From NCBI GenBank assembly GCA_945891505.1, contig CAMDDL010000023.1, positions 1 through 37,904 on the forward strand: a stretch of 37,904 bases of DNA, written 5' to 3'. Both the position numbers and the translations under genes were made by a program. The DNA comes from Maricaulis salignorans (GTDB lineage: Bacteria > Pseudomonadota > Alphaproteobacteria > Caulobacterales > Aquidulcibacteraceae). Positions 1 through 37,904 of this stretch are shown here, piece by piece; position 1 is the first letter of the stretch, and each line of letters opens with the position of its first letter. The notes beneath the pieces were generated by a model that was not told where the DNA came from, searched no databases, and was given only the letters and a program-made list of their open reading frames with translations.

Positions 1-2667
1 AACCAACGCTTCCTTTGGCTTGTGAGCGCAAGTATCTTGCCGCTTTTTCTTGCAGATGTGGCTTTGGCACAATCTAGCCCCACACAACCTGAGCCCGAAG
101 AGGCGGTTGAGACAATCGTTGTGACCGCGACGCCGATCAGAGATTCAATTGCCAAGTCGCTTCAAGTTCAGCGCGCAGCAGACAACATTGTAAATGTGAT
201 TGCAGCCGATACCATCGGGCGCTTTCCTGACCAAACCGCAGCTGCGGCTTTGTCCCGTCTGCCCGCCACGGGTGTCCAGCGTGACCAAGGTCAGGAGCGG
301 TACATTCAGGTACGCGGCGCCCCTGCCCGCTGGACGACAGTTGCCTTTGATGGCGTGAACATTCTTGGTGCGGAAGATCGTATTTTCCGATTTGACAGCG
401 TTCCTTCAACCGTGATTTCGCAACTCGAACTCAATAAAACGCTGACCCCAGACATGCCTGCAGAAGCTTTGGCTGGCCGAGTAAACATCCGCACCTTCTC
501 GCCTTTGTCGAACAAAGGGCTTCATGCCAATTTGGATATTGGCCAAGGCTATGTCGACCTTGGAAAAGAAGCCGCCAATTACGGTTTGCGCTTATCGTGG
601 GCGAACGACACGTTTGGGGTGATGCTGGGTGCATCCTCCTTCACCTTCATCCAAGATACCGATAATTATGAGCCGCGGTTTGATCCTGTCAGCGCCTCCC
701 AACCAAATCCTGGGGCGATGCGTGAAGTTCGCTTTGCAAAGTACCGCATTAAGCGCGAAACCAACGCGCTCAATGGAAAATTTGAGTGGCGGCCAAACGA
801 GCAAAACCTGCTCCGCTTTACCGCACTTTATAGCGAATTCCTCGATTTTGAAGAGCGCAACCAATATACATTCAACTTCCGTAACGCCGCCAATGGAAAT
901 ATTGCAGGTTCGCGGACGGCTACCAGCGGCGATCTGATTGCCGTACCTGTGGCTGGTCTGTTTGAAGATGGTGATTACGCAACCAAGAACCTGCTCTATA
1001 TCCTGCATGGCGAGCATGATATCGGCGGATGGAACTTCTCGTGGGATTTGGGAACATCTGAAGCAGAATCTGTTTCCAATCTACCGCTGACAGCAACCTC
1101 CCAGTCAAATTCAGCCTTGCGTCCCTCTCTGACATTTACCGCTGGCGAAGCTGGGACGCCGCGCATCACCCTCTATGACACATTGCGCAGCCCGACGGGT
1201 GTGTTGAGTCGCGGAACAACAGCTCGCGCCACTTTGGACCAAACCGCATTTAACACCGAAGTCTTTGCGCTCTTCCGCGTGCTGAACGAGCAAACCGACA
1301 CGTTTGCTAAAGGCGACTTAACCCGTGAGTGGTCAAGCCTTGGCGCTGACGCGAAGTTTAAGGTCGGCTTTCAATACAATACTCGTAGCTTTGAAGACCC
1401 AGGCAATTGGGCAGTATTGCGCCCCAATGGCACGGCCGGCACGCTCATTTTGGGGACAACGGCACAGCAATTAGGCGTGCCTTGGACGCCCTATGCGTTT
1501 GTCACCCAAGAGTCCGCGATCGGCAGCATCAATGTTGGCTTCCAGTCATTCTTCATCGACAACGTAGCCCTCAACCAACAATTGGAGGCTGTGATTGCTG
1601 CAGCCGAACGTGCTAATGCAAGCGCTGGAGGCACCTTCCCAGTGCCACGCCGTAATCCGGCCTTAGCCAATACTGTGGATGAAGATATCACTGCGCTTTA
1701 TGTGCAGAACACGTGGAAATGGGATCGCCACACCTTGCTTGCTGGTTTGCGGATCGAGAAATCAGAAGTCACCGCAAAAGGTCTGGCTCAAGTAGGGACG
1801 TCCTTAGTCCCCCTCTCCCTATCCAGCGATGATACGCAATATATGCCAAGCTTGCATTATACGTACGACTTCTCGGATGACGTAAAGCTGCGCGCCGCGC
1901 TTATTAGTGGTGCAGCCCGTCCAAGCTTTACCGATCAACGCGCCACTGTGTCGATTACCGATGTCGTGGGTGTCCAATCTATCACAGGCGGTAATCCAAA
2001 CTTGAAGCCAGAGAGCGCGATTGGCGGCGACTTAAGTGCGGAATGGTACTTTGCGCCCGCCTCACTTCTGTCTGCGTCTTACTTTTATCGCAACGTGAAA
2101 GATGTTTTGTTTGACGCCTCAGAATTAGTCGGTGACGGCCGGTTCAACTCCAATGGCGTGGATCGGTCCGGCTACACCTACAACACAACATTGAATGGTG
2201 GTGACGGGTATCTGCAAGGCGTGGAGTTTGCTTACAACCATCCCTTCACCTTCTTGCCAGGTGCCTTGTCTGGCTTAGGTGTTCAGGCCAGTGTCGCGTT
2301 TCTTGATGGTGAATTCGATATTGGCAGCGGCCGCAAGAGCGCGTTCACCGGCACTTCGGATCGGATTACTCAAGCCGCGATCTTTTATGAAAAGTATGGC
2401 TTCTCCCTGCGCTTGGCTTGGCAGCACCGCACGGAATGGCTCGATGAAATCTCGCCAGGTGCAGCAGCGGGTGACTTAACTTGGGATGCTCAACAACGCG
2501 TTGAATTCTCAGGTCGGTATCAGTTGACTGATCATGTGACTCTCTACGCAGACATCAACAATCTCACTGATGAACGTGGCTTGCGTTATCAAGGTACGTT
2601 AGCGCAGCCTTATGAGCTGGAGTATTTTGGCCGCCGGTTCATGTTTGGGGTACGGGTGCGTTACTAA
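1..2667 (+). CDS. TonB-dependent receptor, 5' end outside window
   Basis: Outer-membrane active-uptake receptor powered by TonB-ExbBD; substrate unknown. The frame is open to the first base. The residues before the first possible GTG (position 22) continue a hydrophobic signal peptide ending near ALAQ, so the true start is probably left of the window and I give it as partial. A TonB-box-like ETIVVTAT stretch follows the signal peptide. Next comes a plug with the IGRFPDQTAAAALSRLP and YIQVRGAP patterns typical of the bacterial TonB-receptor subfamily modelled as TIGR01782. About 650 residues of beta-barrel follow, ending in an aromatic residue (VRVRY). At least 888 residues are visible, a normal length for the family. 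Downstream lie a strong hairpin and a relic of a secreted-protein gene. The call as a TonB receptor is firm; the substrate cannot be read from sequence. Confidence 0.93.
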   Translation, partial: NQRFLWLVSASILPLFLADVALAQSSPTQPEPEEAVETIVVTATPIRDSIAKSLQVQRAADNIVNVIAADTIGRFPDQTAAAALSRLPATGVQRDQGQERYIQVRGAPARWTTVAFDGVNILGAEDRIFRFDSVPSTVISQLELNKTLTPDMPAEALAGRVNIRTFSPLSNKGLHANLDIGQGYVDLGKEAANYGLRLSWANDTFGVMLGASSFTFIQDTDNYEPRFDPVSASQPNPGAMREVRFAKYRIKRETNALNGKFEWRPNEQNLLRFTALYSEFLDFEERNQYTFNFRNAANGNIAGSRTATSGDLIAVPVAGLFEDGDYATKNLLYILHGEHDIGGWNFSWDLGTSEAESVSNLPLTATSQSNSALRPSLTFTAGEAGTPRITLYDTLRSPTGVLSRGTTARATLDQTAFNTEVFALFRVLNEQTDTFAKGDLTREWSSLGADAKFKVGFQYNTRSFEDPGNWAVLRPNGTAGTLILGTTAQQLGVPWTPYAFVTQESAIGSINVGFQSFFIDNVALNQQLEAVIAAAERANASAGGTFPVPRRNPALANTVDEDITALYVQNTWKWDRHTLLAGLRIEKSEVTAKGLAQVGTSLVPLSLSSDDTQYMPSLHYTYDFSDDVKLRAALISGAARPSFTDQRATVSITDVVGVQSITGGNPNLKPESAIGGDLSAEWYFAPASLLSASYFYRNVKDVLFDASELVGDGRFNSNGVDRSGYTYNTTLNGGDGYLQGVEFAYNHPFTFLPGALSGLGVQASVAFLDGEFDIGSGRKSAFTGTSDRITQAAIFYEKYGFSLRLAWQHRTEWLDEISPGAAAGDLTWDAQQRVEFSGRYQLTDHVTLYADINNLTDERGLRYQGTLAQPYELEYFGRRFMFGVRVRY

Positions 2668-2707
2668 AGCCCCCTGCTCTTTCTCACGGAGTACCAAGAT
2701 CGACTTT

Positions 2708-2745
2708 GAGCGCAGCTTTGATGCACACGGATCAAAGCTGCGCTC
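2708..2745. terminator. Perfect 15-bp inverted repeat after the receptor gene
   Basis: GAGCGCAGCTTTGAT at 2708-2722 and its exact reverse complement at 2731-2745, with an 8-base loop, lie 41 bases after the receptor stop. Position and stem strength suggest a transcription terminator or mRNA 3'-end stabiliser. There is no T-run behind it, so it is not a textbook intrinsic terminator. Confidence 0.6.
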
Positions 2746-2849
2746 TGGGCTATTGGCGCAAGCCACAACCCGCCGCCTCAATTCACTATGTGGGTAAATC
2801 CCAGACAAAACGGCATCAACAAGCCGAGCGCTGACGAAAACCAAGGGCC

Positions 2850-2904
2850 CTTCAGCGCTTAAGCTACTTAAGAGCCAGTCAGGTCAAAACTTGTAGCGCT
2901 GAAG
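2850..2904. repeat. Second inverted repeat in the same gap
   Basis: CTTCAGCGCT at 2850-2859 and AGCGCTGAAG at 2895-2904 are exact 10-base inverted arms about 35 bases apart. A smaller CTTAAG...CTTAAG pair sits inside them (2857-2871). This may be a structured 3' region or an operator; no function can be assigned. Confidence 0.35.
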
Positions 2905-2964
2905 AGAATCTATCGACAATAAAGCGACAGCGCGATTAGGCTTCAGATCAAATCCGACCCAACA

Positions 2965-3089
2965 TCAGGCCTCAGGCACCTGTGGAATACGGGCAACCAC
3001 GATCTCTTTCCGCTTCCTGCTTATTCCATAGATGACGCGGTCCTTGCCTACGCTTCGGTCCCAAGCCCAGCCTTGCCCTTCAAACGGCA
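2965..3089 (-). pseudogene. 3'-terminal relic of the Tat-exported protein gene
   Basis: Read on the minus strand, this piece encodes 41 codons matching the C-terminus of the intact gene at 5633-6514, from PFEGQGWAWDRSVGKD to PQVPEA and a stop. Only a handful of substitutions separate the two and there is no frameshift. Similarity stops abruptly near 3089, so about 250 upstream codons are absent. A 14-base identity past the stop (2924-2937 versus 5601-5614, gcgacagcgcgatt) shows the copied segment included the downstream flank. It is a truncated duplicate, probably not expressed. Confidence 0.85.
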
Positions 3090-3256
3090 AGTGCTGCGAT
3101 GCTTTGTTGCAGGCCGGCATGAACTGAAACACCAAGCTAAACTAACTACCCACAATTTGAACCAAATTTTTGTAAAAATGCCCCACTGGGAAGCGTACTC
3201 GCTTAACTCGATCGTGCTAACACCCAAAGCTGATTGATCTGGTTTGGAGTGTGTTC

Positions 3257-3484
3257 GTGTTGAAGCTCAATGCGCATAGCAAAATAAAAAGCCTAATTGC
3301 AGACGAGGCCGGAACGGTCTCTCTGGAGTATGGCTTGATTGCGTCGCTCGTGGCCGTCTCTCTGATCACGGGATCGTCCTCACTCGGCAATAATTTGGCC
3401 ACTTCCTTCGTGGCGACTGCTGACGCAATTCTGGCTAATGGGGAAACAGAGCCACCTCCCGCCGCAGAGCGCCCATATCAATAG
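3257..3484 (+). CDS. Flp/Fap-type pilin subunit
   Basis: Small pilin of the type IVb (Tad/Flp) family, which forms thin adhesive fibres after prepilin peptidase processing. The 75 residues show the family core: a short charged leader, then EAGTVSLEYGLIASLVAVSLI, where EYGLIA is the Flp signature and the hydrophobic stretch is the assembly helix. The tail is rich in proline, glutamate and alanine. A GTG at 3251 is also possible, but GGAG (3246-3249) is one base from it and seven bases from the GTG at 3257, so 3257 is preferred. No tad/cpa assembly genes are in the window, so it would depend on machinery elsewhere or is an orphan. It precedes a diguanylate cyclase by 121 bases, an arrangement that suits surface attachment but does not prove a link. 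Confidence 0.8.
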   Translation: MLKLNAHSKIKSLIADEAGTVSLEYGLIASLVAVSLITGSSSLGNNLATSFVATADAILANGETEPPPAAERPYQ

Positions 3485-3605
3485 GGATGGCTCCAAAGCT
3501 TCAGACTCAATCGTAACCCTTCGCCCCACAGCTTAGGTGCCAGACTTATCGTTATATTCATGACTTTAGGGGAAACAGGGAATTCGGAGAACTGGCAGGT
3601 TTAGA

Positions 3606-5582
3606 ATGAGTTTTCTTAAGGCTTTGCCAACTGGTCTAATACGGGTTTTATTTGCCTGTAGCTTTGCCGCAATCGTGGCACTTGGCCTTTCAAAGACTGA
3701 AACACCCCAACGCGTTGAAACTGCACTTGCTGATCATTGGCAGTTTAGAGACACCGTCGCACCGTCAGAAGATACAATCATCATCTTTATTGATGAAGAG
3801 GCTGTGCAGACAATGGGATTTTATCCCTTTGATCGCCGCTTGATGGCGAATGCTCTAACGATACTAAAACAAGCCAATGTAGATCGTATTTACATTGACG
3901 CTGGCCTGAGCATTCCAGACTCAGAAGTGGACGATTTACAGCTAGAGAACGCCATCGCCGCTCTCGGGCCCGAAAAGATAGCCCTGCCGGTTTCGCAGAT
4001 AGAGAATCCAGATGGCACTTATCGACTCATTCAACCGATTGCACGGTTTAGTAGTCATGCAAGATTGGTCACGTCCATATTCGCGATTGATGCTCAACAA
4101 AAAATACGCTCTGCCAGTGGCTTGCCAGATGAGAGCCTTGCGCTCTCGTCCGACTGGCTGAACCGTCGCCCCGACCTTCGCGCCGGTGAGTTGCCGCTTA
4201 ATTTCCAAATTTCGGTGCCAAAATTTAAGCGCTACGCTTTTTTGGATGTTGCCGCAGGCCGAATCAATCCCAGCGCCCTGCGTGGCAAGAAAGTGATTAT
4301 CGGTCTGGCACTTAAGACCCCACAATTCACCCTCATTGCGCCAAACCAGGGGCCAATTGTTCGTACAGAGGCGATTGCTTTGGCAACTGAAACAACCAAT
4401 ACCGACTTTGCGAGACACAAGTGGTCACTAATTGGACAAGTGGGGTTGGTGCTCGCGGCATCCCTACTGGCTACCTTGATCATTTATCGCTTGAACTGGG
4501 GACAAGGACTGCTCGCAACCATTGTGCTTGTCGTGTGCTGGTTCCCCATAGCCCAGTATCTTTGGATTACCCAGAAAGTTCAGGTTCCAATTCTAACGCC
4601 AGCTTTTGGCTTCTTGCTCACGTGGCAGATTCTAAAGCTTGATGAGAGTTTTCTAGGCAAGTTAGCTTTGCGAATCCGCAAGAGACTTTTTGGCGTCGGG
4701 CAGAATGCCCTTCTCGCAGCGGCAGAAGTTATTGCAGAGCCAGCAATTGTCTTCAATAGCTCGGGTATATTGCTGGGCGCAAACGAGGCGTTCAAGGCAC
4801 TTAGAAGCGCCCAGCTGACAAGTGATGAGGCTGGTACTTTGCCCAACCACTTGGACGCGCTGTTCCTTTCGGCCGAGCATTTATTGGCTCTACCTGAAGC
4901 CGAACAAGCGACGGGCCATATCGATATGCAATTCAAGCAGGGCAATCAGGAGTTCGAAGCCAGCGTACGTTGGGTCCGTTCCATTACAAGCTCGATTGCA
5001 ATTGCCAGTCTCAAAGATGTCACTGAATCACGTCAACGAGAGCGTGCCTTGTCACAACTTGCTTATAAGGATGTGCTTACAAGCGTTGGAAATCGGACAG
5101 CATTTCAGGTCCAACTTAAGTCCATGACCGAATCTGCTGCCAGCCAACCATTTGCCGTTATGGTGATTGATTTGGATGGCTTTAAGGCGATCAACGATGA
5201 ATACGGGCACCACGCTGGCGATCAATTGCTGGTCACGATTGCAGAACGGATCAGTAGTCTTTTGCGTCCGCAAGACTTTGTCGCCCGTATGGGAGGAGAT
5301 GAATTCACAATTCTCTATCCCAGTGGCGAACTCGATGCCGTTGAAACCTTCACAGACAGGCTCATTCGTGCAATCTTAGAGCCTGTTGAGATTGATGCAG
5401 GAACCGTGCGGGTGGGGGCCAGTGTAGGCGTGGCACTGTGTCCAATGCACCATTATGACGGTCCAACTGTTGTCAAAATGGCGGATGCTGCCATGTACGT
5501 CGCCAAGCGGCAAAAGCCCGCTTTTGCAATCCACGGCATGGCGGAACCCCAATCATGCCGGCGTCAACAAGGGTCCTTTTAG
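3606..5582 (+). CDS. CHASE2-PAS-GGDEF diguanylate cyclase
   Basis: Membrane sensor predicted to make cyclic di-GMP from two GTP. The 658 residues order as: N-terminal membrane helix (about 10-28), periplasmic CHASE2 sensor (about 30-270), three membrane helices (about 275-345), PAS-like segment (about 370-470) and GGDEF domain (about 485-640). The catalytic GGDEF is intact at residues 563-567. An RxxD inhibitory site (RPQD, 554-557) lies exactly five residues before it, so product feedback inhibition is likely. There is no EAL domain. The ATG at 3606 has AGG six bases upstream (3597-3599). The last residues after the GGDEF fold (AEPQSCRRQQGSF) look unstructured. The gene converges on the Tat-protein gene with a 50-base gap. 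The ligand of CHASE2 is unknown. Confidence 0.92.
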   Translation: MSFLKALPTGLIRVLFACSFAAIVALGLSKTETPQRVETALADHWQFRDTVAPSEDTIIIFIDEEAVQTMGFYPFDRRLMANALTILKQANVDRIYIDAGLSIPDSEVDDLQLENAIAALGPEKIALPVSQIENPDGTYRLIQPIARFSSHARLVTSIFAIDAQQKIRSASGLPDESLALSSDWLNRRPDLRAGELPLNFQISVPKFKRYAFLDVAAGRINPSALRGKKVIIGLALKTPQFTLIAPNQGPIVRTEAIALATETTNTDFARHKWSLIGQVGLVLAASLLATLIIYRLNWGQGLLATIVLVVCWFPIAQYLWITQKVQVPILTPAFGFLLTWQILKLDESFLGKLALRIRKRLFGVGQNALLAAAEVIAEPAIVFNSSGILLGANEAFKALRSAQLTSDEAGTLPNHLDALFLSAEHLLALPEAEQATGHIDMQFKQGNQEFEASVRWVRSITSSIAIASLKDVTESRQRERALSQLAYKDVLTSVGNRTAFQVQLKSMTESAASQPFAVMVIDLDGFKAINDEYGHHAGDQLLVTIAERISSLLRPQDFVARMGGDEFTILYPSGELDAVETFTDRLIRAILEPVEIDAGTVRVGASVGVALCPMHHYDGPTVVKMADAAMYVAKRQKPAFAIHGMAEPQSCRRQQGSF

Positions 5583-5632
5583 GGCGCTCTAGACTCTGAC
5601 GCGACAGCGCGATTGGTGCCAGGTGATATCTG

Positions 5633-6514
5633 TCACAGTATCAAGGCCTTAGGAACCTGAGGAATGCGGGCAACGACGACCTCTTTCCGCTTCCGGCTTA
5701 TTCCATAGATGACGCGATCCTTGCCCACGCTTCGGTCCCAAGCCCAGCCTTGCCCTTCAAACGGCACAGCGATCTTGGTGACATAGTCTAGCACTACCCC
5801 TTGTTTTGGAAGCCTCAGAACATAAAGCTCTGGCGCATCATGGCCAGTTACATAGAGCAAGCCATCGTCGCCCCAATCACCGCCTGAACTGGAGCTTACG
5901 CCCCAAGTTGCCACGACCTCTGGAGGGAAAATCCACGATTGACGCATCTGCCACGCGTCATCGAACTGGCCCAGATAGGTCCAACGCTGATCAAACCCTG
6001 GCGTCGTTCCCTTGTCATTATAATTGGCAAAACAGGCCCACCAAAAGCCACCATGACGAACCGCCCAGGTCAATGACCCGAGCCGTATCCCGAAACTATA
6101 AGTCTCGACGGGTTGCATGGTGGTGGTGTCGAACGTCTCCAGCGAGCTTGCCATCGGTAAGTTGGGGAAGTTCGAATGCGCCAAAATCAGGCGGTTTTTG
6201 GCGACATAGCCTGCATTGAAATGCACGATCGCACCATCAGCCCCATCCCGCCATTCTGCGACCCGCACGCCGTCGGATTTGCGGTGTTTGACCAACGTGC
6301 GATTGCCGATCCCGTAGAAATAATCGGCGTCGACAGCAGCGGCTTGGTTGGCTTCTGGTACTTGCCACCGACGCAGCTCCGTTGCCACCAAGCTGGCTGG
6401 TGACGTTATTGCATCGCCAGAAGCAGCTTTGGCACCGGCCCCTAAAGGTAGAACCATCGGTGCCGCCAAGGCAGCACATTCGAGGAAAGATCTTCTGGAC
6501 CACGTTTCGTTCAT
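5633..6514 (-). CDS. Tat-exported protein of unknown function, partner of the TonB receptor
   Basis: A 293-residue protein beginning MNETWSRRSFLECAAL, a twin-arginine signal followed by a hydrophobic stretch to about residue 32, so it should be exported folded to the periplasm. The rest is rich in short Trp/Tyr/Gly strands (TYSFGIRLGSLTWAV, GDWGDDGLLYVTG) that suggest a beta-propeller-like fold; I do not recognise a named family. An upstream ATG at 6544 exists, but the ATG at 6514 has GAGGAAA at good spacing and overlaps the receptor stop as TGATG, so translation is coupled to the receptor. A truncated copy of its last 41 codons sits at 2965-3089. The context suggests it handles or senses the receptor's substrate; this is inference. 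Confidence 0.75.
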   Translation of the reverse strand: MNETWSRRSFLECAALAAPMVLPLGAGAKAASGDAITSPASLVATELRRWQVPEANQAAAVDADYFYGIGNRTLVKHRKSDGVRVAEWRDGADGAIVHFNAGYVAKNRLILAHSNFPNLPMASSLETFDTTTMQPVETYSFGIRLGSLTWAVRHGGFWWACFANYNDKGTTPGFDQRWTYLGQFDDAWQMRQSWIFPPEVVATWGVSSSSGGDWGDDGLLYVTGHDAPELYVLRLPKQGVVLDYVTKIAVPFEGQGWAWDRSVGKDRVIYGISRKRKEVVVARIPQVPKALIL

Positions 6515-9500
6515 CAGAATTTCCTCACAACTTCGAGGCTCCAACTGCGGCCACTGAGGAGGGCTTGGCTGACACCTGCATCATAACCGAAAGCACCTGA
6601 CGTTAATGGCGGCGGCTCATCGGTAACATTGGCGATAGACAGCCGTACCCGCGTATTGGCGAGCCATTTTGGCGATGCAGTTTCAAACTTGTAGCCTACC
6701 GATAAATTGTACGTCACAACTGGATCGATTACCAAGCGATAGAGTGTTCTTCCGGCGGTGAAGAACGGCTCGATATAAGAAGGCTTGCCGAGACTGTCGT
6801 AAATCGCCTGCGTCGTTGTGGCCCCTGAATCATGGGTTTTGCCGACATGATAAATCCCAAGGCCCGCGTTCCATGCGCCTTTATCCCAGTTGATATTGGT
6901 CGTGCTACGCCACTTTGCGGCACCATTGGCATAAAGGCCATTATTCTCGGTTGGTGCGACATTGACGGGTGCAAGCGTAGTGAGCGAGCGATCCAAATAG
7001 CTCCAGTCTGAAGTAACGAGAATCCGGCCCCAAGACTGGCGTGGCATCGCATAGCGGAATCCAAAATCCACGCCCTCGTGTTGGCTGCTCGATAGGTTCA
7101 AGAACGGCTGGTAGCGCGCGAAGATACGACCGGCTGGAGCTGCCGGGTTGGTTGGGTTAGCGGCATTATAAGCGGCAAATGCAGCACGATCTTCAGGTGT
7201 CAGCGCGTAACGCTGGACATCTGGATCGCCGCGATAGGTTGCGCCACTGCCAATATCGATTTGGTTGACGGCGACACCGGCCGCAATCTGTGCCTGCGTA
7301 TAGGCGCGCAACAGCGCCGTATCGCTCGCATCAATCTGTGCGGTACTGCGTTGGCCAAGCAAATTGGTGCGGTCGATGCTCCACAGATCAGCGGTGAGGC
7401 TCAGCCCCTTGATACCCGGAACGTCGAACACGATGCCATAGGTAGTGCCCTCGGATTCCTGCGGTTTTAGATCAGGGTTGCCGCCAAAATAGGTACGCTT
7501 AACGTAAGGACCTTCGTTCAAGAACGGATTGCGATAAGCATCGAGATCACCGGCACCCGCCGTGATGGACCAACGCGAACTGGTATAAAGAGCTGCCAGG
7601 CTTGGTGCCATGAAGCCCTCATTATAGGAGCCACGTACCATCAACCAAGACGTCGGCCGCCAGTTTACGCCAATTTTCGGCTTTGTGGTCTCACCAAAGT
7701 CGCTATAGCTTTCGAACCGTGCCGAGGCGGTCAACTCAAGGCTATTCACCAGCGGTATTTCGCGTTCGGGCGAAACCAATGGCACGACTGTTTCGGCATA
7801 AGCACTGGTGACTTCGCGCTCCCCAAACACATCGGGTCGGGGTGGGTGCAACAAAAAGTCGTTGTTCTGAGGGTCTAGCCCCGAGGCGGCAGGGTTTTCA
7901 CCGCTAAACGGCGGACGCACATCGCTTAACTCTTCCCGACGAAACTCCACACCAAAGGCGGCTTTCACCTCATTATCCCAAAAGGAGAACAAGGTGCCCG
8001 AAGTCCTAAAGTCGGCGCTCGCGATAGAGCTTTCTGCGCTGCGCGAATAGACTTCCGAGAAGGAATCTACAACCGACTGCGGATTGGTAAAAGGCTGGTC
8101 AGCTACGACGGCACCATTTGCGACGCGGAACGTGTAGCCAAATGGATTATAGGCGCCGCTATCGGTTCGCGCGATGGCGGCTTGGAGCTTGCTTTCACGA
8201 ATGTCCGGGAACGCGTCATCAGTGCCGCTGACTTCGTTGTAGAATAGCGAGCTCTCCCACTCCCAAGTCTTGCCAAACTTGCCACGCACGCCGCCAACGA
8301 TCCGGAAGACGTCCGCTTTGGTTTCGACACTTTCGGCGGCCAAGTCGCGAATGGTTAGCTGGGTGAAACTGACGGTACGCGGTGCACCAACCACGCGCGC
8401 CGTGCCGTCGGTGTTTGGTGCGCCGGTGACGTGGTAGAAGCGCGAGCCATAAGGGTTGAACGGGCTATCAATCGGCATCACCATCAGCTGATCTGACGTC
8501 GGCGCGTTGAGTGCCAGAGGCTGGCGACGCATGGTGGACGACGAGCCGTAATAACCAAACTCACCAAAGGCAGTGAGCCGCGAGCTAATGTCATACTCGG
8601 CCGTCACAAAGGCATTGGCACGAGTTGTCTTGGGTGAAGCAAAGCCAAACTGATTGAGGTCCAAGAAGAATTCTGGGTTGGTTGCGCGGCTAGGTGCCGC
8701 CGTCGTCAGCGCAGGTGTGCCGTTCACAGGCCGGAAGTAATTGTTGGCCGTTGATGTTCCAATCCGAAAGGTAGGCCAGAAGCCACGCGCGGAACGTGCA
8801 TCAAAGGGTCCGCCCAAGGCGTTAAATGGCGCTGGCGCACGGTCCACGTTCAAGGATGTGCGGCTGAAGTCGCGTTCGGTCAGAAGCGTGGCATCGCGGG
8901 ACAGCCCTTCGAATGTGCCAAACAGACGCCCCCGGTCGTCTGCGAAGCGGGTTCCGAACGTTACAGCGCCCTGCAGACTCTCGCCACCGCCAGCTTCAGG
9001 CTGGCTAAAGCGCAACAGTGCCTCAACACCCTCAAAGTCGCGTCGCAACACGTAGTTGATCACGCCACCAACAGCATCCGAACCGTAAACAGAGGATGCG
9101 CCATCGCGCAGCACTTCAATCCGCGCGATACCTTGTGTCGGCAAGTGGTTGATGTTGACTGCTTGCGACAAACCAGCGGTAAACGGATTGATGGCCATGC
9201 GGCGACCATTGATCAGGACCAGAGTTGCCGTTGCACCCATGTTGCGAAGGTTCAAATTGGCATTATCGCCCCGCGCACCAGAAGAGCCCAAACGAGTTTC
9301 GTTCTCGGGCAAATTGCTTACCGATGGCAGAGAAGTCAGCAATTCAGACGGCAGAAGCGCACCGCGCAATTCAATCGCGCGCTGATCCAATACCGTGATT
9401 GGAACCGTTGTCTCAAGGTTCGAACGGCGAATGTTGGAGCCTGTGACAATGACGGTTTCAACTTCACGAGCAGGCTGCTCACTGGCTTGTTGGGCCGTGG

Positions 9501-9585
9501 CAGCGGGTACCCAGCCAAGGCTCAAGATGGCTGCCACAGCAGCAGAATCGAACAAGCGAGCCGACCGGCGCACAGAATGAGTCAT
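6514..9585 (-). CDS. TonB-dependent receptor
   Basis: Outer-membrane receptor of 1023 residues. It has a signal peptide (to about ATAQQ, residue 32), a TonB-box-like VETVIVTGSNIRR, a plug domain with the common LVLINGRRMA, IEVLRDGASSVYGSDAVGGVINYVL pattern (the VLRDGAS.YG.DA motif of many sphingomonad and Caulobacter receptors), and a long beta-barrel closing with terminal Phe (EVVRKF). Barrel loops are long, consistent with a bulky substrate rather than a simple siderophore, but the ligand cannot be deduced. The ATG at 9585 has a GGGG-type ribosome site about 7 bases upstream. It is the first gene of a two-gene unit with the Tat-exported protein (TGATG overlap). Its promoter must lie in the gene-free region to the right, which holds a 12-base palindrome. 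Confidence 0.94.
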   Translation of the reverse strand: MTHSVRRSARLFDSAAVAAILSLGWVPAATAQQASEQPAREVETVIVTGSNIRRSNLETTVPITVLDQRAIELRGALLPSELLTSLPSVSNLPENETRLGSSGARGDNANLNLRNMGATATLVLINGRRMAINPFTAGLSQAVNINHLPTQGIARIEVLRDGASSVYGSDAVGGVINYVLRRDFEGVEALLRFSQPEAGGGESLQGAVTFGTRFADDRGRLFGTFEGLSRDATLLTERDFSRTSLNVDRAPAPFNALGGPFDARSARGFWPTFRIGTSTANNYFRPVNGTPALTTAAPSRATNPEFFLDLNQFGFASPKTTRANAFVTAEYDISSRLTAFGEFGYYGSSSTMRRQPLALNAPTSDQLMVMPIDSPFNPYGSRFYHVTGAPNTDGTARVVGAPRTVSFTQLTIRDLAAESVETKADVFRIVGGVRGKFGKTWEWESSLFYNEVSGTDDAFPDIRESKLQAAIARTDSGAYNPFGYTFRVANGAVVADQPFTNPQSVVDSFSEVYSRSAESSIASADFRTSGTLFSFWDNEVKAAFGVEFRREELSDVRPPFSGENPAASGLDPQNNDFLLHPPRPDVFGEREVTSAYAETVVPLVSPEREIPLVNSLELTASARFESYSDFGETTKPKIGVNWRPTSWLMVRGSYNEGFMAPSLAALYTSSRWSITAGAGDLDAYRNPFLNEGPYVKRTYFGGNPDLKPQESEGTTYGIVFDVPGIKGLSLTADLWSIDRTNLLGQRSTAQIDASDTALLRAYTQAQIAAGVAVNQIDIGSGATYRGDPDVQRYALTPEDRAAFAAYNAANPTNPAAPAGRIFARYQPFLNLSSSQHEGVDFGFRYAMPRQSWGRILVTSDWSYLDRSLTTLAPVNVAPTENNGLYANGAAKWRSTTNINWDKGAWNAGLGIYHVGKTHDSGATTTQAIYDSLGKPSYIEPFFTAGRTLYRLVIDPVVTYNLSVGYKFETASPKWLANTRVRLSIANVTDEPPPLTSGAFGYDAGVSQALLSGRSWSLEVVRKF

Positions 9586-9674
9586 CGTTTTTCCCCAGCA
9601 CTGATTATTGCTGGGTCTGGCTACAGAGCGCGTGTAACGACCCTACGAAAACTGGGTGACGTATCTGTAACCCA

Positions 9675-9725
9675 CCCCAACAAAGCGAGGGCACAAAAGA
9701 CGAATTCGTCGTGCTTGGGTTGGGG
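9675..9725. promoter_or_regulatory. Palindromic candidate operator upstream of the TonB receptor
   Basis: GACGAATTCGTC at 9699-9710 is a perfect 12-base palindrome about 115 bases from the receptor start codon. It sits between inverted CCCCAAC (9675-9681) and GTTGGGG (9719-9725). The location fits a repressor or activator site for the leftward receptor operon. The regulator is unknown. Confidence 0.35.
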
Positions 9726-9823
9726 ATTTTTAGGTTGAATGGTTCAGCGCGCAGCGCAGCCTGCCTAAACATGCAAAATTGGCGACAATTGGCCGAACGG
9801 GGATGGGATGGGTAACCCGCGTG

Positions 9824-9893
9824 TCGAAAGCCGCCAATCAAGGGCAAGCAAATTCTCTGAACTGATGGCGGAAGCTTCGAGACGAAGTCAGGG
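9824..9893. repeat. 70-bp dispersed repeat, copy 1
   Basis: Roughly 80% identical by eye, without gaps, to 37808-37877. The shared core includes CGAAAGC.GCCA.TCAAG and TCTCTGAA.TGAT.GCGGAAG. Both copies lie outside genes. Copy 1 has an open 36-codon frame but there is no evidence of translation. Confidence 0.6.
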
Positions 9894-9920
9894 TGTCTTT
9901 CGCTTTAGCTTTGAGTGAGT

Positions 9921-9955
9921 TCAGATTGGAAAATCATCACCCCCACATGGCAAGC
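9921..9955. repeat. 35-bp dispersed repeat, copy 1
   Basis: 30 of 35 bases match 19411-19445, without gaps (core GATTGGAAA, TCACCCCCA). Both copies are intergenic and lie upstream of leftward genes, about 335 bases before the TonB receptor here and 35 bases before the MATE gene there. Confidence 0.55.
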
Positions 9956-10511
9956 GACCTTCAAAATGCAAGGCCGCCAACGTGGCCGTTCCTTCACTTC
10001 AGAAGCTTTATGGAACTTGGTGCAAGTCAGGTCAAGCAATGACGCGCAACGAGTTAAACTAACACCCAAGTCGCGGCAGGGTGCTTGCGCTCTGATGGCT
10101 ACAGGTGAATTACTAAATAGTCCGAAGTGGGACTGCACTTGACTGGGTTAAGTATGACCTCGACTTGCTGCCTTGCTGCGGTGGCACCCTTGATAACTAA
10201 CTTGCGTACCCAGCAACCAGCCAAGTGAACTTTTGTATGTCTCAAAGAGTCACTGGGAGCGCTGCATCGGGGGAAACACTAAAACCTTTGCCTTGTGATG
10301 GCTGCAGGAACTAACACCTTTGTTCCAGCTGGATAACCGCCTCAGTCAATTGATTTGAGCGTAGATAGCTACCCATATCTGGCGTGGTGGAAACTGGGGT
10401 AAGCGGGACAACCTGCTTCCGCGATTCTAATAGGAGCCATCCTGCTATGGAACCAAGAGCCGAAGGTGTACCCGCGCGGACAAGGATCTGCAGTAAGGTA
10501 TATATCGCAAT

Positions 10512-11156
10512 TTAGCGCGCTAACTTGCCAGCTATGCTTATGATGTCATCCAGTGGATTGCCATCTTTGTTCATGTCGAGCATCGAAGCGAGGCCGCCAA
10601 GGCTGCCCATTCCGCCTGAACTGTTGGCATGGGAGGACTGTGCACCGCCCAACACAGAACCCAATATCGAGCCAAGCATCCCGCCTAAACCACCTTCACT
10701 GTTATTCTGAGCTATCGTGGCGTCTTTTGTGATAGCTCCGCTGCTGGCTTGCTGAGATAGATAACCGCCCACTAACATCGACAGAATTGGCAGCATCTGT
10801 TTCAGCAATTTAGGATCAATCCCGGTCTGCGCCGCAGAATGACCCGCCACCGTTCGGCTCACGTCCTTCGATCCGAAAATCTGGCCGAGGATAGTATTGC
10901 CATTTTCAACATTGGTCGGTTCAGGGCCAATGACATTGGTCGCCAATGCACCGCCGCCCAACCCCTGCAACATGCCCACCAAACTGCCAAGGCCAGTATC
11001 ACCGCCGCCGTTGGCATCGCTATGTTTGGTAAAGCCGCCGATAATGGCGGGCAGAAGCGAATTGGCTCCAGCCTCTGCTGTTTCAGGGGAAATGCCAAGT
11101 TGGTTAGCAATCGCATTAACGCCGCCAGTTTGGCGCAAAATATCCATCAAATCCAT
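10512..11156 (-). CDS. DUF937 family protein
   Basis: 214 residues starting MDLMDILRQTGGVNAIANQL, the usual opening of DUF937 proteins. It then has the repeated helical pattern ISPETAEAGANSLLPAIIGGF and long glycine-rich helices (LGSLVGMLQGLGGGAL, GGMLGSILGSVLGG). The C-terminal MLDMNKDGNPLDDIISIAGKL carries an acidic DMNKDGNPLDD stretch resembling a calcium-binding loop, also typical of the family. The biochemical role of DUF937 is not established. An upstream ATG at 11183 is possible, but GAGGAAA sits just before the ATG at 11156, which is preferred. It is divergent from the DUF3597 gene across a 140-base gap, so the two may share a control region. No signal peptide is evident. Confidence 0.85.
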   Translation of the reverse strand: MDLMDILRQTGGVNAIANQLGISPETAEAGANSLLPAIIGGFTKHSDANGGGDTGLGSLVGMLQGLGGGALATNVIGPEPTNVENGNTILGQIFGSKDVSRTVAGHSAAQTGIDPKLLKQMLPILSMLVGGYLSQQASSGAITKDATIAQNNSEGGLGGMLGSILGSVLGGAQSSHANSSGGMGSLGGLASMLDMNKDGNPLDDIISIAGKLAR

Positions 11157-11296
11157 AAAATTTCCTCGCATGTGCGCTGTCACATCTGCGCAAAGAAAAC
11201 ACAGTATGCTCTAGCTTGTCCCTCGCATTAATACTTTAGCATTGCTAATATTGTGGTGCAACAGGGCAAGCAATCGTTAAACAAGGAGAGTTCACT

Positions 11297-11692
11297 ATGT
11301 CGATTTTCAGTTCAATAAAAAATGCTATTTTCGGTCACAAAGCAAAAGCCGCAACGCCACCCGCCGCTGCCGCGCCTCCTGCCGCTTCGACAGCGCCAGC
11401 CGCCATCCCCGTCGCACCGGCTGAACCGGCTGCGATCAGCGAAGTAGATGTTGAAGCGAACCTGACCGCGATGGGTGCGGGCAAGGATCTTAACTGGAAA
11501 ACATCTATCGTTGATCTGATGAAACTGCTGGGCATCGATTCCAGTCTTGCCAACCGCAAGGAACTGGCGACGGAACTGGGTTACACTGGAGACCTTGATG
11601 GTTCCGCCGAAATGAACATCTGGCTGCACAAGGCCACCATGCGCCAACTCGCTGCTAATGGCGGCAAAGTTCCTGCTGCAATGGTTGATTAA
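11297..11692 (+). CDS. DUF3597 domain protein
   Basis: 131 residues. The N-terminus MSIFSSIKNAIFGHKAKA is followed by a low-complexity Ala/Pro linker (about 19-50). The conserved DUF3597 domain (about 52-131) contains LNWKTSIVDLMKLLGIDSSL..RKELA.ELGYTGD..GSAEMNIWLHKATMRQLAANGGKVP. Such proteins are small, often stress- or envelope-associated in alphaproteobacteria, but the molecular function is unknown. A strong AAGGAGAG ribosome site lies 8-10 bases before the ATG. A hairpin follows the stop within 8 bases. The head-to-head arrangement with DUF937 suggests shared regulation. Confidence 0.88.
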   Translation: MSIFSSIKNAIFGHKAKAATPPAAAAPPAASTAPAAIPVAPAEPAAISEVDVEANLTAMGAGKDLNWKTSIVDLMKLLGIDSSLANRKELATELGYTGDLDGSAEMNIWLHKATMRQLAANGGKVPAAMVD

Positions 11693-11699
11693 ATTGTTG

Positions 11700-11734
11700 G
11701 CCCTTTCTCTCCTCTGATCAGGGAGAGGAAGGGC
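11700..11734 (+). terminator. Hairpin after the DUF3597 gene
   Basis: A 13-base stem (11700-11712 with 11722-11734, one G-T wobble) around a 9-base loop starts 8 bases after the stop codon. The arms are GCCCTTTCTCTCC and GGAGAGGAAGGGC. No T-run follows, so termination may be imperfect. Confidence 0.6.
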
Positions 11735-12103
11735 ATCAACACCACCCAATATTTGCCGTATGCTGTCGGTCAGGCTTGCTCCGGCTAATAGCATTGCGTG
11801 CGGAGCCACTTGTTTCCCAAGGGGGCATTTACTGGTGGCGTTATGCCATCTGGAGTAAAACCGCAACAGCTATGGACAATTGTTCCGGGAACAAGCTTAT
11901 GTTCGCCAAAGTGTTCTAAAACGTTGATAGCGCGTGGGGATGTAGCAAGGTCGCGTCGATTAGATTTGCGGAGCTTTCTATTATCTTGTCTGTTGCAAGC
12001 GGGCCTAAATGACAACCAAGTGTCACTCGAAATGGGTAATAAGCCATGCAGTCGGCGACTGAAGGTTTTCGGAGATTCCCGCACATTTTAAGGCTCAATT
12101 ATT
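11735..12103. other. 369-bp gap without a clear gene
   Basis: Between the DUF3597 hairpin and the amidohydrolase. Open frames of about 97-99 codons exist on both strands (11798-12091 plus; 11785-12084 minus), but neither has family features or a good ribosome site. It presumably carries the promoter for the amidohydrolase. Confidence 0.5.
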
Positions 12104-13864
12104 GTGAACAATTTATCAGGACTTGCCCGCAATCAGCGCTCAGCTAATCGTTGGGGGGCTATCGTGGTCGCACTGACGATGATTGTCGCGTTTGGAACAG
12201 CAAACAGCGCGAAGGCGGCCCCTGATCTGGTGATTATCAACGGGTCTGTCCTTACGATGGAGCCGAACCAACCGCGCGCTGCCGCTATCGCGGTGGAAGG
12301 CGGAGTGATTACCCATGTTGGAAGCACGCGCAGCGTCCAGGCAATGATCGGCCCTAAAACGCAAGTGATCAACGCCGCGGGCCGCATGATCGTGCCGGGC
12401 TTCATCGATAGTCATATGCATCCTCGTGCGCAGTTTGATGAATTGGGCCCTTATGGCCGACTGGATCTCACGCCGGAGGCTGGGGTTGTCACACGGGCGG
12501 ATCTTTACGCCAAGCTGCGCGCTAAGATCGCTGTGACGCCACCTGGGCGATTGATTGTTGGCACTCGCTATCAAGACGACTTGATTGGCGGCCATCCAAC
12601 CGCCGCAGAACTTGACGCCATCGCGCCTAATCACCCTGTGATCCTCGTGCATTCGAGCGGGCACCGCCGCTCCGTTAACAGTTTGGCGCTCAAAGCGGCG
12701 GGCATCACCGACGCGACGCCTAACCCGGCGGGTGGTGCAATCGAGCGTGATGCGACCGGCAAGGCGACAGGCATTATCCTAGAGTCAGTCCCGGGATTTC
12801 AGCCGCTTTACGATACGTTGCCCCAACCCAACGCCACCGACGAACTAGAAGCTTTCCGCCGCGAGTTTCGAATGTTTTTGTCCCATGGCATAGTTGGAAT
12901 CGGCGATGCAGGCGCTTCGCCTGAGAAGGTTGAAATCTACCGCACGCTCTTGCGCGAAGGACTTCCAGTGCGGCTCTATGCAATGATCTCGTCAAGCTCA
13001 ATCGATTGGCTTATCGCCAATCGAACAAAACCAGAATGGCAGGTTCCGGGGCTGACCTTAAATGCGGTAAAGCTGTTCCATGGCAATTCCCTGTCTGGGA
13101 GGACAGCGTTGCTTTATGAGCCCTACGCCCATGACTCGCATTATTTCGGTATCCCGCCGCGGCTACGCCAAGAGGAAATCACGGCCTTGGTTCGGCGGGT
13201 GCACGATGCAGGGCTTCAAGCCGCGATCCACTCCAATGGTGATCGCGAGATCGACATGACGTTGGATGCCATCGAGGCTGCGCTTAAAGCCAATCCGCGC
13301 GCCGATCATCGCCACCGGATCGAACATGGCAGCGTTGCGCCTTTGCCGATTCTAAAGCGGATGCGCTCACTGGAAGTTGGGTTAGCGCCACACTCTTACA
13401 TTCTCAATCATGGCGAAAAACTCAAGGATTTCGGGGCCGCGAGATGGGACCATATTGAGCCGAATCGCTCGGCTTTGGAGCTTGGTATCCCAGTGGGAGG
13501 GAATTCTGACCACTCCGTCAGCCCACCCATCGTGATGCAGCGGATTGAAAGCCTAGTTACGCGCCGGGCGCGCAGCAATGGCCAAGTCTATGGTCCAAGC
13601 CAACGTATTTCAGTGGAGCAAGCCCTACAAACCTACACACTCGGCAGCGCAACCTTGCAGTTTGAAGAGGATACCCACGGCTCAATCAAAGTGGGCAAGA
13701 AAGGCGATATCGTCATTCTGTCTGCCGATCCGCGCCAGATCGATCCTGAACAGCTGGAAACCATCAAGGTGGACTACACGATCATCGAAGGCAAAGTCGC
13801 CTATCGACGCGCTCATGGTGGCCTGCAAGAGCAGTTTGGTTGGTTTGGTCGTTCAGCACCCTAA
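12104..13864 (+). CDS. Exported YtcJ-like metal-dependent amidohydrolase
   Basis: Predicted periplasmic metal hydrolase of the amidohydrolase superfamily (amidohydrolase family 3, YtcJ-like), cleaving an amide or related bond; substrate unknown. The 586 residues begin with a signal peptide ending near NSAKAAPD (residue 39). The metal-site pattern is present: HxH in DSHMHP (H104, H106), AIHSNGDREID (H376), HRIEHGS (H408) and GGNSDH (D469). The C-terminal KVGKKGDIVILS and II.GKVAYR strands complete the small beta-sandwich typical of the family. The start is GTG with AAGG (12090-12093) ten bases upstream. The gene stands alone, between a 369-base gap and a convergent small membrane-protein gene. 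YtcJ-like enzymes are often cytosolic or unassigned, so export is worth noting. Confidence 0.9.
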   Translation: MNNLSGLARNQRSANRWGAIVVALTMIVAFGTANSAKAAPDLVIINGSVLTMEPNQPRAAAIAVEGGVITHVGSTRSVQAMIGPKTQVINAAGRMIVPGFIDSHMHPRAQFDELGPYGRLDLTPEAGVVTRADLYAKLRAKIAVTPPGRLIVGTRYQDDLIGGHPTAAELDAIAPNHPVILVHSSGHRRSVNSLALKAAGITDATPNPAGGAIERDATGKATGIILESVPGFQPLYDTLPQPNATDELEAFRREFRMFLSHGIVGIGDAGASPEKVEIYRTLLREGLPVRLYAMISSSSIDWLIANRTKPEWQVPGLTLNAVKLFHGNSLSGRTALLYEPYAHDSHYFGIPPRLRQEEITALVRRVHDAGLQAAIHSNGDREIDMTLDAIEAALKANPRADHRHRIEHGSVAPLPILKRMRSLEVGLAPHSYILNHGEKLKDFGAARWDHIEPNRSALELGIPVGGNSDHSVSPPIVMQRIESLVTRRARSNGQVYGPSQRISVEQALQTYTLGSATLQFEEDTHGSIKVGKKGDIVILSADPRQIDPEQLETIKVDYTIIEGKVAYRRAHGGLQEQFGWFGRSAP

Positions 13865-13959
13865 AAGCTCAGTTTAGATGATGGGTGCAACTAGCGTCGC
13901 TATGTGATCGAAACTTTGCTGGAGCTGTTTGCTGAAACCGTTCCAAGGCGGTTGGCGAA

Positions 13960-14304
13960 CTAGAATGCCAAAGCGGCTATACCCAACGTCCCAATTGCCG
14001 ACATAACAAAGGCAGCGAACTTGAAAAACGGTACCCAATCGAGTTCAACAGTGGCGAAATTCTTGGCCAGTAATAGCCCAACGCCGGCGACATAGCCTGC
14101 GGCAAAAGCTGTCTCTGTGAGCAGAGGCATCACTACGACCACTGCTAACGATATGTTGAAGTCTTGCAGGACCGCACCCAACACGCCGGAACCTGCCTTA
14201 AACTGCAACAACCGGCGCATTTGAGAACGGCAACTTTTGCCGATGTTGCACCAGAGTTGCACTCTTGGCGGACCAACGTGACGAACATCTCGGGTTGACG
14301 TCAT
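13960..14304 (-). CDS. Small hypothetical membrane protein
   Basis: 114 residues. The first 30 are basic with several cysteines; the rest contains two or three likely membrane helices (about 48-62, 65-80 and 93-112: ISLAVVVVMPLL, AGYVAGVGLLL, FAAFVMSAIGTLGIAALAF). GAGGA is four bases or less from the ATG at 14304. A shorter start at 14220 (MRRLLQFKAG) would give 86 residues without the basic leader but has no clear ribosome site. No family is recognised. It converges on the amidohydrolase gene with a 95-base gap. It may be real but rests only on hydrophobicity and one ribosome site. Confidence 0.45.
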   Translation of the reverse strand: MTSTRDVRHVGPPRVQLWCNIGKSCRSQMRRLLQFKAGSGVLGAVLQDFNISLAVVVVMPLLTETAFAAGYVAGVGLLLAKNFATVELDWVPFFKFAAFVMSAIGTLGIAALAF

Positions 14305-14503
14305 AGTTCCTCAGGTGCCGCGAACTCGGGCCTGGCCCGTCTCTCAAATCTTAGGGGCGGCGCAAGACACCTAGCTTTCCAGATCATTCGCCTCTCTCTG
14401 GATTCAAAGCAAGTCCAAGTAAGCACCATGACCAGTCAGAACTTGGGCCGTCAATCGATATATAAAGGTCCTAGAATTTAGGATTTCTTGGTCTTACTTT
14501 GGG

Positions 14504-14580
14504 GCGCTCCAATTTGTCTAAGCAAACTCGGCGAGAGCATACTTTTCGCAGGGTTGTGTAGCGTTGCTGCCATCTCCCCC
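14504..14580. repeat. About 77-bp dispersed repeat, copy 1
   Basis: Closely similar in the same orientation to 15899-15978. Both contain CTCCAATTTGTC, GCAAAC, GCGAGAGC.TACTTTTC, GGTTGTGTAGC and a CTCCCCC run, with a few small gaps. The copies flank the Coq4-like gene: this one starts 13 bases beyond its stop, the other lies upstream of the metallophosphoesterase. Confidence 0.65.
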
Positions 14581-14592
14581 AAGTCTAGCGCC

Positions 14593-15558
14593 TCAGTTAG
14601 CGGCAGCCTCGCGGATTTGCGCGTCCGATGCGCCGTTGGCGGCTAAAACGCGCAAGCTTCGCGCTTTTTCATCACTGAACCGGTAAAGATCGCGGTAATC
14701 GACCCCAGCTTCAACCACCTTGCGCGCCAATTGTGCTTGCTTTGCCTCGCGTGACTGCGCACCAAAGCCAGTGGATGCCCTTTTGCCCAGCATACTCTTG
14801 TCGAGCCAGCGCGAGCTATCCTCTTGAAACGCCACGATCCCGAGTTGTTTTCTGACGTCGATAAGCGGTTGGGGCAGCAACTCCTCCCATGGCGCAAATA
14901 CCGCCGGGCAAACGCTATAGGCGTTTAGTCCCCGTGCATTGGCATCGCGCAAATACGCTTGCCAACGCGCCGGTCCGCAATCGGGACGGAGAAAGTATCG
15001 CGGCCCAATGCCAAATGGAGATCGTGCCAATGTGTTAAAGTTCAGCCCATAAATATAAGCGTGCTGGAAATAGATGAGCATGCCTTCGCCCGCTAAATCG
15101 GTGGCATAACCACTGACGACATGAAACATATCATGAAGCCAGCGTATCCGCTCTAAATAGAAACGCGCGTCATCACTCATATCAAATGAATCGAAGAAAC
15201 CGTCCTTGTAGATCAGTCCTGCCAGTAGATAGCCGGGCACGCCAACTGGATTATCCATCGCATCATAAACTGCCCGGCCCAGACTGGCCGGTGGCATCGC
15301 TTTGAGAGCAGCCGTGTCGCAAAGAAAAACGCCAAGGTCAGGGCGTTCAGCCAATAGTTTTTTGCCCGATGGATGGGCTCGCATACGCTCAACATCAGCC
15401 AGTATCTCGGGCCCACTCGCAAGCATTTGGATACGCGGCACTTGCTTGGCCCCGCCCTGTGAAACGGGATTTCTCAACCAACGAAAGCCTGCCAACAAAG
15501 CGGCGGGAATATCCCGTTTCTCCAAAGTTCGCTTTGGCATAACAGCACTTGACCTCAT
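14593..15558 (-). CDS. Coq4-family protein (ubiquinone biosynthesis)
   Basis: Coq4 proteins organise or take part in late steps of ubiquinone synthesis, recently tied to C1 decarboxylation/hydroxylation of the ring, at the membrane face. The protein has the diagnostic metal motif HDxxHx11E: HDMFH...GE, with residues H142, D143, H146 and E158 counted from this start. Preceding ERIRWLHD and following MLIYFQHAYIYGLNFNTLARSPFG also fit the family. At 321 residues it is longer than many Coq4 proteins, with a charged C-terminal tail (REAKQAQLARKVVEAGVDYRDLY). The start is uncertain: a TTG at 15600, ATG at 15558 and ATG at 15540 are in frame and none has a strong ribosome site; I chose the first ATG. 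It is monocistronic, flanked on both sides by copies of a dispersed repeat. Confidence 0.85.
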   Translation of the reverse strand: MRSSAVMPKRTLEKRDIPAALLAGFRWLRNPVSQGGAKQVPRIQMLASGPEILADVERMRAHPSGKKLLAERPDLGVFLCDTAALKAMPPASLGRAVYDAMDNPVGVPGYLLAGLIYKDGFFDSFDMSDDARFYLERIRWLHDMFHVVSGYATDLAGEGMLIYFQHAYIYGLNFNTLARSPFGIGPRYFLRPDCGPARWQAYLRDANARGLNAYSVCPAVFAPWEELLPQPLIDVRKQLGIVAFQEDSSRWLDKSMLGKRASTGFGAQSREAKQAQLARKVVEAGVDYRDLYRFSDEKARSLRVLAANGASDAQIREAAAN

Positions 15559-15600
15559 ATCGTCGTTCAGTTGAGGCAAAGTATCATGTGCCAGCTGCAA

Positions 15601-16036
15601 CCTGTCAACAGAAATTCAAGGCAGAGAGAACAAGAGGTTGCTTCATTGGTGATCAACTTGTTTCGGCAAGGTTTGGCGAATTGCCAATTGTGAGTTTTGG
15701 CCGTTAGCGAGGTTATCATCCACCTAGATCAAGCCGGTTGGCGGATAGGTCAAAGCTTCCTCGCCAAAATCACACTATTTCTCGCCTGCTAGGACCCGCT
15801 CGTGTTAGGTCCAACTCCTTATCGCAGACCGGCCTTTCAAACAGCGAACCAGTGATGATTTCGCTACTGGACGAATTCGTTGGCGCCAGTGCAAGAAAGC
15901 GCTCTCCAATTTGTCGAGGCAAACACTGCGAGAGCCTACTTTTCACGCGGTTGTGTAGCAATGCCGACCCCCTCCCCCGAAGGAGTGTTACGTTTCTCTG
16001 ACAAAACGCTCTATCGGCATTGGGAGGCGAAGCGAT
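15601..16036. other. Divergent intergenic region, Coq4 / metallophosphoesterase
   Basis: 436 bases between divergent genes, presumably containing both promoters. The right part holds copy 2 of the 77-bp repeat. Short open frames (15738-16001 plus, 15770-16048 minus) have no protein features and I do not call them. Confidence 0.5.
15899..15978. repeat. About 77-bp dispersed repeat, copy 2
   Basis: Partner of 14504-14580, same orientation. It ends about 60 bases before the metallophosphoesterase start and is followed by CGAAGGAG (15979-15986). It may be part of that gene's leader. Confidence 0.65.
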
Positions 16037-17980
16037 ATGATTCTTCAAACAGCAACACGTAGCGCACTGATCGGGCTAGTCGCCTGTCTGACACTAGCAT
16101 CAGCCGCCCTCGCCCAAACAAGTCCACCGCCGCTGCGCGCAGCTTTACCCGACAATGCTGAGATGTCGGCAGATCCTCTCCCGGTTTTGCCTGGCGAGGT
16201 CCTGAGCCGTGTATTCGTGCCAGATTGGGGCCTAGTTCCAAGCATTGAGGCCGATGGCCAGACGCCCTTGTCCGGCAATGGCGTGCCTCCGCGCGGCCTT
16301 CGCGATGGCGATGCTTTACCACCAACGCGGCAATGGATGGGGGCACCCGCGAGCCATCAGATCCACGATCTTATGGAAGGGCGCAGCCTGCCCAGCGGGC
16401 CATTTACGGCTGAAATTTGGTTATCTTATCATGGAGACAAGCCAGTGGGTGCCGCCCTTGTGGCCGCTGCGCCCGGTAAAGTTCCGGTGTGGCGTTTTGG
16501 TTTCAACGAAGGAACTGTCCTATTTGAGGCAGGAGGTGCGTCCTTGGCGCGGCCCGTGATGGAGGTTAAAGGCTCACGCTGGCAAGCCAATGCCAAAGCG
16601 GGCACCTATCGGCGCGGGGCGTCACGCTACTGGCATCAAATTACGGCAGTTTACGATGGCCGCGCGCTGATCCTTTTCCACAATGGTGTGGAGGTTGCGC
16701 GCCAAGCCGCAGGGGGCAATGTTCGACGCCTTGCAGGCACGTCGCTTGACCTAGTCGGTCAATTCTCGCGCGAACCACTAATGGCACTTCCCGACGTGGT
16801 TAAGGCTGTCTCCCTGCACAACCGGGTCCTGACGCAAAAAGAAATCGCCGCCCGCTTTGAAAGCCGCGCGACCGCCTTGAGCCGCGGGGTTCCACAGCCC
16901 GGACAGCCGCACATGACCAGCCATGGCCCCTTGTTGCAGCAAGTGACGGGGACCAGCGCCGGCGTGCTCTGGGAAACGGACAGACCTCTTGCCGCCGCGC
17001 TGTCTTGGGCACGCACGGCCGACATGAAGGACGCTCGAAGCATCACCCTGCCAACGGGCACCAGCCGGCTAAAAGAAGCCGTGATGACCGACCTTGAGCC
17101 CGGCCAGCGTTACTTTTACACTGTGTCTGTATCGACTGGGCCGGACCAAAAGAAACAATACGGGCCCTTTGCGTTCAACGCTGCCCCGCCTGCGGGTGCG
17201 CCCATCGTATTTGCGGCCATTTCCGACACGGAAGCACGGCCCCATATCAACGCCCATCTTGCACGCAAAATCCACGCTGAAACACCGCAATTCTTGATCA
17301 ATGTCGGCGATCTGACCGACGGGGGCAAACTAAACCAGCGGGCGGAGTGGACGCACGAATATCTGGCTGCCATGGGCGACTTTATGGCCAGCACGCCTGT
17401 TTTGCCGGTCATGGGCAATGGCGAGGACGACTTTGTCTGGTTCGACCGCTATCACGCCTATGCCGCCCCGGAGACAAGCTATTACGCGCATCGCCATGGC
17501 GATCTTGAAATGTTCGTGCTCGATTCAAACTTGGAAGTGCGCGATCGCGCAGACCCTAACTTCCGTGCCCGCCAGCGCGCTTGGTTTGAGGCAGCACTCA
17601 AGGCATCGACAGCCAAATGGAAAATTGTTGCCTTCCACCACTCCGCTTGGCCAGAGCGTAACCCAAAGCCGTCGTCAGATTTTCTGACCCTCATAGAAAC
17701 CCATGGCGTAGACCTGGTGCTGACGGGTCATCACCACCATTATCTGCGGTCATGGCCCTTGAAGGCCAATATGCCTGACGTTTCGGGCGGGCCGTTGCAT
17801 GTTCAATTGGGAAATGGTGGGGGCAATATCAGCCCACGTCCCCTCACGCCCGACACCCGGATTGCGCGCACCTATCAGGGCTTTGGCTATCTGATGGTCC
17901 AGATTTTTGACGATGAGATGCAGCTCACGATGCACGACCAATCTGGGGCCGTGCGCGACCTGTTTGAGATAGAGAAGTGA
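16037..17980 (+). CDS. Exported LamG-metallophosphoesterase with atypical active site
   Basis: 647 residues: signal peptide (1-26, ending ALAQ), a LamG/concanavalin-like jelly roll (about 105-275, with YWHQITAVYDGRALILFHNGVEV), a purple-acid-phosphatase-type fibronectin III segment (about 285-385, LEPGQRYFYTVS) and a calcineurin-like phosphoesterase domain (about 390-600). Metal motifs are recognisable: ISDTEAR (D397), GDLTDGG (D425), GNGED (460-464), FHHSAW (H534, H535) and GHHHHY (565-568). Two deviate from the family consensus: the His of D-x-H is Glu399, and the His of GNH(E/D) is Gly462. It should be periplasmic or extracellular and might hydrolyse a phosphoester, but altered chemistry or loss of activity is possible. 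It starts beyond a 436-base divergent region and converges with the MATE gene (46-base gap). Confidence 0.88.
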   Translation: MILQTATRSALIGLVACLTLASAALAQTSPPPLRAALPDNAEMSADPLPVLPGEVLSRVFVPDWGLVPSIEADGQTPLSGNGVPPRGLRDGDALPPTRQWMGAPASHQIHDLMEGRSLPSGPFTAEIWLSYHGDKPVGAALVAAAPGKVPVWRFGFNEGTVLFEAGGASLARPVMEVKGSRWQANAKAGTYRRGASRYWHQITAVYDGRALILFHNGVEVARQAAGGNVRRLAGTSLDLVGQFSREPLMALPDVVKAVSLHNRVLTQKEIAARFESRATALSRGVPQPGQPHMTSHGPLLQQVTGTSAGVLWETDRPLAAALSWARTADMKDARSITLPTGTSRLKEAVMTDLEPGQRYFYTVSVSTGPDQKKQYGPFAFNAAPPAGAPIVFAAISDTEARPHINAHLARKIHAETPQFLINVGDLTDGGKLNQRAEWTHEYLAAMGDFMASTPVLPVMGNGEDDFVWFDRYHAYAAPETSYYAHRHGDLEMFVLDSNLEVRDRADPNFRARQRAWFEAALKASTAKWKIVAFHHSAWPERNPKPSSDFLTLIETHGVDLVLTGHHHHYLRSWPLKANMPDVSGGPLHVQLGNGGGNISPRPLTPDTRIARTYQGFGYLMVQIFDDEMQLTMHDQSGAVRDLFEIEK

Positions 17981-18026
17981 CCTTAAAGGGCTAACCAGTC
18001 CGAGCGGAACAAATGGCGAGGTTTGG

Positions 18027-19376
18027 TTATCTTAGGCTGCGCCATGCGCCCAGTTTCAAGGAAGCCGCGATGATCAGACCAAAGGTGGTCATCGCGGCAG
18101 CTGCCCCGACAAACACGCCTTGAAGGCCTAGGTCGAACCAAAACGCCAGTAACCAGCCAACGCCGACAGCCACCACAACGCGCACCAATATCGCGATAAC
18201 TGGCCAACGCATGGCCCCTGCCCCTTGGCTCGCGAAATAGAGCGACAATCCTAATCCTTGGAAGGCAAAGAACGGCCCAACAATTTGAATGTAGCTACGG
18301 GCAGCTTCAAAGGTCGCTTGATCTTTGGTGAAGGCGGGGACCCAAATATGCGGAAAGAGCGCCAGAACCAGCCCGATCACACCGGTCAGAGCAGCTGCAG
18401 ATGCGCTGCCAAGCCAGCCAATCTTTTCGGCCCGTTCAACATTTCCCGAACCAATACTCAAGCCCACAAGAGAGGTCATGGCCGCCCCAATGCCAAAGAC
18501 GAGCGGGATCACCAAAAACTCAATGCGCGATCCGATGCCATAACCCGCCAGTGCTGCTTCCCCGAAAGTTGCGACCATGGCCGTTAAGCTCAAGATGATG
18601 AAGATGGTGAAGATTGGCGACATGCAACCCGGCAAGGCAACTTTGAAAATGTCGTCAAACAGCGCCTTGGAAAACAAGAAATACTTGCGGCTCAACTGAA
18701 TGACCCGCCCGGGTCGAGCAAGAATGATCAGCATGATTGCGCTGACTAGAAGACCGCTAATCACCGCCGAATAAGCGGCCCCAACAATGCCCAACTGGGG
18801 CGCACCAAAGAGACCAAGCACCAAAATAGCCGTGAGTGGAACTTGGAGAAACGCGCTGGCAACCATCAAAATGGCCGGAAATTTCATATCACCCATGCCG
18901 CGAAAGATAGCGCCAACAACGCTAACGAGCCAGAGGAACAGGCCACCCCAGAAGATTACTGCGCAATAGTCGAAGGCTTGCTCCAGAATTTCGCCACGCC
19001 CACCCAAAAATGCGATCAAGGCACGCCCAAAGATCAAAAAAAGCAACAGAAAGAGCCCTGCCCCGATCGCTGAAATGGCCAGACCATGCCAAATGAGCTT
19101 CTGAGCACGCTCGCGGTCCCCCCGGCCCAATGCGCGCGCGATAGCAGATGTAACAGCCCCACCCAGTGCCCCACCCGACATTGTCTGGATTAACATGAGC
19201 AAAGGGAAAGCTAAGGCGATGCTTGCTAGTGCGCTGGTTCCAAGCTGTCCGATAATCCAAACTTCGGCAAGGCTCACAGATGATTGGATGGCAAATGCAA
19301 GCGCATTTGGCGTCGCCATCTTCAAAAGCAACGGCGCAGGCGGAGACGTCAGCATGTGGTGGGTTCGTTCATCCAT
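18027..19376 (-). CDS. MATE family efflux transporter
   Basis: 449-residue inner-membrane antiporter of the multidrug and toxin extrusion family, normally exporting cationic or amphipathic compounds in exchange for Na+ or H+. It shows about twelve membrane helices in two halves, with family patterns LAEVWIIGQLGTSALASIALAFPLLMLIQTM and GGALGGAVTSAIARALGRGDRERAQ in the first half, and GYGIGSRIEFLVIPLVFGIGAAMTSLVG in the second. Length is normal. A Met at residue 8 could also start it; neither position has a strong ribosome site. A 35-base dispersed repeat lies just upstream (19411-19445). It follows the CapA-like gene in the same direction after 240 bases, probably with its own promoter. Confidence 0.93.
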   Translation of the reverse strand: MDERTHHMLTSPPAPLLLKMATPNALAFAIQSSVSLAEVWIIGQLGTSALASIALAFPLLMLIQTMSGGALGGAVTSAIARALGRGDRERAQKLIWHGLAISAIGAGLFLLLFLIFGRALIAFLGGRGEILEQAFDYCAVIFWGGLFLWLVSVVGAIFRGMGDMKFPAILMVASAFLQVPLTAILVLGLFGAPQLGIVGAAYSAVISGLLVSAIMLIILARPGRVIQLSRKYFLFSKALFDDIFKVALPGCMSPIFTIFIILSLTAMVATFGEAALAGYGIGSRIEFLVIPLVFGIGAAMTSLVGLSIGSGNVERAEKIGWLGSASAAALTGVIGLVLALFPHIWVPAFTKDQATFEAARSYIQIVGPFFAFQGLGLSLYFASQGAGAMRWPVIAILVRVVVAVGVGWLLAFWFDLGLQGVFVGAAAAMTTFGLIIAASLKLGAWRSLR

Positions 19377-19410
19377 ATGCTTGTGACTCTCGCTTCAATT
19401 TTGATTAAGG

Positions 19411-19445
19411 TCGGATTGGAAAGTCGTCACCCCCAAATGTCAAGC
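19411..19445. repeat. 35-bp dispersed repeat, copy 2
   Basis: Partner of 9921-9955 (30 of 35 bases equal). It lies 35-69 bases upstream of the MATE start codon, where it could be part of that gene's promoter or leader. Confidence 0.55.
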
Positions 19446-19616
19446 AAGCAAGATCAAAATGAAGCAAAACGCCTCGACGCGGAGCAATCGCGAATTGAGT
19501 AAGTTGGAAGGCGACCCAATTCTTGAATCGACGGACGATTGTTTTGGGTAGTGGGGTCGTTGCCGTTTCACAAACCAGAAATTGGCTCGGGCTAGGCTGG
19601 AAGGATGTGGAACCGC

Positions 19617-20732
19617 TCAGAGAGCGAATTCGATTGCTCCAGATTTTTGAGTTACGAAGCGCGTCCCAAATGGCTGGCTCAGTTGCTTCAGACCCTCGAA
19701 GAATTTGTTGCTCTCCGCCAGCGTGGCCATTCGAGGAAACCCGCGGGTCTGGGTATCGCTTGGACCAGCCAAACCGATTTCATTAAGCATGATACACGCA
19801 AGGGACAGCTGGGCACATCTTCCGTCTTTAAAGCTTCCGGTCGCGATGACACTTTGCCAAGCTTGCGGCGGGTAAGCACCTACCGGCTTTTCAGTCTGGA
19901 ATACGAAATTGCCCAACCCGTACAGGAGAGGGACACCCCGATAAGTCTCCATACCTTGAACCATTGGCACACCATGGCCGATGAATATCGAGGCTCCTGC
20001 GTCGACACAGCGTTTTGCGAATTCCCGTTGCCAAGCAGGAACCTGGATTTGGATGGGTTCCCACAAATGATTGTGGTGACAAACAACAATATTGGGGCTC
20101 TTGCGCTTGGCGTCGGCTATGGCACTGAGTACTTTATTGGCATCTTCTTCAACGATGACGCCAGCCTCGCTAACACGCACTTCATTTACCCCGGCGCGCT
20201 CAGAAGTTGCAGCGCCGCCTGGGCGCACTTTTCCTGTGGCATAGGCAACCAAGCCGATTTCTTGATTGCGAGCGGACCTAAAGCTGGCTTTTGCTGCCAG
20301 AGATTCATTGATCCCTGCACCGGCCACAGTCATGCGCGCGGCGTCTAGCGCATCCAAGGTGTCGAGGATTCCGCCAGTCCCAAGATCAAAGGCATGATTA
20401 TTGGCAAAACCTACAAGGCGGATGTTGGCGCGATAAAGAATATCCAAAACATCTGGCTTTGCGGTATGAAGCGTCTCCAGATCACGCGTAGGAGCCCCCG
20501 CACGAGGCCCAAGGATGACGGATTCAAAATTTGAAACAGCCAGATCCGACTGGCGTAGTGCCTTCAATACGCCTTCTCGACCGGGCCACTCCAATGGTGT
20601 CGGTGCATGTTCGATCAGGCATTGACCCAAGAAAGCCAGTGTTACCTTGTTCTGCCGAGCCATGGCAGCACTTGGAAAAATGCCCATGGAGGTACCGCCA
20701 ACCATGCCGCCAAGCAAAACGCGCCTATCCAT
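19617..20732 (-). CDS. CapA-like (PGA_cap) exported protein
   Basis: 371 residues with an RR-containing hydrophobic leader (MDRRVLLGGMVGGTSMG), likely Tat or Sec export. The fold is that of CapA/PgsA proteins, calcineurin-like and best known for poly-gamma-glutamate capsule synthesis: NFESVIL, GFANNHAFDLGTGGILDTLDAL, VCHHNHLWEP, IGHGVPMVQGMETYRGVPLLYGLGNFVF. The usual first GD motif is replaced (AFLGQCLIEH), so metal binding may differ. The ATG at 20741 directly abuts AGGAGG; the ATG at 20732 has the same site nine bases away and is preferred. No capsule synthesis genes are near, and many CapA-like proteins have other or unknown roles. It is divergent from the next TonB receptor (185 bases). 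Confidence 0.85.
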   Translation of the reverse strand: MDRRVLLGGMVGGTSMGIFPSAAMARQNKVTLAFLGQCLIEHAPTPLEWPGREGVLKALRQSDLAVSNFESVILGPRAGAPTRDLETLHTAKPDVLDILYRANIRLVGFANNHAFDLGTGGILDTLDALDAARMTVAGAGINESLAAKASFRSARNQEIGLVAYATGKVRPGGAATSERAGVNEVRVSEAGVIVEEDANKVLSAIADAKRKSPNIVVCHHNHLWEPIQIQVPAWQREFAKRCVDAGASIFIGHGVPMVQGMETYRGVPLLYGLGNFVFQTEKPVGAYPPQAWQSVIATGSFKDGRCAQLSLACIMLNEIGLAGPSDTQTRGFPRMATLAESNKFFEGLKQLSQPFGTRFVTQKSGAIEFAL

Positions 20733-20916
20733 CGAGAACATCCTCCTGCAATTTCGTTAGGGCAAATCCATCTTGAAATCTATTCCATGCTAAATGCGCA
20801 TATGAAGATGTAAAAAAGTGATAGTATTGCATGGCCTCAAAGAAGGCATGTATCGTTTAGATTGGCTTATTGTTTCTGGCGGTAGGAACAGCGGAAAAGC
20901 AATCGGGGGGCGAACC

Positions 20917-23805
20917 ATGCTAAACATCATCCAATCAAAAATGGGAAAACTGAAGTCAGGCGTCGCCTATCCGGCTTTGTCCTTTGCTATGCTGGCTGCC
21001 GCACTTCCAATGTCAGCCCATGCCCAAAGCCAAACTTCGGCCGAGCCAGAAAAAGCTGTCGAGACGATCATTGTTACAGGATCGCGGATCCAGCGCCGCG
21101 ACGCGGATTCGGTTGGTCCGGTTCTGACAATCACTGGAGCTGACTTACGAAATTCAGGGGCAGCTTCGATCGGTGATGTGCTTCAAAGGCTTCCGGCAGC
21201 TGGCGTCAGCCTGAATAGCAACGGAACACAAGGCACATCTTACGGGGCCAGTTCCATCAACTTGCGCTATCTCGGTGGGGCTGAGGGCAGTGGTAATCGC
21301 GTCTTGGTTCTGGTTGACGGGCATCGTTGGGTGGATGGCGTAGGCCAGCGCGGCTTCCGCGACTTTGTTGACCTCAACACAATGCCTTTTGGCATGATTG
21401 AAGGTATCGAGGTGCTGAAGGACGGTGCTTCAGCCATTTATGGTGCAGATGCAATCGCTGGTGTCGTCAATATCAAGACGCTAAGGGACTTCGACGGCCT
21501 GCGGCTAAACCTTAAAACAGCAACAACTTCCGAAAATGACGGCGAACAGTTTTCTGCTGTCGTCAATTGGGGCAAGACCTTTGATCGCGCTTCGTTAGTT
21601 ATTTCAGCAAGCTATATCAAAGAAGATCCAATTGGCACGGCCGATAGAGACCTCACCGTCAATACTTTGGTGCCCCAAACGGGCCCACGTACCAGCGAGC
21701 GGGGTTTGTTCATTCTTCCCGGCCTGTCTGCAAATGCCTACTTCGGAACCCCTACGGGCTTTGCTTCATCAACCGCCCCGATCACGGCGCGGGCGCTTGG
21801 CGGCTTTGGCGCTGGTGCCTTGGCGGACGATAGTTTCCGGACGGCCGTTTTGCCAGATGATGCCTTTAATACCCAAGCACAGGGCATATACTCTGTGGGG
21901 CCAAGCGAACGGTTCGGTCTCTACGCACGACTTGGTTTTGAACTTTCAGAAAACCTGAATCTAAAGGTTGAAGCCCTGCGAAGCACCCGCCAATCCAATC
22001 AATTATTCTCGCCAGTCAACCTCGATATTGGCGGAACGTCGGGTACCATCCGGGGTTTTGGCATTGCGAATTCGCAAGCTTTCAATCCATTTGGTTCCGC
22101 AAATGGCGTACCGACGGCCAATGCACTTGCATTCGCGTCGACGCAGGCTTGGCGGATAAGGCGGGTGATGTATGACGTTGGCAATCGGAATAACATCCAA
22201 GAAGTGACTACCGATCGCCTTGCTGCAGGCCTTGAGGGCAAATTTAAGTTGGGCACACGTGATTGGAATTGGGATGCCTTCATGAGCTATTCCAAGAACT
22301 CAATCGATTCTTCAGCGGAAAATGGCATCCAATATGACCGCCTATTCCTGGCTTTAGGCAATCCAGCAAACTGCGCAGCGGTAGCAGGTTGCGCTCCAGT
22401 CAATCTGTTTGGACCCATGTCGAGTGCCGCTGCGGACTACATTCGCTTTACCGCCAGAGAATATAACTCAAACGAGCTGACAAATATTGCTTTCAACGTC
22501 ACGGGCGACTTATTTGAATTGCCGGCTGGACCTTTATCCATCGCTGCTGGTTACGAGTACCGCAAGAATAAAGCGGTCGATATTCCAGACGCGGAAGTGA
22601 ATGCGACGCCGAGGTTTATTCCTACCATCTACACGACGACCTCGGCTCAAACGAGGACGCCAACGACGGGCGAATATTCCTTGCATGAAGCCTATGTAGA
22701 AGTATCTGCACCCCTGCTGCGAGATGCGCCACTTGCCAAGAGCTTAGATCTCAGTGTTGCAGCCCGATACTCAGACTATGACACGGTAGGAGAGGCTACG
22801 ACCATGAAGGTCGGTCTTGGCTGGCGCGTAATTGATGATATTCTTCTCCGCGGCACCTTCTCACAAGGCTTCCGTGCGCCCTCAATTCTGGAACTCTATC
22901 AGGGTGGACGAGAAACAAGCTTTCAGGGGATTGATCCTTGTAACGGCGGAGCCGCCGCAAATCCAAGCCGTCCGGGCTGTGCCGGAATTCCCGTTGGCTA
23001 TAATCAGCAAAACTTCAACCTCAATGGCCTAATTCCTGGAACATTGGCCGGGAACTTGGGGCTAACTCCCGAGACTGCTGATACGTATAGCTATGGTTTT
23101 GCGATTAAGCCGAGCTTCCTGCCCGGACTTTCCTTCACAGTTGATTGGTTTGACATCACGATTACTGACGCAATCGCCACCCAAGCTGTGACCCAAATTC
23201 TCGGCTTATGTGCGGCCCAAGGCGGCGTTTTCTGTTCTCTCGTCAATCGCGATGTTTCAACGGGCTCGATCCGCAATGTTTTGGTTGGCGCACAAAATCT
23301 GAGTGAAATTCAAACTAGCGGATATGACGCGACGCTCCGCTACGACTTCAATACGTCAATTGGCCGATTTGCGGCGGTAGTCGACGCGTCTTATCTGGAT
23401 AGCTTCCTGACCACGAGCCCAAATCCAACAGGTGGCGCACCCATTCTTGATGAGCGCGCCGGATTGGGAGACCGGCCCCGTTCGACCTATCCCAACTGGA
23501 AGGGTCAAGCTTCCTTGCGGTGGAACAAGGACGCTTGGAATGCGATTTTGCGCGGCCGTTACATTGGTGAGACGACAGATGTTGTGAACACCGTCAAAAA
23601 TAGCCAGACGAAAGCGGTCTTCTATCAAGATATTGAGTTTGGCTATGAATTGCCCTGGAAGAATACCACCATCAGTTTTGCTATCAACAATATCTCCGAT
23701 CAAATGCCGCCGCTTTCCTATGCTAACGCGCCAATCAACTTTGACATCTACACCTATGATGTCCGGGGCCGTTCGTATGCCTTGCGATTGGGAATGCAGT
23801 TCTAG
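20917..23805 (+). CDS. TonB-dependent receptor, first gene of the AbgT-CocE operon
   Basis: Outer-membrane receptor of 962 residues with signal peptide (MLNIIQSK...SAHAQS), TonB-box-like VETIIVTGSRIQRRD, plug motifs VLVLVDGHRWVDG and IEVLKDGASAIYGADAIAGVVNI, a long barrel, and terminal LRLGMQF. The frame is open from a GTG at 20818, but the signal peptide and a GGGGGG run before the ATG at 20917 favour the latter. Cysteines near QGIDPCNGG...RPGC and LCAAQGGVFC suggest two disulphide-bonded surface loops. It is followed after 49 bases by a transporter, a hydrolase and a regulator, so its ligand is probably the substrate of that hydrolase. Divergent from capA-like. Confidence 0.93.
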   Translation: MLNIIQSKMGKLKSGVAYPALSFAMLAAALPMSAHAQSQTSAEPEKAVETIIVTGSRIQRRDADSVGPVLTITGADLRNSGAASIGDVLQRLPAAGVSLNSNGTQGTSYGASSINLRYLGGAEGSGNRVLVLVDGHRWVDGVGQRGFRDFVDLNTMPFGMIEGIEVLKDGASAIYGADAIAGVVNIKTLRDFDGLRLNLKTATTSENDGEQFSAVVNWGKTFDRASLVISASYIKEDPIGTADRDLTVNTLVPQTGPRTSERGLFILPGLSANAYFGTPTGFASSTAPITARALGGFGAGALADDSFRTAVLPDDAFNTQAQGIYSVGPSERFGLYARLGFELSENLNLKVEALRSTRQSNQLFSPVNLDIGGTSGTIRGFGIANSQAFNPFGSANGVPTANALAFASTQAWRIRRVMYDVGNRNNIQEVTTDRLAAGLEGKFKLGTRDWNWDAFMSYSKNSIDSSAENGIQYDRLFLALGNPANCAAVAGCAPVNLFGPMSSAAADYIRFTAREYNSNELTNIAFNVTGDLFELPAGPLSIAAGYEYRKNKAVDIPDAEVNATPRFIPTIYTTTSAQTRTPTTGEYSLHEAYVEVSAPLLRDAPLAKSLDLSVAARYSDYDTVGEATTMKVGLGWRVIDDILLRGTFSQGFRAPSILELYQGGRETSFQGIDPCNGGAAANPSRPGCAGIPVGYNQQNFNLNGLIPGTLAGNLGLTPETADTYSYGFAIKPSFLPGLSFTVDWFDITITDAIATQAVTQILGLCAAQGGVFCSLVNRDVSTGSIRNVLVGAQNLSEIQTSGYDATLRYDFNTSIGRFAAVVDASYLDSFLTTSPNPTGGAPILDERAGLGDRPRSTYPNWKGQASLRWNKDAWNAILRGRYIGETTDVVNTVKNSQTKAVFYQDIEFGYELPWKNTTISFAINNISDQMPPLSYANAPINFDIYTYDVRGRSYALRLGMQF

Positions 23806-23854
23806 GCTAACACCTGAACCACCTATTACCTAAGCATGGCAGCAGAAGGAGTGC

Positions 23855-25432
23855 ATGGATTTGACCGGTCTATCACTTGAGAAAAAACCAGCTAAGTCCA
23901 GCCTGCTCGATACGATTGCGCGCGTCGGTGATCGCCTACCAGATCCAGTACTGATTTTTGTCTTTTTGATCATCGTCCTGATGATCCTTTCGGCTTGGGC
24001 GGAAGGTGCAGGATGGTCTGCCGTTAATCCGCTTAGCGGTGCGACGGTTCAGGCAGAAAGTCTGCTTTCTCTTGAGAATATCAGGCGACTGCTGGTTGAA
24101 ATGCCAGCAACCATGACAGCATTTCCCCCACTTGGACTTGTGCTTGTAGTCATGTTGGGTGCTGCTGTGGCAGAACGCTCTGGCCTATTTTCTGCCTTGC
24201 TGGGCGGCGCGGTTAGGCGCGTCCCCCGGGCTGCCTTGACACCCTGTATCTTTGTCCTTGGTGTCTTATCTCATCATGCTTCCGACGCTGCTTATGTCGT
24301 TATGCTACCGTTGACAGCATTGGTCTACGCCCAAGCTGGCCGGCACCCTCTTTTGGGCATAGCGATAGCCTATGCGGGCATATCGGGAGCCTTTGCAGGC
24401 AATTATATTCCCGGCCAGTTTGACGTCCTCATGCTGGGTATTACCGAAGCCGCCGCCAAGATTATTGACCCAAACTTTGTAATGAACCCCTTGGGAAACT
24501 GGTGGTTTACCCTTTCAATCGGGATTGTCTTCACGCCGATTGCTTGGTGGGTCGCCGACAAAGTCGTTGAGCCGAGGCTTGGGAAATGGACCGGATCGAA
24601 CTCCCCCATCGGCGAAGACGAAGCAAGCCTTGGTCAATTAACACCGGAACAAAAAAGGGGCCTGCGGCATGCAGGCATCGCATTTTTGTTGGTGGTCGGT
24701 CTGTTTGCAAGCCTTACCTTCTGGCCGGGATTCTCCCCGCTAATTGACACAGAGGCTGTGGGGCCGGCGCAAATGACGCCGTTTTACAAGGCGCTCATTG
24801 CCGGGTTCTTCTTGCTATTTCTTGCAACCGGCTGGGCGTTTGGACGCGCGACTGGGACAATCAAGACACACCATGATGCGATCACAATGATGGGCCATGG
24901 CATGCGCGATATGGCGCCTTACCTGGTCCTGATTTTCGCCGCCGCCCATTTCATCGCAATGTTTTCATGGTCCGGTCTGGGGCCCGTTCTGGCGATCAAG
25001 GGAGCAGAGCTTTTACAAGGCTTAAACTTGCCTAAGCCCGCGATGCTAACCGGGCTATTATTGATGTCTTCGGGCCTAGATATTGTGATCGGATCAGCGT
25101 CTGCCAAATGGAGTGCTTTGGCACCAATCGTTGTTCCGATGCTCATGCTACTTGGCATTTCACCTGAAATGACAACCGCGGCCTATCGAATGGGCGATTC
25201 GATTTTCAACATCGTTACGCCTTTGGCGTCCAACTTTCCGTTGGTGCTGATTATGTGCCGACGCTGGGTGCCTAACTTTGGCATCGGCTCCTTAATCGCG
25301 ATGATGATACCCTTTTCGATTGCTTTTATGTTGGCCGGTCTAAGCCTTGTTATGATCTGGGTCGGGTTTGATTTGCCAGTCGGGCCCCATGCTCCGGCGA
25401 CCTATTCGGTAGCTTTAGGGAGCGTCCGTTAA
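23855..25432 (+). CDS. AbgT family transporter
   Basis: 525-residue inner-membrane transporter of the AbgT/MtrF family. Known members import p-aminobenzoyl-glutamate or export sulfonamides using the proton gradient. Family signatures: GDRLPDPVLIFVFL near the N-terminus, PPLGLVLVVMLGAAVAERSGL, VLSHHASDAAYVVMLPLTALVY, RHPLLGIAIAYAGISGAFAGN, and the C-terminal AYRMGDSIFNIVTPLASNFPLVL. Length and helix pattern are normal for the family. AAGGAG lies before the ATG. Position between a TonB receptor and a CocE hydrolase suggests it carries an amide-linked substrate, or the products of its hydrolysis, across the inner membrane. Its stop overlaps the next start (TAATG), so the genes are translationally coupled. 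Confidence 0.92.
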   Translation: MDLTGLSLEKKPAKSSLLDTIARVGDRLPDPVLIFVFLIIVLMILSAWAEGAGWSAVNPLSGATVQAESLLSLENIRRLLVEMPATMTAFPPLGLVLVVMLGAAVAERSGLFSALLGGAVRRVPRAALTPCIFVLGVLSHHASDAAYVVMLPLTALVYAQAGRHPLLGIAIAYAGISGAFAGNYIPGQFDVLMLGITEAAAKIIDPNFVMNPLGNWWFTLSIGIVFTPIAWWVADKVVEPRLGKWTGSNSPIGEDEASLGQLTPEQKRGLRHAGIAFLLVVGLFASLTFWPGFSPLIDTEAVGPAQMTPFYKALIAGFFLLFLATGWAFGRATGTIKTHHDAITMMGHGMRDMAPYLVLIFAAAHFIAMFSWSGLGPVLAIKGAELLQGLNLPKPAMLTGLLLMSSGLDIVIGSASAKWSALAPIVVPMLMLLGISPEMTTAAYRMGDSIFNIVTPLASNFPLVLIMCRRWVPNFGIGSLIAMMIPFSIAFMLAGLSLVMIWVGFDLPVGPHAPATYSVALGSVR

Positions 25433-27288
25433 TGGTCAAGGAGCTTGAAAGCACGGAGGATAAACCAACCGGCGACACCGCAGTGGTTGAGCGCGTCAAA
25501 GTCGTTCAGAATGTTATGATCGCGATGCGCGATGGTATCCGGCTTGCGACAGATGTCTATCTGCCAATAGACGGAAAGGCCAAGCGACCAGTGGTGCTAG
25601 AGCGAACCCCTTATGGCAAGCAAAGCAGCAATCATGGCGACCGTACCTTCCAAAATCCCGTCCCAAAATCTAGACCTGAAATTGCTCGTTGGTTCGCGAA
25701 CAAGGGCTATGCCTTTGTGCTGCAGGACTGCCGGGGACGAAACGGCTCGGAAGGGGTTTTCTCGAAATATGTAAATGAAGGCGATGATGGCGAGGACACG
25801 CTGAAATGGCTTTTGGCGCAAGATTGGTGCAACGGAAAAGTCGCGACATTGGGTTTGTCTTACGGTGCCCATGTTCAAGCAGCCCTCGCCTCCCTTAACC
25901 CAAAAGGGTTGGAGGCGATGGTTTGGGATTCGGGCGGATTCTCTAATGCTTGGAAGAGTGGCATTCGCCAGGGTGGCGCGTTTGAGCTTAAACAACTCAC
26001 TTGGGCAATGACCCACGCGCGCCTATCACCGGCAACTTTAAACGATCCGGTGCGCCGCGCTTATCTGGAAGCCCAGAGCATCAGAGATTGGATTGGCATC
26101 AATCCGTGGTCGGAAGGCCAATCCCCTCTTGCCCTTGCTCCAGAATACGAGAGCTATGTGTTGGAGCTTTGGCGTAATGAGACCTTTTCCGAATTTTGGC
26201 GCCGGCAGGGCCTTTATGCCGCGGGCAATTATGCAGGATTCTCCAATGCGCCAACGATGTTCATCTGCAGTTGGTACGACCCCTACGCTTTGACCACGAT
26301 CGAGAACTTCGAAGGCTTATCAAAGCTCAAAGATGGGCCGTATCGAATGATCTTGGGTCCTTGGACGCATGGGCAGCGCTCGGTAACCCATGCTGGCGAT
26401 GTTGATTTTGGCCTAGCAGCCCCATTGGATGGCAACATCGCAATTGGCTATGACGAATTGCGGCTGGACTGGTTCGACCAGAATCTTTCAGTGCCGCTTG
26501 ATGCACGATCAACGGGCAATTTGGTCCAGCTTTTTGTTATGGGCGGCGGTTCAGGGCTAAAAACAAGTGCTGGGAAAATGGACCATGGCGGCAGATGGCG
26601 ACATGAGCGAACTTGGCCTATCCCCAATGCCATTGCCACACCGCTTTATCTCACACAGGAAAACGCGTTAAGTCTTGAGGCGAGCGAACAGAGCGGATCG
26701 ATCAATTGGGTTCATGATCCCAAGAACCCCGTTACCACACGCGGCGGCGCTATTGCATCAGGAGCGCCGGTCATGGAGGCGGGTGCCTTCGATCAAGGTC
26801 ATTTTCCAAGTCAGTCAATTGCTTCATTTCAAACAGCAACCCTGGACCATGACCTTGAAGTCACTGGTCCAATCATGGCCAAGCTTTGGATATCTTCTAG
26901 CGCTGTCGACACCGATGTTTGCCTCAAGCTCATGGATGTATATCCACCTAACCCGGACTATCCAGACGGCTATGCAATGAATCTAAGTCATGGCATTCTG
27001 AGGCTGAGGTTTCGCAACTCGTGTGAAAAAGCTGAACTCATGACGCCGATGGAAGTTTATCCAATTGAAGTGACAATTTTTCCGACAAGTAATTTGTTTG
27101 CGCGTGGCCACCGTATCCGGCTTGATGTGTCGAGCAGCAATTTCCCCCACTTTGATGTGAACCCCAATACTGGCCACCCCGCAGGCCTTTTGGGTCCAGA
27201 ACCAGTCGTGGCAACGAACACGGTGCACTTTGGCCCTCTAACGCCATCCTGCATTATCCTGCCTTTCGTTCACGGCGAAGAAAACTAA
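25432..27288 (+). CDS. CocE/NonD (X-Pro dipeptidyl-peptidase S15-like) hydrolase
   Basis: 618-residue serine hydrolase of the CocE/NonD family, whose members cleave acyl esters, aryl esters or X-Pro peptides and acylated beta-lactams. An alpha/beta-hydrolase domain carries the triad: S143 in LGLSYGAH, D283 in SWYDPYAL and H313 in GPWTHG. The family motif QDCRGRNGSEGVF lies upstream. A C-terminal jelly-roll (about 440-610) contains LRLRFRN and HRIRLDVSSSNFPHFDVN. No signal peptide is visible, so it should act in the cytoplasm after import. It starts on the A of the AbgT stop codon and ends one base before the LysR start. Length is typical. Substrate unknown; given AbgT, an amide- or ester-linked aromatic acid conjugate is a reasonable guess. 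Confidence 0.92.
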   Translation: MVKELESTEDKPTGDTAVVERVKVVQNVMIAMRDGIRLATDVYLPIDGKAKRPVVLERTPYGKQSSNHGDRTFQNPVPKSRPEIARWFANKGYAFVLQDCRGRNGSEGVFSKYVNEGDDGEDTLKWLLAQDWCNGKVATLGLSYGAHVQAALASLNPKGLEAMVWDSGGFSNAWKSGIRQGGAFELKQLTWAMTHARLSPATLNDPVRRAYLEAQSIRDWIGINPWSEGQSPLALAPEYESYVLELWRNETFSEFWRRQGLYAAGNYAGFSNAPTMFICSWYDPYALTTIENFEGLSKLKDGPYRMILGPWTHGQRSVTHAGDVDFGLAAPLDGNIAIGYDELRLDWFDQNLSVPLDARSTGNLVQLFVMGGGSGLKTSAGKMDHGGRWRHERTWPIPNAIATPLYLTQENALSLEASEQSGSINWVHDPKNPVTTRGGAIASGAPVMEAGAFDQGHFPSQSIASFQTATLDHDLEVTGPIMAKLWISSSAVDTDVCLKLMDVYPPNPDYPDGYAMNLSHGILRLRFRNSCEKAELMTPMEVYPIEVTIFPTSNLFARGHRIRLDVSSSNFPHFDVNPNTGHPAGLLGPEPVVATNTVHFGPLTPSCIILPFVHGEEN

Positions 27289-28206
27289 ATGGGCAAGGCA
27301 ACTGCCACCCGAACACTCAAGAACTTCAATCCGCGGGCAATGGAGATATTCCGCGAAGTCGTTCGAATGGGCTCTGTCACATCCGCCGCAAAGAAGGCAG
27401 GGCTTGGTCAGCCAGCCGCAAGTCGCTTGATCGCCCAGTTCGAACAGGATGTTGGCTTTGAGCTCTTTCATCGTGACAAAGGTCGCCTCACACTCAGTCC
27501 GGATGGACTCTTGCTCTATGATGAAGTTGTAAGAGCCCTCGACAATATCGCCCGTGTCAGGATTTTAGCCAGCGACATTGCCGAATTTCGATCCGGTCAA
27601 TTGCGCATTGTGGCACCGCCCAGCTTGCTTGAAGGATTTTTGTCAGAGATCGCAGCGGACTTTCTGAAGCTATATCCCAAAGTTCGCCTGACACTTGAGT
27701 CTGGCGGGGTTGATACGGTGAAGGCCATGATTGCATCGCGTGCTGTCGATGCTGGCTTTGTCAAACTTCCCTTGGAAAGAACCGATTTAACAGCCGAGTC
27801 CATCTTGGAATGCGGGACAACCTGCGTGATCCCGGCACAGCACGAACTTGCACAAGCCAAGAGCGTTGATGCGGTCGCTTTACGCAATGTTCCGCTCATT
27901 CTATTGGGGTTAGGAAGCAGTTCCAGAGCCCAAGTCGAAGCCGCCTTCGCGACTGCCGGCGTCGTCCCAACAGTCCTCGTCGAAACGCACACAATCGGTA
28001 GCGCGTGCGCTTTGGCCGCTCGTGGCGTTGGCATCGCAATCGTCAACCACGCCCTAGCCAGTGCCTATGTTCGGGATCAAATAATCCTCCGCCCATTCGT
28101 GCCTGACATTCGGCAAGACTATGCCTTTGTAACCGCCGATCCGACACCTTCACGGCTCGCCAAAGCATTTCTCGAGTGCTGCAAGGCCTCGCTCCTAAAC
28201 AAGTAA
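27289..28206 (+). CDS. LysR-type transcriptional regulator
   Basis: 305 residues: N-terminal winged helix-turn-helix (about 14-73, with AMEIFREVVRMGSVTSAAKKAGLGQPAASRLIAQFE and FELFHRDKGRLTLS) and a two-lobed effector domain (about 97-300). LysR proteins bind a small inducer and usually activate nearby genes. It begins immediately after the CocE stop (TAA-ATG), so it is the last gene of the TonB receptor-AbgT-CocE operon and probably controls it and itself. A cis-encoded LysR at the end of its operon, rather than divergent, is less usual. A plausible binding region is the 185-base receptor/capA gap. Effector unknown. Confidence 0.93.
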   Translation: MGKATATRTLKNFNPRAMEIFREVVRMGSVTSAAKKAGLGQPAASRLIAQFEQDVGFELFHRDKGRLTLSPDGLLLYDEVVRALDNIARVRILASDIAEFRSGQLRIVAPPSLLEGFLSEIAADFLKLYPKVRLTLESGGVDTVKAMIASRAVDAGFVKLPLERTDLTAESILECGTTCVIPAQHELAQAKSVDAVALRNVPLILLGLGSSSRAQVEAAFATAGVVPTVLVETHTIGSACALAARGVGIAIVNHALASAYVRDQIILRPFVPDIRQDYAFVTADPTPSRLAKAFLECCKASLLNK

Positions 28207-28723
28207 GCCCGCGTGCCCAGTATTTCATCAGAATCAAAGCCTTCACAAAAGCTTAGGTGATGAGCAGCAATTTTTATGAGCTCAAGAGTTCCCGTAGTAG
28301 AACGGCCTTATCGGAAATGAGCTGACATAGCCCATTAAAATCTAGCCAAGAGCTTTTCTGCGTCGGCTTGGGCAGAGCGGGACAGAATGAGTTGGATTAG
28401 GGGGAGGTTTGCAAGATATAAGAGGGCGACTTGCATGAGCTTTCAGTGCTCTGTTTTGATTGATGTTATTGTAAGTCATGTTGATGGGGTCATGACTTGC
28501 AGTGTGTCGTGGCATGTAAGTCGGCATAAGTCATGTTGAAACGTTCACAAATCGCACTTACTTTGCCGCAGACAATTGATCCACAGTCGTAAAGCCATGT
28601 TTGTTTGGATCAAACTTCTCTAAAAGGGGTCGCTGTTCTGCATACGATGCAAGCCGACACAACGGGCGGAGCAAGTGTTTTACTTCGCCTAGTCCCGTGG
28701 ACTCCTTTACGGGCTAAACGTTG
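28207..28723. other. 517-bp convergent gap with short repeats
   Basis: Between the LysR gene and the convergent sulfatase. It contains TAAGTCATGTTGA twice (28472-28484 and 28527-28539) with partial inverted echoes (TCATGACTTGC at 28490-28500; ATGTAAGTCGG). A weak bulged stem (CCCGT 28694-28698 with ACGGG 28709-28713) lies just beyond the sulfatase stop. I see no gene. Confidence 0.5.
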
Positions 28724-30370
28724 TCAGTTCGCCCAATAGACATATTCTTGATCCGGCGTCCAAGGCGCATTCAAGGGCACATCGATCCGGATGGCATCCT
28801 CTACCAAGGCTGGCCACAAGGGCTTGGGCATTTCAGCGTCGTGGGCCTGCAGCATCGCCTTCATAGCGGCCACCCGATCAGGCTCCGCCTCGGCTAAATT
28901 CTTCTTCTCAGTCGGGTCGGTCGCTAAATTATAGAGCCAAGCTTTGTTTGGATTGCCAGCAACTTGCAGCTTCCAATCTCCCTGGCGCACAACGCGGTAG
29001 GCACCTGAACGCCAAAACAAAGTGCGCGAGGCCAATTGGGGGGTGCCGGTGACAAATGGCAAGAGATTCACCGTGTCCATCGCGCGATCACCTGGAACCT
29101 TCGCCCCAGCAATTGCCGCGGCCGTCCCATAGAAATCAAGATGGTGTGCGGGCATTGTTATTTTTTGTCCCGCGCTGATCTTGCTCGGCCATCGCATCAG
29201 ATATGGCACCCGAATCCCGCCTTCAAAGAAAGTGGCTTTCCAACCCCGATACGGCTGATTGATGCCCGGAAGGCCAACATACCAAGCCCCACCATTATCG
29301 CTGGTGAACACGATAATCGTATTTTCATCCAAGCCATTTTTCTTGAGCGCCGCAACAACTTCGCCAACACCTCTATCCAAGGCACGGATCATGGCACCAT
29401 AGACGCGTGTATTGTGATCCTTGATCCCGGAAAGGGCGTCAAAATCCTCACGCTTGGCCTGCAACGGCGTATGGGGCGCATTGTAAGCCAGATAGAGGAA
29501 GAAAGGCCGGTTGGCATTGGCCTCAATCGCCGCAACCGCCTGATGGGTGTAATAGTCGGTCATATATTCGCCGACATGAAATCTTTGACCGCCATTCTTC
29601 TGAACGGCGTCGGTGCCATAAATCCAAAGGAAGCGGTCGATTGGGTCAAACTCAAGCTTGGCATTGACGACGTCTGGATGATTGTCTGGCAGAAACTTCC
29701 CTGCCCCAAACATGATCCCCAAACTCTCATCAAAGCCTTGTGCTTCCGGCCGCATCTTGGCCGCTTCACCAAGATGCCATTTGCCGACATGCAGGGTTCT
29801 ATAGCCCTTGCCCTTCAAAAGCTCTGCGATTGTAATCTGATCCTCGGGCACGCCCATGTTCTCCATGGGCGGCATCTCGGCTTCGCGGTCTGCGTGATAG
29901 ATCGGCTGATGCAAGCGCCCTTCAACTGGGGCCCCTAAATTACGGGCAAAGGCCTTTGGAACCGCGGTAAACTCAAAGCCGAACCGGGCGGGATAGCGCC
30001 CTGTCATCAAAGCCGCTCGCGAGGGGGAGCATGTCGCATTGCCAGCATAGCCTGTACTGAACTGCGCGCCTTCTTTGGCAAGCGCATCAATATTGGGCGT
30101 CGGCACAAGACCGTTTGCAACCCCTGTTCCGGTTGCGGTCAGATCATTGATCCCCAAATCATCGGCCACGATCAAAATGATATTAGGAGGACGCTCGCCT
30201 GCCGGAGGAGTGTTCGGCCCCTTTTCCCATGTGACAGTCTGGGTCGGTGCAATCGGGTTTCGAACCTTATCGATTGCTGCCGCAATTTGTATCGGGAAAA
30301 ATTTGACTGCGACAAACGCGCCTATCAAAAGCACGGCAGCACTTCCCGCTGCGATCCGCCATTTGCTCAT
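28724..30370 (-). CDS. Type I sulfatase (arylsulfatase family)
   Basis: 548-residue formylglycine-dependent sulfatase hydrolysing sulfate esters. An N-terminal signal anchor (about residues 5-31) places it in the periplasm or on the membrane. Metal ligands appear in IILIVADDLG (D70, D71). The modification motif CSPSR (Cys114) fits CxPxR and is followed by AALMTGRYP. Further active-site stretches are LHVGKWHLG, YLAYNAPHTPL and VFTSDNGGAW. Maturation needs a formylglycine-generating enzyme, which is not in this window. The ATG at 30370 has a GGGGG run 6-7 bases upstream and is preferred over 30397. It lies 63 bases behind the GST-like gene in the same direction and may be co-transcribed. Substrate unknown (aryl, steroid or polysaccharide sulfate). 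Confidence 0.93.
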   Translation of the reverse strand: MSKWRIAAGSAAVLLIGAFVAVKFFPIQIAAAIDKVRNPIAPTQTVTWEKGPNTPPAGERPPNIILIVADDLGINDLTATGTGVANGLVPTPNIDALAKEGAQFSTGYAGNATCSPSRAALMTGRYPARFGFEFTAVPKAFARNLGAPVEGRLHQPIYHADREAEMPPMENMGVPEDQITIAELLKGKGYRTLHVGKWHLGEAAKMRPEAQGFDESLGIMFGAGKFLPDNHPDVVNAKLEFDPIDRFLWIYGTDAVQKNGGQRFHVGEYMTDYYTHQAVAAIEANANRPFFLYLAYNAPHTPLQAKREDFDALSGIKDHNTRVYGAMIRALDRGVGEVVAALKKNGLDENTIIVFTSDNGGAWYVGLPGINQPYRGWKATFFEGGIRVPYLMRWPSKISAGQKITMPAHHLDFYGTAAAIAGAKVPGDRAMDTVNLLPFVTGTPQLASRTLFWRSGAYRVVRQGDWKLQVAGNPNKAWLYNLATDPTEKKNLAEAEPDRVAAMKAMLQAHDAEMPKPLWPALVEDAIRIDVPLNAPWTPDQEYVYWAN

Positions 30371-30433
30371 CTGTTTCCCCCTAAAGTCCCACGCCATTAT
30401 TCGGCGTCATGTCGCGTTTATTTCTAGTGGCAT

Positions 30434-31585
30434 CTAGGCCAGCACCAAAACATTGTCGTTCCGCGCTATTTTGCGCTTTGTTGTTAGCGCCATCATGGCA
30501 TTTCCACCGGTGCGTTCAAGTAGGGCGTCCAGCCGCTCACGGTCGACGCCAGTCAAGGCCGGTGCCGCCGTGCGGGCTCGCTCAAAATGCCATAGCGCAT
30601 GGGGCTGGCTGGCCCGCTGCATCACCACGTCACGCCACGCATAACTGACACGCCCGACATGGGGATGCACTTGTCGTCGACCATCATGGGATACAAGTGT
30701 TCCAGGGTCGGGGGCCTCAAGACCATCCACCCAAGCGTCAAAGCATGCGACATCGGCCTTTAGACCGGGACCCCATTGGGAAAACAGGAATGCCAAGATG
30801 GGTTCAAGGGTTTCTGGAAGCGCATCATCTTCAGGAAATCCTATCGCGAGGTCCTTAAAGTCGCCGTCCTTTAGGCCCGGCATATTCATCCGCTCTGTCC
30901 AACGATAAACCGAAGGTGCCGTCGTTTTCATGAGAAATGCCGGGACAGGATCGCGGGCAAGATGCGCATATAAAGGTGCCATCATCCCAAAGTCAGCAGC
31001 ACTGGGACAGCCACCGAGAAAATAGGGGTAGTTCTGAAAATGGATCTCCAGCAAAGCCAATAGCTCTTTGTAGCTGGCCTCCATTGCCGGGATAACTTCT
31101 GGCGTCACACCAAGGTTCGGCAAAAAGTCCGCAAAGCGGGACATGAGTTTGCCAGCCTTCTCCATCCGATCGATATAGGTTGGCGCAGGTACCGCGCGCG
31201 AAAACTCATTGCACAGGAAGTGTTCCTGCTGTTCCCGATAAGACCAGCGATAATGCATGGCTATCGCCATCAGATAATTGGACCCAAAGGCATCAATCAA
31301 GTCTGCAACAATCCGCTGGACTGGCCCGCTCGGGACAAAACTGGGCGCGGCAACACGGCTTTCGATATGATCAATCATGGCCGTGGTATCTTGAATAATC
31401 TCGCCGTCAGGTGCCCGCATGACAGGAATCACTTTGAGACCAACTTGGCGAATGATGTCGCCAACAAAATTGGGGTCAGACGCCATGATCTCTTCATAGG
31501 CTATCCCCTTCTTGATCAGATAAGAGCGGATTTTTCCCGTATAAAGTGAATGGGGTGTGCCCCAAATTGTATAAAGTTCATCCAT
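30434..31585 (-). CDS. Glutathione S-transferase-like protein with long C-terminus
   Basis: 383 residues. The N-terminal thioredoxin-like GST domain (about 1-80) has TIWGTPHSLYTGKIRSYLIKKGI, VIPVMRAPDG and QDTTAMIDHIE, where the cis-Pro and Glu/Asp-Thr/Ser positions that bind glutathione are recognisable. A helical C-terminal domain follows with LGGCPSAADFGMMAPLYAHLARDP. About 140-160 residues extend beyond a usual GST (200-230 residues); this part is not recognised. I chose the ATG at 31585 (MDELYTIWG) over 31639 because the fold begins there and AGGA is just upstream, although spacing is short. It may conjugate glutathione to electrophiles or be a non-catalytic relative. Upstream gene of the sulfatase pair. 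Confidence 0.83.
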   Translation of the reverse strand: MDELYTIWGTPHSLYTGKIRSYLIKKGIAYEEIMASDPNFVGDIIRQVGLKVIPVMRAPDGEIIQDTTAMIDHIESRVAAPSFVPSGPVQRIVADLIDAFGSNYLMAIAMHYRWSYREQQEHFLCNEFSRAVPAPTYIDRMEKAGKLMSRFADFLPNLGVTPEVIPAMEASYKELLALLEIHFQNYPYFLGGCPSAADFGMMAPLYAHLARDPVPAFLMKTTAPSVYRWTERMNMPGLKDGDFKDLAIGFPEDDALPETLEPILAFLFSQWGPGLKADVACFDAWVDGLEAPDPGTLVSHDGRRQVHPHVGRVSYAWRDVVMQRASQPHALWHFERARTAAPALTGVDRERLDALLERTGGNAMMALTTKRKIARNDNVLVLA

Positions 31586-31748
31586 GTGTCCTGACTTCCA
31601 CTCCCAGCAAATCACATTTTGTTTTGGCCAGTCTTGCACAGGGTTTTGACTTCAACAAATGCGAAACTGCGTGACAGGGGACTGGGCTTAAACTGCTAAA
31701 GGGTACGGATTAGCCAACATACTGAATGACGGCGACATAAATTTAGCG

Positions 31749-31929
31749 GGTTGAGGCACTCAAGGAACAGGTGCCGATTGTCTCTGAACGCGGCGTAGAA
31801 ACTACCCCGGCCAATCTTCATTTCATCTAGGAGATCCTAAAGGGATGACGCCCGTTAGCCATTGCGCCAGAAGAGCTTCATTGCGCTCTCCCTCGCAGTC
31901 ATGACGTCGAACTCTATAGTGCGTGCCTT
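31749..31929 (-). pseudogene. Truncated tetR copy, inactivated
   Basis: Matches the first 60 codons of the intact regulator at 34481-35056 without gaps. The position of the start codon is AAG instead of ATG. Codon 25 (Tyr) is TAA (31855-31857) and codon 31 (Ser) is TAG (31837-31839). Similarity ends abruptly at 31749, so the rest of the gene is missing. It cannot make the DNA-binding domain. Confidence 0.92.
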
Positions 31930-31938
31930 ACATAATTA

Positions 31939-31967
31939 TTGACTGATCAGTACAGAATTGCAATGCT
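31939..31967 (+). promoter_or_regulatory. TetR operator and promoter of operon 1
   Basis: TTGACT (31939-31944) resembles a -35 box and overlaps ACTGATCAGT (31942-31951), a perfect 10-base palindrome. A second perfect palindrome, ATTGCAAT, lies at 31957-31964. Both elements recur at the intact tetR divergon. The likely regulator is the TetR at 34481-35056. The -10 box is weak (AATGCT at 17-base spacing). Confidence 0.7.
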
Positions 31968-32020
31968 GGAATCTTGTAATTGGTGTGATCACGAATTGGA
32001 TCATCGACTGGCGCTTGGGG

Positions 32021-32488
32021 ATGAATATGATGATCGCAGTCTTGATCGTGCACGGCCTGCTTGCAGTTACCCTGCTCGGTGCAATCACACACCAGTGTGT
32101 ATCGGCACTCCGAGCCAAGCCTGCCCGCACCCTGTCCTTCGTCGACCGCTACACGAGCGTGAACCAGCGGGTGTTCACATGGGCGGTTGTGATGCTGTAC
32201 GCGACGACGACCCTCTCGGGGGCGATCATCTATCCGTCTTACCGGTTGAATGTGCGCGTCCCATTCGAGGAGATGTCGCTAGGTTGGGCAGTGGGCCTTT
32301 TTGAGCTGAAGGAGCATTTCGGCGGCCTTGGGCTATGCCTTCTGCCTCTCTATGTTTGGCTCTGGCAACCGCAGCAAACGCAGAGCCACGCCCGCGACCG
32401 GCTTGCAATCACCGTGATCCTTGCCTTTATCGTGTGGTGGGACTTCCTAGTTGGCCACGTGCTCAACAATATCCGGGGTCTGCCATGA
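32021..32488 (+). CDS. Four-helix membrane protein, operon 1 gene 1
   Basis: About 155 residues with four predicted membrane helices (MIAVLIVHGLLAVTLLGAI, WAVVMLYATTTLSGAII, GLGLCLLPLYVWLW, ITVILAFIVWWDFLVG). Histidines lie in or beside the helices (VHGLL, ITHQ, KEHFGG, VGHVL). Membrane-embedded histidines could ligate b-type haem, but I recognise no family and this is inference. The open frame extends to a TTG at 31958 that lies inside the operator, so I start at the ATG at 32021. The ATG at 32027 has GGGG seven bases upstream and is equally possible. The stop overlaps the next gene as ATGA. Confidence 0.75.
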   Translation: MNMMIAVLIVHGLLAVTLLGAITHQCVSALRAKPARTLSFVDRYTSVNQRVFTWAVVMLYATTTLSGAIIYPSYRLNVRVPFEEMSLGWAVGLFELKEHFGGLGLCLLPLYVWLWQPQQTQSHARDRLAITVILAFIVWWDFLVGHVLNNIRGLP

Positions 32489-32802
32489 GATTGCGCTTCT
32501 CGCCCATCATCTTCATGCTGGCTTATTGCCTGATCTATATCGCGGCCTTGCTGTGGGACCTGCCTGCGTTCCTCTACTATCCCCTGCACGGCCAATTGAG
32601 TTGGGGCCCTGAGGTCGTAAAGGGTCAGGGACCAGCGATGGCTTGGTACGGGATCATGGCCGAGGCCGCGCTGATCGCATCTATCCTCGCTATCATTGTT
32701 CCAGATCGCTGGTTTGCCAATCGTATGCAAAACGTCCTTTGGACTGTCCCTGTGGCGGCCATGCTAATCTGCACCTTCCTGATGAGGACCTTCTTTGGAT
32801 GA
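32485..32802 (+). CDS. Small membrane protein, operon 1 gene 2
   Basis: 105 residues with three likely membrane helices (IIFMLAYCLIYIAALLW; AMAWYGIMAEAALIASILAIIV; VLWTVPVAAMLICTFLM) and a periplasmic loop LPAFLYYPLHGQLSWGPEVVKG between the first two. No recognised family. The start is fixed by a four-base ATGA overlap with the preceding gene, and its own stop overlaps the following gene the same way, which indicates a tightly coupled operon. It is probably a membrane partner of the four-helix protein and the two exported proteins encoded behind it. Confidence 0.78.
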   Translation: MRLRFSPIIFMLAYCLIYIAALLWDLPAFLYYPLHGQLSWGPEVVKGQGPAMAWYGIMAEAALIASILAIIVPDRWFANRMQNVLWTVPVAAMLICTFLMRTFFG

Positions 32803-33176
32803 GACGACGCGCTATAGTAACCGTCCTCGTGAGCCTCTGCACCCTAGCCTGTGCTGGCGGCGCTTGGGCGCAGTACACCTATAACCCGAACAATCCCGAC
32901 GAGCAGGGGTCAAATATCCGCTATTTTGGCTCTGTGAAGGATGAGAGCGGCCAGGCCCTAAAAGGCGTCGCCATCTTGGTAAAGCACGCCTATGTCTTCA
33001 CAAGCGACGAGGCAGGAAGATATGTCGGCTATGTTCCTGCCGACCCTTCGCCCAAGCCGGTCGTAATCGGCTGCGCCAAACCCGGCTACACCCTTGTGCG
33101 CATGACCAAGCGCGCAGGCTCAACGAGGCAAAAACTATGGGTCCAAGCCGACTGCATCTTGCGCAAGGCACGTTAG
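32799..33176 (+). CDS. Secreted carboxypeptidase-regulatory-like (Ig-fold) protein, operon 1 gene 3
   Basis: 125 residues with a Sec signal peptide (MRRRAIVTVLVSLC..GAWA, cleaved about 24/25) and one carboxypeptidase-regulatory-like beta-sandwich: GSVKDESGQALKGVAILVKH..VFTSDEAGRYVGYVP and GCAKPGYTLVRM. Such domains are structural or ligand-binding modules in the envelope, without catalysis of their own. The same module is found fused to a haem domain in the operon 2 lipoprotein. The ATG overlaps the previous stop by four bases. The 3' end overlaps the next gene by 40 bases. A role as scaffold for the CxxCH protein encoded next is inference. Confidence 0.8.
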   Translation: MRRRAIVTVLVSLCTLACAGGAWAQYTYNPNNPDEQGSNIRYFGSVKDESGQALKGVAILVKHAYVFTSDEAGRYVGYVPADPSPKPVVIGCAKPGYTLVRMTKRAGSTRQKLWVQADCILRKAR

Positions 33177-34372
33177 CGGCACTGGCCTTGGGGGCCGCGG
33201 TCCTCTTACAGGGCGAGCCACCTGCTGCCAGCCCAAGGTCCGAAACTCTGTTAGCGGCCAGCGTTGAAAGCCTGCGCCTCGGCGGTGACTTGGTGGCGCA
33301 GCGGCGACACATGTGGACGGCTTTTGCGGAGATGGTCTCTGGCAAGGAACCGGCCTTCGTTCACTGGCAAGGAGAAGGCGGTGTCTTTGATGCCGAAGCG
33401 GCGGCAAAGAGACCCGGAGGCATCCAAGGCTTCTTAAGGCCCAAGAGCATCGGCGGCGACCCGCATTTAATCGGCGCGCCGATAATTGCCTATAACCTTT
33501 TCAATCCCGCAGCCTTCGCTCACATCCGCGCACAGGGCCTCTATCGCAAAGCGACGTTGGATCGCCTGCAGCTCACCGGCAAGACCGGATCTGTGCCGCC
33601 CTTCCCTGCCGCAGCGATCGTGATCAAGACCGCTTGGTGGCCGGTCGCGCCAGAGGGCCTGACCGCTATGCCCGTCTGGGATCCCGAACTCAACCCGCCG
33701 GACCCCAACGGCAATCCCCATCTAGGCTGGGCGCGGGTCGTGGCGGTCGATCCCGCGAACAACTCCCCTGACAAAACTGCGGCTGTCCAATTCATAGGCC
33801 GATCCTTTCCCGGGGCGCGGCGTGTCCAGCTTGAGGCGTTCCATCATGTGGCCGTGGATGCGGCAATGGCCAAGCAGTTCGCCCTCGATCCCGAGAGCAA
33901 CCGCACAGCCATCATTGCGCTGGGTCGTCCCATCGCAGTCAATGACCGACTGGCCCTGGTCGGGATCAATATGATGACCCATGAGCAGCAGGACTGGGTT
34001 TGGGCAGCTTTCTGGTGGCATGACCGGCCTGGGGTCGGCCCCTTTGCCGCAGACCGTCCATCCGATCTGCGTGGCCCATGGCGCAACTACCTCATGCAAG
34101 TGGCTTTTGACGCCGAGACGCCAAGGGCGTCTGACGGAAGCGCTCATATCTGTTTCAACCCTTGGCTAGAGGCTCGGTTCCCCGACCATGGACAGGGCGG
34201 TGGAACGGTCAGCAACTGCCTGTCCTGCCACCAGCGCGCCAGCTATCCAGCCGCGCCCTTCCTGCCCGTCACACGCGGCGCACCCAATCTGCGCGAGGAT
34301 CCAGCTCTCGCACCCGACCGCCTAAGGACCAGCTTCCTCTGGTCGTTGCCCCTACACGCTCAGCAGGACTAG
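33137..34372 (+). CDS. Exported CxxCH (c-type haem) protein, operon 1 gene 4
   Basis: 411 residues. An N-terminal hydrophobic segment (LAALALGAAVLL, about 12-24) acts as signal or anchor. A single CxxCH haem-attachment motif, CLSCH (C361, C364, H365), lies near the C-terminus in a NCLSCHQRASYPA context. The long N-terminal part has many Trp, Pro and His (WDPELNPPDPNGNPHLGWARV, VQLEAFHHVAVDAAM, VWAAFWWHDRPG) and is not recognised; this is much longer than an ordinary monohaem cytochrome c (about 100 residues). GAGG eight bases before the ATG supports the start despite the 40-base overlap with the upstream gene. High G+C compared with the rest of the window. Likely a periplasmic redox or substrate-binding protein. 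Confidence 0.8.
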   Translation: MGPSRLHLAQGTLAALALGAAVLLQGEPPAASPRSETLLAASVESLRLGGDLVAQRRHMWTAFAEMVSGKEPAFVHWQGEGGVFDAEAAAKRPGGIQGFLRPKSIGGDPHLIGAPIIAYNLFNPAAFAHIRAQGLYRKATLDRLQLTGKTGSVPPFPAAAIVIKTAWWPVAPEGLTAMPVWDPELNPPDPNGNPHLGWARVVAVDPANNSPDKTAAVQFIGRSFPGARRVQLEAFHHVAVDAAMAKQFALDPESNRTAIIALGRPIAVNDRLALVGINMMTHEQQDWVWAAFWWHDRPGVGPFAADRPSDLRGPWRNYLMQVAFDAETPRASDGSAHICFNPWLEARFPDHGQGGGTVSNCLSCHQRASYPAAPFLPVTRGAPNLREDPALAPDRLRTSFLWSLPLHAQQD

Positions 34373-34480
34373 GCGACGGCTCATGTGCCAAGCGGACCAA
34401 AGCCCAGAGCTGTTGAGTCCCCCCCGCTCTACCAACTGTCCCGCCAATTGTAGGTTCAGCGTCCATGGTAGCTAGTCTGT

Positions 34481-35056
34481 TCAGGGGGGTGCGGCTTGCA
34501 GCAGACGCAGCGCGGTATCGATTGCCTCGAGGCTTTGACGGCGCGGGAGTTTGCGGCGGCTTGCCACCCGGACGCCTTCATTCACCAGCATGAGGTAGGC
34601 CCCATATTCGGCAGCGCGTGCCGGAGAATAGCCAGCTTCGCACAGGCACTCTTCGAATAGGGTCTGCAATTTCGACAGCCATGCGCTCGCCGCCACGGCC
34701 AGTTCGTCGTCTATTCCTGCGAGTTCGATGACGGTGTTGACCGCCATGCACCCAAAGCCAGCTTTCGATCCTTCACCATGGTTCAAGCTGTGTTGCAGGA
34801 AATACCTTATGGCATCCATCGGCGGGTGTTTGTCCCTGATCCTCTGGACAATGGCACCGGTTCGCTCCGCGAAAAGGTTGAGGCACTCAAGGAACAGGTG
34901 CCGCTTGTCACCGAACACGGCGTAGAAACTGCCGCGGCCAATCTTCATTTCATCCAGGAGGTCCGAAAGGGATGACGCCTGGTAGCCGTTGCGCCAGAAG
35001 AGCTTCATTGCGCTCTCCCTCGCAGTCATGATGTCGAACTCTATAGGGCGTGCCAT
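34481..35056 (-). CDS. TetR family regulator
   Basis: 191-residue repressor-type regulator. The N-terminal helix-turn-helix (about 10-56) reads ARESAMKLFWRNGYQASSLSD..LDEMKIGRGSFYAVFGDKRHLF, the classical TetR/AcrR pattern. The rest is a helical ligand-binding domain with a conserved-looking GFGCMAVNTVIELAG, common in TetR proteins that sense small organic or electrophilic compounds. It is divergent from the operon 2 lipoprotein gene; its ATG is only about 12 bases from a near-palindrome (ACTGATCGGT, 35069-35078). The same operator stands in front of operon 1, next to a dead copy of this gene, so one regulator probably controls both operons and itself. Inducer unknown. Confidence 0.93.
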   Translation of the reverse strand: MARPIEFDIMTARESAMKLFWRNGYQASSLSDLLDEMKIGRGSFYAVFGDKRHLFLECLNLFAERTGAIVQRIRDKHPPMDAIRYFLQHSLNHGEGSKAGFGCMAVNTVIELAGIDDELAVAASAWLSKLQTLFEECLCEAGYSPARAAEYGAYLMLVNEGVRVASRRKLPRRQSLEAIDTALRLLQAAPP

Positions 35057-35121
35057 ACTTAATTATTGACTGATCGGTACAGAATTGCAATGCTGGAATT
35101 TCATAATTGGTTCGATCACGA
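34876..35121. repeat. 246-bp direct repeat, right copy
   Basis: Intact counterpart of 31749-31994. It covers the first 60 codons of tetR, the divergent promoter and operator, and the start of the leader of operon 2. It ends at the ribosome-binding region of the lipoprotein gene, where the two copies stop matching. Confidence 0.92.
35066..35094 (+). promoter_or_regulatory. TetR operator and promoter of operon 2
   Basis: TTGACT (35066-35071) overlaps ACTGATCGGT (35069-35078), a palindrome with one mismatched pair, followed by the perfect palindrome ATTGCAAT (35084-35091). It lies between tetR and the divergent lipoprotein gene, the usual place for a TetR site. Both elements are conserved in front of operon 1. 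Confidence 0.7.
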
Positions 35122-35131
35122 GGAAAAGCGC

Positions 35132-36829
35132 ATGAAGAAGTTGTCTTTGATTATTTTCATGAGTTTGGCACTCGTAGCCTGTTCGGCAAAGGAGTCTTCC
35201 AAATCTGTGCAGGGTGTGACCCCGGGGCTGTTGACGGGGGTCGTGAACGACGGTCAGAGCAAACCGCTCAACGGTGTCATGGTGCGGGTGACAAACGAAA
35301 CATCCGGTATCTCGCAAAGCGTATTCACCGATGAACAGGGTCGATACGAACTATCGACGGGTTTGACTGGGGACGTCACGGTCAGGTTCCGCCTACCCTA
35401 TTACCGAGACGAGACGAGTAAGCTGATGCTCACCGCTGGGAAGTCTGTCGAGCAGAAGGCGGTTCTGAAGCCGATGACCGACTTGGCTGAGATTTCCGAA
35501 AGCCTGCCATCGGCCTATCACTTCGGGAACCTTGCCTTTGACAAGGATCCAAAGTCGATCAACAGCTACCAACACCTGCAGCGCGATTGCGCGGGCTGCC
35601 ATGCCTTGGGCAATAGCGTCACGCGTGCACCCCGTCCGCTTGATCAGTGGGTGGATATGGTCACGATCATGCAGAGCTATCTTGGCAATCCAGATCCTAA
35701 GCTGATCAAGAGCCGCGCCGCGTTGCTATATGCCGGGTTCAACGGACAGGCACCAACGGTACGTCCGGTGTTTCCAGTCGACGCCGAAACCCAGCAGGCC
35801 GTCATCCATGAGTACAGACTGGAAAACACCATCTTCCCCCATGACGCGGACATCAATCCTGCCGACGGCCTAGTATATACTGTCGACCGAACGGCAAGCC
35901 AGATGGCGGTGACGGACCTTGTTTCGGGAAAGTCTGTCTTTTTCGATCAGCCTCCGTCGATGCGTCCCGCCGTTGGCAAAGGGGACAGCTATTCCGCACG
36001 CTCCAAGGAGCCGGGTCCGCATTCCTTGGCGTTGGGCAAGAACGGGTATTGGTACACAACCAATGCCGGGTCCGACGAGATCGGCGTTTTCGATCCAAAG
36101 ACCCGGACGTGGAAAGCTTCATTCGTACTTCCTGAGCCTGCACGCTACCCCCATACAATCCGCATTGGCCGCGACGGCATCGTCTGGTTCACGCTGGCGG
36201 CCTCGACGCAGGTGGGCCGACTTGATCCGGTCAGCGGGGACATCAAGCTGATCTACCTGCCAAAGCTCAAGCCACTCGGGGGATCCGCTGGCACCGTGCC
36301 CTATGGCATCGATATCAGCCCTGTAGATGGGCGCATCTGGTATGCGCGCCTTTGGGGTGACAAGCTTGGTGCCATCGATCCCGCGACGTTTGCGGTGACA
36401 GAGTTTGACTCGCCGGTCGAAGGGCCGCGTCGTCTTCGCTTCGACGCTGAGGGTAAGCTTTGGGTAACGGGCTACAACGACGGCATGATCGCCAAGGTTG
36501 ATACGCAGAGCATGAAGAGCGAGGTCTATCCCATGCCGGAGTTTGCCGCAGGCTATCGCCCGGCCCCCTATGCCCTTGCGATTCATCCCGCCACGCAGGA
36601 GGTTTGGATCAACGAGACCTTGACGGACCGTGTCTATCGTTTCCTGCCGAAAGAAAAGCGGTTCATCGTTTACCCCATGCCACTACGCGGCACCTTCACG
36701 CGTGACTTCACCTTCACGGCGTCCGGGTGGGCCTGTACGACAAATAGTCCGATCCTGAATGCGGCACTGGAAGGCAATGAAACAGAAGTGATCTGCATTG
36801 ATCCAAGCGGAGCAAAGGCGCGCAAATGA
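35132..36829 (+). CDS. Lipoprotein: Ig-like domain, CxxCH haem site and Vgb-like beta-propeller
   Basis: 565 residues in three parts. The leader ends in a lipobox (LVAC, Cys17), so the protein is lipid-anchored in the envelope. A carboxypeptidase-regulatory-like Ig domain covers about 35-105 (GVVNDGQSKPLNGVMVRV, VFTDEQGRYELS). A short cytochrome-like segment has CAGCH (C153, C156, H157) and ALGNSV behind it. From about 240 to 550 there is a Vgb/streptogramin-lyase-like propeller with repeated blades (ENTIFPHDADINPADGLVYTVD, GRDGIVWFTLAASTQVGRLDP, AEGKLWVTGYNDGMIAKVD). Vgb lyase cleaves streptogramin B, but propellers of this type occur in many exported proteins, so lyase activity is not claimed. 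The ATG at 35132 has AGGA seven bases upstream; the frame also runs from a TTG inside the operator. It overlaps the next gene as ATGA. Confidence 0.85.
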   Translation: MKKLSLIIFMSLALVACSAKESSKSVQGVTPGLLTGVVNDGQSKPLNGVMVRVTNETSGISQSVFTDEQGRYELSTGLTGDVTVRFRLPYYRDETSKLMLTAGKSVEQKAVLKPMTDLAEISESLPSAYHFGNLAFDKDPKSINSYQHLQRDCAGCHALGNSVTRAPRPLDQWVDMVTIMQSYLGNPDPKLIKSRAALLYAGFNGQAPTVRPVFPVDAETQQAVIHEYRLENTIFPHDADINPADGLVYTVDRTASQMAVTDLVSGKSVFFDQPPSMRPAVGKGDSYSARSKEPGPHSLALGKNGYWYTTNAGSDEIGVFDPKTRTWKASFVLPEPARYPHTIRIGRDGIVWFTLAASTQVGRLDPVSGDIKLIYLPKLKPLGGSAGTVPYGIDISPVDGRIWYARLWGDKLGAIDPATFAVTEFDSPVEGPRRLRFDAEGKLWVTGYNDGMIAKVDTQSMKSEVYPMPEFAAGYRPAPYALAIHPATQEVWINETLTDRVYRFLPKEKRFIVYPMPLRGTFTRDFTFTASGWACTTNSPILNAALEGNETEVICIDPSGAKARK

Positions 36830-37464
36830 CCGTATTGTTCGATCCTTCGCTCTACTCAGCTATTTCGCTGATTGGACTGGCCTGGACCCTACTGACGCTC
36901 TTTCTGATGTTCTCGCCAGTGGGGCAGAGGTTGCTGTCCAACCCGCTGGGGATTGTTATCGCCGCAGCCGCGCTGTTTCCCTCGCTCTGGGCGGTGACGT
37001 CTCAGATCAAGGTGCTGACGGCGCTTACAGGCGGTATCGCGCCGCTGGACGTGCAATTCGGCTATCACCAGCCCGAAATCGTCCAGTTCGCTCAGGCCCT
37101 GAATGAGGGCGGCCGCAAGATGTATGCCCAATTCCAGCTTGGCGCCGACACGTTGGCCCCTCCCGGCTTCTGCTGTTTCCTGATGTGCGTCTACCGCTCA
37201 ACGGTTCGGTCACAGGTCGTTCGGACCCTTTGTGATGGGATGGCGTTCGTCTATCTCGTCTCCGTGCTCATCGCCAATAGCTTGATGCCGGTGATTATCC
37301 TTAACTATCCGGCGCAGGACGGCCTTGCTTTGTCGACGCTCTACTGGCTGATCCCCCTCTGTGACACGATCAAGTACTCCGTTCACGGCCTGGCCTGGCT
37401 CACCATCGTGACCGCCTGGCTCTGGCAGCTTGTAGGCATGATGCGGGCCCGCAAGTCGTCGTGA
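36826..37464 (+). CDS. Polytopic membrane protein, operon 2 gene 2
   Basis: 212 residues with about four or five membrane helices (SAISLIGLAWTLLTLFLMF; PLGIVIAAAALFPSLWAV; GMAFVYLVSVLIANSLMPVIIL; STLYWLIPLCDTI; HGLAWLTIVTAWLWQLVGM). The hydrophilic central loop contains FGYHQPEIVQFAQALNEGGRKMYAQFQLGAD. Cysteines cluster in APPGFCCFLMC. No family is recognised. The start is set by the four-base ATGA overlap with the haem lipoprotein gene, so the two are translationally coupled. It is probably the membrane partner of the lipoprotein, in the way the two small membrane proteins of operon 1 may partner its exported proteins. Last gene of the cluster. Confidence 0.78.
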   Translation: MTVLFDPSLYSAISLIGLAWTLLTLFLMFSPVGQRLLSNPLGIVIAAAALFPSLWAVTSQIKVLTALTGGIAPLDVQFGYHQPEIVQFAQALNEGGRKMYAQFQLGADTLAPPGFCCFLMCVYRSTVRSQVVRTLCDGMAFVYLVSVLIANSLMPVIILNYPAQDGLALSTLYWLIPLCDTIKYSVHGLAWLTIVTAWLWQLVGMMRARKSS

Positions 37465-37904
37465 CCTTCTTCGCCTTGAGCATTCCACGACTGACAATGA
37501 CGCCATCTTTTGCGCTGTCGATGAAGGTGGTGCGACGATCTCGTTAAACAGGCCTTAAAAGCTGACCGCGCTGACGGCTGCGCCGGTAATCATGGGACCC
37601 GATACCGCGCGAAAAAGAAGATTGCGCCAGCGCGACTTGGGGCAGCGGCGCGTAAGTCAAAGATACTGGCTAACGTGCACAAAACGGCGAAGTCCTGCCT
37701 AGGCCACATGGAAGAGACAACTGGCAAGTCACGAGCGGCTCTGCCATCGGCAAAAATGTGCTGGGCTCGGCGTTCGTGGCCCATTGTGGTTGTGGAGGGG
37801 ATGAGCGGCGAAAGCTGCCACTCAAGAGCGAGCAAACTCTCTGAATTGATAGCGGAAGTTTCGGGACCGGGTCAGGGAAATCAGTCGAACTGGCGGACAG
37901 AGAG
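37465..37904. other. 440-bp end region without a clear gene
   Basis: No convincing coding region; a minus-strand open frame (37590-37835) has no features I recognise. No strong terminator is visible after the operon. It contains the second copy of the 70-bp dispersed repeat at 37808-37877. The region continues beyond the window. Confidence 0.5.
37808..37877. repeat. 70-bp dispersed repeat, copy 2
   Basis: Partner of 9824-9893, in the same orientation, nearly 28 kb away. Roughly 80% identical by eye without gaps. The frame from the ATG at 37801 remains open to the window end, so a coding origin for the repeat cannot be excluded. Confidence 0.6.

Follow-up and report, generated by a model that had tools for sequence, protein, structure and literature searches.

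How operons come to join regulons is mostly inferred from end states. In prokaryotes, an existing promoter can be copied ahead of another gene, which is referred to as promoter copying or propagation (Matus-Garcia 2012; Oren 2014; both as cited in PMC5906472 and PMC11111574), and concerted evolution by gene conversion is known between repeated bacterial sequences, namely rRNA operons (PMC8022953). Here we describe a locus at which an operator has been copied together with a fragment of its regulator gene, an arrangement that could not be recognised from the title or the start of the abstract in any of the literature matches listed.

A repeat search over positions 26000-37904 of the window (the whole stretch of 37,904 nucleotides analysed) returned a single pair, an ungapped direct repeat of 246 bp at 31749-31994 and 34876-35121. 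The copies have a spacing of 3127 nt and are 91% identical; direct comparison shows 22 mismatches and no gap, in agreement with the earlier note, which had described a 246-bp segment present twice about 3.1 kb apart, gapless and with about 22 mismatches. The right copy comprises a control region and codons 1-61 of tetR. In the left copy the same codons persist as a dead fragment on the reverse strand (31749-31929, 85% identity), in which the ATG at the start has become AAG, TAC has become TAA at codon 25 and TCG has become TAG at codon 31; the loss of the start and both stops had been claimed before, and direct comparison confirmed all three. At 61 of 191 codons this is the longest left remnant found, and there is no sign that the whole of tetR was ever copied. 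Homology between the left and right copies ends at a junction (31994..31995) that precedes the starts of the genes that follow, C on the left and G on the right; thus the same promoter region stands ahead of two different genes, and the control region is a copied (propagated) promoter. With the right copy as query, a search of the whole genome found only two places (E = 1.3e-130 and 1.1e-95). A mobile promoter is a promoter repeated at many sites, and with only two copies in the genome the control region was not assigned to that class.

The intact tetR (34481-35056, reverse strand) encodes a 191-aa regulator of the TetR family, with a TetR_N helix-turn-helix (PF00440, 38.8 bits against a cut-off of 24) and a C-terminal ligand/dimer domain of the LmrA/YxaF-like type (PF21993, 42.1 bits against 27). 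Its best sequence matches among solved chains include 2i10, YxaF (1sgm) and CifR (6nsn; E = 2.4e-12); CifR is an epoxide-responsive regulator. Identity with the acrylate regulator AcuR was rejected (28.2 bits against an NCBIfam equivalog cut-off of 247). The 835 plasmid records matching tetR contain no close copy, all being below 60% identity, with a maximum of 36.4% among the 20 matches listed.

Four forward-strand genes follow the left copy: C (32027-32488) and D (32485-32802), both encoding small membrane-type proteins; E (32799-33176), in which a carboxypeptidase regulatory-like domain matches weakly, at 20.7 bits against a cut-off of 32.3; and F (33137-34372), encoding 411 aa with one CxxCH motif (CLSCH). 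Gene C starts at the ATG at 32027 or 32030; four related genomes have CTG in place of the ATG at 32021. Beyond the right copy, also on the forward strand, G (35132-36829) combines a start that looks lipoprotein-like by eye, a carboxypeptidase regulatory-like domain (PF13620, 45.7 bits), a CxxCH motif and a Vgb-like propeller (PF24684, 82.5 bits), and H (36826-37464) encodes a membrane-type protein; C, D, F and H have no Pfam match at E 0.01. The closest solved structures to G are streptogramin B lyases, but G was rejected as a member of that family (47.5 bits for VgbB and 43 for VgbA, against an NCBIfam cut-off of 600). None of the seven proteins matched a defence family and no Rfam match was found within the window; gene C was not found in 105 genomes of one family, and gene F has no close copy on plasmids (three records, 35.5-39.9% identity). 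No convincing sign was found that the leader of CDEF derives from the end of a G-like gene since lost. At two distant loci, a G-like gene, C, D, E, F and another G-like gene occur in a single run, so the recruited CDEF genes are no strangers to G.

Each repeat copy contains a predicted TetR operator, a 24-bp palindrome that reads ATTATTGACTGATCAGTACAGAAT on the left (31935-31958) and ATTATTGACTGATCGGTACAGAAT on the right (35062-35085). These were scored with a matrix built without these loci from 22 distinct operators of distant TetR relatives, which omits L034, L035 and L037-L040 (31-40% identity), the truncated ends L018-L021, L036, L041 and L059, and duplicate records of places already represented (L050, L054-L056, L060 and L061). 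Among the distant relatives, 14-16 nt separate the best palindrome from the start of tetR in all 26 rows examined (25 places, as L016 and L028 are the same), and the shuffle P of the palindrome is below 0.05 in 17 of them. The right operator scores highest in the window (30.99) and the left second (30.35), the next-best site reaching 10.7, and the operator pattern occurs without mismatch at only these two sites in the genome; we infer from sequence that TetR would bind both. The earlier note had presented the operator as a 10-mer, preserved on the left and even improved from ACTGATCGGT to ACTGATCAGT. The letters are as it gave them and the operator survives in all five left copies that we identified, but the palindrome extends over 24 bp and the claimed improvement does not stand: in the window and in three of the other four left-right pairs the left operator scores lower than the right, and in the remaining pair the two are equal. 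Repression may thus be weaker on the left. The base that differs between the window's operators sits at a position also variable among right copies. As for ATTGCAAT, which had likewise been counted as unchanged operator sequence, it is indeed unchanged in the window pair, but just two of its eight bases fall inside the palindrome; it fits the tetR -35 box, and it is altered in three of five left copies and none of nine right copies.

A putative forward promoter for CDEF overlaps the left operator (31939-31967; -35 TTGACT at 31939-31944, 17 nt, weak -10 AATGCT at 31962-31967), and a putative GH promoter with the same elements lies at 35066-35094. On the reverse strand, a consensus scan placed a tetR promoter-like site (TTGCAA-17-AATAAT) across the right operator (35062-35090) and its relict beside the dead fragment (31935-31963); the scan gave four sites in the region covered against 1.5 expected (sd 1.3). 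TTGAC of the forward -35 box is kept in all 14 copies, the putative weak -10 differs in four of five left copies and one of nine right copies, and three of five left copies carry changes in the relict tetR -35 box.

Four other genomes (L005, L006, L008 and L019) share the layout of the window's genome (Win): the operon CDEF, tetR and the operon GH, with the eroded beginning of tetR ahead of CDEF, of which about 8 to 40 codons are left in these relatives. They provide, with Win, five left-right pairs; L007, L009, L010 and L111 lack a left copy and were counted as right copies only. Similarity along tetR, G and H is mixed, Win tetR being nearest to L009 and Win G to L005. L005, L006 and L019 each have a further TetR from this subfamily in their genomes (47-49% identity), and it could act on these operators.

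We consider it probable that one TetR governs two operons here, the control region having been copied, the regulator fragment having decayed, the operator having been kept and some left copies seemingly having been overwritten. A single autorepressing TetR would control CDEF and GH, which probably serve one envelope or redox system; because the palindrome to which it would bind lies in the spacer of overlapping divergent promoters, TetR would block transcription of GH as well as of its own gene. In the ancestor that the five genomes share, a fragment with the control region and the beginning of tetR would have been copied ahead of CDEF, placing CDEF under the same repressor. The useless tetR fragment would have eroded to different extents, with the operator and the forward -35 box kept, and in some lineages the left copy was seemingly overwritten from the right, via gene conversion or repeated copying. 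We infer the repression, the ligand, the shared function and the mode of overwriting. Recruitment by promoter copying followed by decay of the regulator, as the earlier note proposed, is supported, with the operator kept, in all five genomes found to have CDEF beside tetR.

Across the five genomes, G forms a single clade (support 100/100), and so does H (98/97.9). By the gene G clade the arrangement is old, and it is common to a clade rather than the fresh event in one genome that was envisaged as a 'frozen intermediate'. A single ancestral duplication with no later exchange, in which the left copies have only drifted with the operator under selection, would fit these clades, the junction and the leader beyond it that all five left copies have in common, and the grouping of the L005 and L006 left copies (99/98). 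We nevertheless regard it as unlikely: monophyly of the left copies is rejected (P = 0.00035; 0.0001 when realigned; 0.0025 with paired genomes only), also without the operator (AU P = 0.0035), and there are letters outside the operator that are private to the left and right copies of one genome (two in Win, three in L008, one in L005/L006, none in L019). The rejection of monophyly would equally suit independent duplications, the control region having been copied to CDEF separately in several lineages, as would the far end of the fragment, which differs in each genome, and the trees of left and right copies (65-89 columns), in which the two copies of L008 pair in four of four trees and those of Win in three (65/48, 59/0 and 74/73). 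Such separate events are, in our judgement, improbable to a similar degree, since the near end, where the homology stops ahead of the CDEF leader, coincides in all five, which they would hardly repeat, and the CDEF genomes are one clade in G.

We favour one TetR over two operons, with some left copies seemingly overwritten. The left copies are not a clade and three of the five (Win, L008 and L019) have their own right copy nearest, which hints that left copies were recopied from the right, perhaps by gene conversion. For L005 and L006 the nearest right copy is that of L019, and their own pairings are rejected; the L019 pair is found in two of four trees (41/0 and 56/0), and in the realigned all-column tree the Win left copy joins the L008 pair instead (50/22). 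The own left-right pairing is the lowest of 120 pairings, with one tie, and this holds outside the operator too; on operator columns alone it ranks 18 of 120 and is not strongly favoured.

Mismatches between the Win copies number 15 in 181 coding positions, one in the 36-bp operator/promoter block and six in the remaining 29 intergenic positions (a block-wise comparison that omits the L008 3' part, which the pooled operator comparison includes with a 12-nt gap moved by hand). For the 24-bp operator, the Win pair alone gives 1/24 against 8/65 outside (P = 0.43); since this density argument is weak in the window alone, the case rests on the related genomes. When the five pairs, which are not independent because L005 and L006 are close kin, are pooled, left-right differences amount to 11/120 in the operator against 61/313 outside (P = 0.0093). 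All 11 fall at six of the 24 positions (3, 11-14 and 20), and at the other 18 each left copy equals its own right copy in all five pairs. The mismatch-density check put forward with the original observation thus holds for the pooled pairs and mostly lacks significance in single ones: only L008 has P < 0.05 (0.014), and the L005 pair has no operator conservation (5/24 against 14/65, P = 1.0). If the left repeat were neutral debris of a rearrangement, with CDEF using another promoter and TetR inactive there, the Win value would be expected, as would the absence of a forward CDEF promoter from the consensus-scan list at the left site; we think this quite improbable given the pooled conservation and the 18 agreeing positions, next to which the tetR part was lost to different extents. 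It is very improbable that the left fragment remains productive, yielding an N-terminal portion of TetR that includes the DNA-binding part and modulates the system. In L006 the fragment has an ATG and its frame stays open for 77 aa (about 40 tetR-like), but the start is lost in Win, L008 and L019, Win has two stops, L005 has only 22 codons open, and L006 itself has a changed relict tetR -35 box.

On the reading of one TetR with a copied operator, the repressor site still bears, at five stages of loss, a fragment of the repressor gene, and other genomes have the regulator and GH but lack CDEF, so that one can measure in what order events took place and how far the operator is constrained. Somewhat more speculatively, repeated copying from the regulator side may keep the two operators of one repressor in step, with the dead tetR fragment as extra homology. 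The regulon would then stay together while regulator and operator change, and recopying, if confirmed, would offer a simple means by which two operators jointly keep pace with a repressor as it changes.

The locus resembles TetR autorepressors with divergent operons in its N-terminal helix-turn-helix, LmrA/YxaF-like C-terminal domain and palindrome in a divergent promoter region, and differs in its second operator and the dead piece of regulator gene attached. It may resemble concerted evolution, as the cited source describes it for rRNA operons, in that copies within a genome tend to be more alike than counterparts elsewhere; what is repeated here, however, is a control region (about 90-250 bp) with a pseudogene fragment, and the pattern holds only in part. 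With promoter propagation, as characterised in the citing papers, it shares the copying of an existing promoter before another gene, whereas here the copy brought along a specific repressor site and part of the regulator gene, and the arrangement is clade-wide, perhaps recopied, and present in two copies in the genome.

Direct comparison of positions 31749-31994 and 34876-35121 showed them to be one 246-bp direct repeat without gaps, with 22 mismatches and a spacing of 3127, and a whole-genome search found these two copies only in the 3.07-Mb genome. The right copy (34876-35121) carries codons 1-61 of tetR together with the control region preceding gene G; tetR itself (34481-35056, minus strand) encodes a TetR-family regulator by both domains, and attains no NCBIfam equivalog cut-off. 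The left copy (31749-31994) lies upstream of gene C, and in its tetR part AAG stands in place of the ATG, codon 25 is TAA and codon 31 is TAG. The earlier note, made from the sequence alone, had claimed both the repeat, at about 22 mismatches, and these three lesions, and both claims are borne out.

Gene G (35132-36829) combines a Vgb-like propeller with a carboxypeptidase regulatory-like domain and also bears a CxxCH site; it scores far under the streptogramin lyase cut-offs. Gene H has the appearance of a membrane protein. Between the copies lie genes C and D, which resemble small membrane proteins, E, whose match to a carboxypeptidase regulatory-like domain falls below threshold, and F, with a single CxxCH. 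For gene C, a start at 32027 or 32030 is likelier than one at 32021, because the ATG at 32021 reads CTG in four relatives. Elsewhere in the window, a 30-nt direct repeat (28472-28556; 73% alike, 55 bp start to start) separates a LysR-type gene (27289-28206) from a sulfatase gene (28724-30397); that it is a regulator site is only a guess.

At E 1e-20, tetR was not detected in the 60 other genomes in a set of 61 relatives (eight of the same genus), and a wider draw from the order gave matches in 17 of 398 genomes, including G318 at 91%; the locus may thus be an acquired one. Scanning of genome contigs yielded 18 loci. Four (L005, L006, L008 and L019) have genes CDEF adjoining tetR, with C preceded by an eroded start of tetR, three (L007, L009 and L010) have tetR-G-H without CDEF, eight have a more distant tetR and three the end of tetR only. 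The genome of locus L111 is a fourth without CDEF, and for the L019 genome the right copy lies on a different contig (L105). Five left and nine right copies were available in total. Gene C, sought in 10 of these genomes, was found in those of L005, L006, L008 and L019 only. Gene F matched 2 of 398 genomes in the window's set (the window's own genome as the close one, the other at 43%), 4 of 347 in that of L008 (L008 close, others at most 37%) and 6 of 348 in that of L005, L006 and L019 (those three close, others at most 43%).

The tetR-like remnant before C (by blastn and tblastn) spans 61 codons in the window, about 40 in L006, 19 in L019, 16 in L008 and 8 in L005; its start codon survives in L005 and L006 but not in the window, L008 or L019. 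In L006 (12083-12316) the fragment stays open for 77 aa, beginning with about 40 codons of the DNA-binding part of the regulator and continuing into unrelated sequence. Contigs start or stop inside tetR in four genomes (G416:C284 and C190; G417:C37; G418:C56 and C25; G419:C155), which may reflect strain variation or repeated copies. In L010 a nitronate monooxygenase gene (7937-8911) lies between promoter and G; by eye, its first codons alone remain at the right copies of L005, L006, L008 and L105, and not even these at that of the window.

The operator was predicted from distant relatives of tetR (26 rows from 25 places, 45-60% identity), in which the consensus is a 24-bp palindrome, ATTCTGGACCGATCGGTCCAGAAT. 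In all 26 rows the best palindrome match falls at a distance of 14-16 nt from the start of tetR, with shuffle P < 0.05 in 17 and not in nine. The palindrome, at a near-fixed distance upstream of the regulator start, is common to members of a TetR subfamily that by record titles spans alpha- and betaproteobacteria (L011-L017, L022, L026-L033, L049, L051-L053, L057, L058 and L062-L065); a second regulator of this subfamily is encoded in the L005, L006 and L019 genomes. A matrix built from 22 distinct distant sequences, all close loci excluded, scores the window's right site at 30.99, its left site at 30.35 and the third-best place at 10.7. The ten-base operator of the earlier note stands as the core of a longer, 24-bp site, but its supposed improvement in the left copy does not, since left sites score lower than right sites in four of the five pairs and equal in one. 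A 22-base pattern, allowing up to three mismatches, gave 23 matches in eight genomes: 13 with no or one mismatch, which are the eight right and five left sites, and 10 with three, the reversed control pattern giving eight. A further scan, over 10 handles of which some denote one genome twice, found exact matches at the right sites of G318 and of the G418/G065 genome, two matches with three mismatches each in G334, and none in G372, G321 or G1040.

Preservation of the left operator, also claimed earlier, is upheld when differences between each left copy and its own right copy are pooled over the five pairs (11/120 in the operator vs 61/313 outside; P = 0.0093); single pairs give P = 0.43 (window), 1.0 (L005), 0.54 (L006), 0.014 (L008) and 0.22 (L019). 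When the copies are divided into three blocks, P is 0.099 for the 5' part and 0.026 for the 3' part against the operator/promoter block. All 11 operator differences are confined to positions 3, 11-14 and 20 (numbered from 0), and at each of the remaining 18 left and right agree in every pair; positions 3, 13 and 20 are among the matrix's four weakest, and 11 and 12 are middling. The forward -35 box starts TTGAC in all 14 copies, and the tetR -35 box is altered in three of five left and none of nine right copies, as expected if the forward promoter alone matters on the left. The putative -10 box of the forward promoter is weak, and differs in four of five left and one of nine right copies. A consensus promoter scan placed a tetR promoter at both copies, among four sites vs 1.5 (SD 1.3) expected.

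In the trees of gene G (nine rows; 100/100) and gene H (eight rows; 98/97.9) one branch separates the five CDEF genomes from the rest, so that a single gain of CDEF with the left copy fits; a tetR tree of seven rows, with four of these genomes, neither shows nor rejects such a clade (P = 0.084). The junction and the leader before C are common to all left copies. In the 89-bp control region, monophyly of the left copies was rejected (P = 0.00035; 0.0001 realigned, 0.0035 without operator columns, 0.0025 with paired genomes only). Left and right copies pair in all four trees for L008 (88/90 to 99/99), in three for the window (65/48, 59/0 and 74/73), the fourth placing its left copy with the L008 pair (50/22), and in two for L019, with hardly any support; the left copies of L005 and L006 form one group beside their right copies. 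The nearest of the five right copies is the own one for the window, L008 and L019, and that of L019 for L005 and L006. Own pairing ranked lowest of 120 pairings (2/120 counting its tie), likewise outside the operator, at 18/120 on operator columns alone and at 1/24 with L005 and L006 merged as one lineage. The best reading of this small sample would be one copying event, after which there was some overwriting of left copies from the right.

In two distant loci, L076 and L077 (about 42% for gene F), genes C, D, E and F stand in one run with a G-like gene at either end, and the window's two operons therefore look as if they belong to one system. The stretches examined for both loci hold no match to this tetR; G334, one of the two genomes, has a 50% relative on a different contig. 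The copied switch would hold both operons under common control. Promoter copying to new genes is already among the processes described in PMC5906472. Relative to this, the apparent novelty, which we did not recognise in the open-licence literature searched, is that a repressor site was copied along with a decaying piece of the regulator gene, present here in five stages and perhaps recopied.
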